Assembly: GCA_002011235.1 (NCBI GenBank) | Contig: MTMO01000034.1 | Coordinates: 84,533-148,532, forward strand | DNA from: Archaeoglobus sp. JdFR-27 | GTDB lineage: Archaea > Halobacteriota > Archaeoglobi > Archaeoglobales > Archaeoglobaceae | Direction of reading: 5' to 3' | DNA: 64,000 nt | Shown here: in pieces, positions 1-64,000 of the stretch | Position numbering within the stretch: the first letter of the stretch is position 1 | How the letters are laid out: each line of letters starts with the position of its first letter | Notes under the pieces: model-generated | Told to the model about the DNA's origin: nothing | The model's input: only the letters and a program-made list of their open reading frames with translations | Databases searched by the model: none | Program-made: the position numbers and the translations under genes

Positions 1-554
1 TCATCCTTGAGTGCCCTCATCCTCAACCCAATATCCGATCTAGCAATACCAAGAAGGATTAAAATCGTGGCAATGAGGGATGCGAAGGTTATGTAGAAGA
101 TCAAAATTTTACTCTCAGAGAGAGGTGGAATTCCGTGAATCCCCAGTTCTCCACCCGTAAAAGAGGTGAATTGTCTTGCCAGAGCATACGAAAGAATGAG
201 GATTGCAAAGGTAACGAGGGTTAGGAGAAGGTACCTAAACCTTAGACAAAGGATTCCTATACCCAAACCAAGTAGAGCACCTACACCTCCTGCGACAATC
301 AATGATAAAATGGGTGGAACTTTAAGATAAAGGATCGACCAGGCTGCGAAATAGGCACCCCATCCCCATATAGCTGTGTGTCCAGCGGTTAACTGCCCTG
401 TGTAGCCAACTATCAAGTCAAGGCTCGCAGCTAGGATTGCAAAAATATGGATTAGAATTAAAACTCTGATTATGTAGCTATCTCCAGTAATAAGGGGATA
501 TATGCAGTAAATTGAAAGAATTACCGCTACTAAAACGAGAGGATTCAACCTCAT
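1..554 (-). CDS. livM: Branched-chain amino acid ABC transporter permease LivM, C-terminus outside window
   Basis: Minus-strand translation MRLNPLVLVAVILSIYCIYPLITGDSYIIRVLILIHIFAILAASLDLIVGYTGQLTAGHTAIWGWGA is LivM-like; ATGA overlap with the end of livH. Confidence 0.85.
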   Translation of the reverse strand, partial: MRLNPLVLVAVILSIYCIYPLITGDSYIIRVLILIHIFAILAASLDLIVGYTGQLTAGHTAIWGWGAYFAAWSILYLKVPPILSLIVAGGVGALLGLGIGILCLRFRYLLLTLVTFAILILSYALARQFTSFTGGELGIHGIPPLSESKILIFYITFASLIATILILLGIARSDIGLRMRALKD

Positions 555-1411
555 ACTACCCTCTCTTTTTGCCCAAAAAGGCCTCTTGGTCTAAGGATTA
601 ACACCAAGATAACTGCCACTGTCATGCAAACAAATCTGAACCACCCTCCAAGAAGGTTTGCTCCAATTACATCTGCAAACCCGAGGATGAAAGCTGCAGG
701 TATAACGCCCCAAATACTTCCAAGGCCAGCGAGGATCGAAACGGTAATTGCAACCACGTTCATCTGCGACATAAGGATCGGAGAAAGGAACAGAGTTGAA
801 GCGATGTTGATGCCACCAAAAGCTGTGATGGCTGAAGACAAAAAAACACCTATCAAATGCATACGATTCGCATCTATTCCTAAGGATGCTGCGACCGATT
901 CATTATCTATTGTAGCCCTGATACCTAAGCCAACCCACGTCTTTGAGATTAAAACCCAGAGCAGAGATATTGCGATCAAGCTTGATATGGCTACGTACAA
1001 TTTTTGGAAGCTCATTTCAACCCCTGATATCGTAATTACTCCCCGAATGAATGTAGGGAATGGGAGCCCCCAAGGTCCGTATAACATTGTAATTAACCTT
1101 TCGAGCATCAACAAAAGAGCTAGAGTTATTATAATGGCAGATATATGCTGGTGCCTTATTGGTAAAAGGGCATATTTGTAAAAAATCGTCATCAGGAAGC
1201 CTACTGAAACTATGCTGAATAAAATAGAAGGTATGAGTGGTAAATTTAGCTGTGTAAGTCCTGTATAAGCGAGGTATCCACCTATCATCAAAAGGGCTCC
1301 GTGAGCAAAATTAAAAACTCCTGTCGTGGTGTAAAAAAAGGAAAGTCCAATGGTTGCTATTGCAAATACTGCACCGATGAAGATCCCATCAAATATCAAT
1401 GAGATGTCCAT
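551..1411 (-). CDS. livH: Branched-chain amino acid ABC transporter permease LivH
   Basis: 286 aa multi-TM protein with LivH motifs (GVFNFAHGALLMIGGY; ILAGLGSIWGV). Confidence 0.92.
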   Translation of the reverse strand: MDISLIFDGIFIGAVFAIATIGLSFFYTTTGVFNFAHGALLMIGGYLAYTGLTQLNLPLIPSILFSIVSVGFLMTIFYKYALLPIRHQHISAIIITLALLLMLERLITMLYGPWGLPFPTFIRGVITISGVEMSFQKLYVAISSLIAISLLWVLISKTWVGLGIRATIDNESVAASLGIDANRMHLIGVFLSSAITAFGGINIASTLFLSPILMSQMNVVAITVSILAGLGSIWGVIPAAFILGFADVIGANLLGGWFRFVCMTVAVILVLILRPRGLFGQKERVV

Positions 1412-1420
1412 ATAATCACT

Positions 1421-2695
1421 TTAAGACCTAGGTACTTTGATCCAGGGAGCGGGTTTCCATTTATCAGGCTTTCCTATAGGTTCCGGCCACACAATAACTA
1501 CTTTAGGCTTTCCTTCAACTTCCTGCCACTGTCCAATTGGACCGCCAAGAGGCGATTCAATCTTGTAAGGTGGGCCAAGCCATGCCATGTGGTCGTGATT
1601 GGTCTTGCTGAATTTAATTTTTCCCCTAAGGGTATCAAACTCATTTTTCTCCATCACTTCGACAAGTTTGTCTGCATTTGTTGTTCCCGCTTTCTCAATT
1701 GCCTGGAATATCACCTGTAAAGCCTCATAAGTATCAGCAGCCTGGTTTATCCCCTCTACCCCATATTTACTGATGTACTTTTCGGTCCAAGGAACAACTT
1801 GGTCTGTTACTGGGTACTTAATCACCGTACTAGCAAAAGCGGTGGTTTCAAATTCACATCTTCCTTCAGTCTTTTCCCATGCTTCAGGACTGGCTATCGG
1901 ATTGTTAACTCCTATGAGTATCGCATCTATCTTTAAATCGTGCCAGGTTTTAGTCACGAGGTATCCATTGTCTGAGGAGAAAACTGGAAATATGACATCC
2001 GCACCCCAGCTCTCCATCTCTTTCATTTCTGGGATTTCTGTAACCCCAAGTGGAACGAGCCAGCTCTTCACCTCTAATCCACTTGCTTTAAGTCTCTCCG
2101 TCTCAAACTTTGTTAGGCCTCTCGCCCATAGAACATCCTCTGTTAAGAAAGCAACTTTCTTTACACCATATTTTGGAACCAAGTAGTTCATTATAAAGTT
2201 GCTCAACTGGTTTCCAAGCGTTGTTGCGTTTGTGGTGGATCTAAAGAGATACTTGTACTTATTATAATCTTTTTCAACAAGCTTTGAGTATGCGGGTGTT
2301 TGAGCGGTTCCAACCACCAAAGGAATTTTATTATCTGCAGCAACTTCACCCACAACCATTGAAACCTCGCTCCTGAAAATTCCTGCCAACGCAACAACAC
2401 CATCTTGCAAGATAGCCCTCTCGGCAACGAGTTTTCCTGTCTCGGGTTTGTCTTCAGTATCGTAAACGATAATTTCTACAGGTCTGCCTAACAGGCCACC
2501 TTTGGCATTAATTTCAGCTTCTGCCATTTTTGCAGCATTAGCCATTGCATTTCCCGCTCTAGCAGGTGCTCCAGTTAGCGGTGCGAGAACTCCTATTTTT
2601 ATAGGTTTTACCTCCTTTTTTTCTGCACAACCCATTGTGAAAGAGGCGATAATCAGTGCTATTATCCCTAGGATCAACAGTTGCCTAATTTCCAT
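1421..2695 (-). CDS. Branched-chain amino acid ABC transporter substrate-binding lipoprotein (LivK-like)
   Basis: Lipobox (MGCAEKK) then KIGVLAPLTGAPARAGNAMANAAKMAEAEINAKGG, typical type I periplasmic binding fold; adjacent to livHM. Confidence 0.9.
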   Translation of the reverse strand: MEIRQLLILGIIALIIASFTMGCAEKKEVKPIKIGVLAPLTGAPARAGNAMANAAKMAEAEINAKGGLLGRPVEIIVYDTEDKPETGKLVAERAILQDGVVALAGIFRSEVSMVVGEVAADNKIPLVVGTAQTPAYSKLVEKDYNKYKYLFRSTTNATTLGNQLSNFIMNYLVPKYGVKKVAFLTEDVLWARGLTKFETERLKASGLEVKSWLVPLGVTEIPEMKEMESWGADVIFPVFSSDNGYLVTKTWHDLKIDAILIGVNNPIASPEAWEKTEGRCEFETTAFASTVIKYPVTDQVVPWTEKYISKYGVEGINQAADTYEALQVIFQAIEKAGTTNADKLVEVMEKNEFDTLRGKIKFSKTNHDHMAWLGPPYKIESPLGGPIGQWQEVEGKPKVVIVWPEPIGKPDKWKPAPWIKVPRS

Positions 2696-2786
2696 TCTAT
2701 CACCCCCTCTGAATTTGCCATTATTTTTAGATATAATTTAAAAAAGTTTTTGGTAGAACTCTTCAATAACCACAAATCATCTCTTT

Positions 2787-2806
2787 ATTTCTAACGAATT
2801 AGAAAT
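2787..2806. repeat. Perfect 8-bp inverted repeat with 4-nt loop (ATTTCTAA-CGAA-TTAGAAAT)
   Basis: Read directly; lies in the divergent livK / DUF166 intergenic region. Confidence 0.8.
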
Positions 2807-2918
2807 TATCGAAGTGGTAAGAAGAAAAACACTTAGATTTTTTGTGGAAAAGAAAAGGTGAACTCCACCTAAATATTTAGGACAAAAAGTTATTTGGTTT
2901 GTAACAGAAACAACTACC

Positions 2919-3788
2919 ATGAAGGCTGAAGGACAGAAGGGATTTAAATCAGATTTAAAGCTAATAGTACTCTATAACGGCTTTTTTGGGGAGAGATTTA
3001 TAGCAAATCTAATGAATTATTCAAATTCATGCCCCTCTTTTGGAGCTTGTGGAATAGATCAGTGCGTTCAGTGTAAAGAGAAGGTTTACAGCTTCTCTAA
3101 AAATATAATAGCAGCGTTTGGAATGCTTGATCCTAACACGATGCCTCAGTTTATTGAAGATGCGGAAGATTTTTTGCCGAAGGTAATACCTTCTGCAGAT
3201 ATGGCAATTGCAATAAATCTTCATCCAGATGTCCTCTATGCTTTACCGGAGAAATTAAAGGAGTCAAGGGTAAAAGGCCTCATAGTTCCAGTTGAGGAAC
3301 CTCGCTGGTGCTCTGCTGGGCTTGCAAAACAGCTGAAAGAAAAATGTTCTGAGCTTGGTATTGAGTTTGCCGCTCCAAAACCGTTCTGTATAATGAAGCC
3401 TTCAGAAGAAACTCCGCTCCTCAATAGGTTTATTGAAGAATTTGGTCTTGGTTATCCGGAGTTTGAAATTGAATACAGCGAGAATAATGGTTTTAAGAAA
3501 ATTGAAACAGTTAGAATCATTAGAAGCGAGCCATGTGGGTGTGCGTGGTTTATAGGCATAAAGCTGAGAGAGTTTGAGTTTGAAAACTTTAGAGAGCTGT
3601 GGGACAGGGTGGCTGAAGCACACCACTCTTTTCCATGTACCGGGAGCATGGAAAAGGACAATGAATACAACGAAACAATTCTTCATGTAGCCGGATACAC
3701 TGCGAGACATGCAGTAGATAGAGCTCTGGGTTACGAGGGTTATGAGGAAATACCGGAGCATTTAATTGAGATAATTGAAATACAATAG
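2919..3788 (+). CDS. DUF166 family protein (sometimes annotated thymidylate synthase-like)
   Basis: LIVLYNGFFGERFIANLMNYSNSCPSFGACGIDQCVQC and PCGCAWFIG resemble archaeal DUF166 proteins. Confidence 0.7.
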   Translation: MKAEGQKGFKSDLKLIVLYNGFFGERFIANLMNYSNSCPSFGACGIDQCVQCKEKVYSFSKNIIAAFGMLDPNTMPQFIEDAEDFLPKVIPSADMAIAINLHPDVLYALPEKLKESRVKGLIVPVEEPRWCSAGLAKQLKEKCSELGIEFAAPKPFCIMKPSEETPLLNRFIEEFGLGYPEFEIEYSENNGFKKIETVRIIRSEPCGCAWFIGIKLREFEFENFRELWDRVAEAHHSFPCTGSMEKDNEYNETILHVAGYTARHAVDRALGYEGYEEIPEHLIEIIEIQ

Positions 3789-3878
3789 CCTTTTACTCCC
3801 ATATATTCTTTTCATCCTCAAAGAACGAAGTCTCTTTTGTATGGGACACCTCCTAACAATTCATAATTTACCGAAAGC

Positions 3879-3910
3879 TTTATATACTCATAAACTAACT
3901 TTAAGTTAGT
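3879..3910 (+). promoter_or_regulatory. Promoter TATA element plus HSR1-type operator ACTAACTTTAAGTTAGT
   Basis: TTTATATA at 3879-3886 followed by CTAAC-N5-GTTAG at 3895-3909, just upstream of the regulator ORF. Confidence 0.8.
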
Positions 3911-3927
3911 AACAAAAAGGTCAGTAG

Positions 3928-4620
3928 GTGATAGGGTTGGTATCTGTAGACACAATACTGGAAATCCTAGGGAATGATAGCAGGAGGAGGATTCTCTCTC
4001 TACTGGCCAAAAAACCTTGTTACGTTAGTGAGATCTCTTACGCTCTGAAAATGGCACCGAAAGCAGTAATAGAGCATCTTGAGAAGCTTGAAAAGGCTAG
4101 ACTAATTAAAAGCTTCGAGGATGGAAGAAGGAGGTATTACTATATAGATCAGAACATGAGGCTCGAGATCTCAATCGCCCCTCACATCTTCAAGACGAAT
4201 CTAGTTGACGAAGTGGATGACATGGATAAGTTGATGAAGGAATTTTTAACGATCCAAAAAAAGATCAGTGAGATATCATCGAGGTTCATGGAAAGCACGA
4301 TTGCAGATATTTACAGAAGTCTGAGAAGCGTCGAAGAGATCCAGAGGAAATTCTCAATGATTCAGAGCTATCTCTCGTCAAGAGCTAGCGAAATCTTTGA
4401 GAGATTCCTTGATGAGATAGATAGATGTGTGGAAGATGATTATGAGAAAATGGTCCTTCTTGCCCTCTCAAAAGGTGCTAAAAGGGTCTCAGATGTATCT
4501 GAGGAGTTTGGCATTCCCTATGCTGAGGTTGAGAGGGCAATTGAGAGGTTAAAGAATAAAGGTGTTGTTGAAGAGGTAAGAGATAGGAGAGGTTATGAAA
4601 TTATAATAAAATATAGATAA
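3928..4620 (+). CDS. ArsR-type HTH heat-shock regulator, HSR1-like
   Basis: N-terminal wHTH (ILGNDSRRRILSLLAKKPCYVSEISYALKMAPKAVIEHLEKLE); first gene before cdc48-hsp20, as in the A. fulgidus HSR1 operon; GTG start. Confidence 0.85.
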   Translation: MIGLVSVDTILEILGNDSRRRILSLLAKKPCYVSEISYALKMAPKAVIEHLEKLEKARLIKSFEDGRRRYYYIDQNMRLEISIAPHIFKTNLVDEVDDMDKLMKEFLTIQKKISEISSRFMESTIADIYRSLRSVEEIQRKFSMIQSYLSSRASEIFERFLDEIDRCVEDDYEKMVLLALSKGAKRVSDVSEEFGIPYAEVERAIERLKNKGVVEEVRDRRGYEIIIKYR

Positions 4621-4652
4621 TAGACATAAAATATAAATAAAATAGAATTTAG

Positions 4653-6863
<2,211 letters not shown>

Positions 6864-6929
6864 TTGACTTAATGAATTTAGTTTGGTTAAGTTTGTTAAA
6901 TTTAGTTAAATAAAAAGGAGGTGGTTAAA

Positions 6930-7469
6930 ATGCCCTGGAAGAGGAGAAGAAGGGATTGGGACGACATATTCAATGAGATGTTTGACATGCTGAACTTTCC
7001 ATTTAGCGAGGAGTTCGATGAGATCTTCAGAAGGATCACGAGGGACTTCAACGAAATTTTCAGAAGTGCTCCAGAGTCAAGGCCCTTCGTAAGAGGTTTC
7101 TCGATAAGAATTGGCCCAGATGGAAAACCTGAGATCAAGGAATTCGGAACCAAATTTGAAACTCTGAGAAGTGAATCGGGAATCGAAGAGAGAAAACCCC
7201 TCATTGACGTGATGGAGACCGACGATGAAGTTCAGGTAATTGCGGAGATGCCGGGTGTGAACAAGGAAGATATAGATCTCAACGCCACAGAAAAAACCCT
7301 TGAGATCAAGGCTGACGGAGAGAACAGAAAGTACTTTGAAACTGTAGAATTGCCAGTTGAGGTTTTGCCAGAGACGGCCAAAGCCAGGTATAACAACGGT
7401 GTGCTTGAGGTTGTGATGAAAAAGAAGCATCCAAAGGCTAGCGAGAAGAAGAAGATAAACATCGAGTAA
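6930..7469 (+). CDS. hsp20: Small heat shock protein Hsp20/alpha-crystallin family
   Basis: Alpha-crystallin domain (PLIDVMETDDEVQVIAEMPGVNKEDIDL...YNNGVLEVVMKKK); RBS aaggaggtgg before ATG 6930. Confidence 0.92.
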   Translation: MPWKRRRRDWDDIFNEMFDMLNFPFSEEFDEIFRRITRDFNEIFRSAPESRPFVRGFSIRIGPDGKPEIKEFGTKFETLRSESGIEERKPLIDVMETDDEVQVIAEMPGVNKEDIDLNATEKTLEIKADGENRKYFETVELPVEVLPETAKARYNNGVLEVVMKKKHPKASEKKKINIE

Positions 7470-7534
7470 CTTTAATTTTTAATTTTTTATTTTTAAGTTT
7501 ATCAATAAATTTAATTTTTGTTAGAAACAATTCC

Positions 7535-8785
7535 CTATTCCCAACCAGCAAAAAGATCAAGCGAAACCATTTTTTGAATCTGCTTCTCAGATTTTGAGAG
7601 AATTTGCAGTCTATAATCCTCGAGTATTACGTTTTTTACTGGTTCAAGGGGTATATCAAGTCGTATCTCTCTTGTTCTTCCATATCTTCCTTTAGATATA
7701 ACAATGGAGTTCAGAATGCCGAGCATGTCGAGTTCAGATATTAGATCACTAACTCTTCTCTGAGTTAGAGCATCAATCCCAACTTTCTTGCAGAGGGATT
7801 TGTAAACGGTATAGACTTCTCCAGTCGTGAATTTCTTTCTTCCTGTCTGAGCAAGCAAAATCATTCCGAAGAGGAGAATCTTGTTCTGAGTAGGCAGGGT
7901 TCTTACGACCTCATTGACATGATCGCTCTCTATCTTCTTTACTGCCTTTTTTACATGTTCTTTGGTAACTGGACATTCTCCATCTCTTTCTGCGATTTCT
8001 CCACTAACTCTGAGCAAGTCCAAAGCTTTTCTCGCATCTCCATGCTCTTGGGCTGCAAGAGCAGCACAGAATGGAATTACCTCTTCATCAAGAACGCCAT
8101 TGTAAAAAGCAAGCTCAGCCCTTTGAGTAAGGATGTCTTGGAGCTGTTCTGCGTTGTATGGTGGGAAAATTATCTCTTCCTCACTCAGTGAGCTGATCAC
8201 CCTGGGATCGAGGAAATTCTTGAACTTCAAATCGTTTGATATCCCTATAAGACTCACTCTTGCCCTTTCGAGCTCAGAGTTTATTCTTGAAAGGCTATAA
8301 AGCACTTCATCCCCTTTTCTTACCAACTTATCGATTTCATCGAGCACGATTATGATCGTCTGAGGATGCGCATCTATGGCCATTCTAACCTCCTCATAAA
8401 CCTGATCTGTTGGCCAGCCTGTCATCGGGACATTCTTTCCAAGAACTTTGGCGAGGGTTGCAAGAACACGGTATTGGGTATCTATTATCTCGCAATTCAG
8501 GTAGTGCATGTAGCACCTGCAGTTGTTTCTTTTGCTGAACTTTTCAAGCTCTTTACCCACAAATTTTACGGTGGCAGTCTTTCCCGTCCCGGTTTTTCCG
8601 TATATGAGGATATTCGAAGGGGTTTCACCTTTTAAAGCTGAGACCAGAATTGAAGCCAAAGCTTCAACCTGTCTTTTTCTGTGCGGAAGATATTCTGGTG
8701 TATAGGAATGCCGGAGGACATCCCTGTTCCGAAAAATCTTTACCGCATTTAGTATATTATCAAAAATATTAAAATCATCGGTCAT
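7535..8785 (-). CDS. cdc6: Orc1/Cdc6 family replication initiator
   Basis: PEYLPHRKRQVEALASIL, Walker A GKTGTGKTATVKFV, Walker B IIIVLDEIDKL, C-terminal wHTH; ORF extends to 8839 but an RBS precedes MTDDF at 8785. Confidence 0.93.
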   Translation of the reverse strand: MTDDFNIFDNILNAVKIFRNRDVLRHSYTPEYLPHRKRQVEALASILVSALKGETPSNILIYGKTGTGKTATVKFVGKELEKFSKRNNCRCYMHYLNCEIIDTQYRVLATLAKVLGKNVPMTGWPTDQVYEEVRMAIDAHPQTIIIVLDEIDKLVRKGDEVLYSLSRINSELERARVSLIGISNDLKFKNFLDPRVISSLSEEEIIFPPYNAEQLQDILTQRAELAFYNGVLDEEVIPFCAALAAQEHGDARKALDLLRVSGEIAERDGECPVTKEHVKKAVKKIESDHVNEVVRTLPTQNKILLFGMILLAQTGRKKFTTGEVYTVYKSLCKKVGIDALTQRRVSDLISELDMLGILNSIVISKGRYGRTREIRLDIPLEPVKNVILEDYRLQILSKSEKQIQKMVSLDLFAGWE

Positions 8786-8952
8786 TTTACCACCTAGGAA
8801 CATTCTACCTACTTCCTTGACCTTTAAGAATTTTACCATTTCAGTTATTTGTTTATTTATGAGGAATAATTTTCTTTTAAAGAAATTTTATTTGAATAGC
8901 TTATCTTGTAAAATTTGATTAATAATTACAATTTGTGGCTTTTGATTATAAC

Positions 8953-8973
8953 ACCCCATCGTTTCCTGTGGAG
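8953..8973 (-). promoter_or_regulatory. Origin recognition box (ORB)-like element CTCCACAGGAAACGATGGGGT
   Basis: Minus-strand reading resembles the archaeal ORB core (TCCAnnGGAAAC...GGGGT); upstream of cdc6 beside AT-rich DNA. Confidence 0.6.
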
Positions 8974-9204
8974 ATACGTTATAAAAATCTGGGGCAAAGG
9001 TTGGATATCTTCTCCCTTTTTTCTGCTCCTTACCAAATCTGTTCATGAAAGTGATCCTTTAGAAATGCTTAAATTGTAAGTTGAAGCATAAGTGGAGCTG
9101 GATAATGCTATTTAGGTCTAAAAAGTATTTTTTTATGTAATACCTACGTTGAATTCTCCCTTAACCAAACGAAGACCTTATCTATCTTGTTTTATAAGAT
9201 TATT

Positions 9205-10704
9205 CTATCTTGAGGAGTCTTCAACACCGGTAACGCTCCTCATGCCGTAATCAGCTATTCTAACATCTAAAAATCTATTTTTGGGATAGTTTCCTTTGAT
9301 TGCAACAAGCAAAGGATAGGTTGCAAGCTGCCTTCCGTATGTGTAGCTCCCTTCACTGTATTCGCATCTTACATCAGTTATTTTCCTTCCTAAAGGGAGC
9401 ATTTTTCTCAACAGAACTCTATCTATGTTTTTTCTTACTTTTTCTTTGAAAATTCTGAATTCTCTTTTGTGTTTTTTCAGAAATTTGTCTCCAACTTTTT
9501 CCATTGGAGTGCCGGTAAAGATCTTCACCTGCCTGATGTTTATCCTCCTGATCCAGAGGTTTCCCTCCAAGATCCCCTCGAGAAAGGAATAGTTAACGTC
9601 GAACGTCTCTTTTGTCTCCCTCTTAAGCCCTATAACAAAGTTTAGACCTGGAAGAAAGCATGGAAGGCCATTGTAACCTATCTGCCTTCCGTAGGTGTTT
9701 ACAAGTTTTATCGCCTCCATAACCTCATCCGGGTTTGCTGCGAGGTTGTTGGTCTCGATCACTCTATCATCTGCACTTTCGAGCCCCATAGCAGCGATGT
9801 TTCCTGGAGTTTGATAAATCACGATCGTTTTTATTATTTCCTTACTCTCCTCAGGCCACGTTGCGATCGTTTTCGGATTAGCGTTATCCATGTGAAGAGT
9901 TTTAATCTTGGGGCACCTTTCCCAGATTGCTCTGTGAAAGTTTCTCATAAGGGAGGGATTTGGTTTTGGAACTTCCTTGTTGAAGTCTCCCATGTAACTG
10001 AAGAAATCCGTCTGGTTTCCGATCCTGAAGTAACGACAGCCATTTCCATATAAAGCTTCAATTTCAGCTAAAACTGCTTTTGGGTCCCTTTCTGAAGGAA
10101 AATCATGAATTCTTTCGATGCAGAAAGAACATTTCCTCCAGTAGCAGCCTTTATAAGTTTCAACTTCACAGACTATGTAGGGAAAATCAGGGTGCTGCTT
10201 TACAACTTCTGCTCCGAGCAAGCTGAATTCGTTTACAAAATTTCTGTCCGTGGTATTGTTTTTTACAACTCCATTTGCAACTTTATTGGAGTATTTGCAT
10301 AGAAAATCGAATAACTCTGATTCAAAAGGGAAATCAAAGATTTCGTAGTTCTCAAGCATTCTCCTTTCTTTTTTTGAGATCTCAAGAATTATAGGCCCTA
10401 CAAGAATCTTTCTCTCGGGCCGATCTGCGGGAAAGAGGCTAATTAGCTCTTTTAATCCTAAAGGCTTCCCACCTATATACTTCCCTGGGACGACCATTCC
10501 GGCTATTACAATAACTAAATCAAAATCGTATAAGCTTTTTTTAAATCTGTAGTTCTCCCTTAAAGCATCGATTGTTGTGTAGATGGTCTCAAATTTGAGT
10601 TTTTTAAGCATTCCATAAATGTATCGGGGATATGGTGAGATATATGGAGGGACACCTAAGCATGAAGGCTCATCGACGTATCCATCGACAATTGCTATTT
10701 TCAT
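9205..10704 (-). CDS. Archaeal radical SAM protein (COG1031-like)
   Basis: CEVETYKGCYWRKCSFCIE radical SAM cluster motif and N-terminal B12-binding-like region. Confidence 0.75.
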   Translation of the reverse strand: MKIAIVDGYVDEPSCLGVPPYISPYPRYIYGMLKKLKFETIYTTIDALRENYRFKKSLYDFDLVIVIAGMVVPGKYIGGKPLGLKELISLFPADRPERKILVGPIILEISKKERRMLENYEIFDFPFESELFDFLCKYSNKVANGVVKNNTTDRNFVNEFSLLGAEVVKQHPDFPYIVCEVETYKGCYWRKCSFCIERIHDFPSERDPKAVLAEIEALYGNGCRYFRIGNQTDFFSYMGDFNKEVPKPNPSLMRNFHRAIWERCPKIKTLHMDNANPKTIATWPEESKEIIKTIVIYQTPGNIAAMGLESADDRVIETNNLAANPDEVMEAIKLVNTYGRQIGYNGLPCFLPGLNFVIGLKRETKETFDVNYSFLEGILEGNLWIRRINIRQVKIFTGTPMEKVGDKFLKKHKREFRIFKEKVRKNIDRVLLRKMLPLGRKITDVRCEYSEGSYTYGRQLATYPLLVAIKGNYPKNRFLDVRIADYGMRSVTGVEDSSR

Positions 10705-10860
10705 CAGATTTTAGATTGACCAAAGAATTTATGGATGTTTTGGATGCTTGGTGCTGATGTTTTGGTGCTGATGACGGAGTTCGGGTGTTTGATTTCCAGT
10801 GTTTTTAAAAGGTTTCTGATTTTTGATATTTTTGAATTTTAGATTAAACAAATCACCAGC

Positions 10861-12333
10861 TCAAATCCGTGTTTTCTTAGTCGCCTGAACGAGCCTTGAC
10901 CATCTCTCAAACTTTTCAATGAGATCGTATTTCCTCTCAAAAGATCTTTCAGCCATGAATTCTATTTCCTTTATTCCCCATTGTTCCATAGCTAAACCAG
11001 CAATCAGATGCGCTCCATATGAAGACCCCTCTAAAATCCTGCTTCTTTCAACTTTCAAACCCGTAATATCGGCCACTCTCTGTAACAAAAAGTCGTTTGA
11101 ACTCATCTTTCCATCCATTTTTATCGAGCTGTTTATTTCTGCTTCCTCTTTCATTATACCAACGATCTCACCTATTCTAAAGGCAATTGCTTCCAAAAGG
11201 GCTTTTACAAAGTCTTCCCGCTGTGTTTTATTGGAAATCCCCCAGAATACCGCCGGGATTTCTGTGTAATGTGGTGTTCCCAAACCGGCAAAGGATGGAA
11301 CGAGTAAAAGATCCTCATCTTTTGATGTGAATGCGAGTTCAGAACTCTCTTCTGGGTTGTTGAGCAAACCAATTTCTCTCATCCATTCAACTGATGATCC
11401 GCTATAGCTGACGTATCCTTCGAGGAGGTACCTACTAATCTTTTTGGTTCGAATGGCAATCATCGGGATTAATCCCTTGAGTGAAGCTAATGGCGACTCA
11501 CCAACGTTTAAATCAACAAATGTGCCCGTGCCGTTAGTGCACTTTATCGAGCCTTTTTCAAAACATCCTTGAGCGAAAAGCGATGCTTGCTGATCCGCCA
11601 CTACCGAGCATATGGGGATTCCTTTATACTCTCCGAAAATGGAGTCAGAAGGCTTTATTTCTGGAAGATTCTCCTCCGGAAAACCAACTATTTTCAAAAT
11701 GTTCTCGCTCCATTTCTCGAAGAATATATCATAGATCCCGGTTGCGCTTGCATTTGTGAAGTCGGTGGAATGTTCTTCACAAAGGTTGTATAGAAGCCAA
11801 GAGTCTAACGTTCCGAATTTAAGCTCGTCTTTCTTGGCATTTTCAGGTAGGTTCTGGAGCATCCACATGAGATGGACGCTGGCATGATTTGGCTTGAACG
11901 AGAGTTTCGAGATTGTCACAAGGTATTTAATCCTTTTACTATCCTTTGCAAAAGGATATGCCAGTGTTGCTAATTTTCCAAGTATTTTTCCGACTCTTAT
12001 CAGCCAAAGTCTGTTCAAAGACTCAGCAATTGGTTTTGCCCTTATATCTTGCCATGTCAGAGATGGAAAAAGATTTTTACCACTTTTACCATCCCACAGG
12101 ACTGAAGTAGTCCTCTGATTTGTAATTGCAATAGCGTCGATCTCCAATTTTTCGATTGCTGAATCGAGCAAGGATTTGCTTTTATGGTAGATCTCCTGTG
12201 GATCCAGTTCAACAAATCCGGGCTGGGGATACTTCCTCTGTAGAGGTTGAAAACTAAAATCCAGCATTTTTTCATCATCGTAAACAACTGCTCGGACTGT
12301 TGTTGTACCAACATCAATAACACATGTACGCAT
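10861..12333 (-). CDS. FGGY family carbohydrate/glycerol kinase
   Basis: VIDVGTTTVRAVVYD, AIAITNQRTTSVLWD, CTNGTGTFVDLN, FAGLGTPH motifs. Confidence 0.88.
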   Translation of the reverse strand: MRTCVIDVGTTTVRAVVYDDEKMLDFSFQPLQRKYPQPGFVELDPQEIYHKSKSLLDSAIEKLEIDAIAITNQRTTSVLWDGKSGKNLFPSLTWQDIRAKPIAESLNRLWLIRVGKILGKLATLAYPFAKDSKRIKYLVTISKLSFKPNHASVHLMWMLQNLPENAKKDELKFGTLDSWLLYNLCEEHSTDFTNASATGIYDIFFEKWSENILKIVGFPEENLPEIKPSDSIFGEYKGIPICSVVADQQASLFAQGCFEKGSIKCTNGTGTFVDLNVGESPLASLKGLIPMIAIRTKKISRYLLEGYVSYSGSSVEWMREIGLLNNPEESSELAFTSKDEDLLLVPSFAGLGTPHYTEIPAVFWGISNKTQREDFVKALLEAIAFRIGEIVGIMKEEAEINSSIKMDGKMSSNDFLLQRVADITGLKVERSRILEGSSYGAHLIAGLAMEQWGIKEIEFMAERSFERKYDLIEKFERWSRLVQATKKTRI

Positions 12334-12517
12334 CAGTCTTTACTTGTTCCTAAAAATAAATAATTATGGTATGTTCTGATACCAATTCATGGATTTAATT
12401 TTTAATCTTTTTTAACCTCTTTTTGACTTTGTCTCTGTTCTTTGTTGTATCAAAATTTAAAATTAGATTTGAATACAAAATCTTAACTTGTTATGAATCT
12501 GGGTGTATCTCTTCCAA

Positions 12518-13657
12518 TTAAATCAACTTTGCAAGAATTTCAGTTACATCTTTGGCATCCAAAGCTCTTTTACATCTCGGGCAGAAGGTAAGGATGGTTT
12601 GACTGGCTTCGAGCAGTTGACTCTTTCTTTCTTCAGCGAGTTTCGATGCCATAGAGGCGTCGATATAGGGGTAAATGCCACCAGATCCACAGCAATAGGT
12701 GTTCTTTCTGCTGTACCCCGCTTCTTTAATCTTTATTCCGAATGCTGAGAGTATCTTTCTGGGTTCTTCAACCATGCCTAAATCCCTTGAGAGTATACAA
12801 GGATCATGATAGGTTGCTAAATCAAATTTATCGGATTCAGATTTATCTTTATTAGCCTCAATTCCTTCTTTGAATTTATCGATATTTCCTGCGATAAGTT
12901 GAGATATATGTGTAGCTCTGATTCCGTAATCTTCAAGAAAAACCTTTACACAATGGGGGCAGTTACTCACTACTCCCTCATAACTTCCCAGAATATCTCT
13001 CAGATTCTGGGCATGTTCTCTAAATTGCTTTAAATAACCAAGCTCTTTAAGGTAGGAACCACAACAAAGGACACCTTTAAAAGCAAAATCGATTTCTAAG
13101 AAATTCAGGATTTTTAGAGTTGATTTGATAATTTCGCTTGCCTCGAAAGTTCTACAGCCCGGGAAGTAAAGTAATTTTCCATCTCTTTTTTCGAATTCAC
13201 TGAATTGCTCTTTAAATTTCTTTTCTAAATCTTTGATCATACTTTCATGGGATACAAAAGCTAGTTTAACATTCCTAGGCTCCCCATCGAGATCACAAAT
13301 CTTGCTTCTTTCATCGATAAGTAGTTCATTGACGCTTATGTTCATCGGACAAGTTTCTTTGCAAGCGTTACATGGCAAACATCTCCACAACGTGTCTCCA
13401 ACATCCTCACCGCTCGAGCTGAAATATGCAAGCCTCGATTTTATGGAAGGAGAGACAGTCAGTCTCCTCTCCACATCGAAAACTGGACAGACATGCAAGC
13501 ACATGTTGGGGCAGAGCATACATTTCACAACATCGCTCGCTTTTCCTACTCTTGGTAAAGCCTCTCTAAGAAGGGAAAGTTTTGTTTTCAAAGTTGAGGA
13601 CGAAGTTGCCTGCAGAATCCATTTGATGCTTGAAAACACTATATCCCCTCCGTACAA
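12518..13657 (-). CDS. Fe-S protein with CCG domains (GlcF/HdrD-like)
   Basis: CMLCPNMCLHVCPVF, CLPCNACKETCPMN 4Fe-4S motifs and two CCG blocks (FKGVLCCGSY; YCCGSGG). Confidence 0.85.
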   Translation of the reverse strand: MYGGDIVFSSIKWILQATSSSTLKTKLSLLREALPRVGKASDVVKCMLCPNMCLHVCPVFDVERRLTVSPSIKSRLAYFSSSGEDVGDTLWRCLPCNACKETCPMNISVNELLIDERSKICDLDGEPRNVKLAFVSHESMIKDLEKKFKEQFSEFEKRDGKLLYFPGCRTFEASEIIKSTLKILNFLEIDFAFKGVLCCGSYLKELGYLKQFREHAQNLRDILGSYEGVVSNCPHCVKVFLEDYGIRATHISQLIAGNIDKFKEGIEANKDKSESDKFDLATYHDPCILSRDLGMVEEPRKILSAFGIKIKEAGYSRKNTYCCGSGGIYPYIDASMASKLAEERKSQLLEASQTILTFCPRCKRALDAKDVTEILAKLI

Positions 13658-15039
13658 TCCTTTTCTATAACCTTTCCGGGGTTGAGGATATTTCTCCTAT
13701 CGAAAATCGTTTTAAGGTCTCTGAGAATTGGATAGAAGCCTTTAAGCTCTTTTGGAAGCCATTTTGCTCTTAAAGCACCTATTCCATGGTGGTGGCTGAT
13801 CGAAGCGGTGCCTAAAGCAGTTTCCATCGCTTTTTTCCAGACTTCCCTGTAGTATTTCTCAAGGTCCCCAGAAACACCAGCAAAGGTGAAGTAGAAGCAT
13901 AATCCTTCTTCGTAGAAGTGAGAGGCATGGCATGAGGCAAGGAGAGTTCCGTCAACATCTCTAATAGCCTTCAAAATTTTTCTGTAAACCTCCATAGCAT
14001 TCTTCCAGAAACATGAAACCTCAATGGTATCGAAAATTATCCCTAAAGGGACGAACTTAGAGATGTCGGAAACGTTGAATCTCTCCCTGAGCCAATCTTC
14101 GACAGGTTTCTCGCCAATAAACTCTCCATTGACTTTTTTGAGGACAAAATCCCTCTCTTGATCTGCCATCTCTCCTTCAACCATAACGATCATAACCACT
14201 CCTTCTACATTGAAGTTCTTAAGGGACTCAAGCCTGTCGAAAATTCTCAGCAGGGCTGGTCTGAATGTTTGAACTAGCTTTCTTGCATTCTCCACTGCAT
14301 CGTCCATAGAATCGAATCTGAAAGCCATTTTGTAATTTTCTTCCGGAATTTTTCTGATTTTCAGGGTGGCTTCGCAGATAACCCCAAATATTCCTTCACT
14401 TCCTGTAAAAAGATCGTTTGGATTGATGAAGGCCTTTCTCGGGAACGGTTCTGCTTCAACTATCTCTCCATCTGGCATCACGACCTTCAGACCTACCAAT
14501 AGGTCCTCAATGTTTCCATATCTCGTTGAGAACTGTCCGCTTGCCTTTGTAGCAACCCATCCACCAACGGTTGAGCAGTAAAGACTTTGTGGAGAGTGGC
14601 GAAGGGTGAAACCATTATGATTCAGGACATCTTCGAGTCTTCCCCCAACAACGCCTGCTCCAACTTTAACCAGCAACCTTTCCGCGTCGATCTCAATCTT
14701 ATCTAAAGAAAGCATGGATAGGGCTATGCCACCGCAGTATGGAGTTGCACCGTCTATGACTCCGCTCGCACCACCGAAAATATAAATCGGTACGGAAAAG
14801 GAGTTGGCAATCTGCAGAATGGAGGAAACATCCTCAGCGCCATCAGGGAAGGCTACAGCATCGGGTAAAGCGGGAAGAGTGTGGCTCAAAAGACGGTTAA
14901 GGTGGAGTGGGTTGAAGTCCTTTGAATAAGCAATTCTGTCAGCAAGGTGGGTTGAAACTTTTATGCCAGATTTTTTTAACTCTCTAACAACATCCTCAAT
15001 CCTTTCAGAGTATTTTGATTTTTTGATAACCTTAAGCAT
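13639..15039 (-). CDS. FAD-linked oxidase, alkyl-DHAP synthase (ADPS/AGPS)/GlcD-like
   Basis: VAO-fold motifs (IYIFGGASG; STVGGWVATKASGQFSTRYGNIEDLLVGLKVVMPDG) and SHHHGIGALR, typical of ADPS-like proteins. Confidence 0.82.
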   Translation of the reverse strand: MLKVIKKSKYSERIEDVVRELKKSGIKVSTHLADRIAYSKDFNPLHLNRLLSHTLPALPDAVAFPDGAEDVSSILQIANSFSVPIYIFGGASGVIDGATPYCGGIALSMLSLDKIEIDAERLLVKVGAGVVGGRLEDVLNHNGFTLRHSPQSLYCSTVGGWVATKASGQFSTRYGNIEDLLVGLKVVMPDGEIVEAEPFPRKAFINPNDLFTGSEGIFGVICEATLKIRKIPEENYKMAFRFDSMDDAVENARKLVQTFRPALLRIFDRLESLKNFNVEGVVMIVMVEGEMADQERDFVLKKVNGEFIGEKPVEDWLRERFNVSDISKFVPLGIIFDTIEVSCFWKNAMEVYRKILKAIRDVDGTLLASCHASHFYEEGLCFYFTFAGVSGDLEKYYREVWKKAMETALGTASISHHHGIGALRAKWLPKELKGFYPILRDLKTIFDRRNILNPGKVIEKDCTEGI

Positions 15040-15091
15040 ATCTGATTTTAAAAAGAGAAACTATTTTATTTCTTCTGTATTTCTCTGCTTG

Positions 15092-15574
15092 ATGTCGTTT
15101 GACAAAGATGTCTTTTCCTTAGTTAAGGACTGGCTGATTGAGGAAGGAATTCTCAAATCTGAGGTTCCCGATGAGATGGCGGACTGGCATTACGTCGTTG
15201 AATTTCCGGCTAAGTCCAATCAGGTTTCCGATATTATCAAACCGAAAAACAGAAGGATGATTCTCCTTTTAAGCGGTATCGTGCTTTCCGAATCTCATTA
15301 CAGGGCTTTCAGCTCTTTAACACCTGAAGAGAAACAAAAGCTCGTACATCGATGGAAGATGGATCTCATTTTCAGAAAAGCTGATTTTAGATTAATTCCC
15401 GACGCGATGAATTTGCAGAGGATAGAATTTTCGATACCTATTTTTGAGGATGGTCTCTCTAAAAGCTCGGTTATCGAAGCATTAAGAGAGCTTTTCAAAT
15501 GCAAACTCTACATAATCTGGAACGTTCAGTATGAATTCGACAAATTTTCTGGCGTAGATTCGATGTATCTCTAA
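15092..15574 (+). CDS. DUF2299-like protein
   Basis: MSFDKDVFSLVKDWLIEEGILKSEVPDEMADWHYVVEFP; start ATG 15092 in frame with the longer listed ORF. Confidence 0.55.
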   Translation: MSFDKDVFSLVKDWLIEEGILKSEVPDEMADWHYVVEFPAKSNQVSDIIKPKNRRMILLLSGIVLSESHYRAFSSLTPEEKQKLVHRWKMDLIFRKADFRLIPDAMNLQRIEFSIPIFEDGLSKSSVIEALRELFKCKLYIIWNVQYEFDKFSGVDSMYL

Positions 15575-15711
15575 TATCACTTATTTCTCATGGTCTTACG
15601 ATTGACTTTCCCATAAAGTGGTCGTGTAATAGTTGTAATAAACAATAGTTGTAATAGACTGATGATGTAATGATATAATCAAAGGGTTTACGGGAAGATA
15701 CTCAGAGAGAT

Positions 15712-15915
15712 TTGGCAAAGTCCATCTTGCATGAAATCGCAAAAAAGTCTCCTGAGTGTTTCTTGGATGTGATTAGAGATCCAGAGTTAAGGATACCTGC
15801 ACTTAAGATTCTTCTTGGTTTGAACATGGAACATCTTTTTGAATACCTCATCAACTTGCTTCACCATGAAGATTGTAAAATCAGAGAAGCTGCTATCGTT
15901 CTGATTTCTACATGA
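15712..15915 (+). CDS. HEAT-repeat protein, N-terminal portion (split)
   Basis: HEAT-like helices PELRIPALKILLGLNMEHLFEYLINLLHHEDCKIREAAIVLIS; TTG start uncertain. Confidence 0.45.
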   Translation: MAKSILHEIAKKSPECFLDVIRDPELRIPALKILLGLNMEHLFEYLINLLHHEDCKIREAAIVLIST

Positions 15916-16124
15916 AAGATAAAATTGAGCCGAAAAAACTAAACAAAGTTCTAATAAATATACTTGATGATGAATCTTGGTTTGTGAGGTTAGTTGCTGC
16001 TGAAACCCTTGCTAAAACAGCTGGAAGAGCCGGAAAGAAGGAAATAAACCAACTTAAAAAGCTTCTTGAAGATAAGGAGATCATCAGAGAAAGCGTGAAG
16101 GAATTGTTGGAGGATTTCGGCTAA
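15912..16124 (+). CDS. HEAT-repeat protein, C-terminal portion (ATGA overlap with preceding ORF)
   Basis: VLINILDDESWFVRLVAAETLAKTAG is HEAT/PBS-lyase-like; ATG overlaps the TGA of the upstream ORF. Confidence 0.5.
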   Translation: MKDKIEPKKLNKVLINILDDESWFVRLVAAETLAKTAGRAGKKEINQLKKLLEDKEIIRESVKELLEDFG

Positions 16125-16277
16125 ACTGTTTGCAAGTTCAACGCTTAGTTCTGATTTTTGGATGTTGTTATTCTGGGAGAATCAAATTTTCCCGGTTTTG
16201 GTTCTTTGTCGAAATTTTTTTCCTTATCATCATATATTTAGCAACCTATATTAATTAAATTAAGCAAAAAACCAACC

Positions 16278-16424
16278 ATGGAAAGGCTGATTCATTGTCA
16301 GACTGTAATGGAAGAGGAGAGACTAGGAGAGCTGAAAAGGAAAACGGGAGAAAATTCGACAAAGGATGCGCTTTTGAAGGCGATACAGCACTACCTTCAC
16401 TGTTACTACTCGGAAAACTACTGA
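16278..16424 (+). CDS. Small protein, DUF5371-like (48 aa)
   Basis: MERLIHCQTVMEEERLGELKRKTGENSTKDALLKAIQHYLHCYYSENY; similar to the ORF at 17504-17710. Confidence 0.65.
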   Translation: MERLIHCQTVMEEERLGELKRKTGENSTKDALLKAIQHYLHCYYSENY

Positions 16425-16433
16425 GGTGGTAGG

Positions 16434-16562
16434 ATGATCAAGTGTCCAAATTGCAATCTGATGGATCTTTCTTCAACTTACAACTTCAATAAAAAGACCG
16501 GCACCTTCAACTGTCCGATCTGTGGATTTAAAATCACAATTTTAAGTCATATTTCTTACTAA
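16434..16562 (+). CDS. Small zinc-knuckle protein (42 aa)
   Basis: MIKCPNCNLMDLSSTYNFNKKTGTFNCPICGFKITILSHISY, two CPxC motifs; gaggtgg RBS. Confidence 0.55.
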   Translation: MIKCPNCNLMDLSSTYNFNKKTGTFNCPICGFKITILSHISY

Positions 16563-16626
16563 AATTTACCTACATTTTTATTTTTAGCTTAGCAAATTAT
16601 AAATATTCATTTTATGGCTTTTTATT

Positions 16627-17481
16627 ATGTATACTGACTGTCATATTCATATAGTCCCAATAGGGGTTGTAAATAGATTAAAGGAAGAGTTTATAGGGGC
16701 GATTAAAAATCTCGATGTTGTTGCTAAATTTGGGGAATCTTCGGACTATCTCGTTGAATACCTTGATAAAAATGAGATTGAAGCGGTTGCTATAATGAGC
16801 TATCCTTCTCCAGAGACTCATGGGGGAGGAATAGAGGTTGTAGAGGCTTTAATCGATTACTGCAAGCCCTATAGAGATAGGCTTTATCCCTTTGGTAGTG
16901 TACACCCAAGATTGATGGATGCTAACGAGATAGAGGAAAGCCTCGAGAAACAGTATTCAGAAGGAATAGCCGGGATAAAGCTCCATCCCGTTCACCAACA
17001 TTTTAAACCAAATGATTACAGGGAAGAGGAGAGAGGTCTTAAAACTCTCGAGTCTGTCTATGAATTTGCTTCGGATCATTCCGTTCCGCTTCTTTTCCAC
17101 ACTGGAACAAGCATCCTACCGGGTGCAAGATCAAAATTTGGAAATCCCCTTTTTCTCGAGGATGTTGCAATCGATTTTCCAGAGCTTCGTATCATAATGA
17201 GCCATGGTGGTAGACCATTTTGGATGAAGGAAGCTTTCTACGTTCTCAGGAGATTTAGCAACGTTTGGCTGGATATAAGTGGAATTCCACCACAAAAGTT
17301 GCTTACTGAATATTTCCCCAGATTCGAAGATATAGCTAAAAATAGCCTATATGGTAGTGATTTTCCCAGTCCTGGAGTGAGAGGAATCAGAGAAAATCTC
17401 GAACTTTTTCTAAATCTCCCCTTAGACAAACGATTAAAGGAGAAGATTACCTATGGCAATTTTAAAAAACTCTTACGATAA
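16627..17481 (+). CDS. Amidohydrolase/TatD-like metal-dependent hydrolase
   Basis: YTDCHIHIVP, GIKLHPVHQHF, LLFHTGTS, MSHGGRPF, LYGSDFPSP motifs. Confidence 0.82.
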   Translation: MYTDCHIHIVPIGVVNRLKEEFIGAIKNLDVVAKFGESSDYLVEYLDKNEIEAVAIMSYPSPETHGGGIEVVEALIDYCKPYRDRLYPFGSVHPRLMDANEIEESLEKQYSEGIAGIKLHPVHQHFKPNDYREEERGLKTLESVYEFASDHSVPLLFHTGTSILPGARSKFGNPLFLEDVAIDFPELRIIMSHGGRPFWMKEAFYVLRRFSNVWLDISGIPPQKLLTEYFPRFEDIAKNSLYGSDFPSPGVRGIRENLELFLNLPLDKRLKEKITYGNFKKLLR

Positions 17482-17503
17482 TTTTTAAGTAATTGATTTA
17501 ATT

Positions 17504-17710
17504 CTATCCCGTGAGTTCTTCTTTTAACTCTTTTATAACATTTAAGTTGTGTTCGATCCTCTTAATTCCAATGTGCCCCATATCAAGTTGGCAAGCGAGG
17601 TAATGTTCAACGGCTTTTACCAGGGCATCTTTAGTATTCATGCCTGTTCGTCTTTTGAGCTCATTGAGCTTATCTTCTCTGATGACGGTTTGAGCGTAAA
17701 CGTATTTCAT
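17504..17710 (-). CDS. DUF5371-like small protein (68 aa)
   Basis: MKYVYAQTVIREDKLNELKRRTGMNTKDALVKAVEHYLAC, RHH-like small archaeal family. Confidence 0.65.
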   Translation of the reverse strand: MKYVYAQTVIREDKLNELKRRTGMNTKDALVKAVEHYLACQLDMGHIGIKRIEHNLNVIKELKEELTG

Positions 17711-17854
17711 GCGAGGTAAATTAAGTTAAAGGGGTATAAAATTTTTGAAATGTAAGATGATTATGATGTTTTCTTTATTCAAGCCCTCATGAAAATCGAA
17801 GTTCCTGAAAATAAAAACCGATTAAAATATTCATTTTAAAAATTAAAATTTAAA

Positions 17855-18862
<1,008 letters not shown>

Positions 18863-18993
18863 TCAAGGAGTTTATATTCACAAATAATTCTTTCGATTTT
18901 TATCGAGCTAAACTCTGACTATATTTTGTTGAAGTTTAGCAAAAAGCGATTATCAGCGATATGGTTTTATTGGGTGAATGCTTAATCTCAATC

Positions 18994-19428
18994 ATGGGTT
19001 CCGACTATAAACTTATAGACCATACAGCTGATGTCGCATTCGAAGCCTTTGGAAACACATTGGATGAACTTTTTGAAAACGCCACAAGGGCCTTTTACGA
19101 TGCTTTTGTAATGGTTGAAAAGGTTACCATAGAAACGGAGAAGAAAGTAGAGATCAGCGACTTTGAAGTCGATTTTCTCCTTTATAAATGGCTGAATGAG
19201 ATCCTCTTCCTCTTCGATACTGAGTTTTTTGCCACAAAAAATGTAAACATATCAATTAAAAAAGAAAAAAAGGAATATCTGCTGGAAGCAAATTTGCTAG
19301 GAGGAAAGATAAAGCCTGAGATCATAAAAACCGAACCGAAAGCGATTACAATGCATAATTTCAGAGTAGAAAAGAGGAAAGAGGGGGATAAAGAGTTGTG
19401 GTATGCCTATGTTGTGATTGATATTTGA
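18994..19428 (+). CDS. Archease
   Basis: YKLIDHTADVAFEAFGNTLDELFENATRAFYDAF; C-terminal KAITMHNFRVEK; ATG 18994. Confidence 0.92.
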   Translation: MGSDYKLIDHTADVAFEAFGNTLDELFENATRAFYDAFVMVEKVTIETEKKVEISDFEVDFLLYKWLNEILFLFDTEFFATKNVNISIKKEKKEYLLEANLLGGKIKPEIIKTEPKAITMHNFRVEKRKEGDKELWYAYVVIDI

Positions 19429-19489
19429 TACGATAAAAGGAAACTTTAGTTTTCAGTTGATTCAGTTGATTAAATTGTTTCAATTCGGT

Positions 19490-20674
19490 TCAATCCTTTC
19501 TTTTCATAATTTCTCTGTAAAGTCTTCCCTGCAAACCATGGAACGCTGAATAACCTTCTGCAAGTCTCTGATCTATGGTTGTTGTGTCAAAAGAGGTGAG
19601 TTCCTCGCTGTAAAGCGCATATTCCGAAAACCTCGCGATCGGTATAGCACTTCCTTTGAAAAGTTTAACCTTCACCCATCCCGTAACTCTTTCCTGTGTT
19701 TTATCAATAAACACGTTTAGTGCATCGTATAAGGGATCGTTTGTCAGGCCATAGTATACAAGTTCTGCCCACTCCTCTTCCACGAACTTTTTGAATTTGA
19801 GCTCTCTTCTGCTAAGGATGAGCCTCTCCAAGTCTATATGGGCAGTAAGGAGTATTGTTGCAGCTGGATGTTCGTAGTTCTCCCTTGCTTTAAGGCCAAG
19901 AACCCGATCTTCCATCATGTCCGTTCTTCCAACACCGTGCTTCCCGCCCACCTCGTTCAGCTTTCTGATTAGTTCATAACCCTTCATTCTCTCATCGTTT
20001 AGTGCTACAGGAATTCCCCTTTCAAAATCGATTTTGATGACTTCTGGCTGATCTGGAGCTTTCTCCGGGCTTACAGTCCACTCGAATATCTCTTCAAGGG
20101 GTGGAAATGAGGGATCTTCGAGTTTTCCACCTTCGATACTCCTGCTCCACAAGTTCTCGTCGATGCTCCACGGTTTTTCTTTACTTACCTTTATCTCAAT
20201 CCCCTTTTTTCTCGCATAATCGATTTCCCACTCTCTCGTGAGATTCAGCTCCCTCATTGGGGCTATAACCTTGAAACCATATTGCATAAAGATGTTCTCG
20301 AATCTCAGCTGATCGTTTCCTTTTCCTGTGCATCCATGGGCTATCGCGTCTGCCTTCTCTTCTATGGCTATTTCAGCCGTTTTTTTGGCTATTATTGGTC
20401 TTGCGATTGAAGTGCCCAAAACGTAACCCTCATAATCTCCATTAGCCTTTATGAGCGTGAAAAGGGCATCAACAAACTCCTTCTTTGCATCAATCGTGTA
20501 ATGCTTATCTGAATATTTTTTACCTCTTTCTTCAGCCTCTTTAACATCTTTTTCAGGCTGTCCGATATCGACTGTGACTGTTACAACCTCATCAAACCCG
20601 TATTTTTCTCTAAGCAAGGGTATACAGACCGTTGTGTCGAGGCCTCCTGAATAGGATAGAACAACCTTGCTCAT
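19490..20674 (-). CDS. argG: Argininosuccinate synthase
   Basis: [36 protein letters not shown]. Confidence 0.97.
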
Positions 20675-20752
20675 GCTTTAGCTTGTCCAGTACTTTTTAA
20701 ATAGTTTACTTTGGTTTATACTTTGGTTTGCACCGTTCTGTCATCTCTTCTT

Positions 20753-22369
20753 TCAATCTCTTACTTCAATCCCTTTTTTCCTTAGATAATCTTTAACCTC
20801 AGTGATTGATACCTCCTTTCGATGGAAGATGCCGGCTGCTAAAGCAGCCTCAACGTCTGTCTTGCTGAAAACCTCGTAAAAATGCTCGACTTTCCCAGCC
20901 CCACTTGATGCAATAACCGGTATGGAAACCCCACTTTTGACATGGTTAATTAACTCTAAATCATATCCAAGCTTCGTTCCATCCCTGTCAATGCAGTTGA
21001 GCAGGATCTCTCCTGCACCAAGCTTCTCGCAAATCTTTGCGAGCTGCAAAGCATCGATGTCTCTTGCTTCTCTCCCCCCCTTCACCGTGCACTGGTACCA
21101 GCAGTACTCTTCTCCATTGGGGCCAGGGATTTCAGTCTTGATAACATTGTGTTTGGTGTCGGTAGGAGATTCGACGTAAACCCTCTTTGGATCGATCGAA
21201 ACGACAACTGCTTGGCTGCCATAAACCCTTGAGATCTGCTCTATTGAACTCTCACCCGTTGGGCCGTGCTTTAGGTATTCTTCAGCTGTATAGACAGCAT
21301 CGCTGCCTATAGACACTTTATCCGCCCCAGATCTGAAGTATTCGGACGCGACATCTAAAGCAGAGTAATACGTTCCATCCGAATCCGTGTATTCCTGAAT
21401 CCCACCACCAATTGTAAGCGGTACAAAGACATTTTCAGATGTAAGTCTTAAAACCTCTAACATAGGCTGATCTTTGAGCGGGAAATCTCGGAATCCGGTT
21501 ATATTCAGGAATACAATCTCATCTGCCCCCTCCTCAAAATACCTTCTCGCAAGCTCCACTGGCTTGCCGAGGTTTCTAACTCTGCCTTTCTCCCTGACGT
21601 CGTATTTATCTCCTTTTGTAACGACTAAATCTCCCTCATCGTTTGTCCTCACATCAAGACATGCTACGATCCTTTTTGCCAGCTTGGTTTTGTCTGATTT
21701 CTCGTTTTTACTTTTATTTGATACTGAGCTGTATGAATGTAAATCCAAAGATTCTGACTCCAGAAAATTCTTTAAAATCCTCAATCCGGCCTCTCCACTC
21801 TTCTCTGGATGGAATTGCACGGCTATAACATTGCCCTTCTGAACGGCGCTTATGAACTCTCCACCGTAGTCTGTTGTGGAGAGAATCCAGTCAGAATTCT
21901 CCTTACTTGGCACTGCCCTATAGGAGTGCACGAAGTAAAGCTTTTCTCCCTTATATCTTGAAAATAAACTTGAACTCTTCTCGATTTTTATTCCATTCCA
22001 GCCTATGTGTGGAACCGAGACTTTCTTGCTGTCGAACTTTTTTATCTGCCCCTTTATCACACCTAACCCAGGAACATCGGGAGCCTCTTCGCTTCCCTCG
22101 AAAAGGGTCTGTAAGCCTAAGCAAATTCCTAAAAATGGTCTGTTCGATTTTATATATTCCTTTAGAGCCTCAACGTATCCATACTCTTCTAACCTCTCCA
22201 TTGCATTCCCGAAACTTCCAACACCTGGAAAAATGAGCTTTTTGGCATTTAAAATGTCTTTTGGCCCGGATACATCTTCAACGGAGTAACCAAGTTTCTT
22301 TATCGCGTTTCTTATACTTCTTACATTCCCCGCTCCATAATCTACCAAGGTTACCATCTGATTTTCCAC
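20753..22369 (-). CDS. hisHF: Imidazole glycerol phosphate synthase, HisH-HisF fusion
   Basis: N-terminal HisH amidotransferase ([23 protein letters not shown]) fused in frame to HisF ([19 protein letters not shown]). Confidence 0.95.
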
Positions 22370-22544
22370 CTTTTGCTTTTCTGGAAGTGAATATTTAAGA
22401 TTTTGTGTGGTTTCAGGCTAAATATAATTGACGTAAATACGTAAATAGAATTTTCCACGATTTGCCAGCCCTCTGATTCTATTCCAAAATTTAAAATTTC
22501 TGATTTGTACTAATAATTTCGGATTAATTCCACTCTCTCTAATC

Positions 22545-23204
22545 TTAAAAAATTCGAAGTTCTAAAGATGGATTTATAACTCCTTCAAGCATTTTTACAT
22601 GTTTTTTACATAATCCTTTCACTTGGTTAATCTCTTCAGTCGTATGGCAATTGTAGAGTATACATGTTTTCTCACTACAAAATATTTCTTCGTACTCAAA
22701 ATAGGCATAAAACTGCAGAATGAGCATTCTTAGCACTTTACGAACATCAATATCGATTTTCTCAGTAAAGCCCAGTGAGGATTTTATGTAGTATTCAGGA
22801 GGCTTTGCCGGAGCATAAAGTATGCCTTTAAGCGAGATTACCGCAGCAGCACTCATCACAATCATTCTAAGATGGTATCTCATATCATCTCCAGGTGTAG
22901 CTATAAGTCTATTTGTTATTAGGACTGCTGGCTTAGAAATGTCAATGCTTTGGGAGAAGTATTTCAGCAATTCTACACCATCGTAAATAACTCCCTGTAT
23001 AAGATCCCTCTTCTCGTTCTCGATCTCTAATGGGAGAGGCTCGTAAAATACCCTCTCGCTGGGATTTCTTACCCTTATATATGCAAGAAAATAGGGATCT
23101 CTGAACCTATATTTTTTAAACTCAACAGTAAAGTTGAAGAGAGCTCTTATCTCGTCGAAAAATGAAAATGAATCCCAAAGATTTTCTTCGATATATATCT
23201 TCAT
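22545..23204 (-). CDS. Conserved archaeal hypothetical protein
   Basis: 219 aa uninterrupted ORF next to thi4. Confidence 0.6.
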   Translation of the reverse strand: MKIYIEENLWDSFSFFDEIRALFNFTVEFKKYRFRDPYFLAYIRVRNPSERVFYEPLPLEIENEKRDLIQGVIYDGVELLKYFSQSIDISKPAVLITNRLIATPGDDMRYHLRMIVMSAAAVISLKGILYAPAKPPEYYIKSSLGFTEKIDIDVRKVLRMLILQFYAYFEYEEIFCSEKTCILYNCHTTEEINQVKGLCKKHVKMLEGVINPSLELRIF

Positions 23205-23211
23205 ATATATA

Positions 23212-24003
23212 TTACTCGAACCCCTTCAGCTTTTCAAGGGCAACTTCAGCAGCTCTTTTTCCACTTAGAAGCATCCCTCCAAAAGTTGGTCCCATTCTTG
23301 GGAGCCCGAAGACTGTAGTCACTGCCATTCCAGTAACTATAAGACCAGAGAAAACTTCTCCAGTATGGTTCACGACGGCATCTTCGCTCTCTTCAACCCA
23401 CATTGAACCGTACCCTCTTGTTTTAAGAAGACCCCTTTCCTCAAGCTTTTTAGCAACAAACGCATCGTGGCCTGTTGCATCTATGATAAGCTTGGATTCG
23501 AGAGCTATTGGATCAACGCAAGTTATTTGCCTCGGTAAAGCTTGTACTGGTGTCCAGTTTATTACTACTCCTGAAACCCTCCTCTCCTTTATTATCAAAT
23601 CTTCAAAGGTGGTCATGTTAAGAAACTTCGCACCAGCTTCGCAAGCTGCAGCTATAAGCTTTGAACACGCATGTGGGCCATCTGTAACGTATAGTCCTTT
23701 AGTGTATTCTTGGTAAGGAATGAGAAGTTCATCTAGGACTTTTTCTGCTGGGGCTCTGACAGTTATCTTGTTCATCAGATATCCACCAATCCAGAAACCC
23801 CCACCCAAATAGTTGTTCCTTTCTATTACGAGGACTTTTTTACCGACTTTTGCAAGTTCTCTTGCAGCCATCAGTCCACTGGGCCCACCTCCAACAACAA
23901 TTACATCAGAGTCTGTGTATTCTATAAGCATGCTGTGAAAACTCTTTACAATGGCTGAAGTTACGTCTTTTTCGGTTGTTTTTGCAAAAATTTCCCCTTC
24001 CAT
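23212..24003 (-). CDS. thi4: Thiamine thiazole synthase, Thi4 family
   Basis: [67 protein letters not shown]. Confidence 0.93.
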
Positions 24004-24103
24004 TCTACCACCAATTTAACACTGTTAATCCGATTATTTAAGTCTTACGCGTAGTCAATATACCATAATCTTTAAGTTCGGGGAGTTACTTGTTTTATTC
24101 CAA

Positions 24104-25438
24104 ATGAATTATTTAAAAAATTGGATCACGATCATTTTAATCGTTTTAATTCTTCTCAGTTTTGGGTGTTCTCAAAAACTAACAGCAGAAAAAGTCGTTG
24201 AAAAGATGAGAGAGAAGTATGGAAGCATAAACAGTTATAGAGCTGAGATTCATCAAAAAGAGGTTGTTAATGGGAAAGTTAGAGAATATAATTCCGTTGT
24301 AGGTTTCAAAAAACCAAATAAATTTTTTGAGAGTTCAGCAAACTTCAAATCTGCCTACAATGGCAGTTATTTCTGGAGCTATGATAAAATAAAAAATGAA
24401 ATGAGGGTAGTAAAAATTCAAAGTCAGGAGTCTCCGGATATTTTTGGTTATGTATTGAGAGAACTTGGAAAGTATGAAATCGATCTGGTTGGAAAAGAGA
24501 AGATTGATGGAAAAGACTGCTATGTTCTAGAATTAACCCCAAAAAAGAAGGATTTCTATGAATTCCAGAAGATCTGGATCGTGAAGGATGAGTGGTATCC
24601 TATAAAACTGCAAATGAAGGTGGAATTCAAATTTTTTAAGGAATTTGAGAAAGAACTAGAACTTCCAAATGTATCAATCTCGATAATAGAGCTTAAAAAT
24701 GTAATGTTCGATGTAGAGATAGATGATGGAGAATTTCAGCTTGAAAATGCAGTAAAGCAAGTATATGGAGATGAGATTGTCAGTATAGCTTTAAGCGATG
24801 AAAGAGTGAGGAAAGAAATAGAGAATAGAGAATGTAAAATTCTAAAAGTGAATAAAGTAGATGGATTGGCTTATGTCGAAATATCAGTCGGAAAGCCAGA
24901 TAAACCCGGGATACTTCTTCATTTGACTGTAGATTCTGAAAAGAGAGAGGTTATATACTTTAGAAAAGATTTTAGAGAACCCTCGATAAGTGATTCTCTG
25001 ATCAACAGCATCCTTCAGATTGATGAAGTAAAGCAAAAAATTGGAGAGAAATACAGTGGTATCAATTACTACGTAAATAAAACGGTTCTCGAAATATACG
25101 TCCTCACTCCGTCTGGGGCTTACAAAATATATTATGACTTGCTGAGCGATGGGGTGATTCGAATTGAGAGTATACCTGGTTGGGGGAAGTCATTAAAGGA
25201 AGAAACGATGACGGAAGAGGAGAAACAAAAGTACCTGGCGATGGCTTTGAACGATTCAAAGGTTCGAGAGTTATTGAAGAATGAAAAATTCAGTGCAAAT
25301 TTCACCAAGTACGTTCTGTACCAAAATGGACAAAAAATAAGGGATCCGGATCATGTGATAATAATTTTAAAAGTTGATGGAGAGAGTTACGAAATTGTTC
25401 TGTCTGGGGAGAGAGTTTTATCAGTGGAAAAAGTTTGA
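24104..25438 (+). CDS. Lipoprotein with LolA-like domain
   Basis: Lipobox LLSFGCSQ; KMREKYGSINSYRAEIHQKEV...GKDCYVLELTPK...IWIVKDEWYPIKLQM typical of archaeal LolA-like proteins. Confidence 0.72.
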   Translation: MNYLKNWITIILIVLILLSFGCSQKLTAEKVVEKMREKYGSINSYRAEIHQKEVVNGKVREYNSVVGFKKPNKFFESSANFKSAYNGSYFWSYDKIKNEMRVVKIQSQESPDIFGYVLRELGKYEIDLVGKEKIDGKDCYVLELTPKKKDFYEFQKIWIVKDEWYPIKLQMKVEFKFFKEFEKELELPNVSISIIELKNVMFDVEIDDGEFQLENAVKQVYGDEIVSIALSDERVRKEIENRECKILKVNKVDGLAYVEISVGKPDKPGILLHLTVDSEKREVIYFRKDFREPSISDSLINSILQIDEVKQKIGEKYSGINYYVNKTVLEIYVLTPSGAYKIYYDLLSDGVIRIESIPGWGKSLKEETMTEEEKQKYLAMALNDSKVRELLKNEKFSANFTKYVLYQNGQKIRDPDHVIIILKVDGESYEIVLSGERVLSVEKV

Positions 25439-25488
25439 ATTGGATTGTGGAAACTATAAAAATAAAAAATAAAAACTATTCAAATCTC

Positions 25489-25986
25489 CTAGAGCCGATG
25501 ACCCTCAATCTCAAGAAGAAACTTCTTTATTCTAATTCCTGATTCCTTACCACCCATGTAGCCCCCTAGATCTCCCACTCCAACAACCCTGTGACATGGA
25601 ATAATCACGGGAACCGGATTTCTTGCCAAAACCCCTCCAACAGCTCTGTACGCCTTTGTGCCCAGTCTTTCTGCCACCTCTTTGTATGTTTTTGTTTCTC
25701 CATAGGGAATTTTTGAAACCTCAAATAGAACTCTTGCAGTGAATTCTGGTACAGAAAGTCTTACGGCGTAATTGAGGCCTATTTTCTTGCCTGAAAAATA
25801 TGTGTAGAGGTCTTCTTTTAGCTTTCTCGCAACTGGACTTCTTATACTCTCTCTTATACCCTCTTTTGTACTCTCCCCTAACTCCTTACTGGAAAATCCA
25901 CATTTTACAATAACCCCATTTTTCAAATGAGCAAAGAAAAAGTGTGGAGGATCCATGCCTCTAAGATCGATCACGACAGATTCCAT
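25489..25986 (-). CDS. ogt: Methylated-DNA--protein-cysteine methyltransferase
   Basis: IPYGETKTYKEVAERLGTKAYRAVGGVLARNPVPVIIPCHRVVG. Confidence 0.95.
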   Translation of the reverse strand: MESVVIDLRGMDPPHFFFAHLKNGVIVKCGFSSKELGESTKEGIRESIRSPVARKLKEDLYTYFSGKKIGLNYAVRLSVPEFTARVLFEVSKIPYGETKTYKEVAERLGTKAYRAVGGVLARNPVPVIIPCHRVVGVGDLGGYMGGKESGIRIKKFLLEIEGHRL

Positions 25987-26011
25987 AATCGGATGCCCTT
26001 TTAAATCTCTA

Positions 26012-26629
<618 letters not shown>

Positions 26630-26633
26630 CTAT

Positions 26634-28202
26634 TCAATCCCTTGGCTTCTTCACAACTCTGTAAATCTCACTTCTAAGTTTTTTACCTGTTTTCCTCTCC
26701 CATTCTTCAATCGGGATACCATATTCTGCTTGAACTTTATCCCTGTAAATTTCAGGTATGACATTGAACGCGCAGAAGGGTATTATTTTTCCATCAGGTG
26801 TTGCATAATGAATCTCACATCTTTTAACCCTCTCAATGTCATAGTTGTACAAGTCCTGGAAATGCATTATTCCGATAAACAGCGATCTTGCATGGAATTC
26901 ACCCAGTGCAGAATAATCATGCTTCACGAGTACATCGAAAAGTATCTTACTTATGTCGAATCCTTTTGGAGCTTTTTCCTGATCCACAAATTTTCTAAGG
27001 TCTAATAGACCCTTTAGCGCCCTAATCTTCTTAATTCTGCTCTCCATTAGTACCTCAGCTTTCTCTTCAAGATATTCAAAAAGTCCCTCAACATCTATGA
27101 ATCTGGTGATGGGTATGAGCTTTCCACTTTCATCTATAAAAACATAGGTGGCCATTCCGCATGCCCAGTGGGTTGTCAGCTCATATTGGGGAACTTCAGT
27201 GAGAGCTTCTACGAAGTGTGAGATTGAGGTAACGCTGGGAACCGGGTAAAAATCATCTCTGCTTATCTCTCCATTCGTTTGTTCCTCTAGTCTGATTATC
27301 ACATCTGGGATTGTTATTCTTACCTTTTCTCTCTCCCGTTTTGGCATGCTTCCTACCAAGCTAACTGGCTGGAAGTTGACACCCCTGATGATGTCAATGT
27401 TTTTAGCTGCAAATTTGACTATATCTCCCACCTGATGATCGTTAACACCTTTAATTACGGTTGGAACTAAAACTATCCCTAATTCAGCTCTTCTGCAGTT
27501 TTCAAGGATTTTTGGAATTTCTGGATGATTTTTCGGATTTGTTTTTTCATCAACTCCATCATACGAGAGGTAAACAGTATTGCATCCAGCCTCTCTAACC
27601 CTTCTGGCAAACTCAGGTTCTCTGGCAAGTCTTATTCCATTCGTGTTCAGCTGAACATGCTCGATTCCTTCTTCTCTGATCATCTTTATTATGTCGATCA
27701 GATCATCTCTTAACGTTGGTTCACCACCTGTTAGCTGTACAGCATTCGTTGGCACGGGTCTAATACTTCTTGCGAGTCTGGTCATGTCTCTTATCTGATC
27801 AAGGCTTGGTTCGTAAACGTAACCGGCCTTTCTGGCATAGAAAAAGCAGTACCAGCATGCGATATCGCATCTATTGGTCAAAACGATATTCAATAGGGCC
27901 GTCTGACTTTTATGAATCTTACATAAACCGCAGGAGAACGGACATTTTGACTCATCAACTATCGGATTCTCAATACCTGGGCCATCATGGGCAAATCTAT
28001 ATGCCTTCTTAAAAAGCTCAATATCGCTCCAGTAAACTTCAACAGTTTCACCATGCTCTGGACAGATTTTACGAATCATAACTTTGTTATCTTCACTATA
28101 AACCTCAGCTGAGATGATCTTGAGACATTCAGGGCAGAGTGAGGCAGTTTTATAGGGTAGTTTTAACTCAGATTTTAATACAGTCTTTGATTTAACCCCC
28201 AT
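26634..28202 (-). CDS. tes: Radical SAM tetraether lipid synthase (Tes/GDGT-MAS-like, MJ0619-like)
   Basis: CPECLKIISAEVY..., CPFSCGLCKIHKS, NRCDIACWYCFFYA, late HWACGMATYVFID; RBS before ATG at 28202. Confidence 0.85.
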   Translation of the reverse strand: MGVKSKTVLKSELKLPYKTASLCPECLKIISAEVYSEDNKVMIRKICPEHGETVEVYWSDIELFKKAYRFAHDGPGIENPIVDESKCPFSCGLCKIHKSQTALLNIVLTNRCDIACWYCFFYARKAGYVYEPSLDQIRDMTRLARSIRPVPTNAVQLTGGEPTLRDDLIDIIKMIREEGIEHVQLNTNGIRLAREPEFARRVREAGCNTVYLSYDGVDEKTNPKNHPEIPKILENCRRAELGIVLVPTVIKGVNDHQVGDIVKFAAKNIDIIRGVNFQPVSLVGSMPKREREKVRITIPDVIIRLEEQTNGEISRDDFYPVPSVTSISHFVEALTEVPQYELTTHWACGMATYVFIDESGKLIPITRFIDVEGLFEYLEEKAEVLMESRIKKIRALKGLLDLRKFVDQEKAPKGFDISKILFDVLVKHDYSALGEFHARSLFIGIMHFQDLYNYDIERVKRCEIHYATPDGKIIPFCAFNVIPEIYRDKVQAEYGIPIEEWERKTGKKLRSEIYRVVKKPRD

Positions 28203-28310
28203 AGTTATACCTCCTAGAACCATTACTTAATTTTATATCAGACAAATAAGAATTACCCATATTTTTAAGAAAGCCGAAAGAGATATATCAAGCTTTCGTT
28301 ATTCGCTTTT

Positions 28311-28853
28311 ATGCTCTATCTTCTACTTAAAACGATATGGCTTCTCATTCCGGCTTACACTCCTAACAATTTTGCAGTAGTTTTTGGAGGTGGGATTCCG
28401 ATCGATCTTGGAAAGAATTTTGTGGATGGAAAAAGGATTTTGGGTGATGGGAAAACGATAAGGGGTTTCATTTTTGGAGTTCTTGGTGGTATACTTTGCG
28501 GGACAATCCAGTTCAATCTTGAAAATTTCTTAGGAATCGCTTTCTTTTCCTCTTTATCTTTTCCAGATGCCTTCGTTCTTGTATCTTCCCTTTCTTTTGG
28601 TTCACTATCGGGAGATTTATTAGGTAGCTTTATCAAAAGGAGAATCGGAATAAAAAGGGGCCAAGCTCTCCCTTTTTTCGACCAACTAACCTTTTTGGTT
28701 GTCGCTTTTTTATTTGCCTACACATTCTCTCCATTTTTCCATCATCTATTTACTATCAAAGTAATTGTAGCAGCAATCATAATCACACCCATTCTCCATC
28801 TTTTAACGAATTACATAGCTTTTAAACTCGGGCTGAAGGATGTTCCCTGGTAA
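28311..28853 (+). CDS. carS: CDP-archaeol synthase
   Basis: IPAYTPNNFAVVFGGGIPIDLGKNFVDGKRILGDGKTIRGFIFG; multi-TM. Confidence 0.93.
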   Translation: MLYLLLKTIWLLIPAYTPNNFAVVFGGGIPIDLGKNFVDGKRILGDGKTIRGFIFGVLGGILCGTIQFNLENFLGIAFFSSLSFPDAFVLVSSLSFGSLSGDLLGSFIKRRIGIKRGQALPFFDQLTFLVVAFLFAYTFSPFFHHLFTIKVIVAAIIITPILHLLTNYIAFKLGLKDVPW

Positions 28854-28884
28854 ATTTTAAAAATTGGTATGTGAAAGTTGTAGT

Positions 28885-29436
28885 ATGGATTCGATGGAAG
28901 AACTATTGATCAGACGAATGATAGAAGCCGGATCACTAAAATTTGGAAATTTCGTTCTGTCATCGGGAAAGAAGAGCAATTTCTATATCGACATCAAACA
29001 AGCATCGACTCATCCGGATATTCTCGATATGATCTCAGATATGATTGTGAGAAAAGTCGAAGAGAAGTCATTAGAATATGAAAAGATTGCCTGTGTGGAA
29101 CTTGGTGGTGTTCCACTTGCGGTATCACTCTCCTTAAAAATAGGAAAGCCATATCTGATATTCAGGAAAGCAAAGAAAGACTATGGAATAAAATCTGACA
29201 TGATAGGGGACCTTAATGAGGGTGAAAGGGTTCTGGTGATTGAGGACGTTACAACCACGGGAAGCTCTGCTTGCTCGGTGGTTGAAAGGGTTCAGGAGAA
29301 AGGGGGTAAAGTAGAAGCTGTTATCGTTGTTGTTGATCGCGAAGAAGGAGCCTTAGATTTATTCTATTCTAAAAAAATACCTTTCGTCCCAATTTTGACA
29401 TCCTCAAAGCTTTTGAAATATACAGGATTTAGTTAA
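28885..29436 (+). CDS. pyrE: Orotate phosphoribosyltransferase
   Basis: FVLSSGKKSNFYIDIKQASTHP; PRPP motif VLVIEDVTTTGSS. Confidence 0.94.
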   Translation: MDSMEELLIRRMIEAGSLKFGNFVLSSGKKSNFYIDIKQASTHPDILDMISDMIVRKVEEKSLEYEKIACVELGGVPLAVSLSLKIGKPYLIFRKAKKDYGIKSDMIGDLNEGERVLVIEDVTTTGSSACSVVERVQEKGGKVEAVIVVVDREEGALDLFYSKKIPFVPILTSSKLLKYTGFS

Positions 29437-30404
29437 ATATCCACAACACTTAGAAGGCTTTCATCACTCAAATCAATTCCTGAATCTCTTATGTAGAATT
29501 TTATTTCATTAACATCGGATTTTGGACAAAAGGAATAGCTTTTGACTGATTTTTCAATCAGATTCGAATTAAACTTCAAGATCTCAGCCAAAACGTTGTA
29601 ATCCTTTTTTCTGAGCTTTTTGTTGCAGATCTTATCATAATATGCCAAGAACTCTCTTATTCTATCTCCGTTAATGCTTAAGGAATCGATATTCACAGCA
29701 AGAGAGCAGCAAATGAATTCTCCAACGATGTCTTTGAAATATTTAACCTTAAACCCCTGTTCTTTTAGCATACTCAAATAGGGCTCCCAAATCGCCAAGC
29801 CTTCTATCTCCCTCTCTTTCAAGCTTTTTATCATATTTTCAGGAGAGTTAAAATAATGAACTTTCCCGTGATACATTGAAAGAAATTTCCTGAGGTTGCG
29901 ATCCATAGTTGACATCTCGGTAGTTCCAAAAATGCCGTTATGGCAATCTGAAAACACAATTCCACTCCCATTTTTTGCTATAATTCTGACAATTCTGAAG
30001 TTTTTCATCAGAATACCCATGATTACCTGGGTTAAAATAGGACTTGCAGCCATATCAATCTTCCCTTGGCTGAGAGCTTTAGTTAGATCAATTGGATCAT
30101 TGAATATTTTAATAATGGCTCTCTTTTCCAAGGCTGCGATTATGAGATAAGCGTACTCACTCGACTTAAGGATACCTAATCTTAAAAGATTAGGGTGTGG
30201 AGTTGGGAAATATTCAACTTTCCAGACTCTATAAGATCGGGCAGAAACACTTTTTCTTATTATCTTTTCTTCGGTTTCTAAGCTGCTGAGGATCTCTGAA
30301 ACTGTTGATTTGGAAAGGTTCAAAATCCTAGGAATCTCACTTTGTAAAATCCCTTTTTCACCCACTTCATCCAGCAGTTTGACTATCTTTTTTTCTGCAA
30401 GCAC
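29433..30404 (-). CDS. Winged-HTH regulator fused to a type 2 periplasmic-binding-protein-like domain
   Basis: N-terminal wHTH (QSEIPRILNLSKSTVSEILSSLETEEKIIRKSV) then SBP-like region (LGILKSSEYAYLIIAALEKRAIIKIF...ALSQGKIDMAASPILTQVIMGI...LAIWEPYLSML). Confidence 0.7.
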   Translation of the reverse strand: MLAEKKIVKLLDEVGEKGILQSEIPRILNLSKSTVSEILSSLETEEKIIRKSVSARSYRVWKVEYFPTPHPNLLRLGILKSSEYAYLIIAALEKRAIIKIFNDPIDLTKALSQGKIDMAASPILTQVIMGILMKNFRIVRIIAKNGSGIVFSDCHNGIFGTTEMSTMDRNLRKFLSMYHGKVHYFNSPENMIKSLKEREIEGLAIWEPYLSMLKEQGFKVKYFKDIVGEFICCSLAVNIDSLSINGDRIREFLAYYDKICNKKLRKKDYNVLAEILKFNSNLIEKSVKSYSFCPKSDVNEIKFYIRDSGIDLSDESLLSVVDI

Positions 30405-30594
30405 AAATGTAGTCTTTATCTGTAATCATATAAATCTTACATCCTGATTTAAGTTTTTGGGAAATTATTATTGAGTAGAATTAAATAATTGGTAAAACCA
30501 ATAGTCAATGTAGATTAAAAAATATGCAAAAGATTATGAAATTGGATCTGGTGAAAGGAAGACGCTTTTGGAAATAAAATAGAGAGGTGTGAAG

Positions 30595-31794
30595 ATGGGT
30601 AAAGCAAAATTCATATCAATTGGAATTTTTGTTTTAATAATTGTTATTGGGTTTATTTTTATTGCTCAAAAAGAATCTAAAGAATCTCAGATAACACGAT
30701 CGCAAAAACCCATAGATAAACTCGTTAATCTAAAACCCACAGATAAATTTGTTAATCAATATCCAAAAATTGCAAGCTGGTTAGCAAAAAAGGAAGAGAT
30801 AATCAAAAGTGGGAAGCCTTATGACTTGGTTATGAGTTCTTGGTTCACTCCTGAAGAAGCTGAAAAGATTAAAAGTAGAAATCCTAATGCAAAACTTTTG
30901 GCAGGGCTTACAATTAGCTGGGTTTACGATGATCATGAATGGATGACATTTTTATCTACTGTTGCCAATTACGGGAAGCGAACTCCAATACAAATAAGTG
31001 AGGATATGTATTTACACAGACAAAACGGTTCAAGATGTGCTTTTGGGTGGAAGTCAGAGAAATTTAAGACAAGTGAGATATATGCAATGGATCCGAGAAA
31101 CGAGCAATGGGTGAATCTAATAGTATCTTTTTACAAAAACGTTTTGGAACAACAGCAGCATGATGGCATTATCGTCGATATGGTTACAGAATGGAGTCCC
31201 TGCCCCGAAGCTATAAGCGATCAAGAGTGGATAGCGGCAAATAAAGAGATAATGGGGAAAATAAAGGCGCTTAACAAAAACAATAAGATTATTATATTCA
31301 ATTCTGGTAGAAATCTACAAGAGATCGACGCTTATGAAGGGTTATTTGATGGATACCTAATGGAGAACTTTTTAGGTAAACAATTTGGTGCAGATTTTGA
31401 TGAAGGTTTAGAAGCAGCAAATGGTGGTTATATTGTTATTTATGCGGTTGATACAGATGACACGGGCGAGAAAGATCTAAAACGTATGAGGCTTGGGTTA
31501 ACATTAAGCTTACTAAACGACAATACCTATTTTACCTATGATTTTGGGCCTCGAAATCATGGACAGGCGTGGTGGTTTAAAGAATATGACGTAAATTTAG
31601 GTAAACCCTTAGGAAAATACTACAAAAAAGATAATGCCTATTGGCGAGAGTTTGAAAATGGGGTTGTTATAAGCTCTCCATACTCCAATGTTAATGTTAA
31701 TTTTGAAGAGGAATATGTTGATATAACAACTGGAATAAAATCAAAATCCTTTACGATTGAAAAAGGGGATGGAAGAATATTCATTAAAAAATGA
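30595..31794 (+). CDS. Membrane-anchored/secreted GHL15-like putative glycoside hydrolase
   Basis: N-terminal TM helix; YDLVMSSWFTPEEAEKIKSRNPNAKLLAGLTISW, YAMDPRNEQWVNLI, HDGIIVDMV TIM-barrel-like motifs. Confidence 0.6.
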   Translation: MGKAKFISIGIFVLIIVIGFIFIAQKESKESQITRSQKPIDKLVNLKPTDKFVNQYPKIASWLAKKEEIIKSGKPYDLVMSSWFTPEEAEKIKSRNPNAKLLAGLTISWVYDDHEWMTFLSTVANYGKRTPIQISEDMYLHRQNGSRCAFGWKSEKFKTSEIYAMDPRNEQWVNLIVSFYKNVLEQQQHDGIIVDMVTEWSPCPEAISDQEWIAANKEIMGKIKALNKNNKIIIFNSGRNLQEIDAYEGLFDGYLMENFLGKQFGADFDEGLEAANGGYIVIYAVDTDDTGEKDLKRMRLGLTLSLLNDNTYFTYDFGPRNHGQAWWFKEYDVNLGKPLGKYYKKDNAYWREFENGVVISSPYSNVNVNFEEEYVDITTGIKSKSFTIEKGDGRIFIKK

Positions 31795-31804
31795 GGTGGT
31801 TAAA

Positions 31805-32815
31805 GTGGTTACGCACGCAAAAACAAGATTGTTTTTGCTCGTGGTAATCGCTGGAATTGTTTTAATCAGCGGGTGTACTCAGCAGAAGAATCAAATGCCA
31901 GTTACAGATGAGTCGCAGAAAGCAAGCCAGCAACAAATATTGGTGGACAGAGAAAGTAAAATTCCTGAAGATGCAATAAAAGTATCCCCAAATACGGATG
32001 TTCATCCACCAAAGCTTCATTCGGATGAGTATGAGCAGCCGGTTCCTTTGCCCTATCCTATCAATACTGCTGGAGCGGAAGATTCTGCTTTCATCACTCC
32101 GGATGGAAAAACACTCTACTTCTTTTTCACACCGGATGTTGATGTTCCACCTGAAAAACAGTTAGTTGACGGGGTTACAGGGATATATGTTTCCAAAAAG
32201 CACAACAATGAATGGAGCAAGCCCGAAAGAATAATCCTGAGCGAGGATGTTGCTTTAGATGGCTGCCCCTTTGTTCAGGGAAATGAGATGTGGTTTTGCT
32301 CCGTGAGAGAGGGGAATTACAGGAGTGTAGATATTTATATTGCAGAATTTAAGGATGGGAAATGGCAGAACTGGAGAAATGCAGGGAAAAAGCTGAATCT
32401 TGATTATGAAATTGGAGAGCTGTATATAACCCCGGATGGAAAAGAGCTTTATTTCCATTCTTCAAGAGAAGGAGGGAAAGGAGGATACGACATCTGGGTT
32501 ACGAGGAGGGTCAACGGTGAGTGGCAGGAGCCTGAGAATATAGAGGCTGTTAACACCCCTGAAAACGAGGGGTGGCCTTTCATCACTCAAGATGGCAAAG
32601 AGCTCTGGTTTACAAGAACCTATAACGGAAGCCCTGCTATTTTCAGATCAAAGAAAGTTAATGGTATGTGGCAAGAACCGGAACTCATAATTTCACAGTT
32701 CGCATCTGAACCCTCTTTGGATGCTAGAGGAAATATCTACTTTGTTCATCATTTCTTTAAAGATGGAAAGATGATTGAAGCTGATATATATGTTGCCAAA
32801 AGAAAAATAAATTAA
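31805..32815 (+). CDS. Lipoprotein with TolB/PD40-type beta-propeller repeats
   Basis: Lipobox LISGCTQQ; repeats like ITPDGKTLYFFF, ITPDGKELYFHSSREGGKGGYDIW, ITQDGKELWFTR; GTG start after gaggtgg. Confidence 0.8.
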   Translation: MVTHAKTRLFLLVVIAGIVLISGCTQQKNQMPVTDESQKASQQQILVDRESKIPEDAIKVSPNTDVHPPKLHSDEYEQPVPLPYPINTAGAEDSAFITPDGKTLYFFFTPDVDVPPEKQLVDGVTGIYVSKKHNNEWSKPERIILSEDVALDGCPFVQGNEMWFCSVREGNYRSVDIYIAEFKDGKWQNWRNAGKKLNLDYEIGELYITPDGKELYFHSSREGGKGGYDIWVTRRVNGEWQEPENIEAVNTPENEGWPFITQDGKELWFTRTYNGSPAIFRSKKVNGMWQEPELIISQFASEPSLDARGNIYFVHHFFKDGKMIEADIYVAKRKIN

Positions 32816-32884
32816 GGACGAACAAGGCATCTAGGAAGAGGCAAATAACATTACAAAAGGGGCTATAAATTTTTAATCGGAATT

Positions 32885-34017
32885 TTGGTAGTTGTGGTGG
32901 TCGTGATCAGCGGATGTGCTAAGCAGGAAGAGAACAAACAATCAATACCCGAGAAACCTGCAGAGTCGACATCCGGAGAGGAGAGGCCCGTTAAAAAGCT
33001 TGTATCAATCGTCCCTATGGGTATGAGCATCTTTCCCAAAGGGAAACCATCTGAATGGACAGATGAAAGCTTTACTGAAGCCTTCCAGAGAGCCAGAGAG
33101 GCGGGCATAGGTATTGCGATATGGCGCCATCATTGGGGGGACATAGAGGTCTCGCCGGGCGATTTCAAATGGGCCGACATTGACTATGAGGTCTACAAAA
33201 CAGAACAGCAGGGTTTAAAATATTCTCTCGTAATAGAAATTATTCACACCAATACTCTCGGCAGATTTCCGCATGGAATTTCCTTCACCTCCTTCGACGA
33301 CCCGGATTTTGTAGATGCCTTCAGATCTTTTATTAGAGAGTTGCTCAGCCGCTATCCCGGTAAAATACACTATCTCTGGATCGGCAATGAGGTTGACTGG
33401 TATCTTCATCAAAATAAAGATCAAATTGAGCCTTTCCTGAATTTTTATCAGCAAGTGGAACAGGAAATCAAGTCAATCGACCCGGATATCACCGTTGGTG
33501 TAGTTGGATCCTATCACTTAGCCAGAAACAATAATGAAATCGAATTATTGCAAAGCCTCGCGGAGAAAGGAGATGCCTTCGGGCTAACTCTTTACATGGA
33601 AGACGATAACAGCAGACCTGAGGTTTCAGAAACCCAGAATTATTTTGATCAGATGTTCAGTTATTTCTCCAACAAGAAGATTGCGAATTGAGACTGCATG
33701 GAGTTCTGGAGGGCCAAAGGGTAGTGAAGAAAAACAGGCAACATACGTAAAACAAATTGCCAGAGTGATCGACAGATACGAAGACAGGTTTGAATTTTTC
33801 TCATGGTTCGTACTGTACGATTTTCCAGAAGAAATAAACCGTGAGATAGCAGCGAGTTTTGATGTCGGGTGATACGGAAGTAGGTAGACAGTTTCTCGAT
33901 TGGCAGGGTTCGCTGGGATTGCTGTACAGCGATGGAACTGAAAAACTCGCCTGGCAAGCTTGGAAAGAATTTGTTGCAGGTGGAAAGGATTTGCTGGACA
34001 AGAGAGGTGAAATCTGA
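32885..34017 (+). pseudogene. Frameshifted lipoprotein with glycoside-hydrolase-like (cellulase/GH-A type) TIM barrel
   Basis: Homologous-looking sequence continues across three frames: ...YFSNKKIA / ETAWSSGGPKGSEEKQATYVKQIARVIDRYEDRFEFFSWFVLYDF... / GDTEVGRQFLDWQGSLGLLYSDGTEKLAWQAWKEF... Confidence 0.8.
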
Positions 34018-34117
34018 CATCTTCTACACTAACAACATTGATACAGAGACGGCGAAAAATTAGAGAATGCTGGAGAAACTTTGTGGCAAAAAGAGCTTTC
34101 AATAGAACTTGAAGAAC

Positions 34118-34440
34118 CCGAAAATACTATAAAAAAGATATGCTTACTGGCGAGAGTTTGAAAACGCATTATTGTAAGCTCTCCATACTCTAGCGTTAAG
34201 GTTAGCTTTGAAGAAGAATACATCGATTCAACATCGGAATGAAATCAAAATACTTTGTGATTGAAAAAGGTGATGGAAGAATATTCATTAAAAAGTGAAC
34301 TAAAATGATTGCACGCATGAAATAAAACTGTTTTCGCTTGCCAATTGCTGAGACTCTCTTAATTAGTGGACTTATTAGGAGAACAAACAATCAATGCAGA
34401 AAAACCTCAAAAGGTACTTGGAGGAGACTGTGAAAATTAA
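34118..34440 (+). pseudogene. Decayed duplicate of the 3' end of the GHL15-like gene plus start of a lipoprotein gene
   Basis: tactggcgagagtttgaaaa...agctctccatactc...attgaaaaaggtgatggaagaatattcattaaaaa nearly matches ~31637-31793; then a lipoprotein-start-like remnant with gagaacaaacaatcaat, as at 32931. Confidence 0.85.
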
Positions 34441-34540
34441 GAAAGATGTAACCAACTGCAGTCCATAGAAACAAATAGGATATAACCATCTTTTGAACAT
34501 GATGAGATCAGTAAAATATTAAGTAGAGAAATTGAAATAT

Positions 34541-35284
34541 ATGGATAAGATGAGAGCAATCATTCAAATTGAAAACCTGCACAAAAACTTTGGTAAGACT
34601 CCCGCTTTAAGAGGGATCAGTTTGGAAATTGAACCTGGTGTTTTTGGTCTTCTAGGTCCCAATGGAGCGGGAAAAACAACATTACTAAAAATACTTTTGG
34701 GGTTGATGAGGCCGGATAGCGGATGGGCAAAGATATTCGGCTATGATTGTTTTTCTCAATCTCTCCAAATACGGAAGAAGTTGGGTTATCTTGGAGAGGA
34801 TCAGAGATTTTATGAATATATGAAAGGATCGGAGTATTTGGAGTTTATAGGCTCCATCAAAGGTTTAACAAGAGAAGAAGTAAAATCACAAGTAGAAGAG
34901 ATGCTAGAAAAGGTAAAACTTTCAGAATATGGAGAAAAAAGGATAAAAGAATACTCACAGGGAATGAAACAGCGGCTCGGTCTGGCTCAAGCCTTGATTG
35001 GGAATCCAGAGATTGTAATGCTTGATGAACCCACTTCAAACCTCGATCCCATTGGCAGATACGAGTTTTTGAAAATCATCAAAGAGATTGGAGAAAATGG
35101 TGTGACGGTTATTCTTTCATCCCACATTTTGGGAGAGGTTGAGCAGGTTTGTGACTCACTTGTTTTTCTTAATGAAGGCCAAGTTGTTTATCAGGGTAAG
35201 TGGTCAGAATTGAAGAAAAGATTTCCAGAGCGAAGGTTGCAGGACGTCTTTATCGAAATAATCACTGGTGAGAAAAATGAATAA
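34541..35284 (+). CDS. ABC transporter ATP-binding protein (ABC-2 export type)
   Basis: GLLGPNGAGKTTLLKILLGLMRPDSG, YSQGMKQRLGLAQALIGNPEIVMLDEPTSNLDP. Confidence 0.93.
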   Translation: MDKMRAIIQIENLHKNFGKTPALRGISLEIEPGVFGLLGPNGAGKTTLLKILLGLMRPDSGWAKIFGYDCFSQSLQIRKKLGYLGEDQRFYEYMKGSEYLEFIGSIKGLTREEVKSQVEEMLEKVKLSEYGEKRIKEYSQGMKQRLGLAQALIGNPEIVMLDEPTSNLDPIGRYEFLKIIKEIGENGVTVILSSHILGEVEQVCDSLVFLNEGQVVYQGKWSELKKRFPERRLQDVFIEIITGEKNE

Positions 35285-36590
35285 AATTTTATTAATAGCT
35301 AAGAAAGAGATGAAAAGAAGACTTTTCCTTTCCTTAATGGTTGGAATCATTTTCGGTTTCGTGTCTGCCTTTGCAGGATTAACTTTCTTTGGGGAGTCAA
35401 CGTTAATTTCTTTTGGTATCAGTCTCTTAATCCTGAACTTTGCCCTTTTTTTATTAGGAGCAGATATTATAGCTGAAGAAAAATCAAAAGACACCTTTTC
35501 TTTTCTTCTAACCTTGCCCTTGAGGGATATTGAAATAGTTCTAGGGAAATTGCTAGGTCTTATGATAATTATTGCCCCGGCAATATTAATTAATGTTATT
35601 CTAACTTCCTCCAGGGGAATTTACTTAGGTTTTAATCTTGATTACTTTCTTTCTTTGTCACTTTATCTTTTATTTTCTGCTTCTCTCTTACTTTTTGTCT
35701 CATCCCAATTTCAACGCCTTCCAGCAATCTTTCTTATTTTTTTATTTTACAATATTATTCTTAACATTCCTGGTGCCTTCTGGCTATCCAGAATTGTTAT
35801 AACACCGGAACCTGCTCCTGTTTTCCCTGTCTTTCTCATCATCTTCTCATTTTTGACTCCTCTTTTATTTGGGATAGTTGAGTACATTTCGTTTAAAATG
35901 CCTTTTTTAGCTCCTCAGATTTTGCAAGCCGGTGGCCCGGGAACGATCATCATCATCTTAAAAAGATTGCCTGAAGATTTATCTTTCAGTCTTCTTAATC
36001 TGTTCTCTCCTCTTTGGCATTCCTCCTTATTATTACTCAAAAACTCGCGGTTTTTTGCTGTTTTCGATCTTTCAACACCTCTAGCAGTCTTTTCTATTAT
36101 TTTAACCGTCGTCTTAATTGTTTTATTGATAACTTTCCAATTAAGAAATAGCACAAAGAAAGGCTTACTCATTTTCTTGATAATTGCCCTCTTTCCTACT
36201 ATCTTCGGAATTGTAGCACCATTACAGAAGATAGACCTTGCTAAAGAGCTGGAAAAATTTCAGGAGAACCAGTCTCTCATTGTCCCTCCAATCATGAAGC
36301 CGGAAGAAAGAGCAAATATTCTGAAGGAACTCGGCATAAATGCCAGCGTAAAATATCAGGCAGATGAGGAGATATGTGAGTTGCAAAGAAAAGCGGCAAA
36401 TGCCTTTCTTAGAGGTGATAAAGAGAAAGCCCTAATGTTTTTAGAGGAGCACAGAAAATTGGCTGAGCAGAGAAATTTTACCGAGGCTGTAAAATTAATC
36501 GATGAAATTGCTAAAGCTTTGGAGAGAGATCAGATTGATAGAGTCTTCATTCTAGGTCCTGCTTTGGAACAAATGTATGAGGGATGTTAG
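35277..36590 (+). CDS. ABC-2 type transporter permease with C-terminal soluble helical extension
   Basis: KEMKRRLFLSLMVGIIFGFVSAF, EEKSKDTFSFLLTLPLRDIEIVLGKLLG; overlaps the ATPase gene. Confidence 0.85.
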   Translation: MNKILLIAKKEMKRRLFLSLMVGIIFGFVSAFAGLTFFGESTLISFGISLLILNFALFLLGADIIAEEKSKDTFSFLLTLPLRDIEIVLGKLLGLMIIIAPAILINVILTSSRGIYLGFNLDYFLSLSLYLLFSASLLLFVSSQFQRLPAIFLIFLFYNIILNIPGAFWLSRIVITPEPAPVFPVFLIIFSFLTPLLFGIVEYISFKMPFLAPQILQAGGPGTIIIILKRLPEDLSFSLLNLFSPLWHSSLLLLKNSRFFAVFDLSTPLAVFSIILTVVLIVLLITFQLRNSTKKGLLIFLIIALFPTIFGIVAPLQKIDLAKELEKFQENQSLIVPPIMKPEERANILKELGINASVKYQADEEICELQRKAANAFLRGDKEKALMFLEEHRKLAEQRNFTEAVKLIDEIAKALERDQIDRVFILGPALEQMYEGC

Positions 36591-37301
36591 ATTGAAAAAA
36601 CGTTTTTTATTTTTATTTGGTATGTTTTTTGAAGGAACACTTGAGCATTTTATCCTCTCCATAATGAACTCCTCCTTTGCCTGTGGAACAGGTAGAATTT
36701 ATTTAGAACTACTTAAAGATGTTGATGCTTATGGTATTGACATCTCCAAAAACATGTTAGAAGTTTTAAAGAAAAAAGCTAAAGAGCTAAAATTGAAACC
36801 AAAGGTCTATAAAGCGGATATGAGAACTTTTAAACTATCCCATAAGTTTTCTGATAATCATTCCGTTCAGGTCTTTTCTGCATAACTTAACGATTGAGGA
36901 TCAAATTAAAACTTTAATAAATGTAAGAGGTCATCTTGCACCGAATGGAAAAATTAATACTTAATTTCTTTTATCCAAATCCCGAAATCATTCTAAAAAC
37001 TTATGGAAAGGAGATCAAAGAAACGATAAAAACCAAAGACAAAAAACCCATCTTAATCAGTAAGTCTTATTTTGCTGATGAAGTAAATCAAATCGTTGAA
37101 TTTACTAAAAATTTACTAAATACTCTAAAAAATAACAAAACGATCTGAGAGGACAAATTTAGGATTGCTCTCATTTACAAAAGAGAGTATGAGTTATTAT
37201 TACAGCTTGCCGGGTTCAAAAAATGGAAAGCTTGTGGTGGTTTTGATTATCAACCATTAGAATCCCAAAAACAGGAGATGGTTTGGATAATTGAAAAATA
37301 A
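36577..37301 (+). pseudogene. SAM-dependent methyltransferase, multiply frameshifted
   Basis: CGTGRIYLELLKDVDAYGIDISKNMLEVLKKKAKEL, then LIIIPFRSFLHNLTIEDQIKTLINVRGHLAPNGKI in another frame, then YELLLQLAGFKKWKACGGFDYQPLESQKQEMVWIIEK. Confidence 0.82.
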
Positions 37302-37405
37302 ATTCCACTCTGTTTCTGTACTCTGGTTTGCTATCCATCAATAAGCTGCCATTAAGTTAAATCTAAACCAAAAAACTTTTATTTTGTAAATCGAACATTT
37401 GTTCG

Positions 37406-37549
37406 ATGAAGCCTCTGGAAGGTTTGATAGTAATATTGGCAATGGTCGTACCTTTCGTGTTCATCAAAAGTCATGACATGCTTACTTACATATACTGGTG
37501 TTTGGTTGCTTCGGTTTATCTCGCTTACATAGCCTTATCGAGGTGGTAG
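37406..37549 (+). CDS. Small membrane protein (47 aa) preceding an SSS symporter
   Basis: MKPLEGLIVILAMVVPFVFIKSHDMLTYIYWCLVASVYLAYIALSRW; stop nearly abuts the symporter start, DUF3311-like arrangement. Confidence 0.6.
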   Translation: MKPLEGLIVILAMVVPFVFIKSHDMLTYIYWCLVASVYLAYIALSRW

Positions 37550-37551
37550 GG

Positions 37552-38925
37552 ATGCTTTACATCATTGCTTTTATCGTTTATGCGATCATAGGAACAGCAA
37601 TTGCGATCTATGCAAAGAGGGGGATAAGAACTCAAGAAGATTACTACATAGGCGGAAGGAGGGTTAGTGGAGCAATTTCGGCCTTAACCTATGCTGCAAC
37701 AACATATTCTGCCTTTATGATGGTGGGACTGGTTGGGTTGAGTTATGCGTCAGGAGTTGGAGCTTTGGGTTTTGAACTCTTCTATCTCGTTGGAACTCTT
37801 CTGCTCCTCTCCTATTATGCTCCAAGAATATGGAAGTTAGGAAAGGATAGAGGGTACATAACCCCCGGCGACATGATCTCAGAAAGATACGGAGCGATGG
37901 TGCCGAAAATTATGGCGGTAATAGTTTCCATAGCCTTAATTCCATACATCTCAGTTCAGCTGATTGGGGTGGCGCTGATAATTGAAAAGAATTCTGGGAT
38001 AAGCTTCATGAACGGAATCTTTCTTGCTGCAATCTTAATAGCCTTCTGGGCCTTTCTTGGTGGGCTTAGGGGGGTTGCTTGGACGGATGCTGTTCAGGGT
38101 GTTTTCATGCTCGTTCTGGCAATATCAGCAGTGATCTGGGTGTATACCTCTGGGTTCTCGGATATCTCTTTTACTCAAGAGGTTCCAAAGCTCGGTGATC
38201 TCCTTGTAGTTCCAAATCGTATATGGACACCTTTAAGATTCATATCGCTCACAGTTCCGTGGTTCTTCTTTGCCCTCACAAATCCTCAGGTTTTCCAGCG
38301 TCTTTATATTCCAAAGAACGAGCACGCAGTTAAGAGAATGGTAATTCTTTTTGGAGTCTTCGGCCTCGTATATACAATCTTGGTTACCTTTTTGGGGTTG
38401 GAATTAAGAGTTATGTCAGAATTAGGGAGTTTTCCACTGATAAAGGACAGAGATGCTGTTACGCCGACTTTACTCGGGATGATGCCCCCAACACTTGGAG
38501 TCCTCCTCTCTCTGAGTATTTTTGCAGCAGCGATTACAACAGCAAATTCAATCGTTTTAACTCTCGCCTCCATGATCTCGAGAGATCTCTTCGGGAGTGA
38601 AAGGATATTCACGGGCAGGGTGCTAATAATTCTGTTAACGATAGCTATCACGGTCTTCGCCCTTCAGAGACCGGGTTATATTGTGGAATTGTCAGTCCTC
38701 AGCTCGACCTTGCTTCTTTGCCAGTTACCCCTTATCCTTGGAGTTTTTCACTGGAAGATAGGAGGCAAAATCTCGGCAAATTTAACACTCATCTCTGGAT
38801 TTTGCTTGGCTGTAGCTTTATTTTATGCAAAAATCAACCCATTAGGGATTCCGGCATCGGTATGGGTTTTTGCAACCTCTTTCTTTATTTTCTTTGTGGC
38901 TGCCAATTTAGAACATCGTAGATAA
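37552..38925 (+). CDS. Sodium:solute symporter (SSS) family transporter
   Basis: EDYYIGGRRVSGAISALTYAATTYSAFMMVGL, GGLRGVAWTDAVQGVFML, TTANSIVLTLASMISRDLF. Confidence 0.92.
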   Translation: MLYIIAFIVYAIIGTAIAIYAKRGIRTQEDYYIGGRRVSGAISALTYAATTYSAFMMVGLVGLSYASGVGALGFELFYLVGTLLLLSYYAPRIWKLGKDRGYITPGDMISERYGAMVPKIMAVIVSIALIPYISVQLIGVALIIEKNSGISFMNGIFLAAILIAFWAFLGGLRGVAWTDAVQGVFMLVLAISAVIWVYTSGFSDISFTQEVPKLGDLLVVPNRIWTPLRFISLTVPWFFFALTNPQVFQRLYIPKNEHAVKRMVILFGVFGLVYTILVTFLGLELRVMSELGSFPLIKDRDAVTPTLLGMMPPTLGVLLSLSIFAAAITTANSIVLTLASMISRDLFGSERIFTGRVLIILLTIAITVFALQRPGYIVELSVLSSTLLLCQLPLILGVFHWKIGGKISANLTLISGFCLAVALFYAKINPLGIPASVWVFATSFFIFFVAANLEHRR

Positions 38926-38983
38926 AAAATAGGTGAGTTTAATCAAAATCAATCAATCTGATAACCTGAATCATCCGGAGACA

Positions 38984-40015
38984 TTAGATTTCTAACTCAT
39001 CTTTTAATTCCGGATGTTTTTCTATCAATTTTTTAAGAGTTTCTGTCGATTTGCATATTTCCTTCAACGATTCTTTTGCTGCTTCTCTCACATTTGGGTT
39101 GCTGTCTTTTAAGAACGGGATGATGTGTTCAAGCACATCCTCTCCCATTTTTCCGAGAGTTCTCAAAGCATGGAACCTTACCGTCCAATCGTCACTTTTT
39201 GCAACTTTTAGAAGACTCTCAATTGCCTTTTTCGATTTTATTTCTGATATCGTTTCTGAAGCGAAACTTTTTGTATCCTTGTCGCCATGCTCCAAAGCGT
39301 AAATAAGGGGCTCAACTGCAGCGTCTCCAAGTAAAACGAGCTTTGAACCAATTTTTAGCGCAGCTAAATATTTTGCTAAATCCTCTTTAGTCTCAGGCTC
39401 CCATCCGAGTCTTTCAAGAGTTTTTGCTGCCGCCATCCTAACGCCCGAGTCGGGATCCATCAAAGCATTTATAAGTGCATCATTCACCTCTTTAGTGAGT
39501 ACCCTTATCCTGCCAAGGGCCTCCACAGTTCTTTTCCTCAATATCGGATCATTATCCTTCAATACTGTGATAAGATAGGGTAAACTTCTCTTGTCTCCAA
39601 TTCTACCCATTGCTATAATACTAGCTCTCCTAACGAATTTGTCTCCAGACTCAAAGGACTCTATGAGTGATGGTATGGCTTTTTCATCTCCAATCCTGCC
39701 AAGGAGCCATGCGAGAGAGACCTTCTGGAAAACGGATTTGCTATGAATGAAGGATTTGATGAGGATCTCGATCCTATCAACCCTATCCCTACACAGATAT
39801 TCCAAGGATTTTGCAGAATTCCATCTAACATGGCGATCTTCATCTTTGAGGGCTTCTATTAAAGACTCTGTAACTTCTGGCTGATCGAAATCGCCCAAGG
39901 CTTCTGCTGCACTCGCTCTGACTTTTGGGTTCTCATCCTTCAGGAGCTTAATTAAACCCTTTACATCCCCTTTTATCCTGAGTTTTTCGATATCTCGATC
40001 TTTTAAAATCCACAT
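38984..40015 (-). CDS. HEAT-repeat (PBS lyase-like) protein
   Basis: Many repeats such as LIKLLKDENPKVRASAAEALGDFD, LIEALKDEDRHVRWNSAKSLE, LGRIGDEKAIPSLIESFESGD. Confidence 0.92.
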   Translation of the reverse strand: MWILKDRDIEKLRIKGDVKGLIKLLKDENPKVRASAAEALGDFDQPEVTESLIEALKDEDRHVRWNSAKSLEYLCRDRVDRIEILIKSFIHSKSVFQKVSLAWLLGRIGDEKAIPSLIESFESGDKFVRRASIIAMGRIGDKRSLPYLITVLKDNDPILRKRTVEALGRIRVLTKEVNDALINALMDPDSGVRMAAAKTLERLGWEPETKEDLAKYLAALKIGSKLVLLGDAAVEPLIYALEHGDKDTKSFASETISEIKSKKAIESLLKVAKSDDWTVRFHALRTLGKMGEDVLEHIIPFLKDSNPNVREAAKESLKEICKSTETLKKLIEKHPELKDELEI

Positions 40016-40358
40016 TTCAACCCCTTATCTTGAAACTAAAAATTGGCTGGTTTACTCCAGTCGTTGATGGGTAAAGGTAGAACTTCATGCAATGGCAATA
40101 AGCCTCCAATGGACATAATCATTACATAACTTTTTCATTTTCCATTTATAAAATCTCTGTCCTTTACTCTCACTTTTCTAGTCCATTTACATGATGCCTT
40201 TACAGTATCTGAGATTAATAGAGAGACATAGAGAGAAGTTAGAAAGATAAAAATAAAAGATATTAAAATGATTTTAAAATTGATCAAATAAGATCAAGTA
40301 CACATTGGACTAAATACACACCACAAAATTGAAATTGAAAGTTAGCGATTGAGGTAAC

Positions 40359-40913
40359 ATGGTGAAAATTTACGTAGTTTATAATTACGGCCAGTACAAC
40401 CATCTCATCCACCGAACCCTCAGAGATCTTGACGTTGAATCGAAGCTTATACCTAACGACACACCTGCGTCAGAACTTAAGGATTTAGATGGGCTTGTAT
40501 TGGGTGGAGGGCCAACAATCGAAAGGGCAGGAAACTCATTTCTTTACTTAGATGAGCTAGACATTCCTATTCTTGGCATATGTCTCGGCCTTCACATAAT
40601 TGCAGAGCATTTTGGAGGAGAAGTGAAAAAAGGAGATGTTGGAGAGTATTCTGAGGTTAGCATCCACCTCTTGAAGGATGATGAGTTATTTGATGGAATT
40701 CCAGAAGTTTTTAATGTCTGGGCTAGCCATGCTGACGAGGTTAAAAGAATTCCAGAGGGGTTCGTCCACCTCGCCAAATCAGAGGTATGTGAATACGAAG
40801 CGATAAAACATCCCCAAAGGCCTGTTTATGGGGTTCAATGGCATCCTGAGGTTTACCACTCTGAATACGGGGAGGAGATTTATAAAAACTTTATAGAAAT
40901 CTGTAAAAGATAA
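40359..40913 (+). CDS. guaAA: GMP synthase glutamine amidotransferase subunit (GuaA, subunit A)
   Basis: VLGGGPTIERAGN, PILGICLGLHIIAEHFGGEV, YGVQWHPEVYHSEYG. Confidence 0.93.
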   Translation: MVKIYVVYNYGQYNHLIHRTLRDLDVESKLIPNDTPASELKDLDGLVLGGGPTIERAGNSFLYLDELDIPILGICLGLHIIAEHFGGEVKKGDVGEYSEVSIHLLKDDELFDGIPEVFNVWASHADEVKRIPEGFVHLAKSEVCEYEAIKHPQRPVYGVQWHPEVYHSEYGEEIYKNFIEICKR

Positions 40914-40934
40914 TCGTTAAAAGATAATTTCAGC

Positions 40935-41504
40935 TTACTTTTGCCTGGTTACCTCATCTATCCTTTCCCCAACTTCTGCAATCCAGTCTATCTTTCCAGG
41001 GATGAAATTTTCCAGCTTTTTGCCCCTTTTAACAACCTCGATGATCTCGATAACTATCTCCGAGACTTCTTTTATGGTTTTGTTAGATGTATCAATCTCG
41101 TAAACATTATTTGAAGATTCTAAAGCCTCCACCAGGATTACGTCAAGAAGTTCGGCTTCTACATTCTCAAGAACCTTTTCCTCACTCCAATTTTTTGTTG
41201 AAAGCCTCTCTTTTAGCTTTAGCGGATTGCATCTTAGGACGATGATGACATCGGAAGGAATTCGGTGAGCGAGATGCCCTTCGATAATGGTAACCTCGTC
41301 TTTGTAGGTTTCTCGGAGTTGGGAGATTTTTTCTGAGAGGCATTCTACATCAACAACAAGAACACCGTTTTCAATTTCCTCATCAAGAATGCAATCCATT
41401 TCTTTTGCCAGATCTGAGACACCTCTAACTTTGTAAAAACTTGAAAGATGCTTTGCCACACTTGTTTTACCCGTTCCGGGAGTGCCAGTTAAAGCGACGA
41501 TCAT
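40935..41504 (-). CDS. Adenylate kinase family protein (AK6/Fap7-like)
   Basis: MIVALTGTPGTGKTSVAKHLSS, IIEGHLAHRIPSDVIIVLRCNP. Confidence 0.9.
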   Translation of the reverse strand: MIVALTGTPGTGKTSVAKHLSSFYKVRGVSDLAKEMDCILDEEIENGVLVVDVECLSEKISQLRETYKDEVTIIEGHLAHRIPSDVIIVLRCNPLKLKERLSTKNWSEEKVLENVEAELLDVILVEALESSNNVYEIDTSNKTIKEVSEIVIEIIEVVKRGKKLENFIPGKIDWIAEVGERIDEVTRQK

Positions 41505-41522
41505 AGTTTCACCTGATTTCTG

Positions 41523-42581
41523 CTAACCAAGGACTTCCTTGGCCTTCTCGAGAAAATATTCGTTGTCTTCCGTTCTCCCGATCGAAACCCTGACGTCTCC
41601 CTTCCTGCAACCATCGAAGGATGAACAATCCCTAACTATCACGCCTCTTTTCATCATCTCATCGCAAAATGATGGATTTACCCTCATGAAGAGAAAGTTA
41701 GCTTGTGAGGGGTAAACTTCAACTCCTAAGCTTAAAAGTTCGTTAAACAACCTTTCCCTATCTTTTTTTATTCTTTCAACAGCCGATTTCATGTAATCAA
41801 GATCATCCAAAGCTGCACAGGCCGCTTTTATCGCTGCAGTTGAAACGGGGAAAGGTGTTGTAACTTTGATATACTCCTTTTTAACCCATTCCGGCATTAT
41901 TGCGTATCCTATTCGTAGATTGGCGAGACCAAAAGCCTTTGAAAAGGTTCGTGCAAGGATGACATTCTCGTATTCTGTAAATTCCAAAAGATCTGAGGAA
42001 GCAAATTCAACGTAGGCTTCGTCAATGAAAACCATTCCTTGACTCTCCTCAACTATCCTTTTAACAGTTTCGGGGTTTTCAAGATTTCCTGTTGGGTTGT
42101 TTGGAGAACAGATTAGTGTAATTTTTGATTTTGGTATGTTTGATACCTTGATCTGGAAATCCTTATCTCTCTTCAGCTTTTCAATCCTCGCACCATGGAT
42201 TGTGGCAAGTGTTGTGTAGTAAGGGAATGTGGGAGGAGAAAGGGAGACTGTGTCTCCTTTTTCAAGGAAAATGTTGAAAGTTCCCTCAAGAATTCCATCA
42301 ATTCCAGAACCGATTACAATCCTGCTTTTTTCTATCCCTATATATTCTGAAATTCTTTCAATCAGCTCTTCTGACTGGGAAGGGGGATATAGATGTAAGT
42401 CTTTGAAATTTCTGAAGGCCTCAATTGCTTTCGGGCTTGCACCGTAGAGGTTTTCATTGGACGCAAGCTTTACAACTCTATCGAGCCCGAACTTTTCTTT
42501 AACGTATTCAATGCTTTTTCCTGGAACGTACTCTTTAATTTCTGTAAGAGATCTCCTTACAGCTGGCCTCTTGCCTTCCAT
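41523..42581 (-). CDS. hisC: Histidinol-phosphate aminotransferase
   Basis: KLASNENLYGASPKAIEA, VFIDEAYVEFAS, ARTFSKAFGLANLRIGYAI. Confidence 0.94.
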   Translation of the reverse strand: MEGKRPAVRRSLTEIKEYVPGKSIEYVKEKFGLDRVVKLASNENLYGASPKAIEAFRNFKDLHLYPPSQSEELIERISEYIGIEKSRIVIGSGIDGILEGTFNIFLEKGDTVSLSPPTFPYYTTLATIHGARIEKLKRDKDFQIKVSNIPKSKITLICSPNNPTGNLENPETVKRIVEESQGMVFIDEAYVEFASSDLLEFTEYENVILARTFSKAFGLANLRIGYAIMPEWVKKEYIKVTTPFPVSTAAIKAACAALDDLDYMKSAVERIKKDRERLFNELLSLGVEVYPSQANFLFMRVNPSFCDEMMKRGVIVRDCSSFDGCRKGDVRVSIGRTEDNEYFLEKAKEVLG

Positions 42582-42594
42582 ACTTCCATCTCAA

Positions 42595-42768
42595 TTATCT
42601 ATCGAGAACCAACTCCGCATGATTCCAGTTCTCATCCACACCCTTAAGAGTTGAAATCATCCCTTTGATAACAGCTCCGAAAACCTTTTGGACGTAAGGA
42701 TTCAACGGAACTTCCTTTCCATCTATCAAAAGCTTTACATCAATTTCCACTTCTTTCAAGTAAATCAC
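42595..42768 (-). CDS. Small conserved archaeal hypothetical protein (57 aa)
   Basis: VIYLKEVEIDVKLLIDGKEVPLNPYVQKVFGAVIKGMISTLKGVDENWNHAELVLDR from GTG 42768; the upstream part of the listed ORF is repeat sequence inside moaA. Confidence 0.65.
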   Translation of the reverse strand: MIYLKEVEIDVKLLIDGKEVPLNPYVQKVFGAVIKGMISTLKGVDENWNHAELVLDR

Positions 42769-43750
42769 CCCTAACTGTACCCCTAATTGTACCACTAACT
42801 GTACTGTTAACCGCACCATTAACCGCACAATTCTTTATTCTGCTTTCCACTTCAATTTTCTCGCGGAAATATGGCTTTCTAAGGTTCACGGCCTCAAGTA
42901 TTCTTTGCCTTAACTCCTCTCCCTCCAGTCCTCTAACGTCAACAAGATTGTCATTTCTAAGTAGACACGGCTTAACCTTTCCGTCACAGGTAACCCTAAT
43001 TCTATTGCAATTGTAGCAGAATTCTGTGTTGTCCGTAGGTCTAACGAACTCGATTGCTCCCTCATCAATCAAGTACTGTTTCCTCTTCTGCATTTTCCTT
43101 ACTCTAACATCTTTGGCAATCGCTGAAATTCTGTTCTCAATAATACCGATGTCAAACCAGTAACTCTCGAGACCTGGGAGCTTTAAAAGCTCAATTAACT
43201 GCAGAATCACATTCAAACCATCTTTGTTGTATTTGGATATAAAATGAATCATGTCATTCACTTCATTCTCGTTTATTCCCTTCATCACAACCATATTGAG
43301 TTTCACTGGAGTAAGCTCTGCTTCCACAGCAGCCTCCAAACCCCTCAAAACATCTTCGAGTTTGCCTCGACTGAGATCTCTGTATTTTTCTGGATTAAGT
43401 GAGTCGAGACTTACATTAACCCTATTCAAGCCGCTCTTCTTTAGGTCCATTGCGTATTTTTCGAGGAGAATGCCATTGGTTGTCATCGAGATCTCATCAA
43501 ATTCTGGCATTTCAGCAATTATTTCCACAATATCCTGTCTGACTAAGGGTTCTCCCCCCGTTATCTTGACTTTCTTTATCCCCAAATCCTTAAACACCTG
43601 GGCTATTTTGGATATCTCATCAGGCGTAAGCTCGTCGCACTTCTTGCTGAGAAAACCCTCCTTGTGACAGTAAAAACATCTCAAATTACATCTATCGGTT
43701 ACAGAGATCCTCAAATTTGTTATTTTCCGGTTGAATCTATCGATCAGCAT
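42740..43750 (-). CDS. moaA: GTP 3',8-cyclase MoaA
   Basis: RISVTDRCNLRCFYCHKEG, ITGGEPLVRQDI, FCYNCNRIRVTCDGKVKPCLL. Confidence 0.93.
   Translation of the reverse strand: MLIDRFNRKITNLRISVTDRCNLRCFYCHKEGFLSKKCDELTPDEISKIAQVFKDLGIKKVKITGGEPLVRQDIVEIIAEMPEFDEISMTTNGILLEKYAMDLKKSGLNRVNVSLDSLNPEKYRDLSRGKLEDVLRGLEAAVEAELTPVKLNMVVMKGINENEVNDMIHFISKYNKDGLNVILQLIELLKLPGLESYWFDIGIIENRISAIAKDVRVRKMQKRKQYLIDEGAIEFVRPTDNTEFCYNCNRIRVTCDGKVKPCLLRNDNLVDVRGLEGEELRQRILEAVNLRKPYFREKIEVESRIKNCAVNGAVNSTVSGTIRGTVRGDLLERSGN
42767..42826. repeat. Five degenerate 12-bp tandem units (ACCCCTAACTGT-like) at the moaA 3' end
   Basis: ACCCCTAACTGT/ACCCCTAATTGT/ACCACTAACTGT/ACTGTTAACCGC/ACCATTAACCGC. Confidence 0.85.
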
Positions 43751-43760
43751 GTAATAACCT

Positions 43761-44372
43761 CTAAAACTTCTCTTTTTTTATTCTTCTTTCTGCAATAATC
43801 TTTTCTGCCCTTTCAAGATCTTCGGGTGTGTTTACGTTCATGAAAGTTAGAAGCTCCTTATCATACTTTCTCAATTTTTCCACCGGATAATACTTCACTC
43901 CATCAAGATCTTCAATGGCTTTTATAACTCTTTTCTCTCTCAGCCTATAACATCTTTCTATCCCCGGTTTAACCTTTGTGGAATAAACTGCGAGGGTTGG
44001 CTCCAATCTTCCATCCTTCCATGCAGGTAGGACTGCACTTGCGTTTTTGCATTCCTCATAAAGTAACTGGCAAATCTCACGGTTCAAAAAAGGCATGTCT
44101 GAACTAACAACAAGTACGTTTCGGTTGAAATGAGAAAGGGCTGCGTGAATGCCACCTAAAGGCCCGATACCTTTTAAGGTATCCGTTATAGTTTTTGTAT
44201 AGTCAGAATACAGTTTGGATTGATTCTCATCTCTGCAAACGATCACGTTCTCAAAATCTTTTAACGATTCAAGGATGTATTCGATTATTCTTTTCTTTCC
44301 CACTTTTAAGAGTCCTTTTTCGACCCCTCCAAACCTTCTCCCTCTGCCTCCTGCAAGTATGGCGGCGAACAC
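43761..44372 (-). CDS. mobA: Molybdenum cofactor guanylyltransferase
   Basis: AAILAGGRGRRFGGVEKGLLKVGKKRIIEYI, GPLGGIHAAL, VVSSDMPFL; adjacent to moaA. Confidence 0.9.
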   Translation of the reverse strand: MFAAILAGGRGRRFGGVEKGLLKVGKKRIIEYILESLKDFENVIVCRDENQSKLYSDYTKTITDTLKGIGPLGGIHAALSHFNRNVLVVSSDMPFLNREICQLLYEECKNASAVLPAWKDGRLEPTLAVYSTKVKPGIERCYRLREKRVIKAIEDLDGVKYYPVEKLRKYDKELLTFMNVNTPEDLERAEKIIAERRIKKEKF

Positions 44373-44384
44373 AGAGAGGCTAGG

Positions 44385-45593
44385 ATGGATATCTATTTAA
44401 GACCATTGCTTTCCCGTAAAGTGAAAAACTATGGAGATGATAGCTTGGGTTTGCCTAACAGCGAAAGGGTTGCTGAGGTCGAGAAAAAGCTGACGTCCTT
44501 TAGAAAAAAGGATATCCCTTATTCACGGGTTTTGAGTTCAATGTGCACAACTCCGCATCCATTAGCGTTGAAAGCACATGAGCTTTTCATAGAAACGAAT
44601 CTCGGAGATCCTGGCATATTTCAAGGTACAAGGGAGCTCGAGAGATTGCTGTTGAAAATTTTGGGAGAGATACTTCATAATCCCAGCGTGGCAGGATACA
44701 TTTCTTCAGGTGGAACTGAAGCAAACATCCAGGGGATAAGGGCAGCACGAAATCTCATGCGAAATAAAATAAAAAACCCGAGGGAACCCAATATAGTCAT
44801 ACCAAAATCAGCTCACTTCTCTTTTGAAAAAATCGGAGATATACTTGGTGTAGAGGTGAGAAGAGCATCGCTGGACGATGATTACAGGGTTAGTGTGGTA
44901 GAGGTCGAATCACTCATCGATTTGAATACCGTTGCCCTGGTTGGAATAGCCGGCACAACAGAACTCGGCCAGATAGACCCGCTTGTGGAGCTCTCGGAGC
45001 TTGCCCTTGAGAAGGGAATAGAGATGCATGTTGATGCTGCCTTCGGAGGACTTGTAATTCCTTTCATGGATAATCCGTATCCATTTGATTTTCAGCTCGA
45101 AGGCGTATCTTCAATTACGATCGATCCTCACAAGATGGGTATGGCGACGATTCCTTCAGGAGGCGTCCTTTTCAGAGATGAGAGATACTTGCGTGCCCTC
45201 GAGGTTGAAACACCCTATCTCACAACAAAAACCCAGTATACTCTAACGGGAACTCGACCTGGTACTGGAGTTGCTTCAGCTTTCGCCGTACTCTATTCTC
45301 TTGGCTTTGAAGGCATGAAAGAAATCGTCAGCGAGTGTATAAAAAATACGAAACTACTAGTTGAAGAAATGCGGTTGCTAGGTTTTGAACCCGTGATCGA
45401 GCCGGTTATGAACGTTGTCAGCTTCAAGGCTGAAAAGGCAGAGAGGATAAAAGAGGAGTTGATGAAGAAGAGGTGGGTAATTTCAACAATAAGAGATCCA
45501 GCGGCAATAAGATTTGTTATCATGCCCCATGTGACTGAAACTGTTGTTGCGAATTTCATTGAGGAATTCAAAAAAGTTTTAAAGAACGTGTAA
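44385..45593 (+). CDS. mfnA: L-tyrosine/L-aspartate decarboxylase
   Basis: SSGGTEANIQGIRAARN, HVDAAFGGLVIPF, SITIDPHKMGMATIPSGGVLFR. Confidence 0.93.
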   Translation: MDIYLRPLLSRKVKNYGDDSLGLPNSERVAEVEKKLTSFRKKDIPYSRVLSSMCTTPHPLALKAHELFIETNLGDPGIFQGTRELERLLLKILGEILHNPSVAGYISSGGTEANIQGIRAARNLMRNKIKNPREPNIVIPKSAHFSFEKIGDILGVEVRRASLDDDYRVSVVEVESLIDLNTVALVGIAGTTELGQIDPLVELSELALEKGIEMHVDAAFGGLVIPFMDNPYPFDFQLEGVSSITIDPHKMGMATIPSGGVLFRDERYLRALEVETPYLTTKTQYTLTGTRPGTGVASAFAVLYSLGFEGMKEIVSECIKNTKLLVEEMRLLGFEPVIEPVMNVVSFKAEKAERIKEELMKKRWVISTIRDPAAIRFVIMPHVTETVVANFIEEFKKVLKNV

Positions 45594-45812
45594 TTTCAAT
45601 AATAAAAATTCCTCGGGTACATGATATCGATACTGTCTTCTATATTTCCGAAAATAGGGCAAAGAGAGTATATACAATTGCTGGAAACAGTTTCCACATG
45701 AGAATGGTCATGCAAGAGTTATGTATCAATTCTGCTAAATTATTTGGAAACGGGGAATAATAAATATAAAATAAGGAATACTTGGTATTAATGTGCCAGA
45801 AAAGAACCTCCA

Positions 45813-46277
45813 TTACCTTTTTCGGTTTTTTATGATATCGGCTATTTTTGCCTCTTTTAAGAGTTCTTTGGGAGATATTTTGAGTAGATGATTCTCATCT
45901 CCTCCACCACCGTACACTATATCTTGATCCATTACACTTTTGTCAACAAAAACCATACAGCCGTTACCGAATGCGGCAACACCCCCTATTGAGAACCCGG
46001 TAAGGCTTAAAACTTCATCTTTATTTGCTATTTTGAGTTTTCTGCCGTATATGCTTTCAAGCTTTTCTTTATCAACTCTCGACTCTCCATCAACTATACC
46101 AATCACACCCTCACCCTTATCACTAATAAAGACAATTGACTTGAAAATTTGCTTTTTACTGCAATTCAGTCTTCTTGCAGCCCTCTCCACTGTTTGAACT
46201 TCTGGAACTTCTATAATTTCTCCGTTAATTTCATTTTCGTTTAAATATCTTTCAAGCCATTTATGATCTTTTTTCAT
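45813..46277 (-). CDS. YbaK/ProX-like aminoacyl-tRNA deacylase family protein
   Basis: AARRLNCSKKQIFKSIVFISDKGEGVIGIVDGESRVD, FSIGGVAAFGNG. Confidence 0.85.
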   Translation of the reverse strand: MKKDHKWLERYLNENEINGEIIEVPEVQTVERAARRLNCSKKQIFKSIVFISDKGEGVIGIVDGESRVDKEKLESIYGRKLKIANKDEVLSLTGFSIGGVAAFGNGCMVFVDKSVMDQDIVYGGGGDENHLLKISPKELLKEAKIADIIKNRKR

Positions 46278-46430
46278 AGTTTAATTTCGATTTGTCATGT
46301 TTTGAATTTTTTCTCATTTTTAATTTGGTACCATATCATCTCTTTCTTTTTTAATCTTTCTTTTTATTATGTCTCAAAAAATCTTAAGAATCGTTAAACT
46401 TTAATAGCTGATATGCTGATAGCATTAGGA

Positions 46431-46503
46431 GGGCTCGTGGTCTAGCGGTTATGACGTCGCCCTTACAAGGCGGAGATCGCCGGTTCAAATCCGGCCGAGC
46501 CCA
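46431..46503 (+). tRNA. tRNA-Val (anticodon UAC)
   Basis: GGGCTCG...CGAGCCC acceptor pairing, anticodon loop CTTACAA, GGTTCAAATCC T-arm; no intron, no encoded CCA. Confidence 0.95.
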
Positions 46504-46536
46504 TTTTTCCAAGTTAAAATCCTTTTCAAGATCTTT

Positions 46537-46760
46537 TCATGAGATAGACTCAATCAACCTTTCAAACTCTTTTTCAGTCCACTCCTGTTTGTTCTTATCA
46601 AACACTAAGAAGTTTGAAAAAATTGATAAAAATATATGACCTTCTCAAATTCCTCAACAATTCTGCCCCGGGTGAGCATACCAGATTTCAAAACCCAACC
46701 TTGTAATCTTCTCTTCCTCCAATTTTAGTTTCATAATGGGATCATTCTTTTGGAAGAGCT
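46537..46760 (-). pseudogene. Remnant of an unidentified ORF with in-frame stops
   Basis: FQKNDPIMKLKLEEEKITRLGFEIWYAHPGQNC*GI*EGHIFLSIFSNFLVFDKNKQEWTEKEFERLIESIS* in one frame. Confidence 0.5.
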
Positions 46761-46872
46761 GACTTCTGACTCTTTTGAAACCATCATCACCCTTTCCTCA
46801 GTGGAATGCTTTAAATCTTTCTATAAATTTCCATCATGAGAGATGGACAAAGATTATAAACTTCAAATTTAA

Positions 46873-48093
46873 TTGCAATACGTGCAGGCTGTAATTCTGG
46901 CTGCTGGAGAAGGCACGAGAATGCGTCCTTTGACGTTTACAAGGCCGAAGGTAGTGCTACCGATCGCAAACAGGCCTATCTTGGAACATCTCTTTTTTAG
47001 TCTTAAGGATGCAGAGATAAACAGGGTTGTACTTGTCGTTGGATACAGAGACGAGACGATTCGAGATCATTTTGGTGAAGCGTGGAATGGTATAGAAGTC
47101 GAGTATGCAAACCAGAGAAGGCAGCTTGGGACTGCAGATGCCTTGAAGTCTGCTTCCCATCTTCTCGAGGAAGAATTTTTGATGATGAATGGGGATGCCA
47201 TTGTTGGTGCGGAGGATATCAGAAAGATTGCCGAGAGAAGTGGATTCGCTCTTGCCGTTAAGGAAGTGCCAAATCCCGAGGAATTTGGAGTTGTAGAGTG
47301 TGAAGGTAGGTTGGTTAGAAATATAGTTGAAAAACCTGAGAAGCCTAAAAGCAATCTCATAAATGCAGGAATCTATCGATTCAGTAAGGAAATCCTAGAA
47401 TTCGTTGAGAAAACACCCCAATCTATCAGAGGGGAATATGAGATCACAACCTCGATAAAGATGGCAATCGAGAGTGGGATTGAATTTGAAGCCGTTGAAA
47501 TCGACGAGTGGATCGACATTGGTTTTCCATGGGACTTGCTCAAGGCGAATTCATTTTTCCTCTCAAAAATCGAAAGCCGAATTGATGGTGAAGTCGAGGA
47601 GGGAGCACACCTCATTGGAGACATCATCGTGGGGGAAGGAAGCGTGGTCAAGTCGGGGAGTTACATTGAGGGGCCTGCAGTAATAGGCAAGAACTGCAAG
47701 ATCGGCCCTAACTGCTACATCCGTCCATCTACGTCCATTGGGGATGGCTGCCATATCGGTGCGGCTGTGGAGATCAAAAACTCCATCATAATGAACGGCA
47801 CGAAGATTCCACATCTTAGCTACCTCGGTGATTCGATAATCGGTGAGAAATGTAATTTCGGAGCGGGGACGAAGATAGCAAATCTAAGACTGGACGATAA
47901 AAATATAATGGTTAATGTGAAAAATAGGGTAATCGATACGAGGTTGAGAAAGTTCGGAGCGGTTGTTGGAGATAACGTTAGAACTGGGATAAACGTTACG
48001 ATAAATGTAGGAACGATGATAGGAGATAATGTTTTCATCGCCCCAGGAGCAAAAGTTGATGGATACGTTGAAAGAAATTCGAAGGTGTTTTGA
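46873..48093 (+). CDS. Sugar-1-phosphate nucleotidylyltransferase/acetyltransferase (GlmU-like), copy 1
   Basis: AVILAAGEGTRMRPLTFTRPKVVLPIANRPILEHL plus C-terminal left-handed beta-helix hexapeptides; TTG start. Confidence 0.9.
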   Translation: MQYVQAVILAAGEGTRMRPLTFTRPKVVLPIANRPILEHLFFSLKDAEINRVVLVVGYRDETIRDHFGEAWNGIEVEYANQRRQLGTADALKSASHLLEEEFLMMNGDAIVGAEDIRKIAERSGFALAVKEVPNPEEFGVVECEGRLVRNIVEKPEKPKSNLINAGIYRFSKEILEFVEKTPQSIRGEYEITTSIKMAIESGIEFEAVEIDEWIDIGFPWDLLKANSFFLSKIESRIDGEVEEGAHLIGDIIVGEGSVVKSGSYIEGPAVIGKNCKIGPNCYIRPSTSIGDGCHIGAAVEIKNSIIMNGTKIPHLSYLGDSIIGEKCNFGAGTKIANLRLDDKNIMVNVKNRVIDTRLRKFGAVVGDNVRTGINVTINVGTMIGDNVFIAPGAKVDGYVERNSKVF

Positions 48094-48173
48094 GTTGGGT
48101 GTTGGGTGTCAGGTTAGGTATTAATTGGGAATTAATTGAGAATTAATTGGGAATCAGGTATTAGGTGTTAGAA

Positions 48174-49337
48174 ATGCAGGCGATAATTCTTACAGCTGGA
48201 GAAGGACAGAGGCTTAGGCCTTTCACTGCAAACAAACCAAAATCCATGATAAAGGTAGCAAACAAGCCGATTCTTGAATTCATAGTGGAATCCCTAAGAC
48301 AAGGCGGGGTTAGGGATATTGTGATGGTTGTTGGATATAAAAAAGAGAGGATAATGAACTACTTCGGCGATGGTAACGAATTTGGAGTCAAGATCAGATA
48401 TACATTTCAAAATCAGCAGCTTGGGACTGCACATGCTTTAAAGCAAGCTGAAAAGCTTGCTGATGATGAGTTCCTGGTTGTTCCAGGGGACAACATCATA
48501 GATTCCGGAACGCTTGAGAAGGTAACCAAGCCTTACACGATCCTCTACAAGAGGTTGCCCGAAGTTTCCAAATATGGTGTTCTCTTCCTTAAAAACAACC
48601 ATGTTGAGAGAATAGTTGAGAAACCCGAGGAGCATGAAGGAGGCTTAGCCAATACAGGAATTTACTGCCTTGAAAGAAGAATCTTTAATGAAATTGGTGA
48701 GGAAACAAGCCTCGTTGCGGTAATAAACCGACTTATTGAAAAAGGCTACAGCTTTAATGCTGAAGAGGCCGAAAAATGGCTGGATGTTGTTTATCCATGG
48801 GATATTTTACGGCTCAACGATCTTTCCATGGATTTTAAAGGGAAGAGGATTTCCGGTAAGGTTGAGAGCGGGGTTACGATTCTCGGGGATGTGGTTATAG
48901 GGGAGGGGACCGTTATAAGGGGGAACACCTACATATACGGGCCTGTCATCATTGGCGAGCAATGCAGGATAGGGCCAAACTGCGTTATATTCCCTTCCAC
49001 GACGATAGGAGACTCGACAACAGTTGGTTCCCTCTCTTACATAGAGAACTCAGTGATTGGGGAAGGTGTAAGGATAGAGAGTGGATGCCATCTAAAAAAT
49101 TCAGTGGTGGACAATGGAACAACGATAGAGTCCGGATTCAAAGCCATTAGCGGGGAATCCGAGATGGCAATCTGCGACGAATGGCACTGCGTTGATGCAG
49201 GGGCCTTCATAGGTGAGGGAACAAAGATCGGAGCCGGAGTTGTTACGAAACCATGCAGTACAATTGGGAATTTCGTGAAAATAGCTGAGTTGAAGGTTAT
49301 AGATGGTGTAATTCCGGATAATTCCGTGGTGTTGTAA
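48174..49337 (+). CDS. Sugar-1-phosphate nucleotidylyltransferase/acetyltransferase (GlmU-like), copy 2
   Basis: MQAIILTAGEGQRLRPFTANKPKSMIKVANKPILEFI plus hexapeptide C-terminus; tandem paralog. Confidence 0.9.
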   Translation: MQAIILTAGEGQRLRPFTANKPKSMIKVANKPILEFIVESLRQGGVRDIVMVVGYKKERIMNYFGDGNEFGVKIRYTFQNQQLGTAHALKQAEKLADDEFLVVPGDNIIDSGTLEKVTKPYTILYKRLPEVSKYGVLFLKNNHVERIVEKPEEHEGGLANTGIYCLERRIFNEIGEETSLVAVINRLIEKGYSFNAEEAEKWLDVVYPWDILRLNDLSMDFKGKRISGKVESGVTILGDVVIGEGTVIRGNTYIYGPVIIGEQCRIGPNCVIFPSTTIGDSTTVGSLSYIENSVIGEGVRIESGCHLKNSVVDNGTTIESGFKAISGESEMAICDEWHCVDAGAFIGEGTKIGAGVVTKPCSTIGNFVKIAELKVIDGVIPDNSVVL

Positions 49338-51125
49338 ATGTGCGGGATAGTAGGGTATATAGGGTTCAGACAGGGAGATCAGGTAGTTATTTCCTCCCTG
49401 AAGAGACTTGAATATAGAGGATACGATTCCTGGGGTTATGCCGTTGCAAACGGAAAGGAAATAGAAATCAAGAAGAAAGTTGGGTCAATCTCAGCTGTGG
49501 AAGTGAAAGAGAAGAGGGCAGAGGGTGTAACCGTCTCAATCGGCCACACAAGATGGGCAACCCATGGAAAACCCTCTGATATTAACGCCCACCCCCATAC
49601 AGACTGTGATGAAGAGATAGCTGTTGTTCATAACGGAATAATTACGAATTTCTCATCTTTGAAAAATGAGCTAATTTCAGAAGGCCACATTTTCAGATCT
49701 GAAACCGATACGGAAGTTATCCCTCACCTTATCGAGAGGTGTTACAAAGATTCTAAGTCATTTGAGGAGGCTGTGATCAAGGCAATAAAGTTTTTAAAAG
49801 GTTCATATGCTTTTGTGGCCCTCAAAAAGGATGAGAAAAAGCTAATTGCGTGTAAATACAAGAGTCCTTTGATACTGGGGGTTGGAGATGGTGAACTCAT
49901 CTTCGCCTCGGACGTGCCTGCCATCCTCGAATACACGAACAGAGTGATCTATCTAAACGACGGAGACATCGTTATAGCTGAACCGGGGAAATACAGGATA
50001 ATCAATGAGAGAGGGGAGGTTGTAAGAGATATAGAACTTATCCACTGGAGCATTGAGGATGCAGAAAAAAGTGGATACGAGCATTTCATGCTTAAAGAGA
50101 TAAATGAGAATCCGAGGGTCATCGAAGACACCCTGGGCGAATATGTTACTGACAAGATCGAGCTGGATCCGAGCTTTGCAGCTGGAATTTCGGAGATAGT
50201 AATCGTTGCATGTGGTACAAGCTACCATGCCGGGCTTATAGGGAAATACGTTATAGAGAAGCTTGCTGGGATACCTGTTAGAGTTGAATACGCTTCGGAA
50301 TACAACTACCACCAGATCATACCCGGCAGATCTCTCATCCTTGGAATTACACAGTCAGGTGAGACTGCAGACACGCTTGAGGCTTTGAGGGCTGCAAAAA
50401 GAATGGGATTGAGGACTTGCAGCATAGTTAACGTGGTTGGTAGCACCGCAACGAAGATCTCGGATCACGTTCTGTTCACAAGGGCTGGGCCGGAGATAAG
50501 CGTTGCGGCAACAAAATCCTTTATCGCTCAGCTTATAGTCCTATACATCATCGCGATAAAGCTATCTCCGCTTACAAGGCAGGAAAAGAAGGAACTAATC
50601 GAGGAGCTAAAGAGTCTACCCGAGAAGGTTCAGAGGATCCTGGATAAGCAGCATGACATTGATGAAATTGCAAAGAAGCTCAGCAACTTCGAGAACATAA
50701 TGTACATCGGAAGGGGACTTGGTTTTCCAACCGCTTTGGAAGGAGCTCTAAAGATGAAGGAAATCTCCTACATCCATGCCGAAGGCTATCCCGCCGGAGA
50801 GCTTAAACATGGGCCATTCGCTCTGCTAGGGGAGAACACTCCCGTAGTTGCAGTCATTAATCGGGATGAGACCTATGAGATTATGCTGAACAACATCAAG
50901 GAGGTTAAGGCGAGGGAATCTTTGGTTATTGCAGTTTCTGACGATAAGGATGAGGAAGTAGATAATTTCGTTGATTTTGCAATCAAAACTCCTGAAACAC
51001 TCCCGATTCTATCGCCAATTCTGCATTCGGTGGCTTTTCAGCTACTAGCCTATTTCACAGCAAGAATAAGGGGTTGCGAGATAGATAAGCCAAGGAATCT
51101 GGCGAAGAGCGTTACTGTTGAATAG
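49338..51125 (+). CDS. glmS: Glutamine--fructose-6-phosphate aminotransferase
   Basis: MCGIVGYIGFRQGDQVVISSLKRLEYRGYDSWGYAV, HTRWATHGKPSDINAHPH, C-terminal DKPRNLAKSVTVE. Confidence 0.97.
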   Translation: MCGIVGYIGFRQGDQVVISSLKRLEYRGYDSWGYAVANGKEIEIKKKVGSISAVEVKEKRAEGVTVSIGHTRWATHGKPSDINAHPHTDCDEEIAVVHNGIITNFSSLKNELISEGHIFRSETDTEVIPHLIERCYKDSKSFEEAVIKAIKFLKGSYAFVALKKDEKKLIACKYKSPLILGVGDGELIFASDVPAILEYTNRVIYLNDGDIVIAEPGKYRIINERGEVVRDIELIHWSIEDAEKSGYEHFMLKEINENPRVIEDTLGEYVTDKIELDPSFAAGISEIVIVACGTSYHAGLIGKYVIEKLAGIPVRVEYASEYNYHQIIPGRSLILGITQSGETADTLEALRAAKRMGLRTCSIVNVVGSTATKISDHVLFTRAGPEISVAATKSFIAQLIVLYIIAIKLSPLTRQEKKELIEELKSLPEKVQRILDKQHDIDEIAKKLSNFENIMYIGRGLGFPTALEGALKMKEISYIHAEGYPAGELKHGPFALLGENTPVVAVINRDETYEIMLNNIKEVKARESLVIAVSDDKDEEVDNFVDFAIKTPETLPILSPILHSVAFQLLAYFTARIRGCEIDKPRNLAKSVTVE

Positions 51126-51283
51126 CAGAGAAGCTAAAACGATAGCTGGAAATTTACCTAGACTGAATTCCGGAACGAGTTTTAGATACTCGGTTCAACA
51201 TCTTACCCAACATTTTATTTTTTCATCTGAATTTTACTTTGCTCTTACTATACTTACTCTACTACCATTACATATATTCCCGC

Positions 51284-51406
51284 TTACTTAGTTTCCCCAA
51301 CCATTCTTTCAACATCTCTGAGCTTTAGAAAGGATAGAACAAAGAGGATTAGCCAAAGTACCATTACAACCATCGAAGCCAGAAAAACGGCTGTGAAGTC
51401 GTTCAA
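51284..51406 (-). CDS. CcmD-like small membrane protein (40 aa)
   Basis: MNDFTAVFLASMVVMVLWLILFVLSFLKLRDVERMVGETK; TTG start after aaggaggtggtgac; next to ccmC. Confidence 0.6.
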   Translation of the reverse strand: MNDFTAVFLASMVVMVLWLILFVLSFLKLRDVERMVGETK

Positions 51407-51465
51407 GTCACCACCTCCTTTCATTTAATTTAGTTAATTTAATCTTTAACTTAATCTTCATCAAC

Positions 51466-52128
51466 TTAATCTTCATCCTCTCCCTCCAACTTAATTCTGA
51501 GCATCTCGGCCCTGGTTTCTAACAGGATGTAAGCCAGATAGAGAAGAATGAAGCCCAGAATCATTATACTAAGGGTCTGACCTATATTTAGTCCTATTTT
51601 AAGTTCTTTTGTCGATGGATGGAGGGAGAAGCCTATGAACGCGGAAAGATAGCTCAGAGGAATTGTAACATAACCAAAAATAGCCAGAATGGCTGAATTC
51701 CTGGCTTTGGTCTCCTGACTCTCGATCGACTCTCTAAGGGCGAAGTATGCAGCGTAAACAAACCAGAGTATTAAAACTGTAGTTTCCCGAGGGTCCCAGT
51801 TCCAGTAAGAGCCCCATGCAACCTTCGCCCAAATGGACCCGCTGATCAATGCGGCTGTAATCAGAAAAATTCCTGCTTTTGCAGAAGTGACAGCATAAAC
51901 GTCAAATTTTCTCTCATTTTTTGAAAGGTAGAGAATCGAGAATATCAGTGTTAAGGTGAATGCCAGAAAGGAGGTTATTGCTGAAGGAAGGTGGAAGAAG
52001 AGAATTCTGTAGTTGTTTTTGAGTTCGAGGGTTGCTGATTCGGGGAGAAGAATGAGGCCACTGTAAGTTCCGTAAATCACGAAGCAAAAGCCTATGAGGA
52101 AGAGTAGGATTGCAAGGATTCTGGCCAT
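51466..52128 (-). CDS. ccmC: Heme exporter/cytochrome c assembly protein CcmC
   Basis: WGSYWNWDPRETTVLILWFVYAAYFALR tryptophan-rich motif; six TM helices. Confidence 0.9.
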   Translation of the reverse strand: MARILAILLFLIGFCFVIYGTYSGLILLPESATLELKNNYRILFFHLPSAITSFLAFTLTLIFSILYLSKNERKFDVYAVTSAKAGIFLITAALISGSIWAKVAWGSYWNWDPRETTVLILWFVYAAYFALRESIESQETKARNSAILAIFGYVTIPLSYLSAFIGFSLHPSTKELKIGLNIGQTLSIMILGFILLYLAYILLETRAEMLRIKLEGEDED

Positions 52129-52245
52129 GGTTATTAATTTTCAGGGTGCTATTTGAAACTTTTCGTTCGTTTTGTTTAGTGGCTCCCATGAAATCAGGAC
52201 GAATCTAGCTACTTAATCTCTCTTTTCAGCTCTTAAAGCTTGAAT

Positions 52246-54360
52246 TTATCTTTTATTACCTTTTGCATCCATAGAGTCCTTAACAAAGACCTTAACCATC
52301 ATCCAGTACAATGATAGGATAACCACACCAGCCATAATGTATGCGATGAATGGGGGGTTGAACACCATTCCTATTTCTCGGCGGTGAAGTTGCCAAAAGA
52401 TACCGCAATATGCGATTAAAAATCCAAGAATTACGAGTAATGTTAGCTGAAGATGCATAAAAACGCTTTCACGTTTTTTGAGATGGCTTAGCGTATGACT
52501 TATTGCATGGGCAGAGAGAACTGCTGCGGGTGGAAGAACTGGAAGGAAGTATCTCATCTCTTCATAAGGTGGGATTCCAACACCTCCGAGCTGGATGTAA
52601 AGGAAGAGTATGATGAAACCCCAGAGAAACAGCAGCCATGCTCTACTCCTTCTAAAATCAAGAAGAAAGCCAATCGGAGCGATGAATAGCGGTGTTAGCA
52701 GAAGAAATAGCTGGGGTAGTGAGAGTTTGAGCGATGACGAAATTGATTTCCATGATGGGTGGAGATACCGCTCGATCATAGTTTCTTTGGGAGTTTTAAT
52801 TGTAACATTGCCATCCACCATTTCAAGCCTGTGGCTCATCTGGTATCCGCTGCTCAAAGGGCTGCCAAACAGAGTCGTGTTATAGGAGAGCAGCAATGAG
52901 GTTATGATAAATAAGCCCAGAATGAAAGATAAAACCGGAAGTGCCTTTTTCAGAGAAGAGATGGAAATGGAAGGAGTATTAGCGTTTCTAACAAATCTGA
53001 GGAGAATGTAAACGATAAGTGCGACGATTATCGCTGCGGCTGAGTACCTCGCTGCAATTCCAAATGCAAAGCTTAAACCACCGATGAAAGCAAGAAATGA
53101 GTTCATAGCTCTTTCTGAGTGGATAGATTCGATGAAAAGAGCAATTCCGGCAGTAGAGAATGCCATTGAAGCGTAGTCTGCCATTCCTCTAGAATAAATC
53201 ATCATCATGCCCAAACTAGAGGTTATAACAAGTAGAGTGGCGTAAAAGGCGGTGTCCTTGTTGTACAGTCTTCTCGAGAGCAAGTATACTGCCGAAGTTG
53301 CTATAAAACAGTTGAAGATGTTGATGAAGTTTATCGTTCCTGTGAGCCAGAAGGGGATTATGAGATAGCTATAACCAGGATACCAGCGATTTGCAATCGC
53401 ATATCTCCCATCAACTTCCACAATTACAGAGCCAACGGGCGGTATGATGTTCTCCGTTTCTTTAACAACAATAACATGATAAATTCCCTGAGTTGGAATG
53501 GTAAGGGTAAGATCTCCATTTTTATTGGTGTATCCGGTAGGTTTCTTTCCTTGTAACATCTCTTGCAACTTCCCCTGCAACTTCCCAACTTCCCAAACGT
53601 AGACCTTTGCCCCATCTAAATTCTTGTTGACGTAGTGGTCAACATGGATGTTTACTTCAGCTTTTCCACCTGAAAGGCTTTTCAGCTCTGCATTTGCTAG
53701 GATGGGATAGTTGAGATTGAAAAAATCCGTTGCAAATGTCGTTTTGAGAGCACCTTTTGTGAACCCTTTTGTAGACTCTTTTGTGGACTCTTTTATGAAT
53801 ACAGTTACCGTGTAAAATCCGGGAGGTATTCTTGCTGTGAATTTTCCCTCTTTGTCAGAGAAACCCTCGAACTGCAGTCCACTCTTCCCCCTGATCACTA
53901 TAAACAAGCCAGAAATGCCGGTATTATGGCCATTGTAGACTGTAACTGTAACGTCTCTCGGCCTAACTTCCAATCTTGATCTGGAATCTGGCTGTTTAGT
54001 GGGAGACTGGATGTTTGGTGGGTTTTTGCTTGGAAGAGTAGGACTACCAGCAGCACTGCTATCTGACACGTCGATTTTTACAAAAACACAGTTTTCCGGT
54101 GTATTACCAATGAAAAAGTCCAGATGCTGAATCTTCGTACGCCCAACATCCTCCAAAGGAACGTAAGTTTTACCTGTTTTGTAGTATATCCACGCCCAGC
54201 CGAAGTAAGCGTGCTCGTCGGGTATTGTTCCACCATCCCACATGCCGTTTGGCCTTTCTTGGAGAGGATAGGGAAAGGAGAGGACGAATACGGATGAGAT
54301 TATGAACAGAGCGATTAAAACAACGGATTTCTTGCTCGTTATCAGTCTGTCTGGTTTCAC
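52246..54360 (-). CDS. GT-C fold glycosyltransferase (GT39/PMT-like) with two Ig/CarboxypepD_reg-like domains inserted after TM1
   Basis: TM1 then GGTIPDEHAYFGWAWIYYKTGKTYV, beta-rich insert with DKEGKFTARIPPGFYTVTVF and NKNGDLTLTIPTQGIYHVIVV, then multi-TM region. Confidence 0.8.
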   Translation of the reverse strand: MKPDRLITSKKSVVLIALFIISSVFVLSFPYPLQERPNGMWDGGTIPDEHAYFGWAWIYYKTGKTYVPLEDVGRTKIQHLDFFIGNTPENCVFVKIDVSDSSAAGSPTLPSKNPPNIQSPTKQPDSRSRLEVRPRDVTVTVYNGHNTGISGLFIVIRGKSGLQFEGFSDKEGKFTARIPPGFYTVTVFIKESTKESTKGFTKGALKTTFATDFFNLNYPILANAELKSLSGGKAEVNIHVDHYVNKNLDGAKVYVWEVGKLQGKLQEMLQGKKPTGYTNKNGDLTLTIPTQGIYHVIVVKETENIIPPVGSVIVEVDGRYAIANRWYPGYSYLIIPFWLTGTINFINIFNCFIATSAVYLLSRRLYNKDTAFYATLLVITSSLGMMMIYSRGMADYASMAFSTAGIALFIESIHSERAMNSFLAFIGGLSFAFGIAARYSAAAIIVALIVYILLRFVRNANTPSISISSLKKALPVLSFILGLFIITSLLLSYNTTLFGSPLSSGYQMSHRLEMVDGNVTIKTPKETMIERYLHPSWKSISSSLKLSLPQLFLLLTPLFIAPIGFLLDFRRSRAWLLFLWGFIILFLYIQLGGVGIPPYEEMRYFLPVLPPAAVLSAHAISHTLSHLKKRESVFMHLQLTLLVILGFLIAYCGIFWQLHRREIGMVFNPPFIAYIMAGVVILSLYWMMVKVFVKDSMDAKGNKR

Positions 54361-54722
54361 GATAATAAAAAGATCTTTAAATATATTTAAATATATTTCT
54401 TTTCTCTTACATACCCATCTTTTGATATTGTCTGATATTATTCCTTTACTTTTTTGTTTTGAAGCTTGTATAAATTTGATTCAAACTTGACTTAGAATTC
54501 GACCTAAATTCGACTTAAATTTACTGGATTTTGACTGAAAATCCATCTCCTAGGGATTTTGAATCTCATCTACATCCTAGCATGCGTATTCTATTTTTAA
54601 GACACCATATTACTAGAGATTACGGCATTATGGCGATTGTTCTATCATGTTCTCTCTGAGGGGAGAAAGTAATGGGGAAGTGATAGGAAAGAGTAATATA
54701 CTCTCTAGCTTTTTCAGAAAAT

Positions 54723-55151
54723 ATGACCAAGATCTACAGGAGCAAGGATGATAGGGTAGTACTCGGAGTCTGTGGAGGACTTGCAAAATATTTTGCCGTG
54801 GACTCCACGATTCTCAGGCTGATCTTTATAGTTGCAACTCTCTATCACGGCTCGGGTATTTTGCTTTACATAATTTTAGCGATTATCATGCCGGAAGAAA
54901 AAAAGATTGAAAGGATAAGGGAGAAAAATGGAACTGAGGTATCCGAAGTGTCTGAAACATCCGAGGAAGGATCCGTTGAGATTGAAGAGAAGCCCAAAGA
55001 AGAAAGAAGAAAGATTCTTGCCCTTGGATTGATCGTTATCGGTGCTTACTTCCTCCTAAAAGACTTCATCTCAATTTACATATCCTCGTCCCAGGTTCTT
55101 GGAATTATCTTCCTGCTTCTTGGTGTTGCTCTGATATTCAAGAAGAGATGA
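54723..55151 (+). CDS. PspC domain protein
   Basis: KIYRSKDDRVVLGVCGGLAKYFAVDSTILRLIFIVATLYHGSGILLYIILAIIMPEE. Confidence 0.92.
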   Translation: MTKIYRSKDDRVVLGVCGGLAKYFAVDSTILRLIFIVATLYHGSGILLYIILAIIMPEEKKIERIREKNGTEVSEVSETSEEGSVEIEEKPKEERRKILALGLIVIGAYFLLKDFISIYISSSQVLGIIFLLLGVALIFKKR

Positions 55152-55157
55152 TAGAAG

Positions 55158-55838
55158 ATGTCGAGAAAGTGGGGTGCGATTTTTGTATTCATCGGGATCG
55201 TTCTTATTTTTACTCCATGGCTCATACCATTTCTTGAGAGCCTGCCCTATTACCTAAGACTTTCATTCGCATTCATCTTTCAATATGGGTCGATTTTAGA
55301 GAGAATTTTCCCTGTATCACTTATTTTGCTTGGTTTTGCCATTCTCGTTGGAGGATTTTTGAGAAGGACCCTAATCCTCTTGGCCTTTGCTGTTGCCTTG
55401 ATCTCAATAGTTGCAATAATTCTTCCTAGCCATGGACTCATATCTACCATGTCCATGTCTAGCATTTCTGAGAAGGAAATAGAGTTCTTTGCTGGCGACA
55501 TGATTGTGGAATGGGAAGGGGGAGAAGGAAAAGGAGGAGGGGTAAGAGAAGTATGGCGAAAGGACGGCTCGAGGGTGGTAAAAGTTAAAGGTGACAGCTT
55601 AAATATTGAATTTTTTGTCGGTAGTGTTGAGGTTTTCCTTCCAAGTGATAAAGATGTGAGCGTGAACATCGATGGAGGGATAGGAGATATAAAGGTTTTC
55701 GCCCCTAAGAACGTCAGAGTTGAGGTAGAAGGAAATTTGGGGATCGGAAGTTTTGAGAACAATCATGTTGCAATAAATCCGGAGCACACAGCAAGGATAA
55801 GCTACGATCTTGGAATTGGGGAGGTTAGGATTGAATAG
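55158..55838 (+). CDS. Membrane protein with LiaF-like C-terminal beta domain
   Basis: TM helices then GDSLNIEFFVGSVEVFLPSDKDVSVNIDGGIGDIKVFAPKNVRVEVEGNLGIGSFENN; follows PspC gene. Confidence 0.7.
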   Translation: MSRKWGAIFVFIGIVLIFTPWLIPFLESLPYYLRLSFAFIFQYGSILERIFPVSLILLGFAILVGGFLRRTLILLAFAVALISIVAIILPSHGLISTMSMSSISEKEIEFFAGDMIVEWEGGEGKGGGVREVWRKDGSRVVKVKGDSLNIEFFVGSVEVFLPSDKDVSVNIDGGIGDIKVFAPKNVRVEVEGNLGIGSFENNHVAINPEHTARISYDLGIGEVRIE

Positions 55839-56011
55839 TTGTTTAATGGTCGTTTAGGAATTGAATAGCTAGCAAGGTATAACTGAATTAAACTGAATTA
55901 AGTTTGGAATAAAAAAATGGAATATGGAATAAAGAAATAAAGAAATAAAGTCAGAAATATAGTCAAATCAAAAAATTCAAGAAATCAAATCGAGCCGTAA
56001 TCAAAAATAGG

Positions 56012-56190
56012 TCAATCGAGGACGCCAAGCTTTTTCGGGTTCAGGTAGAACATCTTTTCGTAAGTTTTCTCCTTAAGATCGAGCTATTTCAGCTCTTCCA
56101 TAACCCTTGAATAGTTCATAAGCGGGAAGTCCGTTCCTAAATTCCTGGGTTCCCTAATCCTTATTAATCCAAATCTGGGACTTTTAACTT
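56012..56190 (-). pseudogene. C-terminal remnant of an amidohydrolase with an internal stop
   Basis: KSPRFGLIRIREPRNLGTDFPLMNYSRVMEELK*LDLKEKTYEKMFYLNPKKLGVLD*. Confidence 0.65.
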
Positions 56191-56253
56191 CAATTCAATT
56201 TGGAAGTTTTGGTTCGCTAAAATGGTAAAGTTTATCTTGGACATCTTTCACTC

Positions 56254-57363
56254 ATGAACATGAAGCGGGCAATTTTGGTTTCAGTATTAATACTGGCCTT
56301 CCTCGTTGCCGGTTGTGCCCAGCAGGAAGCAAAGCCAACTCCAACACCTGCCGCTAAAAAATTGAAGGTAGCTTTCGTTTACGTAAGTCCGATAGGTGAT
56401 GCTGGCTGGAGCTATGCTCATGATCAGGGCAGAATATGGATCGAAAAGCATCTTGGTGTTGAAACGAAATACAGCGAGGCGGTTCCAGAGGGGCCAGATG
56501 CTGAGAGGGTCATCAGAGAGTATGCTGAGCAGGGCTACGACATAATATTCACCACCTCTTTCGGGTACATGGATCCAACGATAACGGTTGCTAAGGACTT
56601 CCCGAATACAGTTTTCATGCATTGCAGTGGTTACAAGACTGCTAAGAACGTAGGAACCTACTTTGGCAGGATGTATCAGGCGAGATATCTCAGCGGTATT
56701 GTAGCTGGAGCCATGACGAAGACGAACAAGATAGGCTACGTTGCTGCCCATCCGATTCCTGAGGTTATCAGAGGTATCAACGCTTTTGCTTTAGGGGTTA
56801 AGAAGGTAAATCCCGATGCTAAGGTAATTGTTGTTTGGACTGGCACTTGGTACGATCCTGCGAAGGAGAAAGAGGCAGCCATAAGCCTTCTCGATCAGGG
56901 TTGCGATGTTATAGCCCAGCATCAGGATTCCCCAAGCCCACAGCAGGCTGCTGAAGAGAGAGGAGCATACTCCATAGGCTACAACAGCGATATGTCGAAA
57001 TTTGCACCGAAAGCCCATCTTACAGCCCCGATCTGGAACTGGAGTGTTATCTATAGCTACGTCGTCAAGAACGTTGAGGCAGGAACCTGGAAGAGCGAAG
57101 AGATATGGTGGGGTTTGGACAAGGGAGTTGTGGATCTTGCGCCCTTCAGTAAGGCTGTGCCAGAGGACGTTAAGAAGCTCGTTCTTGAAGAGAAGGAGAA
57201 GTACATAAAAGGAGATGTGCCTGAGCAGTACCCATTCGTGGGACCAATAAAAGATCAGAGCGGGAAGCTAGTTAAAGCTGAAGGGGAAGTTATGACCGAT
57301 GAAGAACTTCTTTCAATGAACTTCTTCGTCGACAACGTCGTTGGAGAGATCCCGCAAGGTTAA
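56254..57363 (+). CDS. BMP-family ABC transporter substrate-binding lipoprotein
   Basis: Lipobox LVAGCAQQ; VAFVYVSPIGDAGWSYAHDQGR, GYDIIFTTSFGYMDPTITVAKDFPNTVFMHCSG. Confidence 0.92.
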   Translation: MNMKRAILVSVLILAFLVAGCAQQEAKPTPTPAAKKLKVAFVYVSPIGDAGWSYAHDQGRIWIEKHLGVETKYSEAVPEGPDAERVIREYAEQGYDIIFTTSFGYMDPTITVAKDFPNTVFMHCSGYKTAKNVGTYFGRMYQARYLSGIVAGAMTKTNKIGYVAAHPIPEVIRGINAFALGVKKVNPDAKVIVVWTGTWYDPAKEKEAAISLLDQGCDVIAQHQDSPSPQQAAEERGAYSIGYNSDMSKFAPKAHLTAPIWNWSVIYSYVVKNVEAGTWKSEEIWWGLDKGVVDLAPFSKAVPEDVKKLVLEEKEKYIKGDVPEQYPFVGPIKDQSGKLVKAEGEVMTDEELLSMNFFVDNVVGEIPQG

Positions 57364-57467
57364 CCGGTTAAAACACTAAAACAGAACTTGCTGGGGTTAG
57401 GTGTAGCTTGGTTGGAGTTAACTCTAAGGCAAAATTAAATAACTCCCCTTTTATTTTTTGGTTTAAG

Positions 57468-57776
57468 ATGATAAGAAGGGACAAAAGGCTTGAAAGGAAA
57501 ATCGCCCGGGAAAGGATTGAGATTTTACTCGAAAAAGCCCTTAAGAATGAAGATCTCTTTTTTGCCAGAAGGTATGTTGAACTCGCTATGAGGATATCAT
57601 CAAAATATCGGGTGAGAATTCCTGAGAAGTATAGAAACATGTTTTGCAGGAAATGCTTTACTCCTTACACCTCAAAAACCTCGAAAATTAGGCTGAGCAA
57701 GGGTGTTAAGGTTATCAAATGTCTGAGCTGCGGTCACATCAAAAGAATTCCCTACAAAGTTAGAAGGTTAGGATGA
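57468..57776 (+). CDS. rnp4: Ribonuclease P protein component 4
   Basis: Four-Cys zinc site CRKCFTPY...CLSCGHIKRIPY, basic N-terminus; ATG 57468. Confidence 0.88.
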   Translation: MIRRDKRLERKIARERIEILLEKALKNEDLFFARRYVELAMRISSKYRVRIPEKYRNMFCRKCFTPYTSKTSKIRLSKGVKVIKCLSCGHIKRIPYKVRRLG

Positions 57777-57857
57777 AATTGAGAATCAGGTAGAAAATTT
57801 GGTGGGAAAAATTAAAATAGGCATTCCTTTTAAGTTAATGAAATCTAGGAGGATGAG

Positions 57858-58226
57858 TTGAATATGGGATTGAATGACGATTTGAGGGAAAAGGCAATTG
57901 CACTTTCAGATGCGATTGTAGAAACAACAGAATATGTCGATTTTCTGAAAAAAGAAGAAGTATTAAAGGAAGATTCTGAAACCCAGCAGCTTTTGATGGA
58001 GTTCCAACAAAAACAGCAGGATTTTATAAGCAAGCAACTTTCTGGAGAAGTAGATCAGGATTTATTGAATCAGCTAACTGATCTTCAATCAAGGCTTAAA
58101 GCTCGCGAAAGTCTCTCGAACTTTCTAGAATCCTATACAAGGTTACTCGATATGCTGGGTGAGGTTACAGACATAATAAGTCAGAGAATTAATGTAGATA
58201 TTGCTGAAGTTTTCAGGCAAAGATAG
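57858..58226 (+). CDS. YlbF/YmcA family protein
   Basis: Helical protein: LSDAIVETTEYVDFLKKEEVLKEDSETQQLLMEFQQKQQDF. Confidence 0.8.
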   Translation: MNMGLNDDLREKAIALSDAIVETTEYVDFLKKEEVLKEDSETQQLLMEFQQKQQDFISKQLSGEVDQDLLNQLTDLQSRLKARESLSNFLESYTRLLDMLGEVTDIISQRINVDIAEVFRQR

Positions 58227-58393
58227 GTTTTAGATTGATTTAGGCTTTAATTAATTTTTCTTTGAATTTTTTATTCATTTTTCTTCTTATTTTTATTCCA
58301 GGCTTTAAGATGTCTTTTTAGTCAACCAGCCACAAATTTTATATTAAAATAGGTAAGATAAGTAAGAAAAGTAAGAATTTTTGAGTTGAAAGA

Positions 58394-58624
58394 ATGAAGG
58401 GTGTATGCGGAAAAATGAGGATTGTTTATGGAGTTGTAACGGTAAGCGATAAAGGTCAAATTGCAATTCCTGTCGATTTAAGGAAAGATTTGGACATAAA
58501 ACAGGGAGACAAGCTATTCGTAATCAAAAGGAAAGATGAAGCAGGATTCACTTTAATAAAGCTTGAAAAAATCGACGAGTTGATGTACAAGCTCCAGGAG
58601 GATGAAGAATTCTTTAAAAAATAA
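58394..58624 (+). CDS. AbrB/MazE-type DNA-binding protein
   Basis: GVVTVSDKGQIAIPVDLRKDLDIKQGDKLFVIKRKDEAGFTLIKLEKID. Confidence 0.88.
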   Translation: MKGVCGKMRIVYGVVTVSDKGQIAIPVDLRKDLDIKQGDKLFVIKRKDEAGFTLIKLEKIDELMYKLQEDEEFFKK

Positions 58625-58638
58625 AAGGAGGTGATAAA

Positions 58639-58767
58639 ATGCCTACATGTAAGGAATGCAAGTTCTACGAGCCAATAGATGAGTCAAAAGGCAACTGTTT
58701 TGGGCATGAAGTATCTGCAGATATGGATGTGGAGAATTGCCCAGCAAAGGCGTTTCAACCAAAATGA
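58639..58767 (+). CDS. Small four-cysteine protein (42 aa), resembling small Fe-S subunits of arylalkylsuccinate synthases
   Basis: MPTCKECKFYEPIDESKGNCFGHEVSADMDVENCPAKAFQPK; ggaggtgat RBS directly after the AbrB-like gene. Confidence 0.65.
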   Translation: MPTCKECKFYEPIDESKGNCFGHEVSADMDVENCPAKAFQPK

Positions 58768-58823
58768 TGGGAAAGATAAATGAAATTCTACTTATTTATC
58801 TAAATCAGTGGAAAAAGTAATCA

Positions 58824-59042
58824 TTAACCGCCTGAGATGACCCTCAGCACTTTTATCTCTCCCCCCTCTACTCTGTCGTCGATTGGCACAGGCTTGCCAT
58901 TCTTGAGTATCAGAACGGTTTCTGGGTTGATATTAAAAATATTTAAAAGATCAAGATAAGTTGAGTCTTCTTCGACTGCAACCTCTTCAAAGCTCTTACC
59001 AAAGCCACCGATAAAACTAACCTTCAGCTTTATTTTGCTCAT
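58824..59042 (-). CDS. MoaD/ThiS-like ubiquitin-fold protein (SAMP-like)
   Basis: Beta-grasp-like sequence ending in ...VLRVISGG, the GG terminus of sulfur carriers. Confidence 0.82.
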   Translation of the reverse strand: MSKIKLKVSFIGGFGKSFEEVAVEEDSTYLDLLNIFNINPETVLILKNGKPVPIDDRVEGGEIKVLRVISGG

Positions 59043-59122
59043 ATTTCGCCCATATTTTGTCCATCTGTTTTTCTCTATTTCAGTTTACCCCATTTACCCG
59101 TTTACTTTATTCGCTTTCACTA

Positions 59123-59296
59123 TTATTCTTCCTCTGGTAAAAGCTCTTTAGCTATACTCTTTATCCCCTCATTTCCGCCCCTCGTAAGGGCTTCCTGCTT
59201 CAGGTCGTTTACATTTTTCTGAAGAAGTTTTTCGTCCTTGCTTGCCTCCTTAGAAGTGCCTTTTTTTCTAAAAAGTCTCCATTTAAAACGCCTCAT
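59123..59296 (-). CDS. Small hypothetical protein (57 aa)
   Basis: MRRFKWRLFRKKGTSKEASKDEKLLQKNVNDLKQEALTRGGNEGIKSIAKELLPEEE. Confidence 0.5.
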   Translation of the reverse strand: MRRFKWRLFRKKGTSKEASKDEKLLQKNVNDLKQEALTRGGNEGIKSIAKELLPEEE

Positions 59297-59414
59297 AGGT
59301 ATCGATTATACTTGGTTGAAGGTGGTAATAATACTTTCGAAATAGATGATGATTGCTCTTGGTGTTTTGAATGAAGGCAAAGGTGAAAAGATCGTTTAAC
59401 GAAAATGTTTTGTG

Positions 59415-60011
59415 CTACTTCAAAATGCCACCGAAACCCTTTTCTGAAAGGATATTCTTTAAGGCCTTTCTGATGTTCTCAGTTTCCCCTTTTTTCGCTG
59501 AAATGGGGAATATCTTGTGTTTCCAGTTCGTCCAGGGTGGTATCATCCCCATCTTTTTTGCAACGATGTTCAGAAGGTAATCCTTTTTCTCTACCTTATC
59601 CATCTTGTTTACCGCTATAAAAACAGGGAAATCGAAATCGTTCAGAAATTCGAACATCTCTATGTCAATCGGTATTTCTCCTTTTTTCTCCCATCTCTCC
59701 ACAATCTGGGTGAAGGCCTTCCCATCTATAACCTGGATTGCGACTATTATCCTGTTGCAGTTATCCTCGACATAATGAACTATGAAATCCTTTACCCTTT
59801 CGGAGAATTCTCTGCTGACTCCATAGATGAAGCCATATCCTGGAAGATCGGTTATTTGCAATCCCTGAAGGTTTACCGTGTTTGGTTTGATTGTGGTTCC
59901 CGGTTTTCTGCCCTTTCTAACTTCAACACCAAAAAGATCTGAAAAGAGGGTTGATTTCCCGACGTTCGATCTTCCTGCAAAGATGACTTCAGCTAAGATT
60001 TTAGAATTCAT
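59415..60011 (-). CDS. engB: EngB-family GTP-binding protein
   Basis: EVIFAGRSNVGKSTLFSDLFG, ITDLPGYGF, AVNKMDKV. Confidence 0.92.
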   Translation of the reverse strand: MNSKILAEVIFAGRSNVGKSTLFSDLFGVEVRKGRKPGTTIKPNTVNLQGLQITDLPGYGFIYGVSREFSERVKDFIVHYVEDNCNRIIVAIQVIDGKAFTQIVERWEKKGEIPIDIEMFEFLNDFDFPVFIAVNKMDKVEKKDYLLNIVAKKMGMIPPWTNWKHKIFPISAKKGETENIRKALKNILSEKGFGGILK

Positions 60012-60020
60012 AATAAGGGA

Positions 60021-60191
60021 TCAGAGTCCGTAGTAGATGTTTAGGATGAAGATAATAGCACCGATTACGATTCCAAAGGCGAAAACACTTTTTGGGCTGA
60101 TTTTTATCTGGGTTTTCTCCTCCTCGAAATACCTCATTATTCCCGCAGAGGACATCAGAGGTGGGGTCTTTGCCTTTTTCGTTTTTGCCAT
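60021..60191 (-). CDS. Preprotein translocase subunit Sec61-beta (archaeal SecG)
   Basis: MAKTKKAKTPPLMSSAGIMRYFEEEKTQIKISPKSVFAFGIVIGAIIFILNIYYGL. Confidence 0.93.
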   Translation of the reverse strand: MAKTKKAKTPPLMSSAGIMRYFEEEKTQIKISPKSVFAFGIVIGAIIFILNIYYGL

Positions 60192-60295
60192 AGGGGTTAT
60201 TTTTTGCTGTTTGTATTTAACTTTAATGGTTTCAATAATGGTTTAATCTAAAAATCTGGTGAGGTAGATTTTTTATACTTCCCGATATTTTTTCC

Positions 60296-61309
60296 TTGAT
60301 GTCATCTGATGCTCTTCCCGCCTACCTCATCAGAAGGGATTTGGAGGTGAGGAAAGGTCTTTTTTATCAGAAAAATCTTGTTTTCGAGGAGAAGGAGATA
60401 AAAGCTGAGATTGATAGGCTATTGATGCCCTCTTTCTTCAACTCCCATGTGCATTTGATGGATTCTGTGGTAGTGGATCCTCCAGAAATGTCTCTTGAAA
60501 ACCTTGTAGGACCAGGAGGGTATAAATTCAAAGTTTTAGCCTCTGCTAGCGAAGAAGAGCTTGTGAAAGCGAGCAGAGAAGCAATAAGGTATGCTTTATC
60601 CTGTGGGACAACCGGATTGGCGGATTTCAGAGAGATGGGTTTGAAAGGTTTGGGAATTTTGAAGGCTGCGGACGAATTCGGTGCTGTCTTAGCATTTGCA
60701 AGGCCGGAGAATATTGAAGAGGCAGAGAAAATGTGCAAGCAAAGCTACATCAAAGGATTCGGAATGAGCAGCGTGAGGGATCATGAATACTCTTTCCTGG
60801 AGGATCTGCGGGAAATTGCAAAGAAACACAACATCCTTTTCGGAATCCATGCTGGAGAGAGAGATGACGAAGATGTTGAAGGAGCCATTGCCCTCGAACC
60901 CGACTTTCTCGTTCACCTGAATAAAGCTTCGATTCAAAATCTGAAGAGGGTGATGGATGAGGGAATTCCTGCACTAACATGTTTCCGTTCTAATTTCTTT
61001 TTTGGGCTTGAAAACAGAAAAAACTATTCCATCCTTGCCGAATATGAGAAATGGGGGATAGGAACGGATAATGTGATGATAGCAACCCCATCGATTCTCG
61101 GTGAAATCAACTTCGCCGGTTATATCGTAAGTCCAGAGCATCTTTTTAGAGCAGCTTTCTTTGGTTTTGAATTCTTTGGTATCAAAGAAAAGTGGGTTTT
61201 AGTCGATATAGCAGGATTAAAGCAATTCCGAAACCCGATCTCATTTATCGCCAAAAGGATCTGTGATGAAAGAGTGAAAACTGTGGTGGAAAAAATAAAA
61301 ATTGAGTAA
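60296..61309 (+). CDS. Amidohydrolase (cytosine deaminase/chlorohydrolase-like)
   Basis: LLMPSFFNSHVHLMDS, ILFGIHAGERDDED, GIGTDNVMI. Confidence 0.85.
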   Translation: MMSSDALPAYLIRRDLEVRKGLFYQKNLVFEEKEIKAEIDRLLMPSFFNSHVHLMDSVVVDPPEMSLENLVGPGGYKFKVLASASEEELVKASREAIRYALSCGTTGLADFREMGLKGLGILKAADEFGAVLAFARPENIEEAEKMCKQSYIKGFGMSSVRDHEYSFLEDLREIAKKHNILFGIHAGERDDEDVEGAIALEPDFLVHLNKASIQNLKRVMDEGIPALTCFRSNFFFGLENRKNYSILAEYEKWGIGTDNVMIATPSILGEINFAGYIVSPEHLFRAAFFGFEFFGIKEKWVLVDIAGLKQFRNPISFIAKRICDERVKTVVEKIKIE

Positions 61310-61434
61310 TGTAAACTTAGATAAAATTGGTAGAATTTAAAAGAATTTTAAAAATTTTGAAAGAATTTAAACCCATCTTTTCACATCCTGAATTGGGAAA
61401 ATTATTTATTTGAAGTGAGATTGTTTTTGCTGTC

Positions 61435-62280
61435 ATGAAAGCAGAGGATGTAATGAACAGAAATGTCATATACGCCACACTTCCCAACACGAGAGACAAA
61501 GTACTCGAGCTTTTTAAGAAATACGAGATCTCAGCCGTGCCTGTTCTCAAAAATGACAAGCTTGTCGGCATAGTTACCCGAAAAGACATTTTGAGGAAGG
61601 TAGAAGAGGATCAGCTTGCCCTCTTAATGACCCCCAATCCCGTCACCGTTCAGGTTGGCGATTCTCTAAGGAAGGTTGTGGAGATTCTTGCAAATACCCA
61701 GTTCAGAAGGTTGCCGGTTTTAGATGGTGAAAAGCTCGTTGGAATAATAACGCTCAGAGACATAATAAGTCAGATAGCCGAAATGGATATTGATAGGCCT
61801 GTTAGAGATTTCATTACCGATTCTACCGTTTGCGTTTGGGAGGAGACGCCACTAAATCTAGTAGGAGAGATAATGCGTCTGAGCAATTCCGAATTATGCC
61901 CTGTGCTAAATGAAAACGCAACTGTTGTTGGCCTGATAGACGAGAAGATCATGCTCACTGAAACTCTCATAGAAGAATTTCTTGAGCAGAAGGCTTATGC
62001 TTCTTCAAGCGACAGTGAGGATTCATGGATGTGGGATTCAGTTAGGGATTACACGGTGAAGTACTTCGAAGTTAGCGTTGTAAAGCTCCCAAAGGAACCA
62101 GTGAAGAATTTTGTTAAGGATGCTGTATTTGTTTACCCGCAGACAAAGGTAACGAAGTGTGCTAGGGAAATGGTTAAGAATGACATCGATCACATCCCCG
62201 TTTTGGATGCTGAAGATCGTTTGATGGGAATGATCCACGACAGGGAACTGATAAAGGTTCTGCTGGAGATCGAGATATGA
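61435..62280 (+). CDS. Protein with four CBS domains
   Basis: KAEDVMNRNVIYATLPNTRDKVLELFKKYEISAVPVLKNDKLVGIVTRKDILRKV and three further CBS units. Confidence 0.93.
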   Translation: MKAEDVMNRNVIYATLPNTRDKVLELFKKYEISAVPVLKNDKLVGIVTRKDILRKVEEDQLALLMTPNPVTVQVGDSLRKVVEILANTQFRRLPVLDGEKLVGIITLRDIISQIAEMDIDRPVRDFITDSTVCVWEETPLNLVGEIMRLSNSELCPVLNENATVVGLIDEKIMLTETLIEEFLEQKAYASSSDSEDSWMWDSVRDYTVKYFEVSVVKLPKEPVKNFVKDAVFVYPQTKVTKCAREMVKNDIDHIPVLDAEDRLMGMIHDRELIKVLLEIEI

Positions 62281-62299
62281 TTTTTGGGATTTTTAGGGC

Positions 62300-62890
62300 T
62301 CAGTCTTTTTTAAGGTGATCTTTGAGCTTTTCAACCGTTTTATCCAGAATCTCCCTTTTAATCTCCTCTAGATCTTTCATGGCATCCACGATTATCGCAT
62401 TCTTTGTTGACAAGAATATCTCCCTGACTTTCCTTAGGTACTCTATCCTTTCGAAATCGTTTGGTTTGTCTCCCCTCTTTTTTACCCTTAAAATTGCCTT
62501 TTCCGGTGGGATATCCAAGATAAATACCAAATCTGGCTTGAGAGCTATTTTTTCGTTCATCTCTCTGAGCTCTTCGGGATTGAATCCTAATGCACCTTGG
62601 TAGGCGATGGTTGAGAAGTAGTAGCGATCCATTATCACTATCTTTCCCTGTTTTAGGGAGGGAACTATGTTCTCCCTAACATCGTATTCTCTATCCTTCA
62701 AAAACAATTCTAGTTCCTCTTCGGGCCTAAGTCTTGAGTTGTAGCTTTCTCTTATCCTTCTACCCCACTCGCTATCGGTTGGTTCTTTAAGTAGGACAAC
62801 TGAATAGCCCAGTTTTTTGAGCTCTTCTTCCAGAAATTTTGCAATAGTTGTTTTTCCCGAACCATCGATCCCCTCTATTGCAATGAGCAC
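62300..62890 (-). CDS. tmk: Thymidylate kinase
   Basis: MLIAIEGIDGSGKTTIAKFLEEELK, VIMDRYYFSTIAYQGA. Confidence 0.95.
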   Translation of the reverse strand: MLIAIEGIDGSGKTTIAKFLEEELKKLGYSVVLLKEPTDSEWGRRIRESYNSRLRPEEELELFLKDREYDVRENIVPSLKQGKIVIMDRYYFSTIAYQGALGFNPEELREMNEKIALKPDLVFILDIPPEKAILRVKKRGDKPNDFERIEYLRKVREIFLSTKNAIIVDAMKDLEEIKREILDKTVEKLKDHLKKD

Positions 62891-63002
62891 GTTTTTTAAT
62901 TTATAATCTTAGTTAAAAAATCTTTTCAAAGCTAATTATTTACTATTGTTTGGTAAGTAAATATTGAATTTTGAAACTCCCGATCCTTTGAAAGTTTAAT
63001 GG

Positions 63003-63629
63003 GGTAGTGTCAAAATAGCAAAAAAATAAATAGAGAAAAATACAAATTATACCATCACTAACCCAATCGCTAGAGAAGCAAAGATACAAAAAGTCTTTCC
63101 TTAAGAAAAACGAGTCAATTCCTATCTTTCTTCGATAAAATAAGTCACGAATCGGTTAGAATCTACTTTCATAGGCTCAAAAAAGTTATTGATCAACCAA
63201 CGAAAAAGAAGAGAAGGTTGATAGCGATAGACGAAACCAAGATAAAGCTGGAAAGGAAGCAGATCTTTGTCTGGGCTGCTATAGATGTTGACAGCAAAGA
63301 ATGCATATCTATTTGGGCATCAGAAAGGGGATCAAGCTTTCATGCTTACGTTTTTCTAAGAGAAATACTTAGATATTGTGAAAGCAAGCCGGAGATAGTT
63401 GTAGATAGAGGCTTCTGGTACAGATGGGCTTTGCAGAGGTTAGGGATAAAGTACAAACATAAAACATTTGGAAGCAGGAACGCAGTAGAGGGATTCTTTT
63501 CAAGGTTTAAGAAGAGGACGAAAAGATTCTGGAACAGGTTTCCATATAATAGTTCTTTTGGTTCAGTTCAGCTGGTTGGAGAGATTTATGGTTTTCTACA
63601 ACTATTGGAGGTGTTAACTTGACACCACC
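63003..63629 (+). mobile_element. Short IS6-like insertion sequence (~627 bp) with 18-bp imperfect terminal inverted repeats
   Basis: GGTAGTGTCAAAATAGCA (63003-63020) versus reverse complement of 63612-63629 GGTGGTGTCAAGTTAACA; encloses a DDE transposase ORF. Confidence 0.82.
63218..63622 (+). CDS. IS6-like DDE transposase (open frame extends upstream to ~63074)
   Basis: [35 protein letters not shown]...[51 protein letters not shown]. Confidence 0.85.
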
Positions 63630-63794
63630 AATTTATATATACTCCTTAAAAATTTTTTCATTCTATTTGTATCAATTAATATAGAATATGTTAGCATAAC
63701 ATGTTCAAAGGATAATTGAATGATTATACTAATGTTAATGGCTAAATACTTGAAGGTAAGAAAAACTTAAATATTAATAGTCTAACGATCGAAT

Positions 63795-64000
63795 ATGACA
63801 AACGGGGTTTGGCAAAGATACCTCTCCTTCCCCGTGATTTACAAGATCGCCATAGCACTCGTTCTTGGAGCTGTTCTCGGAGCGGTGATCGGCGAGCCTA
63901 TAACAGTATTGAAGCCCCTCGGTGATCTCTTCATAAGATTGCTGAAAATGATAGTGGTTCCAATAGTTCTATTCTCCCTCGTTGTTGGAGCTGCAAGCAT
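63795..64000 (+). CDS. Dicarboxylate/amino acid:cation symporter (SDF family), partial
   Basis: MTNGVWQRYLSFPVIYKIAIALVLGAVLGAVIGEPITVLKPLGDLFIRLLKMIVVPIVLFSLVVGAAS runs off the window. Confidence 0.9.
   Translation, partial: MTNGVWQRYLSFPVIYKIAIALVLGAVLGAVIGEPITVLKPLGDLFIRLLKMIVVPIVLFSLVVGAAS

Follow-up and report, generated by a model that had tools for sequence, protein, structure and literature searches.

A single origin recognition box before cdc6 in an Archaeoglobus genome: probably an Orc1 operator, with the main replication origin elsewhere

A replication initiator gene, AT-rich DNA and an origin recognition box (ORB) lie side by side in a 64,000-nucleotide stretch of the Archaeoglobus sp. 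JdFR-27 genome (the window, on contig C16), where a first-pass annotation proposed a replication origin at 8840-9204. Do these elements make up an origin, or does the ORB serve the gene that it precedes? The best explanation, to which we give a probability of about 0.7, is that the ORB in the cdc6 promoter would be an operator through which Orc1 represses its own gene, and that the main origin lies elsewhere, at an inverted ORB cluster.

The gene (7535-8839, minus strand) had been named orc1/cdc6, and NF001625 bears this out with 638 bits, the cut-off being 501. Translation probably begins at 8785 rather than at the ORF start, 8839, because relatives carry stops between the first ATG and 8785. 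The closest structural relatives of the product are Cdc6 homolog 1 (2qby_A) and 2v1u_A; both are structures of an initiator on ORB DNA. Alignments of the product show that the wing motif GRYG(K/R)T is retained. Judged by these relatives, the window cdc6 encodes an initiator of the Orc1-1 type, the type that binds ORBs. Two further, more distant cdc6 paralogues are carried on contig C14. Upstream of cdc6 lies a radical SAM gene (9205-10704, minus strand; PF04055), and this neighbourhood is maintained in congeners and in genome G019 (synteny). Since the two genes run in the same direction, cdc6 is the only gene that a promoter between them would serve.

The ORB, CTCCACAGGAAACGATGGGGT, lies exactly where it was first placed, at 8953-8973 on the minus strand, 134 bp from the start of the cdc6 ORF and 188 bp from the probable start. 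It has both the consensus and the G-string of an ORB element. The common ORB motif of Ori-Finder 2 is TCCA[CG]T[TG]GAAA[TC][GA]AAGGGGT (PMC4164010), and the site agrees with it except at two positions. With a 24-position scoring matrix trained only on origin-locus ORBs of other genomes, the site reached 32.2 bits, against a maximum of 15.1 in six 2-Mb simulated strands. At three or fewer mismatches the ORB pattern has one match in the window, where 0.04 are expected, and this is also the sole match in the 2.36-Mb assembly. The earlier remark that only one clear ORB occurs here holds as well: the runner-up in the matrix scan of the window has just 11 bits, which is chance level. The AT-rich stretch described at about 8840-8940 measures 81% AT, and at least 80% AT is reached by just 0.3% of 100-bp windows.

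Genera g1, g4, g5, g8 and g12 supplied 16 loci, and in all of them we found a single ORB upstream of cdc6, its G-string being weakened in three g4 genomes. The element is absent from eight of the genera examined, and two changes suffice to explain its presence and absence on a tree of 30 cdc6 protein sequences. In the window, 7 bp separate the 5′ end of the ORB from an upstream TATA-like box (ATTTTTATA; 8980-8988, minus strand), the probable core promoter of cdc6. Counting the variants TTTTTAT, TTTATAT, TTTTATA and TTTATCT, which were chosen after viewing the alignment, a TATA-like box stands exactly 7 bp before the ORB in 15 of the 16 cdc6 loci, against 1 of 75 control ORBs with such a box at 4-12 bp (Fisher p ~5e-15, for loci that are related by descent rather than independent and that cover five genera). 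The controls were drawn from origin-region loci, mostly origin clusters, and a few of the lowest-scoring ones sit within outgroup genes. By inspection, TTTTTAT alone is present in 13 of the 16 cdc6 loci and in none of the 75 controls. At this fixed distance the ORB would lie in the cdc6 core promoter, the transcription start itself being a prediction, and the solitary ORB before cdc6 reads as a putative promoter element.

Other parts of the leader are conserved too. Directly after the ORB comes the string GTTATAATC (8944-8952, minus strand), which is TATA-like and partly conserved in the alignment. Leader block 2 (AAATAAAATTTCTTTAAAAGAAAA; 8870-8893, minus strand) is conserved in the 16-locus alignment and near-palindromic in its own genus; it is possibly a second promoter element. 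Leader block 3 (ATGGTAAAATTCTTAAAG; 8822-8839, minus strand) is the best conserved block of that alignment. As ATGGTAAARYTCTTAAAG, this block is conserved before cdc6 in six genera, and it behaves as conserved DNA or RNA, not as protein, given the stops after it in relatives. We considered ATGGTAAARYTCTTAAAG as an origin element and rejected it: away from cdc6 leaders it matches no more often than the reversed-pattern control, and genus g11, which has no ORB before cdc6, nevertheless carries the block there. It belongs, then, to the cdc6 leader and not to origins.

A cdc6-linked origin would be expected to combine adjacency to orc1/cdc6 with two or more inverted ORBs flanking an AT-rich element and a strand-skew switch at the site. 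The adjacency and the AT-rich element (8840-8940) are found in the window; inverted ORBs flanking that element are not, the window having one ORB. As the raw GC skew of the window tracks gene direction, we used instead the skew at third codon positions, corrected for gene strand, over 400-kb stretches. By this measure, a negative-to-positive switch at cdc6, on which the proposed origin was to be judged, is seen neither on C16 nor in G013 or G019; in the latter two genomes the switch lies at or near the inverted ORB clusters. On C16, cdc6 is flanked by positive skew to either side, and a switch lies about 50 kb away. In the complete congener G013, the best change points are at 360,241 (keto, z 12.4) and 360,817 (GC, z 8.8), the z values treating sites as independent and serving for comparison only. 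They fall within 1.5 kb of 361,533, the ORB(-) of an inverted pair, and over about 180 kb each way negative values prevail on the left and positive ones on the right. The cdc6 ORB of G013 has z values of 3.7-4.7, and the next 20 kb are negative, the wrong direction for an origin. In G019, the switch at 181-183 kb lies 10-20 kb from the ORB cluster at 161-174 kb, and cdc6 at 336.7 kb gives z values of 0.3 and 2.9.

We also noted skew switches of the origin type at a distance of 25-55 kb from cdc6, at ~39-44 kb on C16 and ~1.325-1.355 Mb in G013, with no ORBs there. These raised the possibility of a conserved second origin near cdc6, which we rejected, as gene order at these switches is not shared between C16 and G013; they are probably rearrangement edges.

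Besides the cdc6 site, an ORB scan of 55 family genomes yielded inverted ORB clusters far from cdc6. In the JdFR-27 genome, contig C30 has ORBs at 21,054(-) with 35.3 bits, 21,483(-) with 18.6 bits and 25,524(+) with 31.3 bits. The search for further ORBs that the first-pass annotation had suggested therefore gave nothing above chance in the window and an inverted cluster on C30. This cluster, at ~21.05-25.55 kb (21054-25547) around UPF0147-UPF0148-glyS, is probably the main chromosomal origin; the skew of C30 is uninformative at its length of 39 kb. Inverted brackets far from cdc6 occur in all 23 family genomes in which a single contig holds the two arms, this genome included. In every one the innermost arms are oriented (-,+), with G-strings outward and 1.3-30.6 kb between arms, and in G019 an extra ORB of opposite orientation lies outside the bracket pair. 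The UPF0148 gene (PF06677) usually sits in the space between the arms or immediately next to them, and UPF0147 and glyS are close by; UPF0148 is located elsewhere in G013 and in the genus of A. fulgidus. At zero mismatches, TCCANNGGAAANNAAGGGG is present in 50 of 59 genomes of the class, and its reversed control in none of the 59.

According to a published account, the origin of A. fulgidus was mapped by experiment at such ORBs, far from cdc6, and that of A. profundus was predicted at such ORBs, likewise far from cdc6 (PMC3035285). In A. profundus (G014), we recovered the inverted TTTCCACAGGAAATAAAGGGGT pair, ~1,264 bp apart, as given in that account (PMC3035285). In A. fulgidus (G001), the ORBs lie at 65.6% of the 2,178,400 bases. 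Its corrected skew has a weak switch at 1,476 kb (z 5.7, with z 5.3 at the ORB at 1,430,023), in agreement with a published remark that A. fulgidus has no apparent GC skew (PMC5732400). Neither species has an ORB directly before cdc6.

Several observations on these clusters are recorded here in their own right. On contig C1 of G001, the ORBs of the mapped A. fulgidus origin (1430020-1430268) have a third ORB as inverted partner 30.6 kb off, at 1,399,412; this partner does not figure in the passage of PMC3035285 that describes the origin. In G002 (C2:76804-88372), both bracket arms are duplicated at 226-bp spacing with near-identical flanks, in the manner of a long inverted repeat. In G013 (1096501), G026 (482288) and G029 (C6), an ORB stands alone, away from cdc6 and the inverted cluster alike, beside the 3′ end of a gene for an Lrp-type regulator. 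ORBs are also present at 585509-591724 in G026, tentatively Geoglobus ahangari, whose genome paper reported a failure to identify any specific ORB (PMC4600277).

The outgroup consists of two genomes, G057 and G058, from a different family of the class. In both, the order is glyS - Hef-like helicase - UPF0148 - UPF0147 - ORB(-) - ~155 bp of AT-rich DNA - ORB(+) - cdc6 - signal peptidase - DNA polymerase D subunits, where Hef, signal peptidase and PolD are presumed identities, read off the translated sequences. The outgroup ORB(+) starts ~110 bp before cdc6 and is oriented like the window ORB. Because the outgroup family retains this compact ORB-AT-ORB-cdc6 origin, the window site looks like its cdc6-proximal half, and the window ORB probably descends from that half of an ancestral origin linked to cdc6, having been retained for regulation when the gene and the origin came apart. 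In the simplest reading, Archaeoglobaceae detached cdc6, along with the ORB next to it, from the remainder of the origin, after which the cdc6 ORB was lost in some lineages; independent gain of the cdc6 ORB is possible. Both outgroup genomes also have 20-bit ORB-like sites inside the Hef-like and PolD-like genes that flank the origin (142096 and 150057 in G057; C117:5847 and 13768 in G058).

Could the window site nevertheless be an active, perhaps secondary origin, where Orc1 on its one ORB would open the adjoining AT-rich DNA for MCM loading? An ORB, an 81% AT stretch and cdc6 are all there, and origin-type skew switches lie 25-55 kb away in G013 and on C16. However, Sulfolobus oriC1 needs each of its two inverted ORBs (PMC12141716), and the window has one. 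No skew switch occurs at cdc6 itself on three contigs, the nearby switches are non-syntenic between C16 and G013, as would be the case for rearrangement edges, and A. fulgidus, with one mapped origin, lacks an ORB before cdc6. We therefore regard an active origin here, main or secondary, as unlikely. Of the origin claim for 8840-9204 as first made, the ORB and the link to Orc1/Cdc6 stand; the assignment as a replication origin is unlikely in view of the single ORB, the lack of a skew switch, the C30 cluster and the fixed TATA spacing.

That spacing also bears on two readings in which the site is neither origin nor operator. The ORB might be a titration or storage site that draws Orc1 off the origin, as datA does for DnaA, and hardly affect the transcription of cdc6 directly. 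Several genomes do have solitary ORBs away from cdc6, and in Haloarcula an ORB-rich region negatively regulates oriC2 (PMC5333045), but one site makes a poor sink and the fixed distance to the TATA-like box points to a promoter, so that titration appears quite improbable. We find it harder still to credit that the ORB is a functionless relic of the ancestral cdc6-linked origin. The outgroup ORB(+), at a similar distance before cdc6 and in the same orientation, and the eight genera without a cdc6 ORB would fit such a relic; against it, the ORB and its TATA spacing were kept across five genera while the surrounding DNA diverged, which argues for selection.

The preferred reading, an Orc1 operator for autorepression, follows the layout of the putative promoter, in which exactly 7 bp lie between a TATA-like box and the ORB. 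The usual archaeal spacing from TATA box to start would put the cdc6 transcription start inside the ORB. The Orc1 product would bind the ORB over this predicted start, so bound Orc1 should block initiation, by hindering either the basal transcription factors or the polymerase. If Orc1 blocks its own promoter in this way, the initiator would limit its own supply. Orc1 binding at 8953-8973, repression and the historical separation are what we infer to be most likely, rather than events observed here. Our literature search found no report of archaeal ORB-mediated cdc6 autoregulation.

Taken jointly with the history of the locus, the proposal is that an ancestral cdc6-linked origin split in Archaeoglobaceae: the origin would have stayed at the inverted bracket that surrounds housekeeping genes, with 1.3-30.6 kb between its arms, and the cdc6 ORB of five genera would have become a TATA - 7 bp - ORB autorepression switch that ties initiator supply to the Orc1 level. 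To this whole account we give about even odds.

ORBs, and origins far from cdc6 in two Archaeoglobus species, are already published. In our literature search we did not find the TATA-7-ORB module, the family-wide outward bracket or the compact outgroup origin described. The usual search for archaeal origins beside cdc6 would mislocate the origin here. The inverted ORBs of C30 offer a specific, testable alternative, and the operator reading would explain why cdc6 still bears an ORB. The compact outgroup origin and the separated gene and origin of Archaeoglobaceae form a before/after pair for studying how origin and initiator separate.

Among known systems, the window site shares with cdc6-linked oriC1 (Pyrococcus oriC, Sulfolobus oriC1 and haloarchaeal oriC1) the ORB sequence, the AT-rich DNA and the place directly upstream of an Orc1-1-type cdc6. 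Unlike them, it has one ORB rather than an inverted set, no skew switch, and an ORB tied to a TATA-like box. The origins of A. fulgidus and A. profundus, as described in PMC3035285, belong to the same family, and their counterpart in this genome is the inverted cluster on C30, whereas the window site is a cdc6-side ORB, an element missing in both species. A functional likeness may be seen in DnaA autoregulation, in which an initiator-binding box lies within the promoter of the initiator gene and negative feedback is expected (cited in PMC3936714). The DnaA system differs in its unrelated protein and box, and transcription on the cdc6 side is of the TBP/TFB type; autoregulation at cdc6, a proposal here, would be an archaeal counterpart of it.
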